Shown: one piece after another, positions 1-64,000 of the stretch
Numbering within the stretch: the first letter of the stretch is position 1
Layout of the letters: every line of letters starts with the position of its first letter
NCBI GenBank assembly: GCA_002254845.1
Contig: NKPT01000002.1
Location: forward strand, 1 to 64,000
From: Chloracidobacterium sp. CP2_5A
Lineage (GTDB): Bacteria; Acidobacteriota; Blastocatellia; Chloracidobacteriales; Chloracidobacteriaceae
Direction of reading: 5' to 3'
DNA: 64,000 bases
Notes under the pieces: generated by a model
Databases searched by the model: none
Told to the model about the DNA's origin: nothing
Seen by the model: only the letters and a program-made list of their open reading frames with translations
Position numbers and translations under genes: made by a program

Positions 1-562
1 AAAGATGAACGACGATGGGCGCGCCGTCCTTGGCTTGATGCCGCCAGACCATAGGCTTGGTAAAGCCCATAGGCTCGGCGCGGCGGCAGGGCCGGTCGGC
101 GAGATAGGCTTGCCAGGCTTCCAGGGCGTCATCTGCGGCTAATTTTCGAGCGTCGAGGCCGATCCACTCATCGGCGGCATAGCCATAGAGCTGCAGCGCC
201 GCTTGGTTGCCATAGCAAATGGCAGAGCTTTCAGCGTCGAGCAGCCATATGGGTATCGGAAGCTGATCAAGAAGCGCTCGCCACGTTTGCAGCCTGGCGG
301 CCTGCTCCGGCGCCCAGCGCTGGTCAAGCTGGAGCGCCGCGAGGAAATCGCCGGCGCCGGCCAGCGCGTCCGGCGTTAGCTCGCCGGCCTTGAATAAGGC
401 GGCGAGCGCCTCGTGATGCAGAGCGGCAAGCTGCGCGGCATTCTGAACGCCGGCTTCAGTAAGGACAGGCGCAACCGAAGCTGAAACCGCTTGCAGATCC
501 GTCCGGTTGCTCAGATAGCCCTTGAGCGCGTTGGCATAAGCATCGGCATAGGCTAATGGCAT
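1..562 (-). CDS. PAS-domain sensor protein, N-terminal part (runs off left edge)
   Basis: Not in the ORF track because it has no stop in the window. Minus strand from ATG at 562 reads MPLAYADAYANALKGYLSNRTDLQAV...LLDQLPIPIWLLDAESSAICYGNQAALQLYGYAADEWIGLDARKL..., typical PAS, open to base 1. Confidence 0.7.
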   Translation of the reverse strand, partial: MPLAYADAYANALKGYLSNRTDLQAVSASVAPVLTEAGVQNAAQLAALHHEALAALFKAGELTPDALAGAGDFLAALQLDQRWAPEQAARLQTWRALLDQLPIPIWLLDAESSAICYGNQAALQLYGYAADEWIGLDARKLAADDALEAWQAYLADRPCRRAEPMGFTKPMVWRHQAKDGAPIVVHL

Positions 563-822
563 CTAAGTTCGAGCTTCCCGGGAAAATCAGAAAAACGCGA
601 CCTGGCCTTAGAAAGTGTAGCTTGGGCAGACATTCTGACACAAGGCCGTCTTTTCAGCGCAGGTCGGTCTTTGGTCAATAGGCGACGCTGGGTTGCCCGC
701 CGCAAGGCTGACAAGCCGCTCATTGTCGGGCCAACGTAATCGCGGCGCGCGCGATACGCCGGTCTCAAATAAGCTTGATTCCTTCTTGACGGGTTGCGCG
801 GCGAGTCGTACAGTCGCGCCTT

Positions 823-2259
823 TTGCGCGGCTTCATCCTTAGCGTCGCTGACCCCAAGCGATCCCGTTTTTGCCGGAGGCGCGCTCCAGTGAAACCTAAG
901 CAGCCTGATATACAAGCGAATCCAGACAATCCGACGAGCGCCCTGCGGACGCTGTGCGAGAAAAGCCATCCGGCCGTCGCGGCCGAGGCGCTATCCGCGC
1001 TCGAAGCCGCAGCGGCCTGGGAGATTCTGCGCGATGTCACGTCAAGCCTTCGCGCGGAAATTTTCAGCCATCTTGCGCCTAGTCTCCAGGTGAGCATGGT
1101 TGGCGCCCTGCCGCGCGCCGATATGGCGCGGCTGCTTTCCGACATGCCGCCCGACGACCGCGCTGATTTGTTTCGCCGGCTGCCGGAAGAGTCTCGCGAC
1201 GCGGTTTTGCCGGCGCTGGCCGAAGCCGAGCGCGAGGATATTCGGCGACTGACTGACTACGAGGATGGCACGGCCGGAGCCGTCATGACCTCGGACTACG
1301 CCACGCTCGCCCCGGATCTGACGGTCGCCGCCGCGATTGAGCGCCTGCGCGAGGTCGCCCCCGACAAAGAGACGATTTATTACTCCTATGTCGTGGATGA
1401 CGACCGCCGACTGCTGGGCTTCGTATCGCTCAAGGATTTGATCTTGGCGCGCCGCGACGCCACCGTGCGCGACATCATGCACAAGCGCGTCATCTTCGCC
1501 CGGACAAGCGACGACCAGGAAGACGCGGCGCGGATCATTCAGAAGTACGACCTCATCGCGCTACCCATCGTCAACGAAGATGGCGCGCTGGTCGGCATCA
1601 TCACCCACGACGACGCGATTGACATCATCACCCAGGAACACACTGAAGACATGCGCCGCTTCATGGCAATTGCCGGGAGCGCGGGGGCGGATGGCTACCT
1701 CCGGACGCCTGTCTGGAAGCACGTCCAGCAGCGGGTTGGCTGGTTAGTGGGACTGGCCGCGCTAGGCTTGATTTCAGGCTTGATCATTCACAAATTTGAA
1801 GCCACGCTGACACAGGTTCTGATTCTGGCGCTGTACATGCCGATGGTCGCCGACACGGGCGGCAACACGGGCAGCCAATCGGCGACGGTCGTCGTGCGCT
1901 CGCTGGCGTTGCGCGAGATTGGGCCGCGCGACACTTGGCGCGTGCTGTCTAAGGAGCTTCAAGTCAGCGTCTTCTCAGCCGCGATACTGGGTCTGTTAGC
2001 CTGGGCGAAGGTGACGTGGCTGTCGCAAGGGGCGGACCTGCCGAGCGGCCTGACCCTGACCAACATCGCGCTGGTCATTGCCGTGGCGCTTGCCTTGCAG
2101 GTCGTGACCGCGACGCTCATCGGCGCGCTGCTGCCGCTCGCCGCCGCTCGCCTGAGGCTCGATCCGGCCGTTGTCGCCAGCCCGGCGCTCACCACCATCG
2201 TGGATATTACGGGCCTGCTAATTTACTTCTACACGGCGCGCTGGGCGCTTGGCGTGTGA
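823..2259 (+). CDS. mgtE: Magnesium transporter MgtE family (true start possibly GTG near 889)
   Basis: MgtE N-domain, two CBS domains, C-terminal TM domain with MPMVADTGGNTGSQSATVVVRSLA signature. Confidence 0.93.
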   Translation: MRGFILSVADPKRSRFCRRRAPVKPKQPDIQANPDNPTSALRTLCEKSHPAVAAEALSALEAAAAWEILRDVTSSLRAEIFSHLAPSLQVSMVGALPRADMARLLSDMPPDDRADLFRRLPEESRDAVLPALAEAEREDIRRLTDYEDGTAGAVMTSDYATLAPDLTVAAAIERLREVAPDKETIYYSYVVDDDRRLLGFVSLKDLILARRDATVRDIMHKRVIFARTSDDQEDAARIIQKYDLIALPIVNEDGALVGIITHDDAIDIITQEHTEDMRRFMAIAGSAGADGYLRTPVWKHVQQRVGWLVGLAALGLISGLIIHKFEATLTQVLILALYMPMVADTGGNTGSQSATVVVRSLALREIGPRDTWRVLSKELQVSVFSAAILGLLAWAKVTWLSQGADLPSGLTLTNIALVIAVALALQVVTATLIGALLPLAAARLRLDPAVVASPALTTIVDITGLLIYFYTARWALGV

Positions 2260-2292
2260 ATGGCGACCGTCGCCTGAATGGCGACCGTCGCC
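2257..2292. repeat. Perfect 18-bp tandem duplication (tgaatggcgaccgtcgcc x2) beginning at the mgtE stop codon
   Basis: Direct reading. Confidence 0.97.
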
Positions 2293-2313
2293 GTCCGCGC
2301 TGACCAAAGCGGC

Positions 2314-5300
2314 TCAGCGCTTCTTCTTGTCGTCGCCGGCGTACGTGACGCCAATCTTGGTCAAAAACTCCTTCGGCGCGATGCTGCCAATCAGCGCGAA
2401 CACGTAATCGTTTGGAATCCGGGCGATCTCGCGCTTGTCGCGGATGCCCTCGATCACGACTTCGCGTTCCGCGATTTCCCGAATGCCAGCTCCGAAGTGC
2501 GCCTTAATGCGCCCGGCATCCATGCAGTAGTAAACCCACATTTTGTTTTCGAGCGTCAGGTCTTTCGGAAAATTGGAGCGAACGACCAGCGTGACCTGAT
2601 TGGCTTCCGCGTCAGGCGGAAACTTGACTGTTCCATCCGGCTGGCGCTGTCCCGCAAGGTCCACGGCAGCCTCGACGGCGGAGTTCCCCGCGCCAACCAC
2701 GACGATATGCTTGCCCTTGAACGCGCCGGGGTCCTGCAGGCGATACAGCACGCGCCCTTCAACCTCGCCGGGGCAGCCCAGCTTGCGCGGCTCGCCGGCG
2801 TTGCCAATCGCCAGCAATACCTTGCGCGCCTTGTAGCCCTGGGCGTTCTTTGTCGTTTTGACAATGAAGCCGTCGCCCTCGCGGACGATTTCCTTGCAGC
2901 CCTCGTACTCGTTGATGACGAGGCCCAGCTTCTCGACGGCTTCATCCCACCACGCGAGCATCTTTTCCTTCAGGTCGCCGGGACCATCGAGGCGGATCGC
3001 GCCCAGCGGCGGGTCAGCGGGGTTGAAGGGGTTGAAGGCGACGTATTTGCCGGCCGGATACTTCTCGGCGATGGTTGAATACCTGCGCCCCTGCTCCAGC
3101 GCCACATAGCGCAGGCCCAGCTCCGCCGCGCGGGCAACGGCCGCAATGCCGCCTGGCCCAATGCCGACGATGGCGACATCGTAGTCGGCGCCGGCGACCG
3201 GCCCTTCCGCCTTAAGCTTCTCGGCGATGCGCTCAATGGCGAGTCGCCCTTCCTTGATAGCGTTGCGAATGAGCGGCACGCCCGACACGTCCCCGACCAA
3301 GTAGATGCCCGTCGCGCTTTCGGTTTCAAAGCCTTCGCTGGCCCCCTTGCGCAAGGGCTTCGGAGCCTCGCGGATGGTCTGCCGCGTATTGATGAGCACG
3401 CACGATTGCGGCACCGTCGGGCAGGCCTGCTGGCAGCCCGTGTCTTCCATGCACTGTTCGAGGTTGACGACGATCGCGTGGTGTTCCTGCTCGTCAAAGC
3501 CCAGCACGTCCTGCGGACAGGCGAGAATGCAGGCGTGACACCCAATGCAGGTCTCGTAGTTGATGACCGGATGCGGAATGGGATTTTCCTTCGCGGAAGC
3601 CTGCGCCCGCTCGATTTGCGCTTTGGATTCCCACCGCTCGGCATAGCGCGTGTCGATAAACTTGCGATGCCGATTCGCCAGGTCGAGCGCCTGTCCTTTG
3701 AGCGTGGCCTGCTCGCGGCGCTTGCGCAGCGTGTCGAAGGCGAGAAAGCCAATGCCCGTCAGCGGAATAAGGCTGAAAAAAAGCGCCCAATTGCCAACGG
3801 TGAAGCCGCCGAATTTGGCTGCTAAGCTTGTCCATTGCCAATCCTTGCCGCCGCGATAGATGCGATCCTTGGTGAAGGTCACGGGTTCGGGCCCGCTCCC
3901 CGCCGGACGGCGCGCGGCCGTCAGCGCTTGCGACTGGGGGTGCTGCCCGTGACAGGAATTACAGTCAATGCCCAGCCGCAGGGCGTCGGTGTCGAGGTCT
4001 TTGAGCGATGCCTTTTGAACATAGGCTTGCCCGTGGCAAACCGCGCACTTGTCGCGGTTGATGACTTTGACCTCCGCCGCCCCCTTGGCGAACGAGCCAT
4101 CATGACACTCGCTGCACTTCCAGGCGCTCGCGGAAGGCGCGACGGCGGCGTGTACCAAGTGGAATTTCGCGGAAGGATCAAGCGGCGCTTGGCTTTCCGA
4201 AAAGAGCTTGTCCCACTTCGGATTCATCGGGTGTTGCCATGCCCAGACGCCGTTTTCAACCGGGTAGCCGAATGAGCCGCGATGCGGCTCGCGCAGGGGC
4301 GAGCCGTCTTTCAGGCTCACGGCTTTGGGGTGGGTCGGCCCGTCGCGGTGGCAGTCAATGCACATGCTGCGCGACACGATGCCGGGGCGGAAATCCGCGC
4401 CCTTGTGCTCGGTGTGGCAATCCACGCACTGGATTTTCGCTTCCTCGTGCTTGGCGATGACCGTCGTGTTGAAATGATTGGTTTCGTGGCAGTCCACGCA
4501 CTTGTTCTGCATGGAAGTCGTCGCCGCATGGCAGGCGCTGCACTTGTTCTCGACCGGCGCGTTCGCCGCCAACTTGAGGCTGAGACGCTCCTGAATCGGC
4601 GCGGGCAGCTTTGCGGCCGGCAGCGCGTGCGGATTCGACGTTTCGCCCGGCACATAGGCCGCTTCCCAGGCGAAGAAGGCGATGACGCATAAAACCGTCG
4701 CCGCCGCGCCGAAAACATAGAGATACCCGCGCGGCCACGGTCGAATCAGATCGTCGGTCGGAGTCCAGTTGAAGCGCTTTTTGCCGAGGTGCAGGTTGTG
4801 CTTTTTGAGTTCTTCGGGCAGCTCGCGGGGTTCGAGCGGCGATCGGTCGTCGAGCTTCTGCTCGCCTTTGATGGCGGACTTGCGCCGCTCCCAGAAGACG
4901 CTCATCGCTTGCTGAAACCGCTTCTGTTCCTGCTCCGGCAGCGAAAGGATAGATGTGAGCAAGCCGGTCATGCCGCGTTGCAGGCGGGCGGCCTGCAATA
5001 GCCCGGTGGCGCTCAGCGGCGGTTGCGGCGGCGCTTCCGGCGGCCCAGCCGGCGGCGGCGTTGCCGTCAACGCTTGTGTTTGGCCTGACAGGCGCTGCGT
5101 CATCCCGCGTTGCTGCAAGTACCCGGTCAGCTTCGGCAGCAGCGCGGTTTTGCCGGCGGCCGTCGCCTCAGTCAGGTTGCCCAACAGGCGCGTGCTGCGC
5201 TCGGAGGCCGCGTAAGCGTCCACTTGGCGATCCACGTCGAGCGTGAGCGCGCCCTCTGCACAGGATGGGCGCAAAACGAAAATGCCGATGCGAATGACAT

Positions 5301-5553
5301 CTTCAGGCTGAAGCTCGACCGTCTCAACCAGCGCGCCGTTGACTTGCGTGCCATTTGTGCTCGAAAGGTTTGTCAGCCACCAGCGACCGTCCACTTCCCG
5401 AATGCCGGCGTGAATGCGCGACACGGTCGGATGGTTGAGCAACAGGTCACAGCCGACCTGCGAGCCGATCACCAGCCCTTCCAGTTCGAGGACAAGGTCG
5501 CCCTTATCCACAAGGTCTCTGCGCTGAATCGTAAAACGGCTGAGTTTGGCCAT
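2314..5553 (-). CDS. FHA domain - TM - heptaheme cytochrome c - TM - 4Fe-4S ferredoxin - FAD/NAD(P)-dependent oxidoreductase fusion
   Basis: FHA motif IGSQVGCDLLLNHPTVSRIHA...LSSTNGTQVNG; seven CxxCH (CSACH, CVDCH, CVDCH, CIDCH, CSECH, CAVCH, CNSCH); CIGCHACILACP and CMEDTGCQQACP; GIGPGG and GAGNSA Rossmann motifs; two TM segments flank the heme region. Confidence 0.9.
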   Translation of the reverse strand: MAKLSRFTIQRRDLVDKGDLVLELEGLVIGSQVGCDLLLNHPTVSRIHAGIREVDGRWWLTNLSSTNGTQVNGALVETVELQPEDVIRIGIFVLRPSCAEGALTLDVDRQVDAYAASERSTRLLGNLTEATAAGKTALLPKLTGYLQQRGMTQRLSGQTQALTATPPPAGPPEAPPQPPLSATGLLQAARLQRGMTGLLTSILSLPEQEQKRFQQAMSVFWERRKSAIKGEQKLDDRSPLEPRELPEELKKHNLHLGKKRFNWTPTDDLIRPWPRGYLYVFGAAATVLCVIAFFAWEAAYVPGETSNPHALPAAKLPAPIQERLSLKLAANAPVENKCSACHAATTSMQNKCVDCHETNHFNTTVIAKHEEAKIQCVDCHTEHKGADFRPGIVSRSMCIDCHRDGPTHPKAVSLKDGSPLREPHRGSFGYPVENGVWAWQHPMNPKWDKLFSESQAPLDPSAKFHLVHAAVAPSASAWKCSECHDGSFAKGAAEVKVINRDKCAVCHGQAYVQKASLKDLDTDALRLGIDCNSCHGQHPQSQALTAARRPAGSGPEPVTFTKDRIYRGGKDWQWTSLAAKFGGFTVGNWALFFSLIPLTGIGFLAFDTLRKRREQATLKGQALDLANRHRKFIDTRYAERWESKAQIERAQASAKENPIPHPVINYETCIGCHACILACPQDVLGFDEQEHHAIVVNLEQCMEDTGCQQACPTVPQSCVLINTRQTIREAPKPLRKGASEGFETESATGIYLVGDVSGVPLIRNAIKEGRLAIERIAEKLKAEGPVAGADYDVAIVGIGPGGIAAVARAAELGLRYVALEQGRRYSTIAEKYPAGKYVAFNPFNPADPPLGAIRLDGPGDLKEKMLAWWDEAVEKLGLVINEYEGCKEIVREGDGFIVKTTKNAQGYKARKVLLAIGNAGEPRKLGCPGEVEGRVLYRLQDPGAFKGKHIVVVGAGNSAVEAAVDLAGQRQPDGTVKFPPDAEANQVTLVVRSNFPKDLTLENKMWVYYCMDAGRIKAHFGAGIREIAEREVVIEGIRDKREIARIPNDYVFALIGSIAPKEFLTKIGVTYAGDDKKKR

Positions 5554-5634
5554 GATGTTTCTGGAGCCAGAGCGTGGTTGTGGGCGTCCGCTGGGGCCGG
5601 CGGCCGCCGCGGCGGGAGGCGAGGCGGCCGAGCG

Positions 5635-8238
5635 TTATCGCCACAGGTAATACACGACCTGGACGATGTGTACCGCCAGCAAGCCAAGCATCACCGAGGT
5701 TGAAATGACATGCGGCGGAAGCCAGAGCTTGAGCGCCCAGTGGATGTAAAGCAAAGCGTCAATCCGCCGGATGGTGGCGATCGCCTCGGTAATCTGCCGC
5801 ATGACATCCTGATCGGCGGCAGTGGCCTGCTTGTTCGCGGCGTCGGCAAATCGCTTGCGAACATCGGCCAGCAGGGCGTCGAGGTCCTCGCGGCGGACGT
5901 ACTGGCGCAACAGGAAGCCCAGCGACAAAACGGCGCGAATGACGCGGTCGCGCGCCGGGAGAAAGACTTGCTGAAACTGCGTCCCCCGTCCTTCCTTTTC
6001 GGCCTGCGCCTGCGCCGTCACGGTCAGGTCGGCGATTTCCTGGTATAGCTCGTCGCGGCGGCGCAGGAGGTCTTCGGCCAGCAGCGGCTCGCCCTCGATT
6101 TTGGTCAGCAGGCGTGGCCCAAGCTGATAGAGCAAAATGCCGATCAGCCCGGTCAGAATCACCAAGTCGAATGAAATCATCAGCGCCGCCGTGACTGGTC
6201 CGCCCAGATTTGTTCCGCCGTGGAGCAAAATCAGCGTGCCGGCGATGACCCCTGCGTACGTGTGCGACAGCATCCAGGCTTTGAGCGCCCCGCCGCGCCG
6301 CCGCCACATCTGCCGCCGGACAGGGTAGAGCATCACGATGATAATGCCGGCAAGGCCGACCAGCCCGGTGATCCACCGGAAGTTGAGCCAGTCCGATTTG
6401 AAGAGCGGCGTGCCCAGCCCATACTGAACGATGCCGGCCATGGTCGCGCCGCAGAGCGCCAGCGTCAGCGCGACGCCGACCGCATGGGCGAGCGTTTTCG
6501 TCCGGTCGGCATGGCCAAAGCGATTGCCGACAAGCATCGCGCCCGCCTGGCGCAAGGCCGGGCCATGAATCTGCGCGATCTCGTTGAAGTATTCAGCGGG
6601 CTTGACGCGCTTGAGCGCGCCGGTCGGGCAGTTTTCCTCGCAGTTGTATTTGTGCGCCGCGTACGCCGGCTTGCCCGTCGCGTCCTTGGGGTTGAGCGGC
6701 GTGTTGTTGCACAGGTTGCACTTGATAGCGACCAAATCCTCGTCCTGCGTCACCGGGCTTGGCTTCGGATCAAAGCGCAGCCCAAGCGCCGCGAAGGGGT
6801 CAAGCGGGTCGGCGGCCGACGCGGCATCCTTAGCTTTGGCCGGAGCTTTAGCCAGCGCGCTCTTGCCGTTCTGGGACGGGGCTGGCGGCTTGGCCGGGGA
6901 TTTTTTGAGCTCGCTGCGCGGAATGAGCGAAATCGCGTTGTAGGGGCACTGCGTCGCGCAATCGCCGCACCCAATGCACAGGCTGGGGAGAATATCCACC
7001 TGTCCGCCCTCGAAGCGCGCAATCGCCCCGGTCGGACAACCCGTCAGACACTCCGGGTCCTTGCAGTGAAGGCAGACCGCCGGCATCAGGAGCGATTGGT
7101 CAAGCTTGGCATGGGTTGGCGTCCGCGGTCGCAAAACATGAATGCCTATTCGCTTGAGCCGAGACTGCCCGTGCATCTCGTGGCAGGCGAGCGAGCAGTT
7201 CCCGCAGCGGATGCAAAGGTCCATGTCCATCAGCAGCAGGTTGTTGGCGTCGGCCAGACCCTTGTCGAGCAGGCGATCCTGCGCCGCTTTAGCCGCCGGC
7301 TTGAACGTCAGCGCCTTGGCAGGCTGAAGCGGCGTGCCGATCTCCCCCGCAGCGCCCAAGGCGGACTTCAGGCTCTCCAGCAGTTGCGGGTCGCGGTAGA
7401 GGGCTTCCACTGAAATCTCAAGCGTCTCCGTCCGACTCATCGCCAGGGCTCGGTAGGGAAACCGCGCGTCACGCACGGTTAGGGCGTTGAAGCCGAGGAT
7501 GTAGCCGGGCCCAAGATAATCCGCGACTTCTCCCGCTTGCGTCTGACTGATGCGCTTAACCCAGCCATCGCGGATAAGGATGAGGTTTCGGATGCGCTCG
7601 CCTTCGCTGGCCAAGACGTGGCCGCGCGCCGCCAGTTGAAATTCGGCAATATCGGCGATTTTTTTCTTCAGGTCGTCTGGCGCTTGGAGCTGGCTGGCCG
7701 CCGCCGCGCGACCGTTGTTGCGGTAGGCAATGTCAAGCGCCGCGCCAAACCGCTTCAGCTTGCGCAGGATGCGCAAGGCCGGCCGTTGCACTTCAAGCGC
7801 GCGCGCCCCCCGCTGCCGATGAGCGATGACCGTTGCGCTGCGCGGCGCGCCGGCCAGCACGCCCATCTCGCCAAAGGGCTTGCCTGACTCAAAAACCGCC
7901 ACCGGCTCCGCGACGCCCGTCACAAACACTTCCGCCGCCCCGGAGACAATGATGTAAAAGGTGTTGGTATCCCAGTCGCCCTGGCGCACGATTGCCTGGC
8001 CCGGCGCGTAGTCGTACATCCGTATGTACGGCCCAACCTTCTTGCCCGGGCCGTAGTTGCGCCCGTATACGGCCACTTCCAAGTCCACGCTGAACTTGTA
8101 GCCGCGACCCTCTTCATGCTCGACAAGCTCCTCGATAGCGGCAAGGCCGCGAATCGCCTCTAGAATGGCATGCCGATTGACAATTTCCTGACGCTTGGTC
8201 GAGGCGGCAGGCGCTGGGGCGGTCGTGGTGGCGCTCAT
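5635..8238 (-). CDS. Dual cyclic-nucleotide-binding domain / DmsB-HycB-like 4x[4Fe-4S] / membrane cytochrome b-like fusion
   Basis: cNMP-type domain (FYIIVSGAAEVFV...FGEMGVLAGAPRSATV) and a second one; CIRCGNCSLAC, CLHCKDPECLTGCP, CIGCGDCATQCP, CNLCN...CEENCP; C-terminal TM helices with two H-x13-H pairs. Confidence 0.88.
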   Translation of the reverse strand: MSATTTAPAPAASTKRQEIVNRHAILEAIRGLAAIEELVEHEEGRGYKFSVDLEVAVYGRNYGPGKKVGPYIRMYDYAPGQAIVRQGDWDTNTFYIIVSGAAEVFVTGVAEPVAVFESGKPFGEMGVLAGAPRSATVIAHRQRGARALEVQRPALRILRKLKRFGAALDIAYRNNGRAAAASQLQAPDDLKKKIADIAEFQLAARGHVLASEGERIRNLILIRDGWVKRISQTQAGEVADYLGPGYILGFNALTVRDARFPYRALAMSRTETLEISVEALYRDPQLLESLKSALGAAGEIGTPLQPAKALTFKPAAKAAQDRLLDKGLADANNLLLMDMDLCIRCGNCSLACHEMHGQSRLKRIGIHVLRPRTPTHAKLDQSLLMPAVCLHCKDPECLTGCPTGAIARFEGGQVDILPSLCIGCGDCATQCPYNAISLIPRSELKKSPAKPPAPSQNGKSALAKAPAKAKDAASAADPLDPFAALGLRFDPKPSPVTQDEDLVAIKCNLCNNTPLNPKDATGKPAYAAHKYNCEENCPTGALKRVKPAEYFNEIAQIHGPALRQAGAMLVGNRFGHADRTKTLAHAVGVALTLALCGATMAGIVQYGLGTPLFKSDWLNFRWITGLVGLAGIIIVMLYPVRRQMWRRRGGALKAWMLSHTYAGVIAGTLILLHGGTNLGGPVTAALMISFDLVILTGLIGILLYQLGPRLLTKIEGEPLLAEDLLRRRDELYQEIADLTVTAQAQAEKEGRGTQFQQVFLPARDRVIRAVLSLGFLLRQYVRREDLDALLADVRKRFADAANKQATAADQDVMRQITEAIATIRRIDALLYIHWALKLWLPPHVISTSVMLGLLAVHIVQVVYYLWR

Positions 8239-8345
8239 GGGCGGCTTCTTCGCAGGCGCGCGCCAAGGGGCGCGCCTCGCAGTTCAGGTTAGGGTGCAAA
8301 CACGCAGGGGGAGGATAGCTGATTTGTAAATAAAAGCACACTGAT

Positions 8346-8381
8346 CCAGGCGTTTTGAAGCCTTGGCCTGGCAGTTTTTTT
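8346..8381 (+). terminator. Intrinsic terminator-like hairpin with T7 tract in a divergent intergenic region
   Basis: ccaggc-N14-gcctgg cag ttttttt. Confidence 0.55.
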
Positions 8382-8409
8382 GCGGCCGCCGCCGCGCCGG
8401 CTCCGGCGT

Positions 8410-8425
8410 GTCACATGGGGGTCAC
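8410..8425 (+). promoter_or_regulatory. Pho-box-like direct repeat (gtcac, 11-bp period)
   Basis: tGTCACatggggGTCACa upstream of the phosphatase gene. Confidence 0.3.
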
Positions 8426-8514
8426 AAGTTTCGCATAGCCTTGCAAAGACTTTTCAAGCGTGGCACATCCAGCCTGGCTTCTGTCTGACGATGTTTTCCC
8501 TCCGAGGAATTTGC

Positions 8515-10254
8515 ATGCGCTTCTCACGTTACCGAACCTTGGCGGCCGCCTTCGCGCTCGCGGTTGCCGCCCTGCCGCTCGCGGGCTTTCCAAAGCCGGC
8601 GTCCTGCGCGGCAATCCGCCTTCCAAAGCCGGCGCCCAACGGCTGCCGGCTCGTTGTGGGCATCGTTGTCGACCAGTTGCGCGCCGACTATCTAGAGCGA
8701 TTTGACGACCTGTTTGGCGAAAAGGGCTTCAAGCGACTCAAAGCGAAGGGCGCTTACTTTGCCAACGCGCATTATCTCCATGCCTGCACCTACACAGCTC
8801 CGGGCCACGCCGTCGTCACCACTGGCTCAACGGCGGCTGTCACCGGCATCATCGGGAACAAGTGGTATGACCGCGAAACTGGCAAGTTGGTCGAGAGCGT
8901 CACCGATGACGAGACGACCGGCGTCCCGGAAGGAAAGGGCGCTTCCCCGCGCCGATTGATAGTTTCAACGCTTGGCGATGAACTCAAGGCCGCGACGGGC
9001 GGGCGGGCCAAAGTCATCGGCATGTCGCTCAAAAATCGCGGCGCCATCCTGCCCGCCGGGCGCGCGGCCGACGCCGCTTATTGGTTTGACGACAAGCGCG
9101 GTCAGATGCAGACCAGCTCGTATTACATGAAAGAGCTGCCCGCTTGGGTGGCGGACTTCAACGCCCGCCGGATTCCCGATCAGTGGTTTGGCAAAGCCTG
9201 GGAAAAAGCGCTGCCGGAAAGCGCCTACGCCCGCTGCGATGCGGATGACGCGCCTTATGAAGGGCGCTTCGCTGGGGGCGGCTCCGCCTTCCCGCATGTG
9301 GTCGGGCGCGGCGACAAGCCCAACTCGCGCTTCTATGACGAGTTCGCCAGGACGCCCTGGGCCAACGACTTCCTCGCCGACTTTGCCGCGGCCGCCATCG
9401 CCGGCGAAGGGCTTGGCGCGGACGCGATCCCCGATGTCTTGACCATCAGCTTTTCGGCTAACGATCTCGCTGGCCATGCGTTCGGCCCGAACAGTCACGA
9501 AGCGCTGGACATGACCGTGCGCACCGACCAAACCCTAGCGCGCTTGCTCGACTTGGTTGACCAAAAGGTCGGGCTGGAGAAGACGCTCATTTTTCTCACG
9601 TCTGACCATGGCGTGTCGCCCGTGCCGGAATACGCCCAGCGGCAGCGGCTCAACAGCCGCCGGATTCCTTTCGAGCAGGTCGCCGTCGCTATCAAGCGCG
9701 CGCTGGACGCCAAGTTTGGGGAAGGGGCGTGGTTCGCCGGATTTTCGGCCGAATCGGTCTATTTTGATCTCGAGACGCTGGCCGCCAAGCGGCTCGATCG
9801 CGCGGACGTTGAGCGAGCGGCAGCGGAAGCCGCGCTGAGCGTCGGCGGCATCGCCGCGGCCTTCACGCGAACGCAAATGCTCTCCGGCGCGCTGCCGCGA
9901 ACGCCCATCGCCCAGCGGGTACAGATGGCTTTTCATCCGCAGCGCGGCGGCGATGTGTTTCTCGTGCCGGAGCCGTTTTGTTTTTTCAGCGACGAGGTCT
10001 CGACGATGGCCACAACCCACGGCACGCCCTACCCGTATGACACCCATGTGCCGGTGCTGCTGATGGGGCGAGGCGTCGCGGCCGGAACGTATCTGACGCA
10101 AGCCAGCCCCGCCGACATTGCCCCGACGCTGGCGGTTTTGCTGGGGATTGCCGCGCCAAGCGGCGCGGTTGGCCGACCGCTCGATGAAGCGTTGCTTGAC
10201 CGGCCTGCCGCTCCGACTCGGTCGCGCGAGCGGCAGCCGGCAAATAGCAAATAA
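8515..10254 (+). CDS. PafA-like alkaline phosphatase / type I phosphodiesterase family, secreted
   Basis: Signal peptide; CTYTAPGHAVVTTGSTAAVTGIIGNKWYDRETGK; DHG motif; gagg RBS before ATG 8515. Confidence 0.85.
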   Translation: MRFSRYRTLAAAFALAVAALPLAGFPKPASCAAIRLPKPAPNGCRLVVGIVVDQLRADYLERFDDLFGEKGFKRLKAKGAYFANAHYLHACTYTAPGHAVVTTGSTAAVTGIIGNKWYDRETGKLVESVTDDETTGVPEGKGASPRRLIVSTLGDELKAATGGRAKVIGMSLKNRGAILPAGRAADAAYWFDDKRGQMQTSSYYMKELPAWVADFNARRIPDQWFGKAWEKALPESAYARCDADDAPYEGRFAGGGSAFPHVVGRGDKPNSRFYDEFARTPWANDFLADFAAAAIAGEGLGADAIPDVLTISFSANDLAGHAFGPNSHEALDMTVRTDQTLARLLDLVDQKVGLEKTLIFLTSDHGVSPVPEYAQRQRLNSRRIPFEQVAVAIKRALDAKFGEGAWFAGFSAESVYFDLETLAAKRLDRADVERAAAEAALSVGGIAAAFTRTQMLSGALPRTPIAQRVQMAFHPQRGGDVFLVPEPFCFFSDEVSTMATTHGTPYPYDTHVPVLLMGRGVAAGTYLTQASPADIAPTLAVLLGIAAPSGAVGRPLDEALLDRPAAPTRSRERQPANSK

Positions 10255-10434
10255 TGGGGCTTTCTCTGGCATTGGCGCGGGTTCTTGCTGTATCGCGTCA
10301 TTGGCCGAAGCGGGAGCTGTGCTATGCTTCCCGTTGGCCACGGTTACAGGCAAGGTTTCGCTACTGCATGCTTCCAGGGAAACATCCGATGATCCAGGGC
10401 ATGCCGGTCATCGTCGCCACCGAGGGAATGAACC

Positions 10435-12150
10435 GTGAAACGTTCGCTCAGGCTGTGTTACTCGCTCATTCTCAGCATTCCGCTCATTCTGCTAGCTCCG
10501 CTGCGCGAGCAGCAGGCGCACCCGCAGGCGACGCCCGCCGTTTCCGCTTCGGACGAATTAATGCACCGGGCGACGCTGCTGGCCCAGTCTCTGTATAGTC
10601 GCCCGCCCGCCGCTCGCGAAGAGGGGGAATATCTGGCGCTGGCGGATGTTTATGCGCGCGCCATCGCCCTGGACGCCGCCGCCGCGACGGGCGATGCCGC
10701 GCTTGTGGCGCGGGCTGAAATCTTCCGCGAGATGGCGCAGCTTTTCAACAAGCCGCGGTATTTTTACGCTGCGCTGGATAGCTACGACAGCGTGTTGCGG
10801 CGCTACCCGGAAGGGCCGTTTCTGGTGCGGGCGCTGGTCGGCGTGGCGCGCATTCACGAGCGCGACCTGCATGCGCCGGAAGCTGCCGAGCAGGCGTACC
10901 TCGAAATCATCCAGCGATTCCCCCAGTCGGTCAGCGCCCGCGAAGCGGTCGCCTGCGTGGCGCGCCTGCGGGCCACGGCCGGAGAGCGTTATCCCCGCGA
11001 TGTGGCTGAAGCGCATTCCGAGGAAGACGCCGCCGGTATTGCGACCATCAGCCAGATTCGTCATTTCTCGGGGCCGGATTACGCGCGAGTGGTTCTCGAC
11101 TTGAGCGTTGGCGCGGCCTATGAGCGGCGCGTCGAGGGAACGACGCTTGTCATCAAGCTTGCGTCGGCCCGGCTGTCGCCGCTGGTGACGCCGGCGCAGA
11201 ATCTATCGGCGTCCGGCGGAATGTTGCGCCACATCCGACTCAGCAGCCGGGATGGCGCGGTTGAGATTCGGATTGAGTGCTCCCGTCTGCGCGACTTCGC
11301 CATTTTCGCCCTCGACAACCCGGCGCGCCTCGTCGCCGATGTGCGCGGCGCGCAGCCGATTGCCGAAGAGCCGCCGCTGGTCGCCGAGGCGTCGTCCCTG
11401 CCGTCATCAGGGGCGACGCCAGGCTCGCTGATGCGCGCCCTTGGTCTGAAGGTCAAGCGCGTCATCATTGACCCCGGCCATGGCGGCTCGGATACCGGCG
11501 CGATTGGGCGGGATGGGATTTACGAGAAGGATGTCGCGCTGGACATCGCCCTGCGGCTGCGCGCCGCCATTCAGCGCGAGCTCAAGGATGTCGAGGTGGC
11601 TTTGACGCGCGACACGGATCGCTTCGTGCCGCTGGAAGAGCGTACGGCGATTGCCAATGCGCGCCAGGCGGATTTGTTTATTTCCATTCACCTCAACTCC
11701 AGCCCGACGCCGCTGGCGAGCGGCGTGGAAACCTACTTTCTGAGCCTGGACGCGACCAAGGAGGAGCTCGACGTGGCGACTCGCGAAAACGCCACCACGT
11801 CGCGCAGCGCCGGAGAGCTGCAAGGGTTGCTCCAGCGCATTGTGACCGACACGCGCGTTGCCGAGTCGCGGACGTTCGCCCAGAGCATTCAGTCGAGCCT
11901 GGTGACCGGACTAGGCCGCGTCAGCCCGACGGCTGGCTTCAATCGCGGCGTCAAGAAGGCCCCGTTCGTCGTCCTGCTTGGCGCGAATATGCCGAGCGTC
12001 CTGACGGAGGTTTCCTTCCTAAGTCATCCTAAGGATGGGGAAGCCCTGCGCACCGTCGAGTTTCGGCAGAGCATCGCCGATTCGCTGTGCGACGGCATCA
12101 AGCGCTACATCGAAAACCTCAAGCGCCCCGGCATCGTCGCGGCCGAATAG
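10435..12150 (+). CDS. N-acetylmuramoyl-L-alanine amidase with N-terminal TPR-like and AMIN-like region
   Basis: GTG start; VIIDPGHGGSDTGAIGRDGIYEKDVAL...LFISIHLNS...VLTEVSFLSHP. Confidence 0.93.
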   Translation: MKRSLRLCYSLILSIPLILLAPLREQQAHPQATPAVSASDELMHRATLLAQSLYSRPPAAREEGEYLALADVYARAIALDAAAATGDAALVARAEIFREMAQLFNKPRYFYAALDSYDSVLRRYPEGPFLVRALVGVARIHERDLHAPEAAEQAYLEIIQRFPQSVSAREAVACVARLRATAGERYPRDVAEAHSEEDAAGIATISQIRHFSGPDYARVVLDLSVGAAYERRVEGTTLVIKLASARLSPLVTPAQNLSASGGMLRHIRLSSRDGAVEIRIECSRLRDFAIFALDNPARLVADVRGAQPIAEEPPLVAEASSLPSSGATPGSLMRALGLKVKRVIIDPGHGGSDTGAIGRDGIYEKDVALDIALRLRAAIQRELKDVEVALTRDTDRFVPLEERTAIANARQADLFISIHLNSSPTPLASGVETYFLSLDATKEELDVATRENATTSRSAGELQGLLQRIVTDTRVAESRTFAQSIQSSLVTGLGRVSPTAGFNRGVKKAPFVVLLGANMPSVLTEVSFLSHPKDGEALRTVEFRQSIADSLCDGIKRYIENLKRPGIVAAE

Positions 12151-12166
12151 CGCCCCCGGCGGCGGC

Positions 12167-14131
12167 CTAAATCCGCTTGAAGCCGCGCTCAATCATTGAC
12201 ATATCAAAGCGCAGAATGACTGGCCGCCCGTGCGGGCAATTGGTCGGCTGCTCGCATTTGAACAGCTCGTCCACGAGCCAGGACATCTTTTCCGGCGTCA
12301 GTCTGAGGTTGATTTTGATCGCCGCTCGGCACGCGAGGCCAGCGGCCAGCTCGCGCAGAAAACGCTCGCGCGAAACGGCTTGATGCTCGGCCGACAGGGT
12401 ATCGAGCAGCTCCGCCAGCAAGTTCTGGGCGTCCTCGACGGCGAGGTCGGCGGGCACGCCATGGATGGCGACCGTTCGCCCGGCGAGGCGCGTCGCTCGA
12501 AAGCCGGCCGCTTCCAGCTCGCCCGCGATGGCGTCAAACGCCGTCGCCTGCGCTGGCGATAAGTCCGCGACAAGGGGCGTCAGCAGCATTTGCGTCGCGA
12601 CTTCGCGGGCGAGCAGCGCTCTCGCGCGCTGCTCGAATAAAATCCGCTCATGCGCCACGTGCTGATCAATCAGCAGCAGCCCATCGGCGTCCGTCGCCAC
12701 GATATAGCTGTCGTGAATTTGTCCGAGAATCCGAAGGTCGGCGCGGCGAGCGCCCGCGACGCGCTCCGCCTGCGCGGGCGCCCGCCGCGCCGCGCCGGCG
12801 CAGCGAGCGCGGGTTCGCCCATCCAAAATGGCGCTGAGGCGCTGCGCCGCTTCGGCTTCCATTTCAACGGGCGAGCTCTCCGCCGGCGTCTCCGCTTCCG
12901 CGGTCGGGGGCGGGCTGGCGACGGAGGGCGCGGGCGCCGGCGCGGCGAAGAAGGGTGGCGGCTGGCGCTCGCCGCCGCCGTCCGCGATAGGCGGCGACTT
13001 CTCTCCAGCGGGTTGCGCCGGCGCGAGGGCGCGAAGCGCGGTCTGGACGTCCGATGGGCGGGGCGCTGCCGCCGGCGACGCGAAGGCGTCCGTTCGGGAC
13101 GGGCGCGATACCGGCGGCAGCGTTGGGAACGGGGCGAAGCGGGGCGCGACGCCGAGGGCTTTCCGCACCGCCGCGACAACGCTTTCCAGCACGCGCTGCG
13201 GCGCTCGAAAGCGCACTTCGGTCTTCTGCGGGTGGACGTTCACATCCACCGCGTCGGGGGGCACGTCCACGAAGAGCATCGCCGCCGGGAAGACGCCCGA
13301 CGGCAACACATTCCGATAGGCGTCGGAAAGCGCGCGCCCAATGAGCTTGTCGCGGACAAAGCGCCCATTGACGAAGAGATACTGCCCCTCGCGGCTTGCT
13401 CGCTGGATATGCGGACGCGAAGCGAAGCCGCGCACGGACACCTCGTCTTGAACGAACTCAACCGGGGCCAGGCTGTCGAGCAGTCCCGCGCCAAAAAGCT
13501 GGTAGGCGCGCGCCCGCAAGTCCGTTGTCGCCGTGACGGCCAAAACCTGTCGTCCGTTGTGTTCAAGTCGGAAGCCGCGCGCCGGGTTGGCTAGCGCGTA
13601 GTGAGTCACCAGATTCGTGACGTGAAAGGCTTCCGTGGCGTCGGCTTTGAGAAACTTGCGCCGGGCCGGCAGGTTGAAAAACAGGTCGCGCAGGACAATC
13701 TCCGTGCCGCCGGGCGCGGCCGCGTCGCGGACGTGACGCACCTTTCCGCCCTCGATAACGACCTCGGTTCCGCAGGTCGCGCCGTGTAGCTTCGTCGTGA
13801 GCGTGACCCGCGTAACCGAGCTTATGGCAGCCAGGGCTTCGCCGCGAAAGCCGAACGTTTGAATCGTCCTGAGGTCGTCAGCCGAGCGGATTTTGCTGGT
13901 CGCGTGGCGCTCAAAGGCCAAGAGCGCGTCATCGCGCGTCATGCCCTCGCCGTCGTCGCGGATGCGAATGGCTTCCTTGCCGCCGCGCTCCACGGCGATG
14001 TCAATCTGCCGCGCGTCGGCGTCGAGGGCGTTTTCCAGACACTCTTTGACAATTGAAGCCGGGCGCTCAACGACTTCGCCCGCGGCGATGCGGTTGGCGA
14101 CGACATCCGGGAGAATGCGAATTTTTGACAT
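12167..14131 (-). CDS. mutL: DNA mismatch repair protein MutL
   Basis: IRILPDVVANRIAAGEVVERPASIVKECLENALDADA; FGFRGEALAAISSV; C-terminal MutL domain. Confidence 0.97.
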   Translation of the reverse strand: MSKIRILPDVVANRIAAGEVVERPASIVKECLENALDADARQIDIAVERGGKEAIRIRDDGEGMTRDDALLAFERHATSKIRSADDLRTIQTFGFRGEALAAISSVTRVTLTTKLHGATCGTEVVIEGGKVRHVRDAAAPGGTEIVLRDLFFNLPARRKFLKADATEAFHVTNLVTHYALANPARGFRLEHNGRQVLAVTATTDLRARAYQLFGAGLLDSLAPVEFVQDEVSVRGFASRPHIQRASREGQYLFVNGRFVRDKLIGRALSDAYRNVLPSGVFPAAMLFVDVPPDAVDVNVHPQKTEVRFRAPQRVLESVVAAVRKALGVAPRFAPFPTLPPVSRPSRTDAFASPAAAPRPSDVQTALRALAPAQPAGEKSPPIADGGGERQPPPFFAAPAPAPSVASPPPTAEAETPAESSPVEMEAEAAQRLSAILDGRTRARCAGAARRAPAQAERVAGARRADLRILGQIHDSYIVATDADGLLLIDQHVAHERILFEQRARALLAREVATQMLLTPLVADLSPAQATAFDAIAGELEAAGFRATRLAGRTVAIHGVPADLAVEDAQNLLAELLDTLSAEHQAVSRERFLRELAAGLACRAAIKINLRLTPEKMSWLVDELFKCEQPTNCPHGRPVILRFDMSMIERGFKRI

Positions 14132-14182
14132 AGCTCAAGCGTGGAAGGGCTGGAAGGATCGCCGGCGGCAAGCGCTCCGCAT

Positions 14183-16675
14183 TCACATAAGGTCAAGCGG
14201 GTCAATTTCAATGAAGACGTGGCGGCGCTCGGTGTCGGTCAGTTCCGGCAGGAATCGCTCAATCGCTTGGCGCAGCAGGCGGCGCTGCCGCGCCTTGAGC
14301 AGAATTTGAAAGCGATACTCGCCGCGCAGCCGCGCCAAGGGCGCCGGCGATGGGCCAAGCGCCCGCAGGGCGTGGCTGTCAGGGGCTGGAGCGGCATCCC
14401 GCAGCGGCTGACGCAGGATGGCGGCAGCCTTTTCGGCGAGCGCCTGGGCTTCGATTTCTCGCTCGTGGCGGATGATGATATTGGCGAGAACGCAGAAGGG
14501 CGGGTAGTACATCTCGCGCCGTTGAACAATTTCCTGCTCAAAAAAGGCTTCATAGTCCTGCTTGCAGCCGGCGACCAAGGCGTAGTGTTCGGGACAATAG
14601 GTCTGAACGATGACGCGGCCGGGTCGGTCGCCGCGCCCGGCCCGGCCGGCGACCTGCGCAATGAGTTGGAAGGCGCGTTCGGGCGCCCGAAAATCCGGCA
14701 TGAGGAGCCCGGCGTCAATTGAGACAACGCCCACCAGCGTGACATTCGGGAAGTCATGACCTTTGGCGATCATCTGCGTGCCGACCAGGATGTCGAGGCT
14801 GCCCGAAGCGAAGTCGTTGAAGATGCGCTCGAAAGCGCCGCGCCGGCGGGTCGTGTCCCGATCCAGGCGAGCGATGGAGAGCGTTGGAAACAGCTCGCGC
14901 AGGCGCGCTTCAAGCTGCTCGGTGCCCTCCCCGACGTACGCGATGCCCTCGCCGCGACATTCGGGGCAGACGCTGGGCGGCGGCGCGGTATAGCCGCAGT
15001 AGTGACAGGCCAGATAGCGGTCGCTCCGGTGGTAGGTCAGCGTCACCGAGCAGTGCGGGCACGTCACTGTAAAGCCGCACTCCCGACACAGCCAACAACT
15101 CGCAAATCCCCGCCGGTTGAGCAAAACCATGACCTGCTCGCCCTGCGCGCAAGTTTCGGCGATGGCGGTTTGCAGCTCGTCCGAAATGAAGCGGGTCGCC
15201 TTGTGACGCTTGAAGACTTCGCGCATGTCCACCAGCGTCACTTCCGGCAGGCGGCGGCTTCCAATGCGCCGCGGCAGCGTCAGGCGCGTGTATTTGCCAA
15301 CCGCGGCGTGCTGGAAGGTCTCGATGGCGGGCGTGGCGCTGCCCAAAATCACTGGGCAGTTGAGCCGACTGGCGCGCAAGATCGCCGTGTCGCGCCCGTG
15401 GTAATGCGGCGCGCCTTCGGACTGCTTGTAGGAGCCATCATGTTCCTCATCCACGACGATCAGGCGCAGGTTGACCAGCGGCGCGAACACCGCCGAGCGC
15501 GTGCCGATCACGACTCGCGCCACGCCGGAGCGGATGCGCTCCCATTCGTCCACCCGCTCGCCCGGCGAAAGCGAGGAGTGCAACAGGGCCACCAGCGGCC
15601 CAAACCGCTGGATGAGTCGCCGCGCCAGCATGGGCGTCAGGCCGATCTCCGGCGCAAGCATTAGGGCGGAGCCGCCGCGCTCCAAAACAGCGGTGATAAC
15701 CGACAAATAGACTTCCGTCTTGCCGGAACCCGTCACCCCGTGGAGCAAAAACGTATGGAACTCCCCCGCGTCCTGCGCCGCGAGGATAGCTTCGCAGGCC
15801 TGTCGCTGTTCCGCCGTGAGATCCAGGGACGGCGCGGCCGGCAAGTCGGCTAAGTGCGCGAGCGGGTCGCGCCGGATGATTTCCGGGGCGACCTCGATCA
15901 GGCCTTTTTTGGCCATCTGGCGGATGACGGAGGGGCTGACTGCGGCGCGCAGCGCCAAGTCGGTCACGGTCTCCTCCTCGGCTTCCCGGAGTCGCGCTAG
16001 GACGCGCGCCTGCGCCGGCGAGGCGGGCTTTTCAGTCGTCATCCGCCGCCGAGCGACGAGGCGTTGCTTCGCGCTAACGCGCGCCTGCGCCGGTCGCCCG
16101 GCAATCGTCACTAGTCCGGCGCGCTCGAGGTCGCGCGCGACTTGACGCGGATGCTTTCCAAAGCGATCCGCCGGCAGCCCCTCCAGCGGGCTTTCGCCGC
16201 CAACCTCGGCCAGCCAGGCGAGGCATCGCGCGCTGCGCGTTCGGTCGGAGGTTAGCGCCGCGGCTTGCCGGCCGGCGTCGGTGAGCGTCACCCATTCCTC
16301 AAGCCTGATGTCGAGCCCGGTCGGCAGCGCCGCCTTCAGCGTTTCGCCCCACGGCGCGTAGTAGTAATCAGCGACCCACTCGGTGAGGGATAGAATTTCC
16401 GCGTTGACAATGGGCGTTTCATCAATCCAGTAAAGGAGGTCCTTGATGTCGCCGGCTTTCAAAGCGTCCGGCGGTCGCTCGCTAACGGCGACGACATAAC
16501 CCACCAGCGTTTGACGCCCGAAGGGAACGACCACGCGGCAGCCCGGCGCGGCGTAAGCCCGGTAGGTCGGGGGAATGCGGTAGGCGTAAGTCTTCGTCAC
16601 CGCGGCAGGCACGGCGACTTCCGCGAAGAGCTCCGGGGGCGCGTGATTGGCTGGCGAGGGCGTGGTTTCCGGCAT
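14183..16675 (-). CDS. priA: Primosomal protein N' (PriA helicase)
   Basis: GVTGSGKTEVYL, DEEHDGSYKQ, zinc-binding CWLCRECGFTVTCPHCSVTLTYH...CHYCG...CPEC. Confidence 0.97.
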   Translation of the reverse strand: MPETTPSPANHAPPELFAEVAVPAAVTKTYAYRIPPTYRAYAAPGCRVVVPFGRQTLVGYVVAVSERPPDALKAGDIKDLLYWIDETPIVNAEILSLTEWVADYYYAPWGETLKAALPTGLDIRLEEWVTLTDAGRQAAALTSDRTRSARCLAWLAEVGGESPLEGLPADRFGKHPRQVARDLERAGLVTIAGRPAQARVSAKQRLVARRRMTTEKPASPAQARVLARLREAEEETVTDLALRAAVSPSVIRQMAKKGLIEVAPEIIRRDPLAHLADLPAAPSLDLTAEQRQACEAILAAQDAGEFHTFLLHGVTGSGKTEVYLSVITAVLERGGSALMLAPEIGLTPMLARRLIQRFGPLVALLHSSLSPGERVDEWERIRSGVARVVIGTRSAVFAPLVNLRLIVVDEEHDGSYKQSEGAPHYHGRDTAILRASRLNCPVILGSATPAIETFQHAAVGKYTRLTLPRRIGSRRLPEVTLVDMREVFKRHKATRFISDELQTAIAETCAQGEQVMVLLNRRGFASCWLCRECGFTVTCPHCSVTLTYHRSDRYLACHYCGYTAPPPSVCPECRGEGIAYVGEGTEQLEARLRELFPTLSIARLDRDTTRRRGAFERIFNDFASGSLDILVGTQMIAKGHDFPNVTLVGVVSIDAGLLMPDFRAPERAFQLIAQVAGRAGRGDRPGRVIVQTYCPEHYALVAGCKQDYEAFFEQEIVQRREMYYPPFCVLANIIIRHEREIEAQALAEKAAAILRQPLRDAAPAPDSHALRALGPSPAPLARLRGEYRFQILLKARQRRLLRQAIERFLPELTDTERRHVFIEIDPLDLM

Positions 16676-16741
16676 GGTCCTTGAATCGCTTCGGAAAGCG
16701 CGGAACAGCTCGCGGCCGGCTCGGCGTCCCGACCGAGATCA

Positions 16742-18409
16742 TCAGACCGCGATGACCAGCGGGACAATGGTCGGCTTCTGCCCGGTCAGGCGCAGGATGT
16801 GGCGCTTGAGCGCCAGTCGCAGGTGTTCCTGGAAGCGTTCCTTGCCGCCATTGACGCGGTCGCTCGGCGGGACCGCCTCGGCGGCGGCGAGAACGACGTC
16901 GCGCAGCTCGGCAATTTCATCCTCGTCGCCATCCACGCCGAGGTAGCCGCGCGTCGTGATTTCAGGCGGGCCGAGCAGGCTGCCGGTGCTTTCCTCCACC
17001 GCGACGCCGGCGATGATGACGCCTTCGTAAGCGAGGCGGCGGCGGTCGCGCAGCAGGGTTTCATCGAGCTCAAGCGAGCAGGTGTCGTCAATATACACGC
17101 GATGGACGACGATTTTGTCGCCGATTTGGGCCGTCTCGCTGTCCAGCGTGACGACATCGCCGCTCTCGATCAGCAGCACGCGGTCGGGCGCGTAGCCCAG
17201 CGTTTGACAGGCGAACAGCTTGTGTTGATAGAGCTGGCGGTATTCGCCGTGAATAGGAATGAAGTACTTTGGACGCACCGCTTCAAGCATCAGGCGGAGG
17301 TCCTCCTGCGCGCCATGCCCAGAGACGTGAATGCGCGCCTGAGTCGAGTCAATCACCGACACTTCATTGCGATAGCATCGGTTGATGAGCTTTGAGATGG
17401 CTTTTTCGTTGCCCGGAATTTGACGGGCCGAGAGCGCCACCGTGTCGCCGGCTTCCATCCACGCCTGCCGGTGGCTTCGGTCGGCGATGCGCCACATCGC
17501 GCCCATTGGCTCGCCCTGGCAGCCCGACGCCAGCACGACCATTTCGCTGGGGTGGAAGCGCTTGAAGTCCTTGAGGCTGGCGAGCGCGCCCGCCGTGTCG
17601 AGAAAGCCCGTGCGCTCGGCCAGCTCGATGTTGCGCTCCATGGCGCGCCCGACCGCCACGACCTGCCGTCCGAACTGCCGGGCCAAGTCAAAGATGATTT
17701 GAATGCGATGGATGCTCGACGCGAAGCAACTGACAAAGATGCGCCCAGTGGCGCGGTCGAAAATATCCTCCAGCGCCGGGATGACCACCCGTTCCGAAGG
17801 CATCTGGCCCGGGCGCTCAACGTTGGTCGAATCGGACAGCAGGGCGAGCACGCCCCGCCGGCCGAGCTCGCGCAGCCGGTTGACGTCGATCGGATCGCCA
17901 CAGACCGGCGTGGCGTCAAACTTGAAGTCGCCGGTGTGGACGATTGTCCCGATGGGCGTTGTGATCGCCAGCGCGCAGCAATCCACCGTGGAATGCGAGA
18001 CGCGAATGTATTCAACCGAAAACGCCCCGACCTGGATGGCGTCGCCCGCCTGAACCGAGCGCAACTCGGCAGACGGCCATAAGCGATGCTCTTCCAGCCG
18101 CGGCTCGACGACCCGCAGCGTGTAGGGCGTGCCATACACCGGCGCCTTGACCTTTTTGAGCAGAAAGGGAAGCGATCCGATATGATCTTCGTGACTGTGG
18201 GTCAGGATGATGGCGCGAACCTGCTCCCGGTGACGTTCAAGGAAGGTGAAATCCGGCGTCATCGAGTCCACGCCAAAGTGCCCGACTTCGGAGAACATCA
18301 GACCGGCGTCAACCACGATGATGTCCGCGCCGTAGCGCAGGACCATGCAGTTCATGCCGAATTCGCCGAGTCCGCCGAGCGGGATGATTTCCAGTCTGGT
18401 ATCGTTCAC
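16742..18409 (-). CDS. rnj: Ribonuclease J (start re-assigned to GTG 18409)
   Basis: LEIIPLGGLGEFGMNCMVL; HSHEDHIG; HVSGHGAQEDL; the ORF-track start would overlap the plus-strand permease. Confidence 0.93.
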   Translation of the reverse strand: MNDTRLEIIPLGGLGEFGMNCMVLRYGADIIVVDAGLMFSEVGHFGVDSMTPDFTFLERHREQVRAIILTHSHEDHIGSLPFLLKKVKAPVYGTPYTLRVVEPRLEEHRLWPSAELRSVQAGDAIQVGAFSVEYIRVSHSTVDCCALAITTPIGTIVHTGDFKFDATPVCGDPIDVNRLRELGRRGVLALLSDSTNVERPGQMPSERVVIPALEDIFDRATGRIFVSCFASSIHRIQIIFDLARQFGRQVVAVGRAMERNIELAERTGFLDTAGALASLKDFKRFHPSEMVVLASGCQGEPMGAMWRIADRSHRQAWMEAGDTVALSARQIPGNEKAISKLINRCYRNEVSVIDSTQARIHVSGHGAQEDLRLMLEAVRPKYFIPIHGEYRQLYQHKLFACQTLGYAPDRVLLIESGDVVTLDSETAQIGDKIVVHRVYIDDTCSLELDETLLRDRRRLAYEGVIIAGVAVEESTGSLLGPPEITTRGYLGVDGDEDEIAELRDVVLAAAEAVPPSDRVNGGKERFQEHLRLALKRHILRLTGQKPTIVPLVIAV

Positions 18410-18557
18410 GATATCCCATGCATCCTTTCTCGCGCCGACCCCGCTGCCGCGGCCGGTGTCGCCAACGAACGAAAAAGAGAAACGGCCGGCATAGTAGCGA
18501 ACTTTATCCGTCGGGGCGATAAGCGATGGCTTTTTTCCGCCGCTTCGGAAGCTTGTC

Positions 18558-19370
18558 ATGAATCTTACTGGGAAAATTGGGCTGGTTATTGTGACGGCGC
18601 TCGTTGCGCTGGCGCTGGCCGGCCCGCTCTTCATCCCGCCGGAGCTGGTGACGTTTCAGGACCTTGAGCGGAGCTTTGATCCGCCCTCCTGGGCGCATCC
18701 GATGGGCCTCGACGAAAACGGGCGCGACATTCTGGCGCGAGTCGTCTACGGCGCGCGGGTCTCGCTGACGGTCGGCGTCATTGTCGTCGCTGTCTCGGCG
18801 TCAATCGGCCTCGTGTTGGGCTTGCTCTCCGGCTATGTCGGCGGCTGGCTGGATCGCTTCATCTCCGGCTTTTGGTTCAACGTGTTTCTGGCCTTTCCCG
18901 GCATCCTGCTGGCGATTGCCACGGTCGCTTTTCTTGGCGCGAGCCTGGCCAATCTCATTTTAGCTCTGTGCGCGATTGGCTGGGTTGGCTACGCCCGGCT
19001 CATTCGGGCGCAAACGCTTAAGGTTCGGGAGTATGACTTTGTCACCGCCGCCCGCGCGCTGGGAGCAAGCGACGCTCGCATCCTTTTTCGGCATATTCTG
19101 CCCAACGCCGTCCAGCCGCTGATCGTTCAGGCGAGCCTTGGCATGGCTGGCGCCATCCTCGCCGAGGCGAGCCTCAGCTTTTTGGGTCTGGGCATCCCGC
19201 CGCCCACGCCAAGCTGGGGCGCGATGCTGAGCGACGCCCGGACGCACTTCGCTTCGGGCTGGCACATGACCGTTTTCCCGGCGGCGATGATTACCTTGAC
19301 GGTGCTCGGCTTTAACTTGCTGGGCGATGGCTTGCGCGAGCGACTCGACCCCAAGCAGCGCCCGCGCTGA
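18558..19370 (+). CDS. Dipeptide/oligopeptide-type ABC transporter permease (DppC-like)
   Basis: HPMGLDENGRDILARVVYGARVSL; EAA-like motif ARALGASDARILFRHILPN. Confidence 0.9.
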   Translation: MNLTGKIGLVIVTALVALALAGPLFIPPELVTFQDLERSFDPPSWAHPMGLDENGRDILARVVYGARVSLTVGVIVVAVSASIGLVLGLLSGYVGGWLDRFISGFWFNVFLAFPGILLAIATVAFLGASLANLILALCAIGWVGYARLIRAQTLKVREYDFVTAARALGASDARILFRHILPNAVQPLIVQASLGMAGAILAEASLSFLGLGIPPPTPSWGAMLSDARTHFASGWHMTVFPAAMITLTVLGFNLLGDGLRERLDPKQRPR

Positions 19371-19462
19371 AAAGGCCCCGATGGGCTTTGGCCGCTAGCT
19401 GGCGCGCGCCGCAACGGCGGGGTGGCCCGGCTTTGGTTGCTTGCCGCTCGGCTATCGCCTAG

Positions 19463-19597
19463 CATGGCGCGCAACGCATGGCGCGCAACGCGCATGGCGC
19501 GCAACGCGCCTTTTCAACGCCCTGCTTTCGCCTTTCGCCCCTGGCCCGCGGTCGGGCGGCTTCGTATCGTTGCACTTGGGGTATCGTTGCACTTGGG
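19463..19597. repeat. Three copies of catggcgcgcaacg and two copies of gtatcgttgcacttggg upstream of pilT
   Basis: Direct reading; 14-mers at 19463, 19477, 19493; 17-mers at 19564 and 19581. Confidence 0.95.
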
Positions 19598-19613
19598 GAG
19601 GGAGTTTGCTCGT

Positions 19614-20861
19614 ATGTCTGCGCCGCACCAACTAAGTCATATCCAGCAAAGCTTCAACCAAGTCCTGCAGATGATGCTGTCGGTATCCGACAAAGTCAGC
19701 GACTTGATTTTCTCGCCTGGACGACCGCCCCAGGTGGAGCTCGTCGGACAGCTCCGGGCCGTCAAGATTCAGGGTCTGGAGCAGCTTACGCCGCAGCATA
19801 CGCATGCCTTCGCGCAGGTGCTTTTGGCGAATAACGCGGCCAACGCCGAAAAGCTGGAGAAGTTTGGGTCGGTGGACTTGTCTTACAGCGTGCCGGGACA
19901 CTCCCGCTTTCGGGTCAATGTGTTCAAGCAGCGCGGGACCGAGGCCATCGTCATGCGGGTGATTCCCAATCGCATCCCGGCGCTAGAGGATCTCGGCCTT
20001 CCGCCACAGCTTCGTCAGGTGGCCGACCTCAAGAATGGCATCGTGCTGGTCACTGGCCCGACCGGAAGCGGCAAGTCATCAACGCTGGCGGCAATCATTA
20101 ACCTCATTAACGAGACCAAGTATTACCACATCGTCACCATCGAGGACCCTATCGAGTTCATTCACCCGCACAAGAACTCCACGATTCACCAGCGCGAGCT
20201 GCACAGCGACACGCCAGATTTCGCGCTGGCGCTGCGGGCGGCGCTGCGGCAGGCCCCTAAAGTCATTTTGGTGGGCGAGATGCGCGACCGGGAAACGATT
20301 GAAATCGCCATGGAGGCCTCTGAAACCGGACACCTTGTGTTTTCCACGCTGCACACGATTGACGCCGCCAAAACCGTGGATCGGATCATCGGGGTCTTTC
20401 CGAAGAGCGAGGAGCATGTTGTTCGCACGCGCCTGGCGCAGTCGTTCCGGTACATTATTTCTCAGCGGCTGATCCCGCGCGCCGATCAGCGCGGGCGAGT
20501 CGCCGTCGTTGAGATTCTGCGCTCGACAATGCGAACCCGCGAATACATTGAAAAAGGCGAAACGGCCGGCAAAACGCTTGTGGATGCCATGCGCGACGGC
20601 GAGATCGAAGGCATGCAGCACTTTGACGGCGTGCTTGAGAAGCTCATCCGCCAGAACGTCATCACGAAGGAAGATGGGCTGGCCTATGCGACGAACCCCG
20701 GCAACCTGATGCTTCAGCTAAGCGACCTGGGTCGCCCTTCCCCGCAGGACGCGACGCCGCCGGGACTGACCGGCGGACACCGCGCGCCAGGCGAGCCGCC
20801 GAAGCCCGCGCCAACGTCCGCCGCCCGCCCCGGCTCCATGCTCGACCTCATTGACCGGTAG
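19614..20861 (+). CDS. pilT: Type IV pilus retraction ATPase PilT-like
   Basis: GPTGSGKSSTLAAIINLINE, IEDPIEFIHPHKNS, HQRELHSDTPDFALALRAALRQAPKVILVGEMRD; start moved to ATG 19614. Confidence 0.92.
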   Translation: MSAPHQLSHIQQSFNQVLQMMLSVSDKVSDLIFSPGRPPQVELVGQLRAVKIQGLEQLTPQHTHAFAQVLLANNAANAEKLEKFGSVDLSYSVPGHSRFRVNVFKQRGTEAIVMRVIPNRIPALEDLGLPPQLRQVADLKNGIVLVTGPTGSGKSSTLAAIINLINETKYYHIVTIEDPIEFIHPHKNSTIHQRELHSDTPDFALALRAALRQAPKVILVGEMRDRETIEIAMEASETGHLVFSTLHTIDAAKTVDRIIGVFPKSEEHVVRTRLAQSFRYIISQRLIPRADQRGRVAVVEILRSTMRTREYIEKGETAGKTLVDAMRDGEIEGMQHFDGVLEKLIRQNVITKEDGLAYATNPGNLMLQLSDLGRPSPQDATPPGLTGGHRAPGEPPKPAPTSAARPGSMLDLIDR

Positions 20862-20988
20862 CGCCCAGGGCGCCGACTTCGGGCGCAGGGCGGTTGTCGC
20901 TTTGACGCGCCCGGTCGGTTGCGTCAGGCGGGAGCGCTTGGCTAATGTTGCGTTACGTAGCTTGCTCTTGATTGGAGGGGAAACTGCC

Positions 20989-21318
20989 ATGGATGCCGCT
21001 TCCAAGGCGTTGGCCGAAGCGTCGCCGCGCTCGTTCGAGGAATTTTTCCCGCTCTACCTCGCCATGCACAGTCACCCCATGACGCGCATTTTCCACTTTA
21101 TCGGGACGGCGCTTCAACTGCCGATCATCATCGCTTGCTTTCTTAGCGGCTGGTGGTGGGGGCTGCTGGCCATTCCGTTCGTTTCATATGGGCTGGCTTG
21201 GTTTTCGCACTTTGTCTTCGAGCGCAATCGCCCGGCGACGTGGACGAGCCCGTGGTATTCGCTCCTGGGCGACTACAAGATGGTTGGACTGATGCTGCGC
21301 GGGCAGCTCTGGCGATAA
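20989..21318 (+). CDS. DUF962 / Mpo1-like membrane protein
   Basis: FEEFFPLYLAMHSHPMTRIFHFIGTAL...HFVFERNRPATW...GDYKM. Confidence 0.85.
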   Translation: MDAASKALAEASPRSFEEFFPLYLAMHSHPMTRIFHFIGTALQLPIIIACFLSGWWWGLLAIPFVSYGLAWFSHFVFERNRPATWTSPWYSLLGDYKMVGLMLRGQLWR

Positions 21319-21384
21319 CGCGCGTGATGTCGCGGCAACCGAAGCTTGACACGGGTGACGCATCGCTTCGTGAGGTCAAGCGTC

Positions 21385-22248
21385 ATGCTGAGTTCCGTTT
21401 GGGGAACGGCGCTTCTACATCTGCTCATTGCAACGAGTCATGGCTTCGTGGGCGCTTGGCTGGCCGTGCGGATGGTGTTTCGTCCGCGCCGCGCCTGGAA
21501 GCTGTTTGGCTGGCGCATCCCCTTCACGCCGGGCATGATTCCGGCGGAACGGGCGGCGTTTCTCAAACGCTTCGCCAACGTGATTGCCGAGCGCGTCCTG
21601 ACGGTTGAAACCATTGCTGACGAGATTATGGCGCTCGGCATTGAGGGCGAGGTTGGCGCGGCGTCGCGGCGCCACTACGCCGAGCAGACCGATAGCGAGG
21701 ACTTTCTTCGCCATCTTGCCCGGCGTATCGTCGAGTTGCTTGCCGATGAGCGCAACGCGGCTGGGATTGGCCGCCGCCTGACCGATGGCTTCGCCAATGT
21801 CGTCATTGAAGAGGCGGGCGCGACCTATGGCTTGGTCGGCCGCCTCATCGCTCGGCGGCTGGTCGAGCTGGGCATGCTCAAGCGCATCGTGACGCTCGCG
21901 CTGGAAGACATTGCGAGCCTTTTGAGCCAAAACGAGCCGGCCCGCGCCGCCATGGTCGAGACCATCGCGACGGTCGGCGGTCATCTGTTTGAAAGCGACG
22001 CCGCGCCGCCGCGTCTGCACCCGTCGGAGGTCACGCCCGTGACCGAGTTTGTGCAATCCCTGGGCCGCCGACTGGATATTGAAGCCTTGTTGCGCTCGCA
22101 GCTTGAACGATTGACTGACCAGATGATTGAAGAGCTGATCTATCGGGCGGCTGGGCGCGAGTTGCGCATGATTGTCCGTTTCGGAGCGCTGGTGGGGCTG
22201 GTCGTCGGCATCGTGCAGGCTGGGCTTTTCCTGTTGACTGAGTCCTGA
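21385..22248 (+). CDS. DUF445 family membrane protein
   Basis: GAWLAVRMVFRPRRAWKLFGWRIPFTPGMIPAERAAFLKRFANVIAERVLT. Confidence 0.85.
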   Translation: MLSSVWGTALLHLLIATSHGFVGAWLAVRMVFRPRRAWKLFGWRIPFTPGMIPAERAAFLKRFANVIAERVLTVETIADEIMALGIEGEVGAASRRHYAEQTDSEDFLRHLARRIVELLADERNAAGIGRRLTDGFANVVIEEAGATYGLVGRLIARRLVELGMLKRIVTLALEDIASLLSQNEPARAAMVETIATVGGHLFESDAAPPRLHPSEVTPVTEFVQSLGRRLDIEALLRSQLERLTDQMIEELIYRAAGRELRMIVRFGALVGLVVGIVQAGLFLLTES

Positions 22249-22273
22249 CCGCGGGCGCCGGCGAAGTCGCCCG

Positions 22274-22323
22274 CCAGGACGCCGGCGGCTTCGCAAGGGA
22301 CGGCGTCCTGGCCGTCCCTTGCG
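22274..22323. terminator. Bidirectional terminator region with two interlocked inverted repeats
   Basis: ccaggacgcc(22274-22283)/ggcgtcctgg(22302-22311) and cgcaagggacgg(22292-22303)/ccgtcccttgcg(22312-22323) between convergent genes. Confidence 0.75.
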
Positions 22324-22348
22324 TCGCTCCGCTTAGGCGGAAGCCGCG

Positions 22349-23812
22349 CTAATCCTCGCCTTGGGCCTTGGTGTAGCCGGCCTCGCCGTCGAACTCCGGC
22401 AACTTCTCAATGTGCATCCAGCGGTACTGCGCCCCGATGCGCTGCGTCAGCTCTAGAATCTGCGCGTCCGTCACCTCGCTCGCCGCATCGCGCCCAATGA
22501 AGCGGCAACGGTAGTGATCAACGCAATCCGTCATCGCGCCGACCGATGGATACACCTTCGTGCCGCGATTGGAAATCATCTTGAGCTTGAGCGCCGCGCC
22601 CTCCGCCAACGCCTCCAGCGCCGGTCCCAACTGCTCCGGCAACTGACTGGTCTCGACGAAAATATCCGCGCCGACAGTGCGTCGAGTCCGCGCCTTCACC
22701 ACATCCGGCGCGGTTGGAAACGTCGGCATCTGAAGCGGCTTGTGGTCGCGCACGCGCCAGCTTTCCGACTTCTTGCCAAGGTTGCCGATAATGGCGTCGG
22801 CGAAGGCGCGCGTGCCGACCGACTTTTCATCGCCCGCAATATCGCGGGTGAGAATGCCTTGCTCCAGCGTGACAAGCAGCGCGTGTTCAATCTTGGCCGC
22901 CGCCTCAAATTCGCCCAAGTGCCGCAGCATCATGACGCCTGACATCAGCACCGCCGTGGGATTGATGACATCCTTGCCGGCGTATTTTGGAGCCGAGCCG
23001 TGTACCGCCTCGAAGATCGCCACTTCGCTGCCAATATTCGCCGATGGCGCGAAGCCCAAGCCGCCAATCAAGCCCGACGTCAGGTCGCTGAGAATATCGC
23101 CGTTCATGTTCGTGGTGACAATGACATCAAATTGCTCGGGCCGCTTCACAAGCTGATGCGCGCAGTTGTCAATAATGATGTGGCTGGCTTCAATGTCGGG
23201 ATATTCTGGCGCCAGGGCCTCGAAGGCGCGCTTGAGCATGCCTTCGGTCTGCTTCATGATGTTGGACTTCGTGGCGCAGTGAACCTTTGTCCGCCCTTCG
23301 GAGCGGGCGAATTCAAACGCCAGCCGGACAATCTTCTCGCAGCCCTTGCGCGAAATAAGCTTCAAGCACTGCGCCACGCCCGGCGTTTGCATGTGCTCAA
23401 TGCCGGCGTAAAGGTCTTCAACGTTTTCACGCACCACGACGAGGTCAAGCCGCCGCCCGGTGAAGGGCGTCGCGACGCCCGGCATCTCGCGCACCGGACG
23501 AATGTTCCCGTAAGTCTCAAACAGCTTGCGCAACGTGACATTGGCGCTCTTTTCGCCGAAGCCGACCGGCGTTTCCAGCGGCCCCTTCAGAACAACGCGG
23601 GTCTTGGCGATGGATTCAATGGTTTCAGGCAGGACGCCCGACGGCACGCCCTGTTGAAAGACGCTTGCCCCGGCGGCGCGCGTTTCCCAGGCCACAGCCG
23701 CCCCGGTCGCTTCAATGATGCGCTGCGTCGCCGTAATGCATTCCGGGCCAATGCCGTCGCCCGGAATCAGCGTGACGAGCTTCTTGCCGTCTTCGGTGAT
23801 GTGAAATTTCAT
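22349..23812 (-). CDS. icd: NADP-dependent isocitrate dehydrogenase (long form with C-terminal extension)
   Basis: LIPGDGIGPECITA; VVRENVEDLYAGIEH; DVINPTAVLMSGVMML. Confidence 0.93.
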   Translation of the reverse strand: MKFHITEDGKKLVTLIPGDGIGPECITATQRIIEATGAAVAWETRAAGASVFQQGVPSGVLPETIESIAKTRVVLKGPLETPVGFGEKSANVTLRKLFETYGNIRPVREMPGVATPFTGRRLDLVVVRENVEDLYAGIEHMQTPGVAQCLKLISRKGCEKIVRLAFEFARSEGRTKVHCATKSNIMKQTEGMLKRAFEALAPEYPDIEASHIIIDNCAHQLVKRPEQFDVIVTTNMNGDILSDLTSGLIGGLGFAPSANIGSEVAIFEAVHGSAPKYAGKDVINPTAVLMSGVMMLRHLGEFEAAAKIEHALLVTLEQGILTRDIAGDEKSVGTRAFADAIIGNLGKKSESWRVRDHKPLQMPTFPTAPDVVKARTRRTVGADIFVETSQLPEQLGPALEALAEGAALKLKMISNRGTKVYPSVGAMTDCVDHYRCRFIGRDAASEVTDAQILELTQRIGAQYRWMHIEKLPEFDGEAGYTKAQGED

Positions 23813-23888
23813 GAGACGATAACCTCGGAAAAAGCGTGCGAAAGCGCACATAATGCAGCGCGAGTCTAGTGCGCCCCGGCGGGATGGT

Positions 23889-23926
23889 CAAGAAATGGCG
23901 CGAGCGGCAAGAAATGGCGCGAGCGG
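23889..23926. repeat. 19-bp perfect tandem duplication (caagaaatggcgcgagcgg x2)
   Basis: Direct reading. Confidence 0.97.
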
Positions 23927-24020
23927 CGCCGGAACGCGCCGGCGGCGGGCCTTGGCACTCCTCGGATTTTTGCTCGCGGACGCGGCGCGCGCCGCGCCAG
24001 GCTGGCCGAGACCCTCGCTT

Positions 24021-24656
24021 TCAACTGACCTGACATTCGGCAAGCGAGCGCCGAACTAGAATCAAGCATCCAGTCGCGGTGTAGCTATGGGCGTGCAGCG
24101 TGCCCGCCTCTGACCGAATGTAATCGCCTGGACCAAGCGTTTCGTCGCCGATGACCAGGTCGCCCTCCAGGACAAGGATCTCTTCCATTTTAAGGTGGCG
24201 GTGCGGCGGCATCGCCATGCCTGGCATCGCCCGCACCAGCGCCAGCACGGTGTCGTCAACTTCGTTTTGGTACAGCGCGCGCGCTAGCCACCCATCTTGG
24301 AGCGGGAACCACCGGGCGCTGTCGGCGCGTGAAATGGCTGAGTAATAAATTGCCTCCGCGGCGTCGCCAGCCGGCGCTGGCCGTGACGGCGACATCGCTC
24401 CCGACTGAACCGCGCTCATCAGCCGCTCGCGCAAATGAGCTGGCGGAGGGGTGGCGGTCGCGCTCAGAACGCGCGCGATGAGGCTGCGGGTTTCCTCTAA
24501 AAGCTCAACGCGCAGGCGCGCATCCTGCGCCATAACCATTTCGAGCCGCCGGCGCTCCTCTTCGCCTAATAAGCCAAGCGCGTAACCAAGCAAGTCTTCC
24601 CAAGGCTGTTCCATATCCGGCGCGTCGTCCTGCTTGAAATTATCATCCATTGTCAT
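24021..24656 (-). CDS. ChrR-like anti-sigma factor with C-terminal cupin
   Basis: ATGA overlap with upstream ECF sigma; cupin PPHRHLKMEEILVLEGDLVIGDETLGPGDYIRSEAGTLHAH; no Cys in the N-terminal anti-sigma region. Confidence 0.8.
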   Translation of the reverse strand: MTMDDNFKQDDAPDMEQPWEDLLGYALGLLGEEERRRLEMVMAQDARLRVELLEETRSLIARVLSATATPPPAHLRERLMSAVQSGAMSPSRPAPAGDAAEAIYYSAISRADSARWFPLQDGWLARALYQNEVDDTVLALVRAMPGMAMPPHRHLKMEEILVLEGDLVIGDETLGPGDYIRSEAGTLHAHSYTATGCLILVRRSLAECQVS

Positions 24657-25300
24657 AGCCATCCCTTCTCCGCTGCCGGCCGCAGCCGGTTTCGCAGGTG
24701 CTGAAGCGCCAGACGGATACGCCCTTTGACCGTCCCTAGCGGGATCGTCAGGCGATCAGCGATTTCCTGATTGGTCAAGCCGCTAAAAAACGTCAGCTCG
24801 ATAACCTGCCGTTGATCCGGCGACAGGGATTGAACCGCCGCTCGGATCATTTCCCCCTGCTGGGCTTCAAGCATGGCGCTTTCCGGATCGCTTTGCGCAA
24901 GCTCAGGCGTCGCCGGCGCGTCAGCCTGAACGTAACGGTCGCTACGGCGCGCCCGAAGGCGGTCAATGGCGCGGCTACGCGCCATCATCAGAAGCCAGGC
25001 AAGGGGGAGTCCGCGCTGGAGGTCATAACTCTTTGCTCGCCGCCAAACTTCAAGGTAAACCGCCATGGTCGCCTCTTCCGTGTCGCTGTCATCGCGGAGA
25101 ATGCGCTTGGCGACGCCAAAAACCTGCCGGGAGGTCGCGTCATACAACTCGCCCAGGGCTTGGTGGTCGCCATCCGCAATGCGACGAATTAAGTTGAGCA
25201 GTCGCGCGTTGTTGTCTCGGTCTCCTGCGAAGCGTTCGTGAGTCACCTTGTTTCGGTCTCCTGCGAATACGGGAGTCAGAGCGAAAGCGATGTGTGTCAC
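24653..25300 (-). CDS. ECF RNA polymerase sigma factor (start either 25300 or GTG 25246)
   Basis: ALGELYDATSRQVFGVAKRIL..AEE-like..LPLAWLLMMARSRAIDRLR; LSPDQRQVIELTFFSGLTNQEIADRLTIPLGTVKGRIRLAL. Confidence 0.93.
   Translation of the reverse strand: MTHIAFALTPVFAGDRNKVTHERFAGDRDNNARLLNLIRRIADGDHQALGELYDATSRQVFGVAKRILRDDSDTEEATMAVYLEVWRRAKSYDLQRGLPLAWLLMMARSRAIDRLRARRSDRYVQADAPATPELAQSDPESAMLEAQQGEMIRAAVQSLSPDQRQVIELTFFSGLTNQEIADRLTIPLGTVKGRIRLALQHLRNRLRPAAEKGWL
25217..25267. repeat. 15-bp direct repeat tcggtctcctgcgaa, 36-bp period, across the sigma-factor translation start region
   Basis: Copies at 25217 and 25253; encodes FAGDR...FAGDR. Confidence 0.9.
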
Positions 25301-25518
25301 CTAGCGCAGACTAGGCAATTTCCCGGTTGTTAGAGCGCAACCTGAAGAGTAACCGCCCGCGACGTTATGCGTCGGGCTCGCGGCTGGCAATTCTCCGTAA
25401 GCTCCCAACGCCGCTGAAGCCGCGCTTGCCGCCGCGCCCGAAGTCTAGCCAGGTTGTCAACGTTAAGAGTCTGGCCGAGCTTTCCTCAATGGTCGCAATC
25501 TACTCAATCCGCAGGCTC

Positions 25519-25548
25519 GCAATACGGGCGGACGCGATACAGGCGGAC
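25519..25548. repeat. Degenerate 15-bp tandem duplication (gcaatacgggcggac/gcgatacaggcggac)
   Basis: 13/15 identity by eye. Confidence 0.8.
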
Positions 25549-25694
25549 GGGGACTGGAGCGCGCCGTGACGGGGAAGCGCCCGACTTGATAACTGGCCTA
25601 GCCTTCGGCGGGCGACTTAGGGACGGGCTGTCAAGCCGTCTCTCCACAGTCAGCGGCCTTGGGAAGGCGCTGTCCTTGGCGATTCGCTCATCGT

Positions 25695-27054
25695 TCAGCC
25701 GTCAGGCGTCGAGGTCTGGCCGCCAAGCAGCGCCTCCAGATGCATATTGGAGAAGGCCTGGATGAGTCTGTTTCGCCGGCCGATGACTTGCGTTTCCTGG
25801 GATGAGGCCGCATCGCTGGCGCCAGTCTCTGGGGTTGTCCGCTCAACGGCGGCGGCGGCGGCGATGAAAAGGCGGATGGCGACGACGCGCCTGGTCCGCC
25901 GCTTCCTGCTGCTTCGCCTGCGCGTAGAGCGTTTCCACATCGGGATGCAATCGCCCTGGCTGGCTTTCGTCAAACAGCGGCTGAAGACGGCCATCGGCAT
26001 GGATGAAGGCCGTCCGCAGCGGCACGGGGCGCTGCGGATGCGCCACGAGCCGGCACTCGACGCCGCGCGTCCACGTGACCCACTCCGCCAGCTCGCGGGC
26101 GTTGCCAACCGTTGCCGACAGCATCAGCAGGCGCGTCGAGGCCGGCGTGTAAATGATCGATTCCTCCCATACGACGCCGCGATGCCGGTCGCCAAGGTAG
26201 TGAACCTCGTCAAACACCACCAGGTTGGGCGCGCTCGCGACGCCATCCCGCGTCATCGCGTCGTAGAGGCCGTTGCGATAAATCTCTGTCGTGGCGATTT
26301 TGAGCGGCGCGTCGGGATTCATGCGCCGGTCGCCTGTGATGAGTCCGACGGCATCGGGGCCGAACTTGCGCCCGAACTCGCGAAACTTGTCATTGGACAG
26401 CGCCTTGAGCGGCGAGGTGTACCACGCCGCGCCGCCGCGCTCCAGCGTCCGGCGAATCGCCTGCTCGGCGATCCAGGTTTTGCCCGATCCGGTCGGCGCG
26501 GCGACCATGACATCCATGCCCTGCTCCGTCACGATGTCCACGGCCGCGAGCTGAAACAGGTCTGGAACGAAGGGCTGCGGGTCGGGCGCGCCGATGCCTT
26601 CCAGCAGCTTGTTGAGCGCCGCCCGGCGGTGCCGCTCAACTTGAAACGCGTGGTAATCCAGATTCGGGCGCGGGCGGCGGCGCTCAATTGCCCGCAACTC
26701 CTCGATGACTGTCGCCGGCCCAATCGTCAGCAGGCTCACCACCTGCTGCGCTGGGATCGGCTGGCCCGGATCCAGCCCCGCCGTCAACAGGCGGAGCAGG
26801 CGCGCCCGCGCCTCCGGGGCGAGTTCCGGCGCCGCTTCCTCCAGCCAGTCGCGGACCTGCTCTGGGGAAAGGCGCGCGACTTCGTAGAGCCGATGCGCCG
26901 TAGACGCATGTTCCCGCGCCTGTTCAATCACTTGGTTGAGCAACGCGGCCCGGTTGCCTGCCTGCCGCGCCGGAGCGCCCAGTACGCTCCGCAAATGCAG
27001 CGCGTCGAGTGTTTCCGCTAGGCGACGCAGTCGCCCTTCAGTCAATTTGAGCAT
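25695..27054 (-). pseudogene. Truncated Ski2-like DEAD/DEVH-box helicase (RecA1 only); reading frame possibly disrupted near 25880-25900
   Basis: APTGSGKTWIAEQAI, TSPLKALSNDKFREF, VFDEVHYLGDRHRG, LLMLSATVGN present in ORF 25843-27054; motifs IV-VI absent; neighbouring frame continues RLFIAAAAAVERTTPETG...HLEALLGGQTSTPDG* to 25695. Confidence 0.6.
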
Positions 27055-27189
27055 CGTGTCCAGCCAAGCCGTTCATCCCTGATTGCGACGCCGGATGGCG
27101 ATGCGGCACTATGTCGCAAGCAACCCTGCAGGCGCAATGCGCGCCCAATCCGTCTTGGAAATTTGCCTTGACCACGCCGCTCGACTCTA

Positions 27190-27222
27190 GGGAGACCACG
27201 ACCATGTTTGGGGAGACCACGA
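27190..27222 (+). repeat. gggagaccacga direct repeat, 21-bp period, each copy followed by or running into an ATG
   Basis: Copies at 27190 and 27211; ATGs at 27204 and 27222. Confidence 0.93.
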
Positions 27223-27479
27223 TGACCGTCCGTTTACGCTGGGCCGCGGGGCTAGGACTCGGACTGGCGGGCTTGCTCGCCGCCGGGTTGGTCAGCGCGG
27301 ATGTCAAATATCGCCTCTACTGCGCCAACGGGAAACTCGAAGTGGACACCCGCACGCCGGAGCAGATGCAGCGGGCGCGCGGGCAGGCCTGCCTGCTGGG
27401 CGAGTTCGACACGCGCGCGCAAGCCGAAGCCGCGGCTGACCGGCGCGGCGGGAGCGGCGCGCCCTGCTCGTGTCCGTAA
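27222..27479 (+). CDS. Small secreted four-cysteine protein, unknown function
   Basis: MTVRLRWAAGLGLGLAGLLAAGLVSADVKYRLYCANGKLEVDTRTPEQMQRARGQACLLGEF...GAPCSCP. Confidence 0.6.
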   Translation: MTVRLRWAAGLGLGLAGLLAAGLVSADVKYRLYCANGKLEVDTRTPEQMQRARGQACLLGEFDTRAQAEAAADRRGGSGAPCSCP

Positions 27480-27484
27480 GGCGG

Positions 27485-28258
27485 CTACGGCGCGGTCAGC
27501 CATTGCCGCGCTTTCTCTGCCTCCGGCGCGCGCGGATACTGCTTCGCCAGCCGCCGGTAGGCCGCCCCATCGTAGCGGTACCGCTTTTGAGCTAGGTCGT
27601 AGCGAAACTTGACGCCCAACCGGTTGTAGCGATCCAGCGCCGGGTCGTTGTCGAAATAGGCCGCTTCGTCAGCGTTGCCGGAGGTCGCCCGTTGGCGAGC
27701 GCGCCGCTCGGCGCGGCGCTGAATGGCTTGCGCCTCCGCGTCGGCCGTTTCGCCGAGCAACAACAAGCTGGCTGGCATCTGCGGCGACTGGCGAAACAGC
27801 GATTCAAACAGCCGACACAGGCGAAGCCGCTCATAACCTCCAGTCTCGGCGCGGGCCAGCGCCAGCAGGCGAGCGGCGTCGCTGGGCTGGCTGGCGCGGG
27901 CCACCGCCCGCTGGTCAAGCCAGCCGCGCGTCCGTCGCGTCACGGCAACGAACAGGTAGGCTCGTCCGTCCGCCGTCCGCGGCCGGCCGAGGACATACAC
28001 GCGCCGTCCAACCCGGAGCCGCTGCTTGAGGTCGCCGTTGGGGCTGGGCGTGACGCGCAGCGCCGCTAATCCGGCGTCGACGACAAAGGCCGCCCGCGCG
28101 CTAGTTCGCGCCGTCCAGCTTGGCTTTTCTTCGGGCGCGTCGGCAGGCGCATCCTCATCCTGCGCTCTGGCGCCGCCGCCCAGGGCGAGCAGCGCGATGA
28201 GTAGCCACAACGCAAGGCGGTATCGGACAGCGACGCTAGCCAGCAACTCTCGATTCAT
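27485..28258 (-). CDS. Secreted protein with SH3-like region and TPR-like C-terminus
   Basis: Signal peptide; AALRVTPSPNGDLKQRLRVGRRVYVLGRPRTADGRAYLFVAVTRRTRGWLDQRAV. Confidence 0.65.
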   Translation of the reverse strand: MNRELLASVAVRYRLALWLLIALLALGGGARAQDEDAPADAPEEKPSWTARTSARAAFVVDAGLAALRVTPSPNGDLKQRLRVGRRVYVLGRPRTADGRAYLFVAVTRRTRGWLDQRAVARASQPSDAARLLALARAETGGYERLRLCRLFESLFRQSPQMPASLLLLGETADAEAQAIQRRAERRARQRATSGNADEAAYFDNDPALDRYNRLGVKFRYDLAQKRYRYDGAAYRRLAKQYPRAPEAEKARQWLTAP

Positions 28259-28274
28259 TGCCCGCGCTCATTCT

Positions 28275-29681
28275 TCATTCGGTCAGCGACGGCAGCTCGG
28301 CGATGAGGTCAAGGATCGCCTGCCGGAGCGCGTCAGCATCGGCTGGGACGCGGCGTGGCGCATTGGCGAAAGTCGAGGCAAGGCGGCCTTCCGCGCGCGT
28401 CACGCGCGTTTCGCGCTCGGCGTCGGTGAAAAGCTGCCCGGTGTGGTACTGCACGGTGAAATCCGGGTCCTTGAGCGCGTTGCCGGTCAGGATGGCGACG
28501 GTGTCCTCCTCCGGGTGGACGACGCCCTCGGCGACCAGTCGGCGCAGCCCGGCGACCGTGGCCGCGCTGGCCGGCTCGCAGCCGATGCCGTCGCGGCCAA
28601 TGACGGCCTTGGCGTCGGCGATGTCCTGCTCGGAAACCGTCGCGCACGCGCCGTCCGTCCAATCTAGCGCCCGCGCCGCTTTGAGCCACGACACCGGATG
28701 TCCAATTTGAATTGCCGTCGCCAGCGTTTTGGGCTGCTTGACCGGAATCAAATTGCCTTCTCGCCCGCCCGCGCGCCACTGCGCCAGCGGCGCCGCGCCT
28801 TCCGCCTGAACGACCGTGAGCCGCGGCATCCGCGCGATGAGACCCAAGTCGTGAAGCTCCTTGAAGCCCTTGCCCAAGGCCGAAACGTTGCCCAGATTGC
28901 CGCCCGGCACAACGATGCGGTCGGGAACGCGCCACCGCCGCTGTTGCAGTAGCTCAAACGCGATAGCTTTCTGGCCTTCCAATCGGAACGGGTTGACCGA
29001 GTTGAGCAAATAAAGCGGCGTTGTCCGGGCCAGCTCGCGCGCCAGGCGCATGGCATCGTCGAAGTTGCCTTCAATCTGGAGCGTCGCCGCGCCGTAGTCG
29101 AGGCTCTGCGCCAGCTTGCCGTAGGCGATGCGCCCGCCCGGAATAAACACGATGCCGCGCATTCCGGCGCGCGCCGCGTAGGCCGCCAGCGACGCCGACG
29201 TGTTGCCCGTGCTGGCGCAGGCCACGGCGCGGGCGCCAAGTCGCTGGGCCTGCGCCACGCCGGTCGTCATCCCGTTGTCCTTGAACGAGCCGGTTGGGTT
29301 CATCCCCTGATGCTTGACCGCCAGCCGCTTGAGTCCGGCGTAGCGCGCGCTGCGCGGCGCATCCCACAGCGGCGTATTGCCCTCGCCAAGCGTGACGACC
29401 TGACTGGGCGACGTCGCAAAGGGAAAAAGCTCGCGGAAACGCCAGACGCCGCTGACATCATGGGGATGGAAAGACGCGCGCCGCGCGTCGAAGGTCGCCA
29501 ACAAGTCGGTCAGGCGCGCTTGCCGCCACTCGTACTGCACATCCAACAGCCCGCCGCATTGCTCGCAGGCGTAGATTCGCTCGCCGGCGTCGTACGTGGC
29601 GCGGCAAGTCGGCTCGATGCACTGCAGGTAGGCGACGGCGCGCGGAAAAGCTTCGTCGGGCATAATGTCAGAAGGTTTCAC
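28275..29681 (-). CDS. thrC: Threonine synthase
   Basis: LGEGNTPLWDAPR; GMNPTGSFKDNGMTTGVAQAQRLGARAVACASTGNTSASLAAYAARAG. Confidence 0.93.
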   Translation of the reverse strand: MKPSDIMPDEAFPRAVAYLQCIEPTCRATYDAGERIYACEQCGGLLDVQYEWRQARLTDLLATFDARRASFHPHDVSGVWRFRELFPFATSPSQVVTLGEGNTPLWDAPRSARYAGLKRLAVKHQGMNPTGSFKDNGMTTGVAQAQRLGARAVACASTGNTSASLAAYAARAGMRGIVFIPGGRIAYGKLAQSLDYGAATLQIEGNFDDAMRLARELARTTPLYLLNSVNPFRLEGQKAIAFELLQQRRWRVPDRIVVPGGNLGNVSALGKGFKELHDLGLIARMPRLTVVQAEGAAPLAQWRAGGREGNLIPVKQPKTLATAIQIGHPVSWLKAARALDWTDGACATVSEQDIADAKAVIGRDGIGCEPASAATVAGLRRLVAEGVVHPEEDTVAILTGNALKDPDFTVQYHTGQLFTDAERETRVTRAEGRLASTFANAPRRVPADADALRQAILDLIAELPSLTE

Positions 29682-30853
29682 GCGACGGCGCGACGGCGCG
29701 ACAAACGCTCAACCATCTTCGGCAAGACGTCAATAACCCGCGCCAGGTCGTCCGCCGTTGTTTCGTGGCTGAGGCTGACGCGAATCGAGCCCCGCACTCG
29801 GTCGGGCGGCAGCCCCATAGCGCGCAGGACATGGCTTGGCTCGGTCGAGCCGGATGAGCAGGCCGAGCCGGTCGAGACGGCGATGCCGGCCAGGTCCAGC
29901 GCGATCACGAGCCGGTTCGCGTCAAGGCTGTCAAAGGCCAGGCTTGAAATGTGTGGCAAGCGCGGCGACGCGCCCCCGTTGACAGCCATGCTCGGTATCC
30001 GTTGCTGAAGCTCGCGTTCAAGTTCATCCCGCAGGGCGCGGATGGCCTCCATCTGGTCAAGCCGCTCGGCGGCAAGCTGCGCGGCGCGGCCCAGCGCGAC
30101 GATGTTGGCGACGGCCTCCGTGCCGGCGCGACGGTCGCGTTCCTGATGCCCGCCAAGCTGTTGCGCCGCAAGCCGGACGTGTTTAGCGACGTAGAGCGCG
30201 CCAACGCCTTTTGGCGCGTGAACCTTGTGGCCGGAAATTGAGAGCAAATCCGCCTGCAAGTCGTGAACGTTGACCGGGAGCTTGCCGACTGCCTGCACGG
30301 CGTCCGTGTGCAGAAAAATCATCTGACCGCGCCGGCGGCGCTCGGCGACCAGGGCGCCAATGTCGGCGACGGGCTGAAGCGTCCCGACTTCGTTGTTAGC
30401 AAGCATGACGGTCACGAGCAGCGTGTCGTCCGCGATGGCGGCGGCGACCTCCTCCGCCGTCACGCGCCCGGCCGCGCCGACCGGCAGGTAGGTCACGCGA
30501 AACCCAGCCGCTTCAAGCGCCTGACAGGGAGCCAAAACGGCTGGATGCTCAAAGGCGGTCGTGATGATGTGGCGGCGGCTGCCGGCTCCATACGCGCTGA
30601 CAATGCCCTGAATGGCGAGGTTGTTCGCCTCCGTGCCGCCACTCAGAAAAGCGATTTCGGCTGGCTCGGACCCAATAAGCGCCGCCACCTGGCGCCGCGC
30701 CTGCTCGACGGCGGCGCGGGCGCGCTGCCCGAAGGCGTGGACGGACGAGGCGTTGCCGAAGTCTTCCGTCAGATAGGGCAAGAAGGCGGCGACAACCTCA
30801 GGCAAGACGCGGGTCGTCGCTGCATTGTCGAGATAAATTGGCGAAGCGGACAC
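29678..30853 (-). CDS. Cysteine desulfurase (NifS/IscS family)
   Basis: YLDNAATTRVLPEV; SISGHKVHAPKGVGALYV; STGSACSSGSTEPSHVL; 4-bp overlap with thrC. Confidence 0.95.
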   Translation of the reverse strand: MSASPIYLDNAATTRVLPEVVAAFLPYLTEDFGNASSVHAFGQRARAAVEQARRQVAALIGSEPAEIAFLSGGTEANNLAIQGIVSAYGAGSRRHIITTAFEHPAVLAPCQALEAAGFRVTYLPVGAAGRVTAEEVAAAIADDTLLVTVMLANNEVGTLQPVADIGALVAERRRRGQMIFLHTDAVQAVGKLPVNVHDLQADLLSISGHKVHAPKGVGALYVAKHVRLAAQQLGGHQERDRRAGTEAVANIVALGRAAQLAAERLDQMEAIRALRDELERELQQRIPSMAVNGGASPRLPHISSLAFDSLDANRLVIALDLAGIAVSTGSACSSGSTEPSHVLRAMGLPPDRVRGSIRVSLSHETTADDLARVIDVLPKMVERLSRRRAVA

Positions 30854-30919
30854 GGCCGTAGCTTCAGAATGGCTTTTTCTGGAGTTATCTGCTCAGAGCC
30901 CATTCCCGCTCAACGCGTA

Positions 30920-31624
30920 TCAGCTAGCGTATCGCCGCAGAGCGGCGTACAGGCGAGCGGCTTCCTTCGGACGCGGCAGCGCGCCCTCGACAACCTCGCG
31001 ACTGGCGACTGCGCGGCCGTAAATCGCCTTGTTGGCATCGTCATCCACCTGCAGCGTCGCGCCTTCCAGCGAAAGCCCCGCGAAGACGCCTTGCGAGCGC
31101 GAATAGGCTAAGATTTCAGCCTGCATTTGGAGGTCGGTTCCGGCCTTGAGATTGCGCCCGACCGGACCGGCGGCCACGGAAGCGTCGGCGCCAAGCTGAA
31201 ACTTGTTGGAAGCCAGTTTTTCAATGCCGCGCCGGTTCATGACGAGCAAGATGATGTCGCTGCTCTGGCCGCCAATTTGAAGCCCGACGCTTCCGCCGCC
31301 CAGCGTGACAAAGCCAGGCGGACCCCACTGCCGGTTTGACTGACGAACCACCATCAGCCCGCGCCCAAACTGGCCGCCGACGATAAGCGCGCCCTTCTTG
31401 ACGCCGGGAATGAAGACCAGCCCCTCGCACTGGCGCAGAAAATCAGGCGAAAGCCCCTGATCTGGCGCGCGCATGATCTCGGCGAGAATTTCCGCCGAGC
31501 GATCAAGACGCTCGCGAATCTTGCGATCAACTTTGACTGCGGCGGCCTCCGCCGAAAGCCCGCCAGCGAGAAGCGGCGAGTCGACGAGCAATCCCGCCGC
31601 AGCTATGCAGAGCAATTTGCGCAT
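30920..31624 (-). CDS. SYLF/Ysc84-type lipid-binding protein
   Basis: LVFIPGVKKGALIVGGQFGRGLMVV...WGPPGFVTLGGGSVGLQIGGQSSDIILLVMNRRG...SQGVFAGLSLEG. Confidence 0.88.
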   Translation of the reverse strand: MRKLLCIAAAGLLVDSPLLAGGLSAEAAAVKVDRKIRERLDRSAEILAEIMRAPDQGLSPDFLRQCEGLVFIPGVKKGALIVGGQFGRGLMVVRQSNRQWGPPGFVTLGGGSVGLQIGGQSSDIILLVMNRRGIEKLASNKFQLGADASVAAGPVGRNLKAGTDLQMQAEILAYSRSQGVFAGLSLEGATLQVDDDANKAIYGRAVASREVVEGALPRPKEAARLYAALRRYAS

Positions 31625-31830
31625 TGCCGATTACCTCCCGTAAAGTGTGCGCCCGCAAACGGTTTGAAGGCGGGTTCGGCCTCTTCAATAGAGCGGCGAG
31701 GCGGATCCTCGCGGACAGGCTGCTTCCTTGAAATAAATGCCGAAGCCTGGCGAAACCCTATAATATCCGCTTGCCCGATTCAACGCCGCCAGCGGCTGAG
31801 TAAACGTAACTAACACGAGGCAAAACGCTT

Positions 31831-32379
31831 ATGACGATGACCGCGCCTGTCAAGCGCAACTGGAAGCAAACGCTTGAGCGTTTTTTCATGCTCGATTTGC
31901 TCAAGGGCTTCGCGCTGACGTTCAAATACACCAGAAAAGTGCTGACCGAGCCGCGCGGCACCGGCGGAGACCCGCTGCGCGGGGCGTACACGGAGTTTTA
32001 TCCCGAAGAGCGCCCTAAGGTCAGCGAGCGCTTTCGCGGCGCGCCGCGGCTGAACCTGGACCCAGCCACCGGCGATACGCTGTGCATCGCCTGTAACCTA
32101 TGCGCGCTGGCCTGCCCGGAAAACTGCATCAACGTCGGAGCTGTCAACCGCGTGGTCATGGAAGACGGCAAGCAGAAGAAGAAAAAGGTGCTAGCGACCT
32201 ACGTCTACGACACGTCGCGGTGCATGTTCTGCGATTTGTGCGTTGAAGCCTGCCCGACGGATTGCATTGAGCTAACGCAGGAATTCGAGTTGGCGAGCTA
32301 TAACCGAGCAGGCATGGTGTGGGACCGCGAACACCTTGAGAAGGGCCGCGATATTGTCCGCTACGGCAAGCTCAACTGA
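31831..32379 (+). CDS. nuoI: NADH-quinone oxidoreductase subunit I
   Basis: CIACNLCALACPENCINV; CMFCDLCVEACPTDCIELT. Confidence 0.95.
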   Translation: MTMTAPVKRNWKQTLERFFMLDLLKGFALTFKYTRKVLTEPRGTGGDPLRGAYTEFYPEERPKVSERFRGAPRLNLDPATGDTLCIACNLCALACPENCINVGAVNRVVMEDGKQKKKKVLATYVYDTSRCMFCDLCVEACPTDCIELTQEFELASYNRAGMVWDREHLEKGRDIVRYGKLN

Positions 32380-32400
32380 CGCCTTCTGACGAAGCCTGAC
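32376..32400. repeat. Three ctgac(g) units with 10-bp period starting at the nuoI stop codon
   Basis: ctgacgcctt ctgacgaagc ctgac. Confidence 0.8.
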
Positions 32401-32406
32401 GCTTTC

Positions 32407-32447
32407 CTCTGGGATGCGCGCGCCAGCGCGCATCCCAGAGCTATTTT
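32407..32447 (+). terminator. Strong 15-bp stem hairpin after nuoI
   Basis: ctctgggatgcgcgc gcca gcgcgcatcccagag then ctatttt. Confidence 0.85.
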
Positions 32448-32531
32448 GGGACGCTTGCCTGTGTCTGGCAAGCGACGCACAATCCGCCGGCGCGCATCAG
32501 CTTCAGCCCCGTCGCGGATGGCCGGTCAACC

Positions 32532-33422
32532 ATGCCCCGCCCCTCTCCTGCCTCCACGCCCCGTCTGGTTGTCATTACTGGCCTCAGCGGTTCCGGCAAG
32601 CAGTCAGCGCTCAATGCCCTGGAAGACCTCGGCTACTTTGGCGTGGACAACCTGCCCGTCGCCCTGCTGCCGACCTTTGCCGAGTTGTGCCGGCGCTCGG
32701 AAGGCGGCATCGCGCGGGCCGCCGTCGTCGTTGACGCCCGCGAGCCGGCGTTTGTCGCCGCCTTCCCCGCCGCCTACGCCCGCTTGGGCGAGATGGTCGG
32801 CGATGTTCGGCTGCTCTTCTTCGAGGCGATGGATGAGGTTCTGATGCGCCGCTACAGCGAGACGCGCCGGCCGCATCCGCTCGACGCCGCCGGCCGCCGG
32901 ACGCGCGGGCTGCGCGCCTCGATTGCCGCCGAGCGGGCGTTGCTGTCGCCCATCCGGGAGCTTGCCGACCGGGTCATTGACACTTCGAGCCTGACGATTT
33001 ACGAGCTGCGGCGGCAGCTCGGCGATGCGCTCGGAACCGGGCAAACGGCGCGCATGCGCGTTCTCCTGCTCAGCTTTGGCTTCAAGCATGGCGTGCCGAC
33101 CGAAGCCGATTTGGTATTTGACGTTCGCTTTCTCAAAAATCCGCACTACGTCCCTGAGCTGCGCCCATTGACGGGGCGGGATGCGCCGGTTGTCGCCTTT
33201 TTGTCGGCGGATGAGGAAGTTGAGGAAGCGCGCAAGCGATTTGCGGAACTGCTCGCGTTTGTCGTCCCGCGTTACGCCCGCGACGGGCGCAGCTACCTAA
33301 CCATCGCTATCGGCTGCACCGGCGGGAAGCACCGCTCCGTGATGATGGCTGAAAGCTTGGCCAAGGAAATTCGCAAGCTGCGCTTCGCCGCGCGCGTCCG
33401 CCACCGCGACATCGCCAAATAG
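32532..33422 (+). CDS. rapZ: RNase adapter protein RapZ
   Basis: VVITGLSGSGKQSALNALEDLGYFGVDNLPVALLP; IGCTGGKHRSVMMAE. Confidence 0.95.
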   Translation: MPRPSPASTPRLVVITGLSGSGKQSALNALEDLGYFGVDNLPVALLPTFAELCRRSEGGIARAAVVVDAREPAFVAAFPAAYARLGEMVGDVRLLFFEAMDEVLMRRYSETRRPHPLDAAGRRTRGLRASIAAERALLSPIRELADRVIDTSSLTIYELRRQLGDALGTGQTARMRVLLLSFGFKHGVPTEADLVFDVRFLKNPHYVPELRPLTGRDAPVVAFLSADEEVEEARKRFAELLAFVVPRYARDGRSYLTIAIGCTGGKHRSVMMAESLAKEIRKLRFAARVRHRDIAK

Positions 33423-33739
33423 CGCCCAGACCCAGCGCCTTTCCTACGGGAATTTCCTGCGCGAAATCGGGTCTTACACGAAATCGGGCGCTGCGCGGGA
33501 CGCTTCGTCCGAAGCCGTACACGAAATCGTTGACGCGCCAGCCGCGCGGCGCGATGGCCAAGCTAAAAAAACTGACAAAACTACAGGGTAAAGGATTTTA
33601 CAGCCTGGTTTGTGTTGCGCGAGGCGGTCTTTTTCCAGACCGCCCGTCGGGCATGGCACAGCGTTTGTTGAGTTATCTGGTCATCGAGGCAGACCGCCCC
33701 GCGCGCGTTCGCCGGTTTTTACGACGGAGGACAACCACG

Positions 33740-34282
33740 ATGGCATCACTGGATTTGATGAGGCAGTCGCAGGCGCCAAAGCTGGTGGCTGGAGGGCTGA
33801 CCCTGCTGCTGCTGGGCGGCGGGATCGGAGCCTTGGCGACCCGTCCAAGCGCGCCGCCGGCGACGGTTCAGCCGGCGCAGGTTTCAACCACCCCGGCGCA
33901 GCCCGTTCCGCCCCCGCCAGCGATCCCAATGGAGGAAGGCGCGATACAGATTCAAGGGCAAACCTATCGCTTAGTCCCGGAAGGGCAGCCGGCTGTCGCC
34001 CCGCTGGTGACGCAAGTTCGCTGGAATCGCAACTCGCGGCCGCCGCGCGCTCGCGTCGCCACGCAGCGCGCCTACTACAACTATGACAGCGCGCCCGTCG
34101 CCAATCGGCGCGGCTCGTGGTGGCAGCGCAACCGGCGCGATGTGCTGACCATTGCCGCCGGAACGGGCCTCGGCGCCGGCATTGGCGCGTTGGCGGGTGG
34201 CAAGAAGGGCGCCGGGATTGGCGCGCTCGCCGGCGGCGGCGGCGCGGCGCTGTACACCTACGGGGTTCGTCGCCGCAACTAG
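33740..34282 (+). CDS. Glycine-zipper-like membrane protein
   Basis: TM plus AAGTGLGAGIGALAGGKKGAGIGALAGGGGAALY; RBS cggagg. Confidence 0.6.
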   Translation: MASLDLMRQSQAPKLVAGGLTLLLLGGGIGALATRPSAPPATVQPAQVSTTPAQPVPPPPAIPMEEGAIQIQGQTYRLVPEGQPAVAPLVTQVRWNRNSRPPRARVATQRAYYNYDSAPVANRRGSWWQRNRRDVLTIAAGTGLGAGIGALAGGKKGAGIGALAGGGGAALYTYGVRRRN

Positions 34283-34307
34283 CCTTTCCCAAGATCCTTC
34301 CCAAGAT
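34283..34307. repeat. Post-stop tandem duplication ccttt(c)ccaagat x2
   Basis: cctttcccaagat/ccttcccaagat. Confidence 0.85.
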
Positions 34308-34359
34308 AAGGCAATGCGCGCCCGACAAGCGCCCTGCGACGCAATAGGAGGCTTTTCAA

Positions 34360-35325
34360 GTGAAACCAGCGGCAACCTTCACGCGCGCGCGCCTCGCTTG
34401 GCGCAGCTTCCTGGTTGCGGCGCTCGTCGCCGCGAGCGCTGCCGCCTTCGCCGCGCCGCGCCCGCCCGGCAAGACAAAGCCAAGCGCCAAGCGCGCAGCG
34501 CTTCCCGCGCCGGTTGTTTGGCGCGAAGACCGGCGCGGGCTGCGCGTGCCGGTCTGGATCAACGGGGCTGGGCCGTTCGCGTTTGTTGTCGATACCGGGG
34601 CCGGCCTGACGCTGCTGTCGCCGCGCGCGGCAAGCCAAGCCCGCGTGACCGATACCGGGCGCGTCATCATTTTACAGGGTGCCGGGCAGGGCGCGGGCGC
34701 GCCCCAACGCCTAGTCGCAGCGCGGACGCTGGCCATCGGCGACGCCGACAACTTCCTGCCCAATGTCGGCCGGATGGTCATTGCGCCGGCGCTGCCGGCT
34801 GATGTGGATGGCGCGCTCGATCCGACGGAAGCTTTTGGCGAAATGGGCTATGAGCTGGATTTTCCAAATCAAACGCTCGCGCCGCTTTCCGAGCGCCAAC
34901 CGCTGAACGGCGCGCCGGCGCGGTGGCTGCTGGAACCCGCTGGGCGGCGGCCGTTCACGCGCATCAATGGGCAGGAAATCGCGCTGATTGACACGGGTTC
35001 CAGCTTCGGCCTGGCGATTCCGGATGCCAAAGCCGCGTCCTTTGGCATCCGGTCCGTCGGGCGGCCTGCGCTCCGCAGCGCGCAGGATGTCGCTGGCGGC
35101 TCATTTCAGGTCGCGCGGGTCGCGCCGACCAAATTTTGGCTGGGAAGCTTGTATCTTGAGCAAGCGCCGACCGACATTCTCTATGGCGCGGACGCCGCCG
35201 CGCCGCTGTTGCTCGGACGCGACGCGCTGCGCCCATTTCACATTCGCTTCGACCTGCGCCGGCGCGTCATGGTCTTCGGGCTTCCAGAAGACAAGCCGGC
35301 GCCGCGCCCCGCCGCGCGCGACTAG
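34360..35325 (+). CDS. Retropepsin-like aspartyl protease, secreted
   Basis: GTG start with ataggagg RBS; FAFVVDTGAGLTLLS and IALIDTGSSFGLAI. Confidence 0.82.
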   Translation: MKPAATFTRARLAWRSFLVAALVAASAAAFAAPRPPGKTKPSAKRAALPAPVVWREDRRGLRVPVWINGAGPFAFVVDTGAGLTLLSPRAASQARVTDTGRVIILQGAGQGAGAPQRLVAARTLAIGDADNFLPNVGRMVIAPALPADVDGALDPTEAFGEMGYELDFPNQTLAPLSERQPLNGAPARWLLEPAGRRPFTRINGQEIALIDTGSSFGLAIPDAKAASFGIRSVGRPALRSAQDVAGGSFQVARVAPTKFWLGSLYLEQAPTDILYGADAAAPLLLGRDALRPFHIRFDLRRRVMVFGLPEDKPAPRPAARD

Positions 35326-35459
35326 CGCGCCTTCCGAGCGAGCGCAGCGGCTTGTGGGCGGCCAGGGCGCCGCCCCTCTCAAGTTGGCGCGCTTCGGGAG
35401 GGGCGCCGTCCGCGGCCGACCTGAAAGGCGCCGCGCTCGCTTTGCGCGGGAAACGGGAG

Positions 35460-38771
<3,312 letters not shown>

Positions 38772-38982
38772 CAGGGACGAAAAGCTTGACGGCGCGCGGC
38801 GGGCCGGGGGAAGCGCCGGCGCTGTCGATCCGAAAGGGATTCAGGATGTCACGCCAGCTTATACTGTTTTTCGTCGAGCATGTTCCAGAAAAGTTTCGTC
38901 AATCAGGCGCGCGGTTGCTTCGGGCTGGTTTGGCGCACTATGCTCTGCGGCGTACGGTTGACCCCACTCCGGTGCCCGCCGC

Positions 38983-40125
38983 ATGCCTTCTCGCTCGCCT
39001 ATCGAAGAGCCTATCGAGGAAATCGCGCCAACCCGCAGCGCCGAGCGATACGAGCCGGCCAAACGACGGACGTTTTGGATGGTGACGCTGGCGCTCTCCA
39101 TCATTGCGGCGGCGGTCGTTTGGCAAGCCTATCAAGCGCGCAATCGCTTTACGCTCTATGTCGTCTTTCATGAAGTGGATGGGCTGCGGCCCGGCGCGGA
39201 GGTGCGGCTCTCCGGCGTCAAGGTGGGCGCGGTGCAGCGCATTGAAATCCTGGATGCGCGCCGGCGCGTTGAGCGCGACACCCCGCAAGTGCAAGTGGCG
39301 CTCGGCATTGATCGTCGTCTGACCGGGCTCAGCGCCGCCCAGCTCATTCACCGGGACGCCGTCGCCAGGCTGCGGCGTGACGGCACGCTAGCCGATCGGA
39401 TTGTGGACATCGCGCCCGGCAGCGCCGCCGCGCCGCTCGTCGCGGAAGGCGACTTCATTGCCGGGCGCATGGAGGGCGACTCCCGCACCATCGCCCTGCG
39501 CAGCGCTGATATCAACCAGAACCTTGCCGCCATGCGCGAGTCGCTTCTGAAGGTTCAAGCGCGCATCGAGCGCCGAGAAGGCACGCTGGGGGCGGCGCTC
39601 AAGCGCCGCGAGCTCAACGACCGCCTCGCGGCCTTTCAAGCCGAGCTGATGACGCTTGAGCGGTCGCTCAAAACCGGGTCGGGCTTCGCTTCGGTGGCGC
39701 GCCGCCGCTTGCCGCCGCGCCTAACGGACCTTCAGCAAGCCGCTGGCCGGTTACGCGCCGACCTCGAAGCCGGTCGCGGCGCGGCGGGCAAGCTCTTTGC
39801 CGATCAGGCTTGGCGCGCCCGCGTCACGCGACTCCAAGCGCGCTATAACGATCTTGCAACGCGCTTCGACGCGCTTCAAAGGACCGCCGAGCAGGGCGCA
39901 CTGGCGCGCGCGAGCAAGGATGCATCATTTCGTCAGCGGCTTCAGATGGCCCGTGACCGCGCCGCCGCCATCCGCGGGCGGCTCGACCGCGCCGAAGGGA
40001 GCGCCGGCAAGCTGCTTCACGATGGCCGGCTTCGGCGCGAGCTGGCCGAATTCACGGCGGAGCTTACGAAAACCGTCTATGACGCTCGTCTTTCTCCATT
40101 CAAATACATCCGACTCAGGCTTTGA
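38983..40125 (+). CDS. MlaD/MCE domain lipid-transport protein
   Basis: FTLYVVFHEVDGLRPGAEVRLSGVKVGAVQRIEI. Confidence 0.85.
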   Translation: MPSRSPIEEPIEEIAPTRSAERYEPAKRRTFWMVTLALSIIAAAVVWQAYQARNRFTLYVVFHEVDGLRPGAEVRLSGVKVGAVQRIEILDARRRVERDTPQVQVALGIDRRLTGLSAAQLIHRDAVARLRRDGTLADRIVDIAPGSAAAPLVAEGDFIAGRMEGDSRTIALRSADINQNLAAMRESLLKVQARIERREGTLGAALKRRELNDRLAAFQAELMTLERSLKTGSGFASVARRRLPPRLTDLQQAAGRLRADLEAGRGAAGKLFADQAWRARVTRLQARYNDLATRFDALQRTAEQGALARASKDASFRQRLQMARDRAAAIRGRLDRAEGSAGKLLHDGRLRRELAEFTAELTKTVYDARLSPFKYIRLRL

Positions 40126-40179
40126 GTCGCTTTCCGCTCTGCCGCTCGGCTCGGGCGGCGGGGACCTGGCATCCCGCTT

Positions 40180-41058
40180 ATGAGCATCCTTGTCAATAAA
40201 GAAACTCGGCTCCTGGTGCAGGGCATCACTGGGCGCGAAGGCACGTTTCACGCCCGTCAAATGAAAGACTACGGCACGAACATCGTGGCCGGGGTGACGC
40301 CCAACAAAGGCGGCACGGTTCATGATGGCATCCCGGTGTTTGACACCGTGACGCAGGCCGTGGCCGCGACCGGAGCCAACGTCAGCGTCATTTACGTCCC
40401 GCCCGCTTTCGGGGCGGACGCTATCATGGAAGCGGTCGAAGCTGGCGTTCCACTGGTGGTTTGCATCACGGAGGGCATCCCGACCGTGGACATGATGCGG
40501 GCGTTCGACTTCGTCGCCAAGCATGGCGCGCGGCTGGTTGGCCCGAACTGTCCGGGCGTTATCACGCCCGGCGAGTGCAAGGTCGGCATCATGCCGGCGC
40601 ACATTCACCGGCCCGGACGCATCGGCGTGGTTTCCCGGAGCGGCACGCTGACCTACGAGGCCGTTCACCAGCTCACGCAACTGGGGCTTGGGCAGTCCAC
40701 CTGCGTTGGCATCGGCGGCGACCCCATCATCGGCATGCGGTTTGTGGACGCGCTGCGGCTCTTTCAGAACGACCCGGACACTGACGCCGTCATTGTGATT
40801 GGCGAAATTGGCGGCGCGGACGAGGAAGCCGCCGCCGCGTTTGTCAAGCAGTCGATGACGAAGCCGGTGATTGGGTTTGTCGCGGGACGCGCGGCCCCGC
40901 CCGGCCGTCGCATGGGCCACGCGGGCGCGATTATCGCCGGCGGCAAAGGCACGGCGGCTGAAAAAATGGAAGCCATGCGCGCCGCCGGGATGCATGTCGT
41001 CGAGAGTCCGGCCGACATCGGCGCGAAAGTCGCGGAAGTCATCGGGCATACGGACTAG
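40180..41058 (+). CDS. sucD: Succinyl-CoA ligase alpha subunit
   Basis: [53 protein letters not shown]. Confidence 0.96.
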
Positions 41059-41165
41059 GCCGACGCTTGCCCCGCCCGTTGTCGTTATTCCAGTTGCCGC
41101 GCGGGGCGCGGCGTGGCTAAGCTGCGGACCGCTGTATTTCGCTCTTACGGAGTTGACTCAACGTT

Positions 41166-41585
41166 ATGTCGCTTGAAACGACGCTGGCCATCGTCAAGCC
41201 CGACGCTGTCCGCGCCGGCAACGCCGGCCATATCATCCAGCGCATCGCCGACGCCGGCTTCCGGTTGCGCGGCATGCGCCTCATGCACCTGACCCGGCGG
41301 CAGGCCGAAGGCTTTTACGCCGTTCACCGGGAGCGCCCGTTCTTTGGCGAGCTGGTGGATTTCATGTGCTCCGGCCCGGTGGTCGTCATGGCCATCGAGA
41401 AAGAGGACGCCGTCCGCGCCTGGCGCGACCTGATGGGGCCGACCAACTCGAAGGACGCGCCCAAGGGAACGATTCGGGGCGATTTTGGCACGGATGTCGG
41501 CGAAAACGCAGCGCATGGCTCGGATTCGCCGGAAAACGCCGCGTCAGAGGTCGCTTTCTTCTTTGCGACGAGCGAGTTGCTGTAG
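41166..41585 (+). CDS. ndk: Nucleoside diphosphate kinase
   Basis: ETTLAIVKPDAVRAGNAGHII; GTIRGDFGTDVGENAAHGSDSPENAASEVAFFF. Confidence 0.97.
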   Translation: MSLETTLAIVKPDAVRAGNAGHIIQRIADAGFRLRGMRLMHLTRRQAEGFYAVHRERPFFGELVDFMCSGPVVVMAIEKEDAVRAWRDLMGPTNSKDAPKGTIRGDFGTDVGENAAHGSDSPENAASEVAFFFATSELL

Positions 41586-41595
41586 CGCGAGTTGC
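41572..41595. repeat. gcgagttgc direct repeat spanning the ndk stop codon, 15-bp period
   Basis: gcgagttgctgtagcgcgagttgc. Confidence 0.85.
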
Positions 41596-41701
41596 GGGGG
41601 CGCCGTCCGCGCCCGCGCTTTAGCTTTCCGGGAGGGGTAGCGCTTGGGGGCGTTCGTGAAGCCGATCTCCCCAGGGCGGCGCGTTTTGGGAGAGCTGCCG
41701 T

Positions 41702-41749
41702 CCTTGGCGACCTCCTTGGCGGCCTAAGGGGCGACCTAAAGAGCGCGCC
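41702..41749. repeat. Degenerate 12-mer array, about four units
   Basis: ccttggcgacct/ccttggcggcct/aaggggcgacct/aaagagcgcgcc. Confidence 0.8.
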
Positions 41750-41793
41750 GTTACCGCGGCGCGTGTCGCTACCTAAGCTTGGGTCGCCGCCTA

Positions 41794-41821
41794 GCTTGGA
41801 AAGCGCGGCTTGGAAAGCGCG
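41794..41821. repeat. Perfect 14-bp tandem duplication gcttggaaagcgcg x2
   Basis: Direct reading. Confidence 0.97.
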
Positions 41822-42000
41822 CCGCTCCTGCGCTTTCCATTTTCCCTCGCGGCAGGCTTGAGTAACGGCGGAACCTATGCCACAGTGGTCGAACCGCACT
41901 CAACGTTCCGAATAATTGCTCGGAATGTCGCTCGCAACCCTTCTCTGGAAATCCTCATCGGTTCCGGAAGACTCAACCCCACCCCACGGAGGTCCTGAGT

Positions 42001-43425
42001 ATGCAGCGCTCTATTCTCACACTGACTTTATTGGCAGCCGCCGGTGCGGTTAGCGTGTCGCCCGCCGCTGCCCAAACGATGATTCAACAGCCTATAAGAG
42101 AAGTTCCGATTCAAGTCGCCAACGCCGCGAGCCTTCCTGAGCAGTTTATCGTTTCCGCCAAGGCCGGAACCGTCAACTTTGTCGAAGGGGCGGTCGCCAA
42201 CTGTCGCGCCAGGGAAGCGGACGCTTGGCGTCCCGTGACGACAAGCAGCCGCCTCAAAGCTGGCGATCGGCTGCGAACCGGCGCGGACGGACGCGCCGAG
42301 CTGCTGCTCAATCCCGGCTCGTACCTGCGGCTCGACCGTGAAGCGGAAATTGTTCTGACTAATCCCAACCTTGACGCGCTGACCATTGAAGTCGCGCGCG
42401 GCAGCGCCTTATTTGAAGTCACTGGCACTGATGGCACGGAACTTTTTATGCGCATCCTGACGCGCAATGGAGCGGTCAACATAGCGCGGAACGGTCTCTA
42501 TCGGGTCACTGTTCCGGCGGAAGGCGCGGCAACCGTCGCCGTTATCAAGGGGCGCATCGCGGTCGAGCAAGCCGGCAAGCTGACGCTGGTCAAGGACAAG
42601 CAGCTGGTCACGCTGGACGCCGCGACGATGACCGCGGCCAAGCTCGACAAAAACGCGCAGGATGATTTCGACGCCTGGAGCCGCAACCGCGCCAAGGCCC
42701 TGCGTGACGCCAACAGCCGCTTGAAGGACCGCGACGTGCTGGCGGCGTTCAACGGCTGGCGGCAAAACGGGGCGTACGGCTTTGGCTACGCGCCTTTCTT
42801 TGGCCTCTGGCTCTTTGACGGGCGGCTGGGCGGCTACACGTTCTTTCCGTTTTACGGCTTCTGGAACTCGCCCTACGGCTTCGGCTATGGAACGTCGTGG
42901 GGGCTGCCGTGGGAGTTCTACCGCCCGACCCTGCTTCCGATGACTCCGAACGCGCCCATCGTGGCCGGCGCGCGCCAAGCGCCCGCTTCCGCGCCGCCGA
43001 CGCCGTCCGACGCGCCGCTTGATCCCCGCCAGCCCGGACACGAGCCGGTCGGTGAAATGAGCGGTCAGCGCCTTTCGCCGACGCCGCCCGGTCGCTCGCC
43101 GCTCGCGCCGCGCCCGACGTCCGGCTTGGCTGGCGACGATGATTATCTCCCCGCGCTGCCGCGGCGGGAGTTGCCTTCGCCGGTTGCGCGGCCGGCGCTG
43201 GATGCCGGCGGCTACGGCAAGCCCGGCTACGAGCCGCCGATGGGCGGCGGCATCATGCGCGGCGGGATGACGCCCGACTATGGCGGCCCGCTGATGCGTG
43301 GCGGCTACGGCGGCGATGCCGGGACTGGCGTCAGCCCGGGCTATGGCGGTGGCATGCGGACAAGCCCGCCGGCACGAGCCGGCGGCGAAGGCTCGCCCCG
43401 CTCCCAAAGCCCAGTCGTGGAATAA
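42001..43425 (+). CDS. FecR-domain secreted protein with Gly/Pro-rich C-terminus
   Basis: Signal peptide; LKAGDRLRTGADGRAELLLNPGSYLRLDREAEI; C-terminal GGYGKPGYEPPMGGG... Confidence 0.85.
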   Translation: MQRSILTLTLLAAAGAVSVSPAAAQTMIQQPIREVPIQVANAASLPEQFIVSAKAGTVNFVEGAVANCRAREADAWRPVTTSSRLKAGDRLRTGADGRAELLLNPGSYLRLDREAEIVLTNPNLDALTIEVARGSALFEVTGTDGTELFMRILTRNGAVNIARNGLYRVTVPAEGAATVAVIKGRIAVEQAGKLTLVKDKQLVTLDAATMTAAKLDKNAQDDFDAWSRNRAKALRDANSRLKDRDVLAAFNGWRQNGAYGFGYAPFFGLWLFDGRLGGYTFFPFYGFWNSPYGFGYGTSWGLPWEFYRPTLLPMTPNAPIVAGARQAPASAPPTPSDAPLDPRQPGHEPVGEMSGQRLSPTPPGRSPLAPRPTSGLAGDDDYLPALPRRELPSPVARPALDAGGYGKPGYEPPMGGGIMRGGMTPDYGGPLMRGGYGGDAGTGVSPGYGGGMRTSPPARAGGEGSPRSQSPVVE

Positions 43426-43439
43426 TCAGTCGTGGAATA
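43412..43439. repeat. cagtcgtggaata direct repeat spanning the stop codon, 15-bp period
   Basis: Copies 43412 and 43427; stop TAA 43423-43425. Confidence 0.93.
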
Positions 43440-43464
43440 TTCAGCCACGGCATCGGAAAACCGA

Positions 43465-43499
43465 CTTGGCGGCCGGCTCTCCGGCCGCCAAGCTTTTTT
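43465..43499 (+). terminator. Intrinsic terminator
   Basis: cttggcggccgg ctct ccggccgccaag c tttttt. Confidence 0.93.
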
Positions 43500-43512
43500 A
43501 GCGAAAGACCTC

Positions 43513-43540
43513 AAAGCGATAACCCGAAAGCGATAACCCG
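43513..43540. repeat. Perfect 14-bp tandem duplication aaagcgataacccg x2
   Basis: Direct reading. Confidence 0.97.
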
Positions 43541-43557
43541 CGACCAAGCCGGTTTCA

Positions 43558-44319
43558 ATGACCATGGAGATTGAATTTCTTGGCACAGGCACATCGGTCG
43601 GCGTGCCGATGATTGGCTGCGAGTGTCCAACCTGCGCGTCGGACGACCCGCGCGACCGCCGCCTGCGCGTGTCGCTGCTTGTTCGCTATCGCGGCGCGCA
43701 GATTCTGATTGACCCGGCGATTGATTTCCGTCAGCAGGCGCTGCGCGCCGGACTGAAATCGCTCGACGCCGTCCTTATCACGCATGCCCACGCCGACCAC
43801 GTCTTCGGCATTGACGATCTGCGGGCGCTGAACTACCGCCAGGGCGCGATGCCGTGTTTTGCCAGCGCCGAAACATGGGAGAGCCTCTACCGCATGTTTA
43901 GCTACGCTTTTGGTCCGCCGGGGCCGGCGAGTCGTCCGCGACTGGCACCGCATATCATCGGCGGCGACTTTACGCTCTGCGGGTTGCAAGTGACGCCGGT
44001 GGAGTTGCCGCACGGCGACTTGACAACGCTCGGCTTTCGGCTCAACGACTTCGCCTATGTAACCGACTGTAGCGCCATTCCCGACGCGGCCTGCGAGCGG
44101 TTGCTGGGGCTGGATACGCTGGTTCTCGACTGCGTCCGCTACGCGCCGCACCCGACACATCTGCACCTTGAGGCGGCGCTAGGTTACATTGAGCGGCTGC
44201 GGCCGCGGCGGGTGTACCTGACGCACATGGCGCACGACATCCGCCACGCCGAACTGGACGGGCGCCTGCCGCCGGGCGTTCGGCTGGCCTACGACGGGCT
44301 GCGCGTCGAGGCGCGCTAG
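43558..44319 (+). CDS. MBL-fold metallohydrolase (PhnP-like)
   Basis: EFLGTGTSVGVPMIGCECPTCASDDPRDRRLR; LITHAHADHVFGIDDLR; HMAHDIRH. Confidence 0.9.
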   Translation: MTMEIEFLGTGTSVGVPMIGCECPTCASDDPRDRRLRVSLLVRYRGAQILIDPAIDFRQQALRAGLKSLDAVLITHAHADHVFGIDDLRALNYRQGAMPCFASAETWESLYRMFSYAFGPPGPASRPRLAPHIIGGDFTLCGLQVTPVELPHGDLTTLGFRLNDFAYVTDCSAIPDAACERLLGLDTLVLDCVRYAPHPTHLHLEAALGYIERLRPRRVYLTHMAHDIRHAELDGRLPPGVRLAYDGLRVEAR

Positions 44320-44348
44320 CGGACTTTGCCTCTGGCTGTCGCGGCGCA

Positions 44349-44372
44349 TCTTTCAGGTCGTCTTTCAGATCG
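44349..44372. repeat. 12-bp tandem duplication tctttcag(g/a)tcg
   Basis: 11/12 identity. Confidence 0.9.
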
Positions 44373-44482
44373 CCGCGAAGACGAACCTCCCGCAGCGCGC
44401 CGCCTTGGGAGGGGCGGCTTCCGTCCCGTTCCCAGCCGCCGGATTTCCTGGGAAGCTTCGCTAGTTGATTGAGCATAACCCG

Positions 44483-44785
44483 TCACAGGTCTGCGTGCCG
44501 CCGCAGTTCGCGGCCCGCCCTGCGGAAGCGCGGCAGTTGCAGCCGGCCGCCCGCTGACTGCAACCTTGGATCAGGTCGCATCGAGAAGAGCCCGCGTTGC
44601 CGCCCGCCCGCCGCTGGCTTCTCGCCGTCAAACACAAAGGCGAACAGCGTAAGCAGCGCCTTCACGCTCGCATCTGGCGCGACGGCCTGCGTTTTGCCCT
44701 GCTTCCAGGGCGCGCAAGCGATCCAAAAGCATAGGGCTGCGCTCATGAGCAGGAGGCGCCAGCTTTTTCCGATCCGATGTCGCAT
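44483..44785 (-). CDS. Possible small lipoprotein/secreted protein
   Basis: MRHRIGKSWRLLLMSAALCFWIACAPWKQ...; no homolog recognised. Confidence 0.35.
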   Translation of the reverse strand: MRHRIGKSWRLLLMSAALCFWIACAPWKQGKTQAVAPDASVKALLTLFAFVFDGEKPAAGGRQRGLFSMRPDPRLQSAGGRLQLPRFRRAGRELRRHADL

Positions 44786-44964
44786 AGCGTGATCCAAATC
44801 CAAGCGTTCGTCTCGTTTTGAGCTTTTTGGAGATTGCGACCTGGCAATAACAAGCGAGCGTGTAAAGCCTGCCGAGGGAGGTCAAGCCGCCCCTGTTTGC
44901 CAAAGCGATGCAGCTGGGAACGGTTGTGAAGCCGCGCTTCGCAAAGGCTTTTCAAGGCGCCCGC

Positions 44965-45678
44965 TCAGTTGCGCTCGCTTTGCGCCAGCCAGGCTTTATA
45001 GCTGATGGGATAAAAGCGAACTTCATCCCCCGGCGCCAGCCGGGAAGGATTTGGCGACGCTGGGTCAAGCATCCGCAGCGGCGTTCGACCAATGAGCTGC
45101 CAGCCGCCGGGCGAGTCCGTAGGGTAAATCCCGGTTTGCCGCCCGGCGATGCCGACGCTGCCGGCCCGAACCCGCGGGCGCGGCTTCGCGCGGCGCGGCG
45201 CGGCTATTCGCTCGTCCACGAGACCGAGATAGGCGAAGCCAGGTATAAAGCCGAGCATAAAGACGTGATAGATCGGACGGCAGTGACGGGCAATGACTTC
45301 CTCAACGGACAGCCCGCGCTTTTCGGCGACGAGCGGCAGGTCGGGGCCGCACCGCAGGTCGTAGCAGACCGGGATTTCAACCAGCCGACGCGGGCCGGCG
45401 TCGGTCGGCGAGGGCAGGGAAAGCAACTGCTCCAGGTAGGCGGCTACGGCGGCGTAGGCCGTTGGAAACCTGGGGTATGCGCGCCGCGCGGCGTCCGGCG
45501 CGTAAAACACCGTCAGCGAGGCGTATGCCGGAACCGCCTCCTGAAACCCCTCAAAAGGGCGCGCCGCGAGCGCCGCGTCTAGACGGCGCGTCCGCTCGTG
45601 GCATTCGAGCGAAATAACTTGCCCGAATTCGACGGTCAGAGCGTTGTCTGCAATAGGAAACATGCGCAGGCCTTGCAT
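44965..45678 (-). CDS. pxpB: 5-oxoprolinase subunit PxpB (KipI family)
   Basis: VEIPVCYDLRCGPDLPLVAEKRGLSVEEVIARH...GFIPGFAYLGLVDERIAAPRRAKPRPRVRAGSVGIAGRQTGIYPTDSPGGWQLIGRTPL. Confidence 0.95.
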   Translation of the reverse strand: MQGLRMFPIADNALTVEFGQVISLECHERTRRLDAALAARPFEGFQEAVPAYASLTVFYAPDAARRAYPRFPTAYAAVAAYLEQLLSLPSPTDAGPRRLVEIPVCYDLRCGPDLPLVAEKRGLSVEEVIARHCRPIYHVFMLGFIPGFAYLGLVDERIAAPRRAKPRPRVRAGSVGIAGRQTGIYPTDSPGGWQLIGRTPLRMLDPASPNPSRLAPGDEVRFYPISYKAWLAQSERN

Positions 45679-45686
45679 AAGACGCG

Positions 45687-46442
45687 TCAGGGCGCGGCGA
45701 TGCGAACGCCGTCGGCTTCGAGCGCTTGCCGGATGGCTTGGGCGAACGCGAGCGCATGCGGGCCGTCGCCGTGCAAGCAGAGCGTCTCCGCCCGGATGAC
45801 GACGGCTTGCCCGTCGCGGGACGTGACAGCTTGCTCGCGGACAATGCGCCGGGCCTGCGCGACGGACTCCTGCGCGTCCGTCAGGAGCGCGCCCGCTTGG
45901 GAGCGGGGAACAAGCGTCCCATCCGGCTGGTAGCGGCGGTCGGCAAAGGCCTCGCTGATGGCGCGCAAGCCGACTCGTTCAGCCTCCGTGATGAGACAGC
46001 TTCCCGCCAAGCCGTAAAGCAGGAGCGTGGCGTCCAGCTTGACCACGGCGCGCGCGATGGCGGCGGCGATGTCAGGCGCGCGCGCCGCCCGGTTGTAGAG
46101 CGCCCCGTGCGGCTTGATGTGATGCAGACGCCCGCCCATCGCCTCGCACACGCCCTTGACGGCGGCGACCTGGTAAAGAACGCAGTCAAAGACTTCATCC
46201 GGCGTCAGCCCCATGTCGCGGCGACCGAACCCCAGCAGGTCGGGGTAACTTGGGTGCGCGCCAATCGCCACGTTGCGCTCGACTGCCAGCGCGACGCTTT
46301 TTCGCAGCGTATGCGGGTCGCCGGCATGAAAGCCGCAGGCCAAGTTAACAGAAGAGACGTAAGGCAGCAGGGCTTCGTCCTGCCCCAGGCGCCAGTCGCC
46401 GAAGCTTTCCCCTAAGTCGGCGTTGAGGTCTATTGTCGCCAT
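45687..46442 (-). CDS. pxpA: 5-oxoprolinase subunit PxpA (LamB/YcsF)
   Basis: IDLNADLGESFGDWRLGQDEALLPYVSSVNLACGFHAGDPHTLR; HIKPHGALYN. Confidence 0.96.
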   Translation of the reverse strand: MATIDLNADLGESFGDWRLGQDEALLPYVSSVNLACGFHAGDPHTLRKSVALAVERNVAIGAHPSYPDLLGFGRRDMGLTPDEVFDCVLYQVAAVKGVCEAMGGRLHHIKPHGALYNRAARAPDIAAAIARAVVKLDATLLLYGLAGSCLITEAERVGLRAISEAFADRRYQPDGTLVPRSQAGALLTDAQESVAQARRIVREQAVTSRDGQAVVIRAETLCLHGDGPHALAFAQAIRQALEADGVRIAAP

Positions 46443-46466
46443 GGCTCGCCCAGCGCGCCTGCCGCG

Positions 46467-46739
46467 TCAGCCGTTTTGCGGGCGCTTATCTTCTTTCCTG
46501 TCGTCTTTTCGGTTTTCGTCTTTCGGCTTTTTGTCAAGGTAGCGCGGCTCTTTCTTTTTGTCGTCCTTTTTGTCGTCCTGCGCCGGAAGCGCCGCCACGG
46601 ACTGGCTCGCCGCCTGCGCGGAGACGCGCCGCCCCAGGAAAGCCTCGCTTGGCGGCGCCGCGCTGAAAAGCCAGCTCGCCAAGCCAAACAGCCAGATCAT
46701 TTTACGCATACCAAACGCCATGACGCCCTCAATCGGCAA
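46467..46739 (-). CDS. Small secreted protein with highly charged Asp/Lys/Arg tail
   Basis: Signal-like N-terminus; [36 protein letters not shown]. Confidence 0.4.
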
Positions 46740-46813
46740 GGCTATGCTGGGCTGATGCGCCCAGCCACGGGCGCGGTTGCACGATCGCCTTGCGTTCTGG
46801 TCAACTGCGTTGC

Positions 46814-47290
46814 ATGACCGCCAATCATAAAGTTTGCTCTCTATCAGAAGCGACGGCGCTCGTCACGGCGTGGCGGCGCGGCGGCAAGCGGATTGTTTTA
46901 GCCAATGGCTGCTTCGACCTGCTGCACGTCGGTCACGTTCGCTATTTGCAGGCGGCGCGCGCCTGTGGCGATGCGCTGATTGTCGGCGTCAACGGCGACG
47001 CAACGGTGCGGGAACTCAAAGGCCCCGGGCGCCCGGTCCTTCCGGATGTCGAGCGCGCTGAAATTCTGGCGGCGCTGGCCTGCGTGGACGCTGTCGTGAT
47101 TTTTCACGAGCGCACTGTCGAGACGCTGCTGCGGACGCTGCGCCCAGACGTGCAGGCGAAGGGCACGGACTATACGCCTGACACCGTTCCCGAACGCGAC
47201 ATTGTGCGCAGCTACGGCGGCGTCGTCGCCATCGTCGGCGATCCCAAGGATCATTCGACCAGCGCGCTTTTGGCGCAACTCCGCCTGTGA
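46814..47290 (+). CDS. D-glycero-beta-D-manno-heptose 1-phosphate adenylyltransferase-like (RfaE2)
   Basis: [48 protein letters not shown]. Confidence 0.92.
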
Positions 47291-47321
47291 CGCCAAGAGG
47301 CGCGACCTGGGCCGTTTTCGG

Positions 47322-48620
47322 CTAGGCCGTTTCCCCAGCGGGCGCGGCGTCCGCGTCGTCGGGCGCAGCCCCCTGCGCCGCGAGGAAGTGCGCCACCAGC
47401 CGGCCGACCGTTAGCCCTTGGACAAGAATGGAAAACACGACCACCACGTACGTCGCCGCGACAAGGATATCCCGCGCCGCCGAAGGCGGCAGGGCTAGCG
47501 CCAGGGCAATGGAAATCCCGCCGCGCAAGCCGCTCCAGGTCAGGATGCGAATTGTCCCCGGCGGCAGCCACTGCTTGAAGCGCAGCGTTGTAATGGTCAT
47601 TCCGACTCCGGCGGCGCGGCCCGCCAGCGAGGCTACAATGGCCAGCAAGCCGATAACGAAGTATGACGGCTGCAGCGCAATGACGATGAGTTCAAGACCG
47701 ATAAGGAAAAACAGCACGGCGTTGAGGATTTCGTCAATCAGCTCCCAAAAGACATCGAGGCGCTGGCGGGTTTCATCCGACATCGCCTTGATGCGCCCGC
47801 GGTTGCCGATAAAAAGACCGGCGACGACGATGGCGATCGGGGCGGACAAATGCAGCGCCTCGGCCAGCGCGTACGTTCCGGTGACGAGCGCCAGCGTAAT
47901 CAGCACCTCAACCTGGTAGGCGTCCACGGTCTTGAGCATCACGTAGGCCGCCCAAGCAAAAATAAAGCCGAGCGCCGCGCCCCCAATTGCCTCTTGCACA
48001 AAGAGCTTAACCACGCCAGCGGCGCTGAGCGACGCCGGTTGCATATAAACGCCCAGCAGGGTCAGGAACACGACGACGCCGACGCCGTCGTTGAACAGCG
48101 ATTCGCCGGCGATTTTGGTTTCGAGCTTTTTGGGCGCGCCGACTTTCTTGACAATCCCCAGCACCGCAATCGGGTCGGTCGGCGCGATGAGCGCGCCAAA
48201 GAGCAGAGCTTCGAGGTAGGTCAGCGGCAAGCCCAGAAGTTTTGTGGCGTAGAAAAACAGCGTTCCCGTTACGAAGGTGGACAGCGCCACGCCGATGGTC
48301 GAGAGAATGCCCACCGGGTATTTGGCTAGTCGAAGGTCTTCAACGTGGACATGCAGCGCTCCCGCGAACAGCAGAAAGCCCAGCATGCCGTGCAACAGCA
48401 CATCGCCAAAGTCAATCGAGCTGACAAAAGCGGCGAACGTCCGCAACGGGACGAGGCCCATTTCGCCCAGCGCCAGAAGCGCCGCCGACATCGCCAGTGA
48501 AATGGCCATCAGTCCGATGGTGGTCGGAAGGCGAATCCACCGCAGGTTGATATAGGCGGCCAACGCCGCCAGCGTCAGCAAAATGGCAATCGTATGGTAG
48601 GCAGACACGGTAAGCGCCAC
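47322..48620 (-). CDS. Na+/H+ antiporter, CPA1 family
   Basis: GALIAPTDPIAVLGIVKKVGAPKKLETKIAGESLFNDGVGVVVFL; WSGLRGGISIALALALP. Confidence 0.93.
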   Translation of the reverse strand: MALTVSAYHTIAILLTLAALAAYINLRWIRLPTTIGLMAISLAMSAALLALGEMGLVPLRTFAAFVSSIDFGDVLLHGMLGFLLFAGALHVHVEDLRLAKYPVGILSTIGVALSTFVTGTLFFYATKLLGLPLTYLEALLFGALIAPTDPIAVLGIVKKVGAPKKLETKIAGESLFNDGVGVVVFLTLLGVYMQPASLSAAGVVKLFVQEAIGGAALGFIFAWAAYVMLKTVDAYQVEVLITLALVTGTYALAEALHLSAPIAIVVAGLFIGNRGRIKAMSDETRQRLDVFWELIDEILNAVLFFLIGLELIVIALQPSYFVIGLLAIVASLAGRAAGVGMTITTLRFKQWLPPGTIRILTWSGLRGGISIALALALPPSAARDILVAATYVVVVFSILVQGLTVGRLVAHFLAAQGAAPDDADAAPAGETA

Positions 48621-48767
48621 AGAAAAATTTTAAAAACCTTACGCTGGCAGCCCCTCAGCCGGCTGTGCCGAAACCTACGCGGCCGCCGGCTGCGAGCGGC
48701 TTCAGTCTATGTCAAAATCGCGCGCGGCGCTGGCGACCGCCCCAGTTCTCAGCCGAGGTCAACGATC

Positions 48768-49247
48768 ATGTCAAACCGCATACAGCCCGTATCGTTTGAA
48801 GCCGTCAATGGCCACCGCGCGGCGGAAGTCCAGCCGGGCGACTTGCCAACTCCGTCGTCACCCAGCCGGATACGTCGCCTGACGCGCGAAGCGCTGCGCT
48901 TTTTGCCTAACCTGCTCAAGCTTGCGTACTGCCTGGCCCGCGATCCGCGCGTGCCGCAGGCGGACAAAATCATTTTGGCGGCGACGATTGCTTATGTCAT
49001 TGCGCCGCTGGACGTGATTCCCGACTTCATCCCATTCTTCGGACAGATAGACGACGGCTACCTCGTCGCCGTCGCGCTCTTGCGTCTGCTGAATCGAACG
49101 CCCAGCGAAGCCCTTGCCGAGCACTGGGAAGGTCCAGGCGACATTCGCCGCTTGCTCAATCGGATGGTGGCTTTGACGACGCTGTTGCTGCCGCGGCGGG
49201 TTCAGCGGGTTGTCGTCGGGAAAGTGGAGCCGCTCGCCCGCTCGTGA
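48768..49247 (+). CDS. DUF1232/YkvA family protein
   Basis: DKIILAATIAYVIAPLDVIPDFIPFFGQIDDGYLVAVAL. Confidence 0.88.
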   Translation: MSNRIQPVSFEAVNGHRAAEVQPGDLPTPSSPSRIRRLTREALRFLPNLLKLAYCLARDPRVPQADKIILAATIAYVIAPLDVIPDFIPFFGQIDDGYLVAVALLRLLNRTPSEALAEHWEGPGDIRRLLNRMVALTTLLLPRRVQRVVVGKVEPLARS

Positions 49248-49299
49248 GCCGGACGCCCCGGATGGCGACATCGGCGCGCTTGCGCCGCGCCGTCCCGAT

Positions 49300-49462
49300 G
49301 CTTTCGGGGCGCTTTCGGGGGCTGGCGTCGAGTCGAGCGATTGGTCGAGTCGAGCGATTGCTTGGTTGCAGGCTAGCGCGGATCGGCCGACGAGTCAGAG
49401 CCTGAGCCGCATTCTCATTCCGAATAGCCAGTTTTTAGGGTCATAACCAGCTTTTCAGGGTC
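49300..49462. repeat. Cluster of three different short tandem duplications
   Basis: gctttcgggg (49300/49311); tcgagtcgagcgattg (49328/49345); ccagtttttagggtc-like (about 49428/49447). Confidence 0.9.
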
Positions 49463-49626
49463 GGTCGCGTGACGACTGCGCTCCATCAAGCGGCAAACGC
49501 CGCGCGCCAATGGCTGGAGAAGCCGCGCGGGGCGACCAGTCCCGCCAGACGAGCGGCCCTCGCTAGCGGGCCGCGCCTAAAAAGGCGGTGGTTGACGGCG
49601 CGCGCCCCTCGATATAGGATATGTAT

Positions 49627-49641
49627 TGAAAATCGTTTTCA
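49627..49641 (+). promoter_or_regulatory. Fur-box-like palindrome tgaaaatcgttttca
   Basis: 7-1-7 dyad in an AT-rich patch 25 bp upstream of an ATG. Confidence 0.5.
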
Positions 49642-49665
49642 TTATTTAAAAAGGAGCGTCTCGCG

Positions 49666-49884
49666 ATGACTTCACTTGCCGCTTTGGGCGTCCGGGTCTA
49701 TGTGACGGAATGGGGCGATGTCCGCATCGAAACTCTCCGCTGGCGACAAACGTTGCCGCCGGAAGAGTTTGCGCGCCGCCTACAGGCGGCTTTGCCGCCC
49801 GGCGAGCCGCCGCGTCCGAGCGCGCTGTCTCGACCGGCGCGCGCCGGCGTCCCGCTGTCCGGTTGGTCGGCTTTCACTTCCTGA
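49666..49884 (+). CDS. Small protein of unknown function
   Basis: aaaggagcg RBS; MTSLAALGVRVYVTEWGDVRIETLRWRQTLPPEEFARRLQAAL... Confidence 0.5.
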   Translation: MTSLAALGVRVYVTEWGDVRIETLRWRQTLPPEEFARRLQAALPPGEPPRPSALSRPARAGVPLSGWSAFTS

Positions 49885-49946
49885 TACAACGCAAACGCCG
49901 CTTGGCTATCTTCGCGCGTCCAGCGCATAGAAAGGGTTTTGGGCTT

Positions 49947-50306
49947 ATGACCAGCTTTGATCGCATCACGAGCGCCGCTTTAGACTGCTCGCATCAGCGG
50001 GCTTTCGTGGGGGGCGTCGTTCAGCATCCCCAGACCGGCAAGTTTCAGCTTTGGTTTTTGCCGACGGGCTGCGACATCGAGCCGCTGCGGGCCTACGAGT
50101 CGCAGGCGCAGGCGGCGGCAAGCTATCAGTTGTTGCGGCGGGCCTTTTCGAGCGGGGATCCAGCCCGACTCGCCCAGGCGTTTGACGATGTGTCGAAGAC
50201 CGGCGAAAGCCCGGCCTCGTTTCCGCCTGATTTTCTGAACCGCTTGCGGGCCGGCGCGCGGCAGGCGCTGGCGGCGCGGGGTATCGCCGTTACGTTTGCG
50301 ACTTAG
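49947..50306 (+). CDS. Protein of unknown function
   Basis: MTSFDRITSAALDCSHQRAFVGGVVQHPQTGKFQLWFLPTGCDIEPLRAYESQAQAAASYQLLRRAF... Confidence 0.55.
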   Translation: MTSFDRITSAALDCSHQRAFVGGVVQHPQTGKFQLWFLPTGCDIEPLRAYESQAQAAASYQLLRRAFSSGDPARLAQAFDDVSKTGESPASFPPDFLNRLRAGARQALAARGIAVTFAT

Positions 50307-51138
50307 CCTGCTCCGCTCGAAGCTGCGTCGCCAAAATGGCGGTCACGCTCACGGCTCCAATGAGCAGCAGGGTCACGGCTGAGCCAAACGGCTGGTTGCG
50401 CTGGAAGAATTGATTCCAGATAACGTTGCCGAGCAGGATGCTTTTCGCCCCGCCAAGCAGGTCGGCGACGGCGAAGTTGCCCAGGCTGGGGATGAAAACA
50501 AGCGCGCAGCCGGCGACGAGACCGGGTTGCGCCAGCGGGAAGATGACCTTCCAAAAGGTGACCCACGGCGTGGCGCCCAGATCGGCGGCGGCGTCCAGCA
50601 GTCGCCGATCCAGCTTGTCGAGGCTGGCGACCAGCGGAACGATCATAAACGGCAATTCGCCGGCGACTAGCCCGATGAACACGGCCAAGTCGTTGTAAAG
50701 CAACGGCAGCGGCTCGCGGATCAGGCCCAGCCCCAGCAGCGCCGTATTGATGACGCCCTCCGTCCGCAGCAGGTGCGTCCAGGCGAAGGTGCGCGCGATA
50801 AGGCTTGTCCAGAGCGGAATGACCGTTAGGATCAGCAAAGCTGTCTTCCAGCGCGGGCTTGACCGGAAGGCGATGAACAGCGCCGCCGGATAGCTCAAGA
50901 GAAGGCAAGCCAGCGTGACAACCGCGGCCATCCAGAGCGAGCGCCAGTAAATCGCCAGGTACATCGGCTCAATCGCCTGCCGGAAGTTAGCCCAGGTCCA
51001 AGTCCAGGCAATGTTTCCGTAGGTTGTTCGACTCGCGAAAGCCTGCCGCGCTACAATGACGAGCGGGAGAAAGCTGAGCGCGAGCAGCCAAATGGTCGCC
51101 GGGGCTAACAGTCCGGCTCGCCAAGCAAAACGTTGCAC
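50290..51138 (-). CDS. PotB-like spermidine/putrescine ABC transporter permease
   Basis: IPLWTSLIARTFAWTHLLRTEGVINTALLGLGLI; DAAADLGATPWVTFWKVIFPLAQPG. Confidence 0.9.
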   Translation of the reverse strand: MQRFAWRAGLLAPATIWLLALSFLPLVIVARQAFASRTTYGNIAWTWTWANFRQAIEPMYLAIYWRSLWMAAVVTLACLLLSYPAALFIAFRSSPRWKTALLILTVIPLWTSLIARTFAWTHLLRTEGVINTALLGLGLIREPLPLLYNDLAVFIGLVAGELPFMIVPLVASLDKLDRRLLDAAADLGATPWVTFWKVIFPLAQPGLVAGCALVFIPSLGNFAVADLLGGAKSILLGNVIWNQFFQRNQPFGSAVTLLLIGAVSVTAILATQLRAEQAKSQT

Positions 51139-51389
51139 CGTCGGGCGCGATGACCTCCCCTGAAAGCTTCATGAGCGAGTGAGGGAAGACACTAGGGCTT
51201 TTGCGCTGACTTGAAAAGATCAAGCGTTGGCGTTCCCGGAAGCGACGTTCGCGCCGGCGAAGCTCGGTCGCCTATCGCTTGCCTTGAAGGGGAGGAGAGC
51301 GGCGGAAAGCGCCACATTGCGGAAGGCAACCCGCATTTCGCGAGCGAGCGCAATGACAAGCGCAACGCGATGCGCTTTATGCTTGGCCT

Positions 51390-52916
51390 ATGCCCGCCGT
51401 TTCCGACCTTGCCGCCGACCTGCATGCCTTGACGGCGCGCCTCGCCGCGCTTGAACTCCCCGACCGGCCGCTCCATGTCAGAGTGGAAACGGCGACGGAA
51501 TCCGGCGGCGGCGAGTATCGAGTGGCGTTTGCCGTCGCTTACGGGAAGCTGACCGTGACCTGCTGGGGCTCTGGCCGGTCAGCGTGTTGGCGGGTTGAAA
51601 GTTACGAGCTGGACGACGACGCGCTGCGGCTCGAGGTCTCGCGGCGCGCGGGCGCCGAAAGCGGGCGGCTGGTCATCGCGGCGACCGGCGGGGCGTTGCC
51701 CGACGCCGGCGCGTCGCCGTCGCCGGCTGAGTGGCGGCGGCGCGTCCGAAGCTGGCTGGCGGAACGCCTTCCGCCGGGAACGCGCATCGTCTCGCTTCCC
51801 AGGCCGGAGCCGGCGAGCGTCGTGACCGGCTGGCAAGCCGCGCGCGCCGGCGAGACGCGGCTGATTTTTACAACCTCCGCATCCGATGAAGCCTCGCTCC
51901 GCCGGATGCTTGGGCAGGCGGCGCTGGCGCTTCAGGAAGTGGCGTCGGCAGATGGACTGTGGCTTGTTTTGCCGCCCGGCGGTCTCGCCGGCCTGTCCCC
52001 ATTCCCGCCCTTGCTGCGCCTGCCGCCGCTTTCGCTTTACGAGGTCGCTCCCGATTGGGGTGACATCCGCCCGGCGGCTTGCGGCCATCAGTTGCCTCTC
52101 GTCGCCGAGCCAATCCGGCGGTGGGCGCGTCGCCCGCCGACGCTGGTCGAGCTCGACGCCTTGCGCGAGTGGTTCGGCGATGATCTGGACGCGCACTGCG
52201 AAGTCGCGCCGCTGGGCGCTCGCGTCCTCTCCGTTCGATGGCAGGGGCTGGAATGCGCCCGATGGTTTCGCGCAGCGCGCGCCGATCAATCTGCCACCGG
52301 GTCGTTGCGGTTTGGCCTAACAACGCTCGGCGAGCCTAGCCGTCCGCTGACGACGAGCGCCCGCGCCGACTTCCAAGCGATGCTGGCCAGCTTGCGGCGG
52401 CATCGAGCGCCGACGGCGCGCGATACCGGGCATCCGCTCTATCGCGCTCATCCCGAGCGATGGCTGGATGCAGTCGTTCGCCGGCGTCTGGAGGTTATTG
52501 ACGACGCGCTCGATCCCGCCCACGTGTGGGCGCAATCCCCGCATTTCGACCAGCGGGCGGCGGGGCTAGCCGATTTTCTGACGCTAACCCGCGCCGGGCG
52601 ACTGGCGGTCGTCGAGCTCAAGGCCACGGCGGACGCCGACGCTATCTGGCAGGCCTTGACCTACTGGCTCAGGGCCGCCCATCACTGGCGGCAGGGGGAT
52701 TTTGTCCGGCGGGGCTACTTCGCCGGCGCGCAGCTTGCGGAGCGCGCCCAGCCGGCGCTTTATTTGATTGCCCCGACCTTGCGGTTTCACCCGGTTGCGC
52801 GGGCGGTCGCCCGGCGGCTACGTCCGGGCCTCGACCTGACGTTGCTTGGGGTGAATGAGGGCTGGCGACGGAGCTTGCGGGCGGTCTTCCGCGAGCGCTT
52901 CGGCGCGCCGGGCTAA
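51390..52916 (+). CDS. Uncharacterised protein with C-terminal PD-(D/E)XK nuclease-like domain
   Basis: QSPHFDQRAAGLADFLTLTRAGRLAVVELKATADADAIWQALTYWLRAAHHWRQGDFVRRGYFAGAQL (D...ELK...Q pattern). Confidence 0.65.
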   Translation: MPAVSDLAADLHALTARLAALELPDRPLHVRVETATESGGGEYRVAFAVAYGKLTVTCWGSGRSACWRVESYELDDDALRLEVSRRAGAESGRLVIAATGGALPDAGASPSPAEWRRRVRSWLAERLPPGTRIVSLPRPEPASVVTGWQAARAGETRLIFTTSASDEASLRRMLGQAALALQEVASADGLWLVLPPGGLAGLSPFPPLLRLPPLSLYEVAPDWGDIRPAACGHQLPLVAEPIRRWARRPPTLVELDALREWFGDDLDAHCEVAPLGARVLSVRWQGLECARWFRAARADQSATGSLRFGLTTLGEPSRPLTTSARADFQAMLASLRRHRAPTARDTGHPLYRAHPERWLDAVVRRRLEVIDDALDPAHVWAQSPHFDQRAAGLADFLTLTRAGRLAVVELKATADADAIWQALTYWLRAAHHWRQGDFVRRGYFAGAQLAERAQPALYLIAPTLRFHPVARAVARRLRPGLDLTLLGVNEGWRRSLRAVFRERFGAPG

Positions 52917-52964
52917 GGCGCGCAATAAAAAAGCCGCGCAATAAAAAAGGCGCGCAATAAAAAA
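52917..52964. repeat. Three 16-bp tandem units g(g/c)cgcgcaataaaaaa
   Basis: Direct reading; starts right after the TAA at 52914-52916. Confidence 0.97.
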
Positions 52965-52985
52965 GCCGCCGTTGCGGTCGGCGGC
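52959..52985 (-). terminator. Intrinsic terminator of tRNA-Glu
   Basis: On minus strand gccgccg accgcaa cggcggc tttttt, followed by two further T6 tracts. Confidence 0.85.
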
Positions 52986-52991
52986 GGGTGG

Positions 52992-53064
52992 TGTCTCGTA
53001 CGGGAGTCGAACCCGTGTTACCGCCGTGAAAGGGCGGTGTCCTAGGCCGCTAGACGAACGAGAC
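52992..53064 (-). tRNA. tRNA-Glu (anticodon UUC), no encoded CCA
   Basis: GTCTCGTTCGTCTAGCGGCCTAGGACACCGCCCTTTCACGGCGGTAACACGGGTTCGACTCCCGTACGAGAC; matched acceptor, anticodon and T stems. Confidence 0.97.
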
Positions 53065-53074
53065 ATAATCGCTT

Positions 53075-54412
53075 TCAAAAAGCGAGCGCGCATTTGGCCA
53101 TAGGCGCAACTTGGCTGTCAAGCTCGCCCGTCCGCTCGCCCCGCTCCCCGCTTTGCGGCCGCCGCGCCAGGCGCTCCAGGGCCTGGCGCAGGTCAACGTC
53201 CACATTGCGCCGGATGTCCTGCAGGGTGAGGCTGGTGACAATGTCGGGCGTGACCCCTTGTCCTTCGAGTCGCGCGCCGCGCGCCGTGCGATAGTCGCGG
53301 ATGCTGATTTGCACCTTGCCGCCGTCGGGAAGGGGCTCTTGAATGCTGGCGAGGACGGCCCCGGAGGTCTGACGTCCGATGACCACGCCGCGCTGCGTAT
53401 CTTGAATCGCGGCGGCGAAAATTTCGGCGGCGCTCGCCGAGCTTTCATCCGTCAGAACCACGACCGCGCCGGCGAAGGCGCGGCGGTTGCCGCTGACGCG
53501 CATCCGCAGCGGCTTTTGGTTGCGTTGGATGAAATCGCCAAAGACAACATCTTGCCGATAGATGAGCCGCAAGCAGCTGGCCAGAATGTCAAGCAATCCG
53601 CCGGTGTTGTCGCGCAGGTCGAAGATCAGCGCCGTGGCCTGCGGGTTGGCCTCGATTTGCTCTTCAAGCCAATTAGCGGTTTTTGGAGCGAACTCGCTGA
53701 AGCGAAGGTAGAGCGCGCCTTCCGGGAGGAGCTGGGCGCGTTGTTCCGGCGTGGTGGCGAAGGGACGACAGACGACTTCGACGCGCTTGGGGTGGTCGTT
53801 CGGGTCGAGCAGCTTGAGTCGGACGGACTGCCCAGTCCTGAAGCTTTGCCCGACCTTGAACCCGTCGAAGGGGCGACCATCCAGTTCCGTGATGATCCAC
53901 CCTGGACGAATGCCGGCTTCCTGAGCCGCTGAGCCGCCGAGGACGCGGGTGATGACCCACTGACCTTCAATCTTGCGCAACTGGATCCCGATGCCGACGC
54001 GCGCGCCCTGCTTTTCTTCCTGCGCCCGCGTCGGAGAGATCGCGAAGGTGTGTTGATCCTGCAAGTTGCCGAGCATCTGGTTGATCACGCTATAGAGCGC
54101 GGATTCGTCTTCGGCGGCGAGCGCCTGGCGCCGAAACTGCTCGGCGAGCGCGCCCCACTTCGCGCCGCGCAGCTTTGGGTCATAGTATTTACGCTCGACG
54201 AGCCGACACACTGCGTCGAAGACGCGCACGTTGCGCTGCGCGCTGACGGTGGTCGGCGGATTGGTTTCAAGAGCGGAGAGGTAAGCTGGCTGCGCGGCGC
54301 TGGCGAGCAGCACCCCTAGGGTTGCGCTAAGGACGAGGCGCCAGAGCGAGCGCCGCCGGCAAGCCCGGCGCGACCAAGGACAAGGCGACATAGCGGCGTG
54401 TAGAGAAGGCAT
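53075..54412 (-). CDS. S41 C-terminal processing peptidase (CtpA-like) with PDZ
   Basis: VIFDLRDNTGG-like ALIFDLRDNTGGLLDILASCLRLIY; VVLTDESSASAAEIFAAAIQDTQRGVVIG. Confidence 0.93.
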   Translation of the reverse strand: MPSLHAAMSPCPWSRRACRRRSLWRLVLSATLGVLLASAAQPAYLSALETNPPTTVSAQRNVRVFDAVCRLVERKYYDPKLRGAKWGALAEQFRRQALAAEDESALYSVINQMLGNLQDQHTFAISPTRAQEEKQGARVGIGIQLRKIEGQWVITRVLGGSAAQEAGIRPGWIITELDGRPFDGFKVGQSFRTGQSVRLKLLDPNDHPKRVEVVCRPFATTPEQRAQLLPEGALYLRFSEFAPKTANWLEEQIEANPQATALIFDLRDNTGGLLDILASCLRLIYRQDVVFGDFIQRNQKPLRMRVSGNRRAFAGAVVVLTDESSASAAEIFAAAIQDTQRGVVIGRQTSGAVLASIQEPLPDGGKVQISIRDYRTARGARLEGQGVTPDIVTSLTLQDIRRNVDVDLRQALERLARRPQSGERGERTGELDSQVAPMAKCALAF

Positions 54413-54567
54413 ACGCGGTCAAGCAAGGCGCGGAGACAGGCCGAATTTACTGTTCGGTTTCGGTAACGGCAAGCTGGCAAAGAGATGCCCGGCTATGTTT
54501 GGATAGAGCCTCTGGGGCAAATCAGCCACGGACTGATAAGCGGTCACCAAGGGGAGCGGAGAGCGTC

Positions 54568-54939
54568 ATGACGGAAACCGATGAGTCGAAATTTGAAACC
54601 ATGCGGCGCGAGAATCGGCTGGAATGCCGCTTGCCAGCGATTATCGAGGGGCGCGATAAGGAGGGCCTCAAGCGGGATGCCGCCGCGCAGTGCGTCTCCA
54701 TCAGTCGGCGCGGCGCCTGCGTCGTGACCTCGCTGGAGGTCGCGGTTGGCGAGAAGCTGACGCTTGCCCTGCCCGCCATCAACGCCGAGCGCAAGGAAAT
54801 GATGGTCGTCGCCTGGGCGCGCGACTTCGACGGCGAGCGGCACGTCGGGCTGGGGCCGATTGACGAAGACACCTTTGTCATCTTCAGCGACGCGGCCGTC
54901 ACCGGCGGCGCGGCCGGCGAAACATCCGCGGCGGGTTAG
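54568..54939 (+). CDS. PilZ domain protein
   Basis: RRENRLECRLPAIIEG...CVSISRRGACVVTSLEVAVGEKLTLAL. Confidence 0.7.
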   Translation: MTETDESKFETMRRENRLECRLPAIIEGRDKEGLKRDAAAQCVSISRRGACVVTSLEVAVGEKLTLALPAINAERKEMMVVAWARDFDGERHVGLGPIDEDTFVIFSDAAVTGGAAGETSAAG

Positions 54940-54957
54940 GAAGATACGCTCGCCGCC

Positions 54958-56130
54958 ATGCTGAAACGCCTCATTCAAGCCTGGGAAATTCGCCTGTCGA
55001 AAGTGGATCGCCACCGGCGGGCGTCGCCATTCGCCTGGGGGCTGGAGCATCTGGCCACCCATGCCGAGCACCTTGACGCGCCTCTGTCCATCGCCGACTG
55101 CGCCGACGAGCCAGCCTTTCTGCGCGAGTATGCCCGGCGGACGCTTCTGGCTGGCGAGCGGTTCTTCACCCCGCCGCCGCTAACCGAATGGCATTTGCAT
55201 GACGGGTGGCTGACGTTTCCCAGCTCCATCCAGACCTTGGATAAGCCGAACAACCTGGCTTGGGCGCGATATTTTCCAGTCCGCGAGCGCTCCGGGGCGA
55301 CGACGCGCCCGCCGGTCGCGTTGGTGCTCCCGCAATGGAACGCCGACCATGCCAGCCACGTCTCGGTCTGCCAGGGCCTCAACGCCTTTGGCATTGCGGC
55401 GGTTCGGCTGAGCCTGCCCTACCATGGCAGTCGCCGTCCGGCGCACCAAGTGCGGGCGGATTACATGGTCAGCCCGAATATCGGGCGGACGATCCAGGCC
55501 GTCCGGCAGGCGGTTCACGAGGTTCGGCTCACGCTGGATTGGCTGGAAAGCCAGGGTTATGAGCGCTTTGGCATCATCGGCACGAGCATTGGCTCGTGCG
55601 TGGCTTTTCTGGCCTACGCGTTCGACCCGCGCTTGCAGGTGGCGGCATTCAATCACGTGTCCAGCTACTTTGCCGATGTTGTCTGGACGGGGATTTCGAC
55701 CAGTCACGTCCGAGCCGGGCTGGAGCGTCAGGTCACTCGCTACGACCTGCGCGACTACTGGCTGCCGATCAGCCCGTTTCCCTACATCGAGCGCCTTGGT
55801 CGCCCGGAAAGCCGCCACAAGAAAACCCTGCTCATTGCCGCTCGCTACGACCTGACGTTTCTGCCGCACTTGACGCGCCACGCGATGAGCGAGTTTGAGC
55901 GGCATCGCGCGCCCTACCGGTCGGCTTGGATGTACTGCGGTCACTACACGACCGGCGAAACGCCATTCAAGTTTCAGGACGGCTATTTGATGATCAACCA
56001 CCTGCGCAAGCACCTGAATCCGGGCGGGCATGTGGTGCGGCAGGCGCTCCAGGAGCGGCTGCCGGTGGTAGCGCGCCCGAGGTCGCGGGCGCTGCGCCCG
56101 CCTGCGCAATCGCGCTCGTTACACTCCTGA
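54958..56130 (+). CDS. Alpha/beta hydrolase family (ABHD18-like)
   Basis: VALVLPQWNADHASHVSVCQGLNAFGIAAVRLSLPYHGSRRP; GIIGTSIGSCVAFLA. Confidence 0.78.
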   Translation: MLKRLIQAWEIRLSKVDRHRRASPFAWGLEHLATHAEHLDAPLSIADCADEPAFLREYARRTLLAGERFFTPPPLTEWHLHDGWLTFPSSIQTLDKPNNLAWARYFPVRERSGATTRPPVALVLPQWNADHASHVSVCQGLNAFGIAAVRLSLPYHGSRRPAHQVRADYMVSPNIGRTIQAVRQAVHEVRLTLDWLESQGYERFGIIGTSIGSCVAFLAYAFDPRLQVAAFNHVSSYFADVVWTGISTSHVRAGLERQVTRYDLRDYWLPISPFPYIERLGRPESRHKKTLLIAARYDLTFLPHLTRHAMSEFERHRAPYRSAWMYCGHYTTGETPFKFQDGYLMINHLRKHLNPGGHVVRQALQERLPVVARPRSRALRPPAQSRSLHS

Positions 56131-56190
56131 AAAACTGCTGTAACGCTCGGCGCGCTAGCATGGGCGCACCTTGTCAGGCGAGGCGCGCTC

Positions 56191-57195
56191 ATGTCGCTCC
56201 ATACCGCATTGGTCATCGGCTTGGCGCTGGTCGCGGCGCTTGCCCCCCGCTGCGCGCCAGCGGGCCGCGGCTACCCGGTCATTCGGGTGGATGGATCGAG
56301 CACGGCGTACCCGTTGGCGGAGGCCGTCGCCGAGGAGTTTCAGCTTCGGCATCCGGGCATCCGCGTCACCATCGGCGTTTCCGGGACGGGCGGCGGCCTG
56401 AAAAAGTTTTGTCGCGGCGAGACGGACATCGCCACGGCGTCGCGCCCCATCGCCGCTTCCGAGCGCGAAGCCTGTCGCAAGGCGGGCTTGGCGTATTACG
56501 AGCTGCCGATAGCGATGGACGCCATCGTGGTTGTCACCCATCCGCGCAACGCGCAGGTTGCCGCCCTGACGCTCGACGAACTGCGGCGCATGTGGTCGCC
56601 GGAAGCGCAGGGCGTTGTCCGCCGCTGGTCGCAGGTTAATCCGGCGTGGGGCGACCGTCCGCTCAATCTTTACGGAGCCGGGACCGACTCCGGGACGTTT
56701 GATTACTTCACCGAGGTCGTCAACGGCAAAGCGCGCGCCAGTCGCGGCGACTATATGGCGTCGGAAGACGACAACGTCCTGGCGCAAGGGATCGCCGGCG
56801 ATCCGAACGCGCTCGGGTACTTCGGCTTCGACATTTACTACGAAAACCGCGACAAGCTGCGCGCCGTGCCGATTGCCCGCGCCGCCGGCCAGCCGCCAGT
56901 GATGCCGACCGTTGAGACGATTCTTTCCGGCGACTACGCGCCGCTGGCGCGTCCGCTGTTGATCTATGTCAACGCGCAGGCGCTCGCCCGCTCGGAAGTC
57001 GCGGATTTCGTCCGCTTCTGGCTGGAGCAGGGCGGACCGCTCGCCGCTGAGGTGCGCTGCGTGCCGCTTCCGCCCGAAGCCTATGCCGCCATTCGGGGGC
57101 GCCTGGACAATCGGCGCGTCGGCACAATTTTCCACGGTCGCCCGGCCGTCGCGATTTCCGTCAACGAGTTGCTGACCCTTCCAGCGGCGCTGTGA
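56191..57195 (+). CDS. pstS: Phosphate ABC transporter substrate-binding protein PstS
   Basis: VIRVDGSSTAYPLAEAVAEEFQLRHPGIRVTIGVSGTGGGLKKFCRGETDIATASRPI. Confidence 0.95.
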   Translation: MSLHTALVIGLALVAALAPRCAPAGRGYPVIRVDGSSTAYPLAEAVAEEFQLRHPGIRVTIGVSGTGGGLKKFCRGETDIATASRPIAASEREACRKAGLAYYELPIAMDAIVVVTHPRNAQVAALTLDELRRMWSPEAQGVVRRWSQVNPAWGDRPLNLYGAGTDSGTFDYFTEVVNGKARASRGDYMASEDDNVLAQGIAGDPNALGYFGFDIYYENRDKLRAVPIARAAGQPPVMPTVETILSGDYAPLARPLLIYVNAQALARSEVADFVRFWLEQGGPLAAEVRCVPLPPEAYAAIRGRLDNRRVGTIFHGRPAVAISVNELLTLPAAL

Positions 57196-58127
57196 GCGCC
57201 GTTTCGCGGACTGATCCTTGTATGGCGACCAGCCTGCCGCGCCGCCGCAGAAAGATGGAAAGCGCCATTGAGTGGCTGCTGGCTGGGGCGGCGCTTGCAG
57301 CTATCCTGACGACCCTTGGCATCGCCGCCGTGCTGGTTGGCGAGTCGCTGCCGTTTTTCCGGTCGGTGTCGCTGTGGCGCTTTCTGACTGATACGCAGTG
57401 GACGCCCCTGTTTGCCGACCCGCGCTTTGGCATCGGCGTGTTGCTGTCAGGCACGGCCACGAGCTCGCTGGTGGCGCTGGCCGTGGCGATTCCCTGCGGC
57501 ACGGCGCTGGCGCTGTTCCTGTCGGAGTTCGCGGTGGGGCCGCTTCGGGAAAGCGTCAAGCCGATTCTGGAGTTGCTGGCCGGCGTGCCGACGGTTGTCT
57601 TTGGCTACTTCGCGCTCGACGTCGTGACGCCGCTCCTGCAGAAGGCGTGGCCGGCGCTGCCTGGCTTCAATCTGCTCTCGGCGGGTCTGGTGATGGGGGT
57701 GATGATCATTCCCTACGTCGCGTCGCTGAGCGAAGACGCGCTGCGCGCCGTGCCCATGAGCTTGCGCGAAGGGGCGTACGCCTTGGGCGCGACTCGGCTG
57801 CAAGCGGCGTGGCAGGTGGTCTTCCCGGCGGCGTTTTCGGGCGTGGCGGCGGCGTATGTGCTGGGCGTCTCCCGCGCCATTGGCGAGACCATGATCGTGG
57901 CCATCGCTGCCGGACAGCAGCCGCGCCTGACGCTCAATCCGTTCGAGCCGGCGGCGACGGTCACGACCTATATCGTGCAGGTGGCGAAGGGGGATGTGCC
58001 GCACGGAAGCCTCGGCTACCGAACCATCTTCGCCGCGGCGCTGGCGCTGTTCCTGCTCGCGCTGACCTTCAATCTGGCAGCCGACTGGATTCGCCGCCGC
58101 CAGCGTCTTCGAGGGCGAATCTCATGA
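57192..58127 (+). CDS. pstC: Phosphate ABC transporter permease PstC
   Basis: GVPTVVFGYFALDVVTPLLQ; GAYALGATRLQAAWQVVFPAAFSG; IGETMIVAIAAGQQP. Confidence 0.93.
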   Translation: MSAVSRTDPCMATSLPRRRRKMESAIEWLLAGAALAAILTTLGIAAVLVGESLPFFRSVSLWRFLTDTQWTPLFADPRFGIGVLLSGTATSSLVALAVAIPCGTALALFLSEFAVGPLRESVKPILELLAGVPTVVFGYFALDVVTPLLQKAWPALPGFNLLSAGLVMGVMIIPYVASLSEDALRAVPMSLREGAYALGATRLQAAWQVVFPAAFSGVAAAYVLGVSRAIGETMIVAIAAGQQPRLTLNPFEPAATVTTYIVQVAKGDVPHGSLGYRTIFAAALALFLLALTFNLAADWIRRRQRLRGRIS

Positions 58128-59041
58128 CCGACCGCGCCCGCCTCAAAGCGCGTATCCAGCGCGCCAAACAGCTTGAGCGCGGCTTTCTGCTCGTCGCGTG
58201 GCTGTTGCTGGCGTTGTTGGCGGCGGTTTTCGCGGGGCTGTTCGTCAGCATGCTCCAGACCGCCTGGCCTCGCTTGCAGCCGGACTTTTTTCTCAGCTTC
58301 GCTTCGCGGCGCGCGGCGCAGGCGGGGATTCTGGCCGCGTGGGTGGGGACGCTCGTCCTGATGAGCATCACCGCCGCCGTCGCCGTCCCGCTGGGCGTCG
58401 CGGCTGGGGTGTATCTTGAGGAATACGCTCGTCAAAGCCGGTTGACGACGCTGATCGAAGTCAACATCGCCAACTTGGCGGGCGTGCCTTCAATTGTTTA
58501 CGGGCTGCTGGGGCTGGGGCTTTTCGCTCGCCTGCTTGGCTTTGGCGCTAGCGCGCTGACCGCCGGGCTGACGCTGGGATTGCTCATTTTGCCCATTGTC
58601 GTCGTGGCTACGCGCGAGGCCATCCGAACGGTGCCAAACGCCATTCGGGAAGCGTCCTACGCTGTGGGCGCCACCCGCTGGCAGACCGTATGGCAACAAA
58701 CGCTGCCCGCCGCGCGCGCCGGCATCCTGACCGGCATCATTATCGGGTTGTCGCGGGCCATTGGCGAAACCGCCCCGATTGTCACCATCGGGGCGGTGAC
58801 GTTCATCGCCTTTTTGCCGCCGTCCCCGCTGTCGCCCAACTTTCCCTTCATTTCGTTTGACTGGGTTTGGTCGCCCTTCACGGCGCTGCCCATCGTGACT
58901 TTTGACTGGACATCCCGTCCCAACGCTGACTTCCGGGCGAATGCGGCGGCGGCGGCGCTGACACTGACCTTAATGACGGCGGCGATGAATGGGGCGGCGT
59001 CCTGGCTGCGCTACCGGCTGCGTCGCCGCCAGCGGTGGTAA
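58124..59041 (+). CDS. pstA: Phosphate ABC transporter permease PstA
   Basis: [62 protein letters not shown]; start at ATG 58124 inside the longer listed ORF. Confidence 0.93.
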
Positions 59042-59052
59042 GGAATTTCGCA

Positions 59053-59871
59053 ATGACTGAGCCGGTCGCCACATCGAACGGTCAACGGATGAACGGCGCT
59101 GCCGGCCATCCGTCGCTCAAGGCCGAAACGCGCGGTCTCAGCTTTTTCTATGGCGAGAAAGCCGCGCTGCGCGAGGTCAACCTGCCCGTTCACGAGCGTC
59201 GCGCGACCGCGCTCATCGGGCCTTCCGGCTGCGGAAAAAGCACCTTGCTACGCTGCTTCAATCGTATGCATGACCTGTATCCCGATCATCGGTACGCGGG
59301 CGAAATCCGACTCTACCCGGACGACATCAACCTGCTCGCGCCTGAGACCGACCCGATTGAGGCGCGCCTGCGCATCGGCATGGTTTTTCAGAAGCCCAAC
59401 CCATTTCCGAAGTCGGTTTTTGAAAACATCGCCTATGGGCTGCGCCTGCGCGGCCTGCGCGACAAAACCGAAATTGCGGAGCGGGTTGAGCGGGCGCTTC
59501 ACGATGCCGCCCTGTGGGATGAGGTCAAGGATCGGCTGGAGGACTCGGCCTACGCCTTGTCAGGCGGGCAGCAACAGCGGCTGTGCATTGCGCGGGCGCT
59601 CGCCACGGAACCGGAGCTATTGCTGTTTGACGAGCCGACTTCGGCGCTCGACCCGCTGGCGACGGCAAGTATCGAGGCGCTCATAGGACGCCTTAAGTCG
59701 CAGGTGACGGCGCTCATTGTGACGCACAACTTGCAGCAGGCGACGCGCGTCGCCGAGTTTGCGGCGTTTATGTATCTCGGCGAGCTTCTTGAGTTCGGGC
59801 CGACGGAAGCGTTGTTCAATGCGCCGTCCCAAAAGCGAACGGAAGATTATCTCGCCGGGCGCTTCGGTTAG
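59053..59871 (+). CDS. pstB: Phosphate ABC transporter ATP-binding protein PstB
   Basis: [54 protein letters not shown]. Confidence 0.97.
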
Positions 59872-59954
59872 CGCGCTTTCCAAAGCGACGTGGCGATAAC
59901 GATAAGCGGGATGGAAGCGGGACGATGGGTCGAATGGCGATGGCGCCCGGCGCG

Positions 59955-61505
59955 TTATGGATTGCCTATCGCCGCCGGCTTCCGCGTCGCGAGGTAGATG
60001 TCGCCGTCGGGAAAGCTCGCCACAAGCGTCATATCGGCAACCGCCTGGAGCTTTGCCACCAGGTCCCGACAGTCCCCGCGGTACGCGCGGTCAAAGCGCA
60101 AGAGATAAGCCGCGCCTTCCTCGGGCCACGCGGCTCGAACGCGAAAAGGCAAGTGGGCCGCCGGTAAATCGGCGAAAAAGTAAAGCGCCTCTGGATCATT
60201 GGCATAGATCGGCTTCCCGGCAAAGTCGCCGCGATGTTGGGCGATGTGGCGAATCAGCGCCCCTTGCCGCCAATGCCGACCGTGGTAGCCCTGACCGTCT
60301 GAGCGCATTTCAATGGCCAAGGTCGCCGTCGCCAGAGCGGGCTGCGCCAGCCAGGCGAGGATGCCCAGCCGCGCCGCCGCCCGCTGGAGGCTTTCTGGAA
60401 TGTGACGCCGGGGGAGGGGGGATAACGCTTGAGCGAGAAAAGCCAGCAAAAGGATGGCGAGCGGTATGAAAGCGGGCGCTAAAAGACGGCTATCAATTGG
60501 GTCATAGGCGACAAGCATTGAAGAAAATAGAATAAACGCAAAATAGATGAGGCAGAAAATGCATAGAGCTAGAAGAGGAACGTTAGCCTCTGTGAAGCAA
60601 TTATATGCCAAATAGCATAAAAAAATTAGTAGAAAAAAAACTAAAGGCCAAAGAAATGAGAAGTTTTCTTGATATAAGAAGAGCGGAAAAATAATCCAGG
60701 AGGCGATGGTATTTGAGAAAAGAACAACGTTTTCCTGAAAGCTAAGCGATGGCGCGACCCTGGGCCCTAGCGGAGAGCCAAGCAGCGCGTAATTCCTGAT
60801 CATCCAAAGAAAGCCTGGCAGATAAGAAATAAAAGCCGATAACAGAACGCTTTTGAGACGGAGCGCTCTCCGCGCATCGCGGATGCTTGCCAAGCATATC
60901 AAATTTGAAATCAACAGCGTGATTCCCGCATAGCGGACAAGATAGGCTAGCCCAGTCAGTATTGAAAATAAAATAATAAGGTAAAAAGATTTTTTCCTTG
61001 AGTGGAGACAAACCAGCCATAGATTTAAAACGAGCAGAAAGATAAATAGAAGCTCGCTCCAAGCGAATATGGAAACCCAGAAGATAGGAACGCCGAAGAG
61101 CGTCGAAAGAGCGGCTATGAACGCAATTGCGGCTGACTGCGCGACCTCGAAAGCCAGCTTCCCGGCGAGATAAATCAAAAGGCAGAAGAGCGCGACATTG
61201 ATCAGGATCGGCGACGCGGCAAGGTCAACGTGAAAGAGGAAGGCGACGAAAGCGATGACGAGCGGGTAAAGCGGCGGCTGGGAGACGAGCGGCTCTCCGC
61301 GGTAGGTGGTCAGTCCAAGACCGCTGAGCGCGTTTTTAGCGATCGCCAAGTAGCCAACCGAGTCCGGCGACAGCCCGATGCCGCGCGGCGCGAGCGTCAG
61401 CCAGAGCAGTGCCGCTCCGCTCAAGCCAAGCAGGGCCAGCCCCATCTCCTGGCGGCGCGACAACGCTGAGGGCGACAACGTTGCAGGCGAAGCGATGAGC
61501 GACAT
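59955..61505 (-). CDS. Polytopic membrane glycosyltransferase (ArnT/PMT-like)
   Basis: LSPDSVGYLAIAKNALSGLGLTTYRGEPLVSQPPLYPLVIAF followed by many TM segments; start at ATG 61505. Confidence 0.7.
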   Translation of the reverse strand: MSLIASPATLSPSALSRRQEMGLALLGLSGAALLWLTLAPRGIGLSPDSVGYLAIAKNALSGLGLTTYRGEPLVSQPPLYPLVIAFVAFLFHVDLAASPILINVALFCLLIYLAGKLAFEVAQSAAIAFIAALSTLFGVPIFWVSIFAWSELLFIFLLVLNLWLVCLHSRKKSFYLIILFSILTGLAYLVRYAGITLLISNLICLASIRDARRALRLKSVLLSAFISYLPGFLWMIRNYALLGSPLGPRVAPSLSFQENVVLFSNTIASWIIFPLFLYQENFSFLWPLVFFLLIFLCYLAYNCFTEANVPLLALCIFCLIYFAFILFSSMLVAYDPIDSRLLAPAFIPLAILLLAFLAQALSPLPRRHIPESLQRAAARLGILAWLAQPALATATLAIEMRSDGQGYHGRHWRQGALIRHIAQHRGDFAGKPIYANDPEALYFFADLPAAHLPFRVRAAWPEEGAAYLLRFDRAYRGDCRDLVAKLQAVADMTLVASFPDGDIYLATRKPAAIGNP

Positions 61506-61557
61506 AGCGGCGAGAAGCGATAACGTCCGATTCGGCTTGCCTAAGCGAGGACCGGCG

Positions 61558-62217
61558 CTATGGGGCAAGCTGCTCCAGGGCTTCCGTAAGCGATGAAAAA
61601 ATCCGCGCGGCGCGCTGCCGGACATCCGGCGACGGCGCTTTGAAGTCTGGAACCATGATGACGGTCAGGCCAGCCGCATGCGCCGCGCAAACGCCGGGGT
61701 CCGAGTCTTCAAACGCCAGCGCCCGCTCCGGCGCGACCCCAAGCCGAGCGCAAGCGGCAAGGTAAATGTCCGGCGACGGCTTGGGCCGCGCCGCTTCGTC
61801 GCCAGTTACGGTCAGGCGGAAGCGCCGGTCAAGCCCGACGCGCGCCAGGCGCTCCGTCGCCGCCGGGCGGTGGGTTGAGGTCGCCAGGGCTTTGGGCAGT
61901 CGCAGCTCATCCACCTTGTCCAGCGTTTCCCATACGCCTGGCTTGACCGGGATGGGTTCCTCGGCGAAGCAAACGCTTTCATAGTGGAGGACGCGCTCAT
62001 GGAAAGCCGGCATGGGAACGGCCTCGCCAAAATGATCCAGAACAATCTGGAGCGCGTCGGCCCGCGAGCGCCCCACCAGTTGGCCATAAAACGTCGGGGC
62101 GATGCTAAAGCCGCAGTCGGCGGCGGCGCGCTGCCACGAGCGGCAATAGATGGCTTCCGTGTCGAGCAGCAGGCCGTCCATGTCGAAGATGACGGCGGCG
62201 AAGTCGCTAAGCTTCAT
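61558..62217 (-). CDS. HAD-superfamily hydrolase (beta-phosphoglucomutase-like)
   Basis: AVIFDMDGLLLDTEAIYCRSWQRAA; ALAFEDSDPGVCAAHAAGLTVIMVPD. Confidence 0.92.
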   Translation of the reverse strand: MKLSDFAAVIFDMDGLLLDTEAIYCRSWQRAAADCGFSIAPTFYGQLVGRSRADALQIVLDHFGEAVPMPAFHERVLHYESVCFAEEPIPVKPGVWETLDKVDELRLPKALATSTHRPAATERLARVGLDRRFRLTVTGDEAARPKPSPDIYLAACARLGVAPERALAFEDSDPGVCAAHAAGLTVIMVPDFKAPSPDVRQRAARIFSSLTEALEQLAP

Positions 62218-62251
62218 GGTGTGAGCATAACCATAAATCGTTACAATGCGA

Positions 62252-62280
62252 CAAGTCAGGATTGACCAAGTCAGGATGGA
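62252..62280. repeat. caagtcaggattga/caagtcaggatgga direct repeat, 15-bp period, in divergent promoter
   Basis: 13/14 identity. Confidence 0.9.
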
Positions 62281-62312
62281 CAACGCTACGAAAGCCAAGG
62301 AGCGCTTCGCCC

Positions 62313-63341
62313 ATGACGCCTGCGCAGCGCATCGCCGTGATCGGCGCCGGGAGCTGGGGCACGGCGCTGGCTCTAGTCGCCGCCTCGCGTCCGGCTTCCG
62401 ACCAGTCGCCGCGCGTGGTCACGCTCTGGGGGCACCGACCGGAACACATCGCCGCGCTCGTCGAGCGGCGCGAAAACCAGTCTTACTTGCCCGGCTTCCA
62501 GTTCCCGGACAATCTTCTGCCGACCGCCGATCTGTCCGTCGCGCTGGAGGGCGCGCAGATTGTCCTGCTCGTCGCGCCCTCGCACGTAACCCGCGCCCTG
62601 CTCGTGGCGATGCGCCCCCATATCGCGCCCACCATGGTGTTTGTGAGCGCGACCAAGGGTATCGAGACGGATACCCTGATGCGGATGTCGGAGGTCGCGC
62701 TCGATGTCTGGCACGACCGCTTCGAGCCGCGCTATGTCGCGCTGTCCGGCCCTAACTTCGCCTACGAAGTCGCCAAGGGCGATCCGACCGCGACGGTCGT
62801 GGCCGCCTTCGCGCCCCGCTGGGGAGAGTATGTGCAGAATGAAATGAGCGCGCCGAACTTCCGGCTCTACTACAACCAGGACATCACCGGCGTTGAAGTC
62901 GCCGGCGCGACGAAAAACGTCATCGCCATCGCCGCCGGCGTTATGGTCGGGCTGGGCTTTGGTCACAACACGGTCGTGACGCTGATCACGCGCGGGCTGG
63001 CCGAAATCACTCGCTTAGCGGTGACGCTCGGCGCGCGGGTGGAAACAATGTCCGGGCTAGCTGGCGTCGGCGACCTCTTCCTCACCGCGACGGGAACCCT
63101 CTCCCGCAACCGCTACGTCGGCGTGGAGCTGGGCAAGGGACGGCAGCTCCAGGACATTCTCGCCGGAATGACCAATGTTGCCGAAGGCGTAAAGACCACG
63201 AAGGCCATTCATGCGCTGGCGCAAAAGCACGGGGTCGACATGCCGATGACACGCGGGATGTATCAGGTGCTCTACGAAGGGCGCAGCGTCCGGGACGCCA
63301 TGGCGGAAGTCATGGGCCGCCCGCTGCGCCGCGAATACTGA
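62313..63341 (+). CDS. gpsA: Glycerol-3-phosphate dehydrogenase [NAD(P)+]
   Basis: RIAVIGAGSWGTALALV; SGPNFAYEVAKGDPTATVVA; GLAGVGDLFLTATGTLSRNRYVGVELGKG. Confidence 0.96.
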   Translation: MTPAQRIAVIGAGSWGTALALVAASRPASDQSPRVVTLWGHRPEHIAALVERRENQSYLPGFQFPDNLLPTADLSVALEGAQIVLLVAPSHVTRALLVAMRPHIAPTMVFVSATKGIETDTLMRMSEVALDVWHDRFEPRYVALSGPNFAYEVAKGDPTATVVAAFAPRWGEYVQNEMSAPNFRLYYNQDITGVEVAGATKNVIAIAAGVMVGLGFGHNTVVTLITRGLAEITRLAVTLGARVETMSGLAGVGDLFLTATGTLSRNRYVGVELGKGRQLQDILAGMTNVAEGVKTTKAIHALAQKHGVDMPMTRGMYQVLYEGRSVRDAMAEVMGRPLRREY

Positions 63342-63384
63342 CGCCTTGCCACAGCTGAAGCCGCGCTCAACGGCAAATGGCGGA

Positions 63385-64000
63385 TTAGCGCGGGGTTGTC
63401 AGGAGCAGGCGTTGCGCCGCTTGCGCGTCGGGGTCGTCAGGGCTTTGGTCAAGCGCCTGCCGAATGTGCGACGCGGCGCCCGCGCGGTCGCCCTGCGACA
63501 AAAGCACCCTGCCCAGCAGCACGCGCGCCGCCGTAAGCTTCGGGTTCCAGAACACGGCCGCCTTGAGCGCGTTGGCCGCCGCCGGCAAGTCCCCGCGCCG
63601 CTCGTGGACGCGCCCCAGCAACAGGTGCGCTTCGCTGTAGTCGGGGGCAATCTGAATGACTTGCGCCAGCTTCTCGGCCGCCGCGTCAGACTGATTGTTG
63701 AGAAAGGCCGCCTGCGCCTCCTGCATTAAGGCTTCAACCCGCTGGAGCGCCGAAACGCCTAGAAAAGCTTGCTGGCGGCTTTGCTCCTCGCCGCGCGCGT
63801 AGCGGTGAAACGCTTCGCGATTGAAGCGCGACTTAAGATAGGGCAGCCAAGGCGGCTTGCCAGCGGTTTCCCATTTGGCGAAGTCCGGGGCGTGTCGCTT
63901 CGCGGCGTCGAGCGCGGCGGCGGCCTCGCTGGCGCGGCCCAGCTTGGCGTAGCTTTTCGCCAAGACGTACCAGGCGCGCCCCTGCTCCGGCGCGCGCTTA
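63385..64000 (-). CDS. TPR-repeat protein (C-terminal part, runs off right edge)
   Basis: Frame stays open past the listed start (63963) to the edge: KRAPEQGRAWYVLAKSYAKLGRASEAAAALDAAKRHAPDFAKWE; further TPR units. Confidence 0.8.
   Translation of the reverse strand, partial: KRAPEQGRAWYVLAKSYAKLGRASEAAAALDAAKRHAPDFAKWETAGKPPWLPYLKSRFNREAFHRYARGEEQSRQQAFLGVSALQRVEALMQEAQAAFLNNQSDAAAEKLAQVIQIAPDYSEAHLLLGRVHERRGDLPAAANALKAAVFWNPKLTAARVLLGRVLLSQGDRAGAASHIRQALDQSPDDPDAQAAQRLLLTTPR

Follow-up and report, generated by a model that had tools for sequence, protein, structure and literature searches.

Two adjacent, co-directional genes lie on the minus strand of the window, as we call the 64,000-nucleotide stretch of Chloracidobacterium DNA analysed here. 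The gene for P2 (5635-8238; an ORF of 867 amino acids) is transcribed first, and that for P1 (2314-5553; 1079 amino acids) follows after an intergenic gap of 81 bp (5554-5634). Both ORFs are exactly where the preliminary description had located them, and chance or mis-called ORFs are ruled out by conservation across dozens of genomes. The neighbours on both sides are unrelated genes: that of an MgtE transporter (823-2259), convergent to the pair, and, divergent from P2, one whose product belongs to the type I phosphodiesterase/nucleotide pyrophosphatase family (8380-10254). The latter adjoins P2 in other genomes of the genus too. Rfam and tRNA scans returned one tRNA and no RNA feature near the pair. 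The window genome, a 3.4 Mb assembly in 385 contigs, contains a type-I reaction-centre match, as does the rest of the genus; its nearest named relative is a contig labelled 'uncultured Chloracidobacterium' (84% for P2).

Domain content of P2 and P1

P2 consists of two cNMP-binding domains (cNMP-A and cNMP-B), a four-cluster ferredoxin similar to DmsB and DsrO, and a five-helix di-haem cytochrome b. Pfam cNMP_binding matched P2 in two stretches (1.3e-24). The first is cNMP-A (residues 77-156; 7771-8010, minus strand, as are all features of the pair), and its phosphate-binding cassette, FGEMGVLAGAPRSAT, is encoded at 7831-7875. The ligand residues E124 and R133 are kept in 25 and 24 of 26 relatives, respectively. 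The FGE...PRxATV signature of ligand competence, with its Glu and Arg, is present in cNMP-A and absent from cNMP-B (about residues 198-281; 7396-7647), whose cassette is degenerate in this lineage and has no canonical phosphate-binding Arg. Thus, of the two cNMP-binding domains described earlier, both exist, but only cNMP-A has a full ligand cassette.

The four [4Fe-4S] motifs of P2 (residues 342-537; 6628-7215), best matched in NCBIfam by DsrO/HydN, comprise 16 Cys, all of which are invariant in 26 relatives, bearing out the four DmsB-type motifs of the preliminary description. The cytochrome b domain that follows (residues 577-867; 5638-6510; five predicted transmembrane helices) contains two histidine pairs, W655-X3-H659-X13-H673 (6220-6264) and W839-X3-H843-X13-H857 (5668-5712), and a TGLIG motif. 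The four His are invariant in the 26 relatives, as expected of the two-pair membrane domain claimed before, and they and both Trp are also invariant in 17 aligned proteins that include those of Sphingobium and Emticicia. In the same alignment both Gly of the T/SGxxG motif are invariant, the first residue being Thr in the window and Ser in type-2 relatives. PF01794 (Ferric_reduct) weakly matched 3 of the 17 members (best 8.4e-4) and did not match that of the window; a profile search of the domain against the PDB gave coiled-coil-like noise only.

P1 has an FHA domain, a transmembrane helix, a heptahaem c domain, a second transmembrane helix, a 2[4Fe-4S] ferredoxin and a permuted FAD/NAD(P) domain. 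Pfam recognized FHA (1.3e-16), Pyr_redox_3 (5.5e-27) and Cytochrom_c3_2 (1.6e-6) in P1, and Fer4 families in the pair (to 1e-8 to 1e-11); the Pfam and NCBIfam searches that the preliminary description had proposed thus returned its domain list. The FHA domain (residues 28-90; 5284-5472) keeps Ser45, His48, Asn67 and Asn72, while Ser31 replaces the Arg of the GR motif. Across members the Ser is found in 37 of 42, the His in 38 of 42, the Asn in 40 of 45 and the GR Arg in 26 of 42, with Ser for Arg in the window's order. The ligand residues, whose loss throughout the family had been named as counting against signal sensing, are therefore kept in cNMP-A and at the FHA Ser, His and Asn, but not in cNMP-B or, in the window's order, at the FHA GR Arg.

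The haem domain of P1 (residues 309-538; 3940-4629), predicted to be periplasmic, is flanked by the hydropathy-defined helices 1 (residues 278-296; 4666-4722) and 2 (residues 586-609; 3727-3798). P1 contains eight CXXCH strings, one of which, at residue 669, belongs to the ferredoxin (CIGCHACILACP), and the other seven are haem sites. These seven are invariant together with exactly seven more His (309, 369, 383, 424, 465, 468 and 538), as expected for seven bis-His haems, and the heptahaem count of the preliminary description holds. With a single helix before and another after the haem domain, the FHA, ferredoxin and FAD domains should share one, cytosolic, side; hydropathy thus places them and the haems on opposite and chemically sensible sides of the membrane.

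The ferredoxin (residues 660-718; 3400-3576) has eight invariant Cys. The FAD/NAD(P) domain (residues 790-1076; 2326-3186) has two dinucleotide-binding folds and is YpdA/TrxR-like, with GIGPGG and no CXXC. Its FAD-binding 'GD' tail, GIYLVGDVSGVPLIRNAIKEG (residues 749-782; 3208-3309), precedes the first, GxGPGG-containing Rossmann fold, so that the domain is circularly permuted when compared with the TrxR/type-2 order; the tail scores 54-98 against shuffle means of about 20. The reductase is permuted in type-1 and Emticicia proteins and has the normal order in the form shared by G096 and Sphingobium. In two relatives a permuted-FAD protein of about 790 residues is fused to Fer4_5-type clusters (L119 6501-8891 in G007; L120 3814-6177 in G009), possibly a further FAD/FeS reductase of the same family.

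Distribution of the pair and of the outer module

P2 was present in 37 of 58 relatives and had the full-length architecture in 34 of them; among 297 sampled Acidobacteriota genomes, only those of Blastocatellia had P2 in full length. Wherever contigs permit, P1 adjoins P2 throughout Blastocatellia, apart from split or FAD-less loci, so the genome survey suggested in the preliminary description found the two genes to co-occur. Several families have, in place of P1, an FHA-heptahaem gene followed by an Fd-FAD gene, which preserves the order of the domains. Between the two halves, genomes of family f7 have an AAA+ ATPase gene (G034; L114 13305-14444) or a PIG-L family gene (G022; L102 6319-7284), with the same cluster in G037 and G050. 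In G015, G023 and G055 the locus has the FHA-heptahaem gene but lacks the Fd-FAD part; the FAD module is also missing from the G032-type cluster. NAD(P)H would therefore not be a universal donor, and the FAD/NAD(P) module at the start of the path put forward earlier is kept by most members but is not obligatory. Two genomes (G007 and G009) have a second pair, and the second copies cluster together in both the P1 and the P2 tree, indicating that the pair travels as a unit. The pair is also found in relatives with no reaction-centre match, which rules out a photosynthesis-specific system.

In several Blastocatellia the pair adjoins genes for tetra-, octa- and nona-haem cytochromes and for a 9-haem LVIVD protein of about 1380 residues with a porin-like neighbour. 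This neighbour, which has a signal-like N-terminus, no transmembrane helix and an aromatic C-terminus (...FTF/FTY), was judged from its sequence to be barrel-like. In the window genome the decahaem and barrel genes are side by side on another contig (C288; L134 9675-15844), where the LVIVD decahaem cytochrome (1406 amino acids) ends in a hydrophobic segment followed by Arg/Lys; in the complete genome G001 they are likewise on the second contig. A PDB sequence search with the decahaem and barrel proteins gave no match. The link between pair and outer module in the window genus accordingly rests on co-occurrence and on the other lineages. Among the 58 genomes, 37 have both P2 and the decahaem protein, none has P2 only, 2 have the decahaem protein only (one of them with P1) and 19 have neither (Fisher 2e-13, kinship ignored); both the presence and the absence state occur inside families f4, f5, f7 and f8. 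What had been described as a two-gene system is, then, a conserved pair within a system that reaches further, to porin-like and decahaem genes elsewhere in the genome.

The same modules recur in other combinations. Seven of the 297 Acidobacteriota genomes, all outside Blastocatellia, encode a FAD-cNMP-cNMP-FeS protein. In those whose neighbourhood was readable (G096, G119, G271 and G316), it is followed by a separate cytochrome b, an FHA-10-haem protein, an HbpS-like protein, a porin-like barrel and the LVIVD decahaem protein. Directly upstream of the FAD-cNMP-FeS gene, G316 and G119 encode a protein of about 300 residues with an FHA-like stretch (L145 14637-15551 and L146 5141-6049, respectively). 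Outside Acidobacteriota, where the distribution was probed in a plasmid collection, 12 Sphingobium plasmids encode that same FAD-cNMP-cNMP-FeS protein (38% over 98%) as well as the decahaem protein, and in the one plasmid examined closely the inner cluster adjoins the outer one. Emticicia has the cytochrome b, an Fd-FAD protein and cytochromes with 23 and 40 haems. The Sphingopyxis indica plasmid pMC4 (L151 9381-19080) has an outer cluster of a 4-haem cytochrome, an HbpS-like protein, a barrel and the LVIVD decahaem protein; an inner cNMP/FAD module is not annotated in the adjoining 9 kb on one flank or in the 15 kb on the opposite flank. That sensor and redox modules have remained associated in spite of several fusions, in a further acidobacterial lineage and in another phylum, supports the earlier idea of one transmembrane electron-transfer system.

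A candidate electron path and its alternatives

On balance, we favour a model in which P2 and P1 form one inner-membrane complex, with cytosolic NAD(P)H as the electron source, periplasmic haems as the acceptors and an outer-membrane porin/decahaem conduit as the next stage. NAD(P)H would reduce the FAD at the cytosolic C-terminus of P1, and electrons would then pass through six FeS clusters, from the 2[4Fe-4S] of P1 to the 4[4Fe-4S] of P2, and to two b haems in helices 3 and 5 of the P2 membrane domain. From there they would reach the seven c haems of P1 in the periplasm, further multihaem cytochromes and, finally, the porin and the LVIVD decahaem protein. AlphaFold models from seven-row alignments (mean pLDDT 49 for P2 and 34 for P1) were too poor for testing the assembly. 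Outward transfer from NAD(P)H is downhill and favoured by the membrane potential, unlike inward reduction of NAD(P)+, and outward flow from NAD(P)H is the most likely reading of the pair.

In the cytosol, cNMP-A (through a second messenger) and FHA (through a phosphothreonine partner or kinase signal) may set activity or docking. Such input is plausible because cNMP-A keeps its Glu and Arg and the window genome has possible signal sources, namely a single class III cyclase match and 36 matches to Pkinase, 35 of which exceed the cut-off. Gating of the pair by cyclic nucleotide and phospho-protein is what we infer from these residues and matches. The part with the b haems is similar to ferric reductase/NOX, and the quinone pool could thus be bypassed. 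More tentatively, the pair might be a NOX-like, quinone-independent wire, fed by NAD(P)H and opened or closed post-translationally through cyclic nucleotide at cNMP-A and a phosphothreonine partner at FHA, its modules kept together across phyla while genes fused and split repeatedly.

Three other explanations have to be set against this model. An inward conduit, with an extracellular or periplasmic reductant, e.g. Fe(II), as the donor and the quinone pool and/or NAD(P)+ as the acceptor of electrons that cross by way of the haems and the b-type cytochrome, is unlikely. From such donors, NAD(P)+ would be reduced uphill and against the membrane potential, as established bioenergetics has it; no quinone site is identifiable from the sequence, and most members retain the FAD/NAD(P) module, which recurs in several forms of fusion. 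The module is, however, dispensable in some lineages, and the inner-membrane signature is that of PCC3 and PCC4, for which the original study proposed a flow from an extracellular donor to quinone (PMC5566968).

It appears quite improbable that the system is there for detoxification or assimilation, acting on extracellular ferric iron, selenite/tellurite or other oxidants, and not for respiration or redox balance. The nearest NCBIfam model to the window genome's own decahaem protein is ExtM of Geobacter, and a weak likeness to ExtM/ExtN of the selenite/tellurite operon, together with the HbpS-like 'haem-binding' protein in the outer cluster, would fit such a role; yet the score of 65.7 bits is far under the family cut-off of 800, and the published ext cluster has a Rieske/cytochrome b and no cNMP, FHA or FAD gene (PMC5877670). 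A similarly improbable reading is that of a device used mainly for signalling or redox sensing (or poising), with the periplasmic redox state relayed from the c haems through FeS/FAD to cNMP and FHA and little respiratory flux. Although two kinds of signalling domain are retained, with the FHA Ser/His/Asn and the cNMP-A cassette conserved, and Pkinase matches are numerous in the window genome, Pfam found no output domain (kinase, cyclase or DNA-binding) in P1 or P2, and the strict tie to the outer decahaem/porin module argues for flux.

If the outward model and its gating are right, the conduit would have second-messenger and Ser/Thr-kinase control inside its own subunits, and these built-in signal domains would give the cell a direct switch for electron export. 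This bears on how electrons pass the inner membrane in PCC-type conduits and on how bacteria switch extracellular electron transfer fast. The system is a candidate input module, in which a cytochrome b is fused to its own FeS donor and to signal domains, and a chlorophototroph genus would gain a candidate outlet for surplus reductant. The two-gene unit, with relatives on Sphingobium plasmids, offers a test object for donor, gating and direction.

Relation to known systems

Our literature search found no description of combinations of cNMP, FHA and multihaem domains and no experiment on any member of the P1/P2 system. The flavin domain shares its two dinucleotide-binding folds with TrxR, YpdA/Bdr and TrxR-type ferredoxin-NADP reductase, but in P1 the FAD tail is permuted to the N-terminal side and the domain is fused to ferredoxin and haems. 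A thioredoxin reductase was rejected because there is no CXXC (the only Cys of the flavin domain are 886, 927 and 1010, none paired), and so was a YpdA/Bdr bacillithiol disulfide reductase (GIGPGG instead of GxGPCG; 118 bits against a cut-off of 339.9). AegA/YgfT, which join HydN-like FeS clusters to a FAD reductase, resemble the pair in their FeS and FAD/NAD(P) modules, but are soluble and have neither cytochromes b and c nor cNMP/FHA domains (45 bits; cut-off 1003).

DsrMKJOP, Hmc, Qrc and Tmc similarly combine a DmsB/DsrO-like four-cluster subunit with membrane haem and periplasmic c3-type haems, whereas the window system is without an NrfD/DsrP subunit and without a CCG-type catalytic subunit. 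Assignment to DsrO/DsrMKJOP or to the named sulfate-respiration complexes was rejected, as the score is 65.7 bits against a cut-off of 200 and no DsrP or DsrK partner lies beside the pair. With scores far under the cut-offs and no NrfD/DsrP, the pair is, as the preliminary description had supposed, not one of the classical named respiratory complexes.

The membrane domain is closer to two other groups. With FRE/NOX (PF01794) it shares two HX13H pairs, on helices 3 and 5, and a cytosolic NAD(P)H/FAD source. In contrast to FRE/NOX, however, the reductase is YpdA/TrxR-like and not FNR-type, FeS clusters intervene, and the acceptor is a fused or adjacent multihaem c. The second group comprises the putative porin-cytochrome clusters PCC3 and PCC4 (He et al. 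2017, PMC5566968). According to that study, the inner-membrane protein of these clusters carries W-X3-H-X13-H on the third and fifth of its five helices and SGxxG on the fourth, and was likened to FRE/NOX and to bc1 cytochrome b; PCC4 includes FeS and further redox genes, and electron transfer from an extracellular donor into the quinone pool was offered there as a hypothesis only. The terms 'cyclic nucleotide' and 'FHA' are absent from its main text, the domain drawings being in the supplement.

P2 has the same five helices and W-X3-H-X13-H motifs, and on helix 4 the window has TGLIG, with Thr for the Ser that type-2 relatives keep. In relatives of the window, multihaem c, FeS/redox proteins and a porin also form one cluster. 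The cytochrome b domain, rightly described before, is thus not an orphan. What sets the window pair apart from PCC3/PCC4 is that one polypeptide joins the cytochrome b to two cNMP domains and four FeS motifs, that the other joins the periplasmic c to FHA and Fd-FAD, and that an LVIVD decahaem protein belongs to the associated cluster. PCC4 clusters have a porin and MHCs with 4, 5 and 10 haems, whereas the window locus has a heptahaem protein only and type-2 relatives have 4-, 10- and 10-haem proteins; given this difference in composition, we did not file the pair as a PCC4 member. Its mode of action is very probably that of a PCC inner-membrane module, and the pair is best read as the half of a PCC-like conduit that lies in the inner membrane, with NAD(P)H as electron source and with signal domains of its own. 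As the preliminary description had held, the families are known and the novelty is in their combination, the same sensor and redox modules recurring re-ordered elsewhere. Conduits of the PCC-like kind had already been proposed; the cNMP, FHA, FeS and FAD fusions appear to be the new part.
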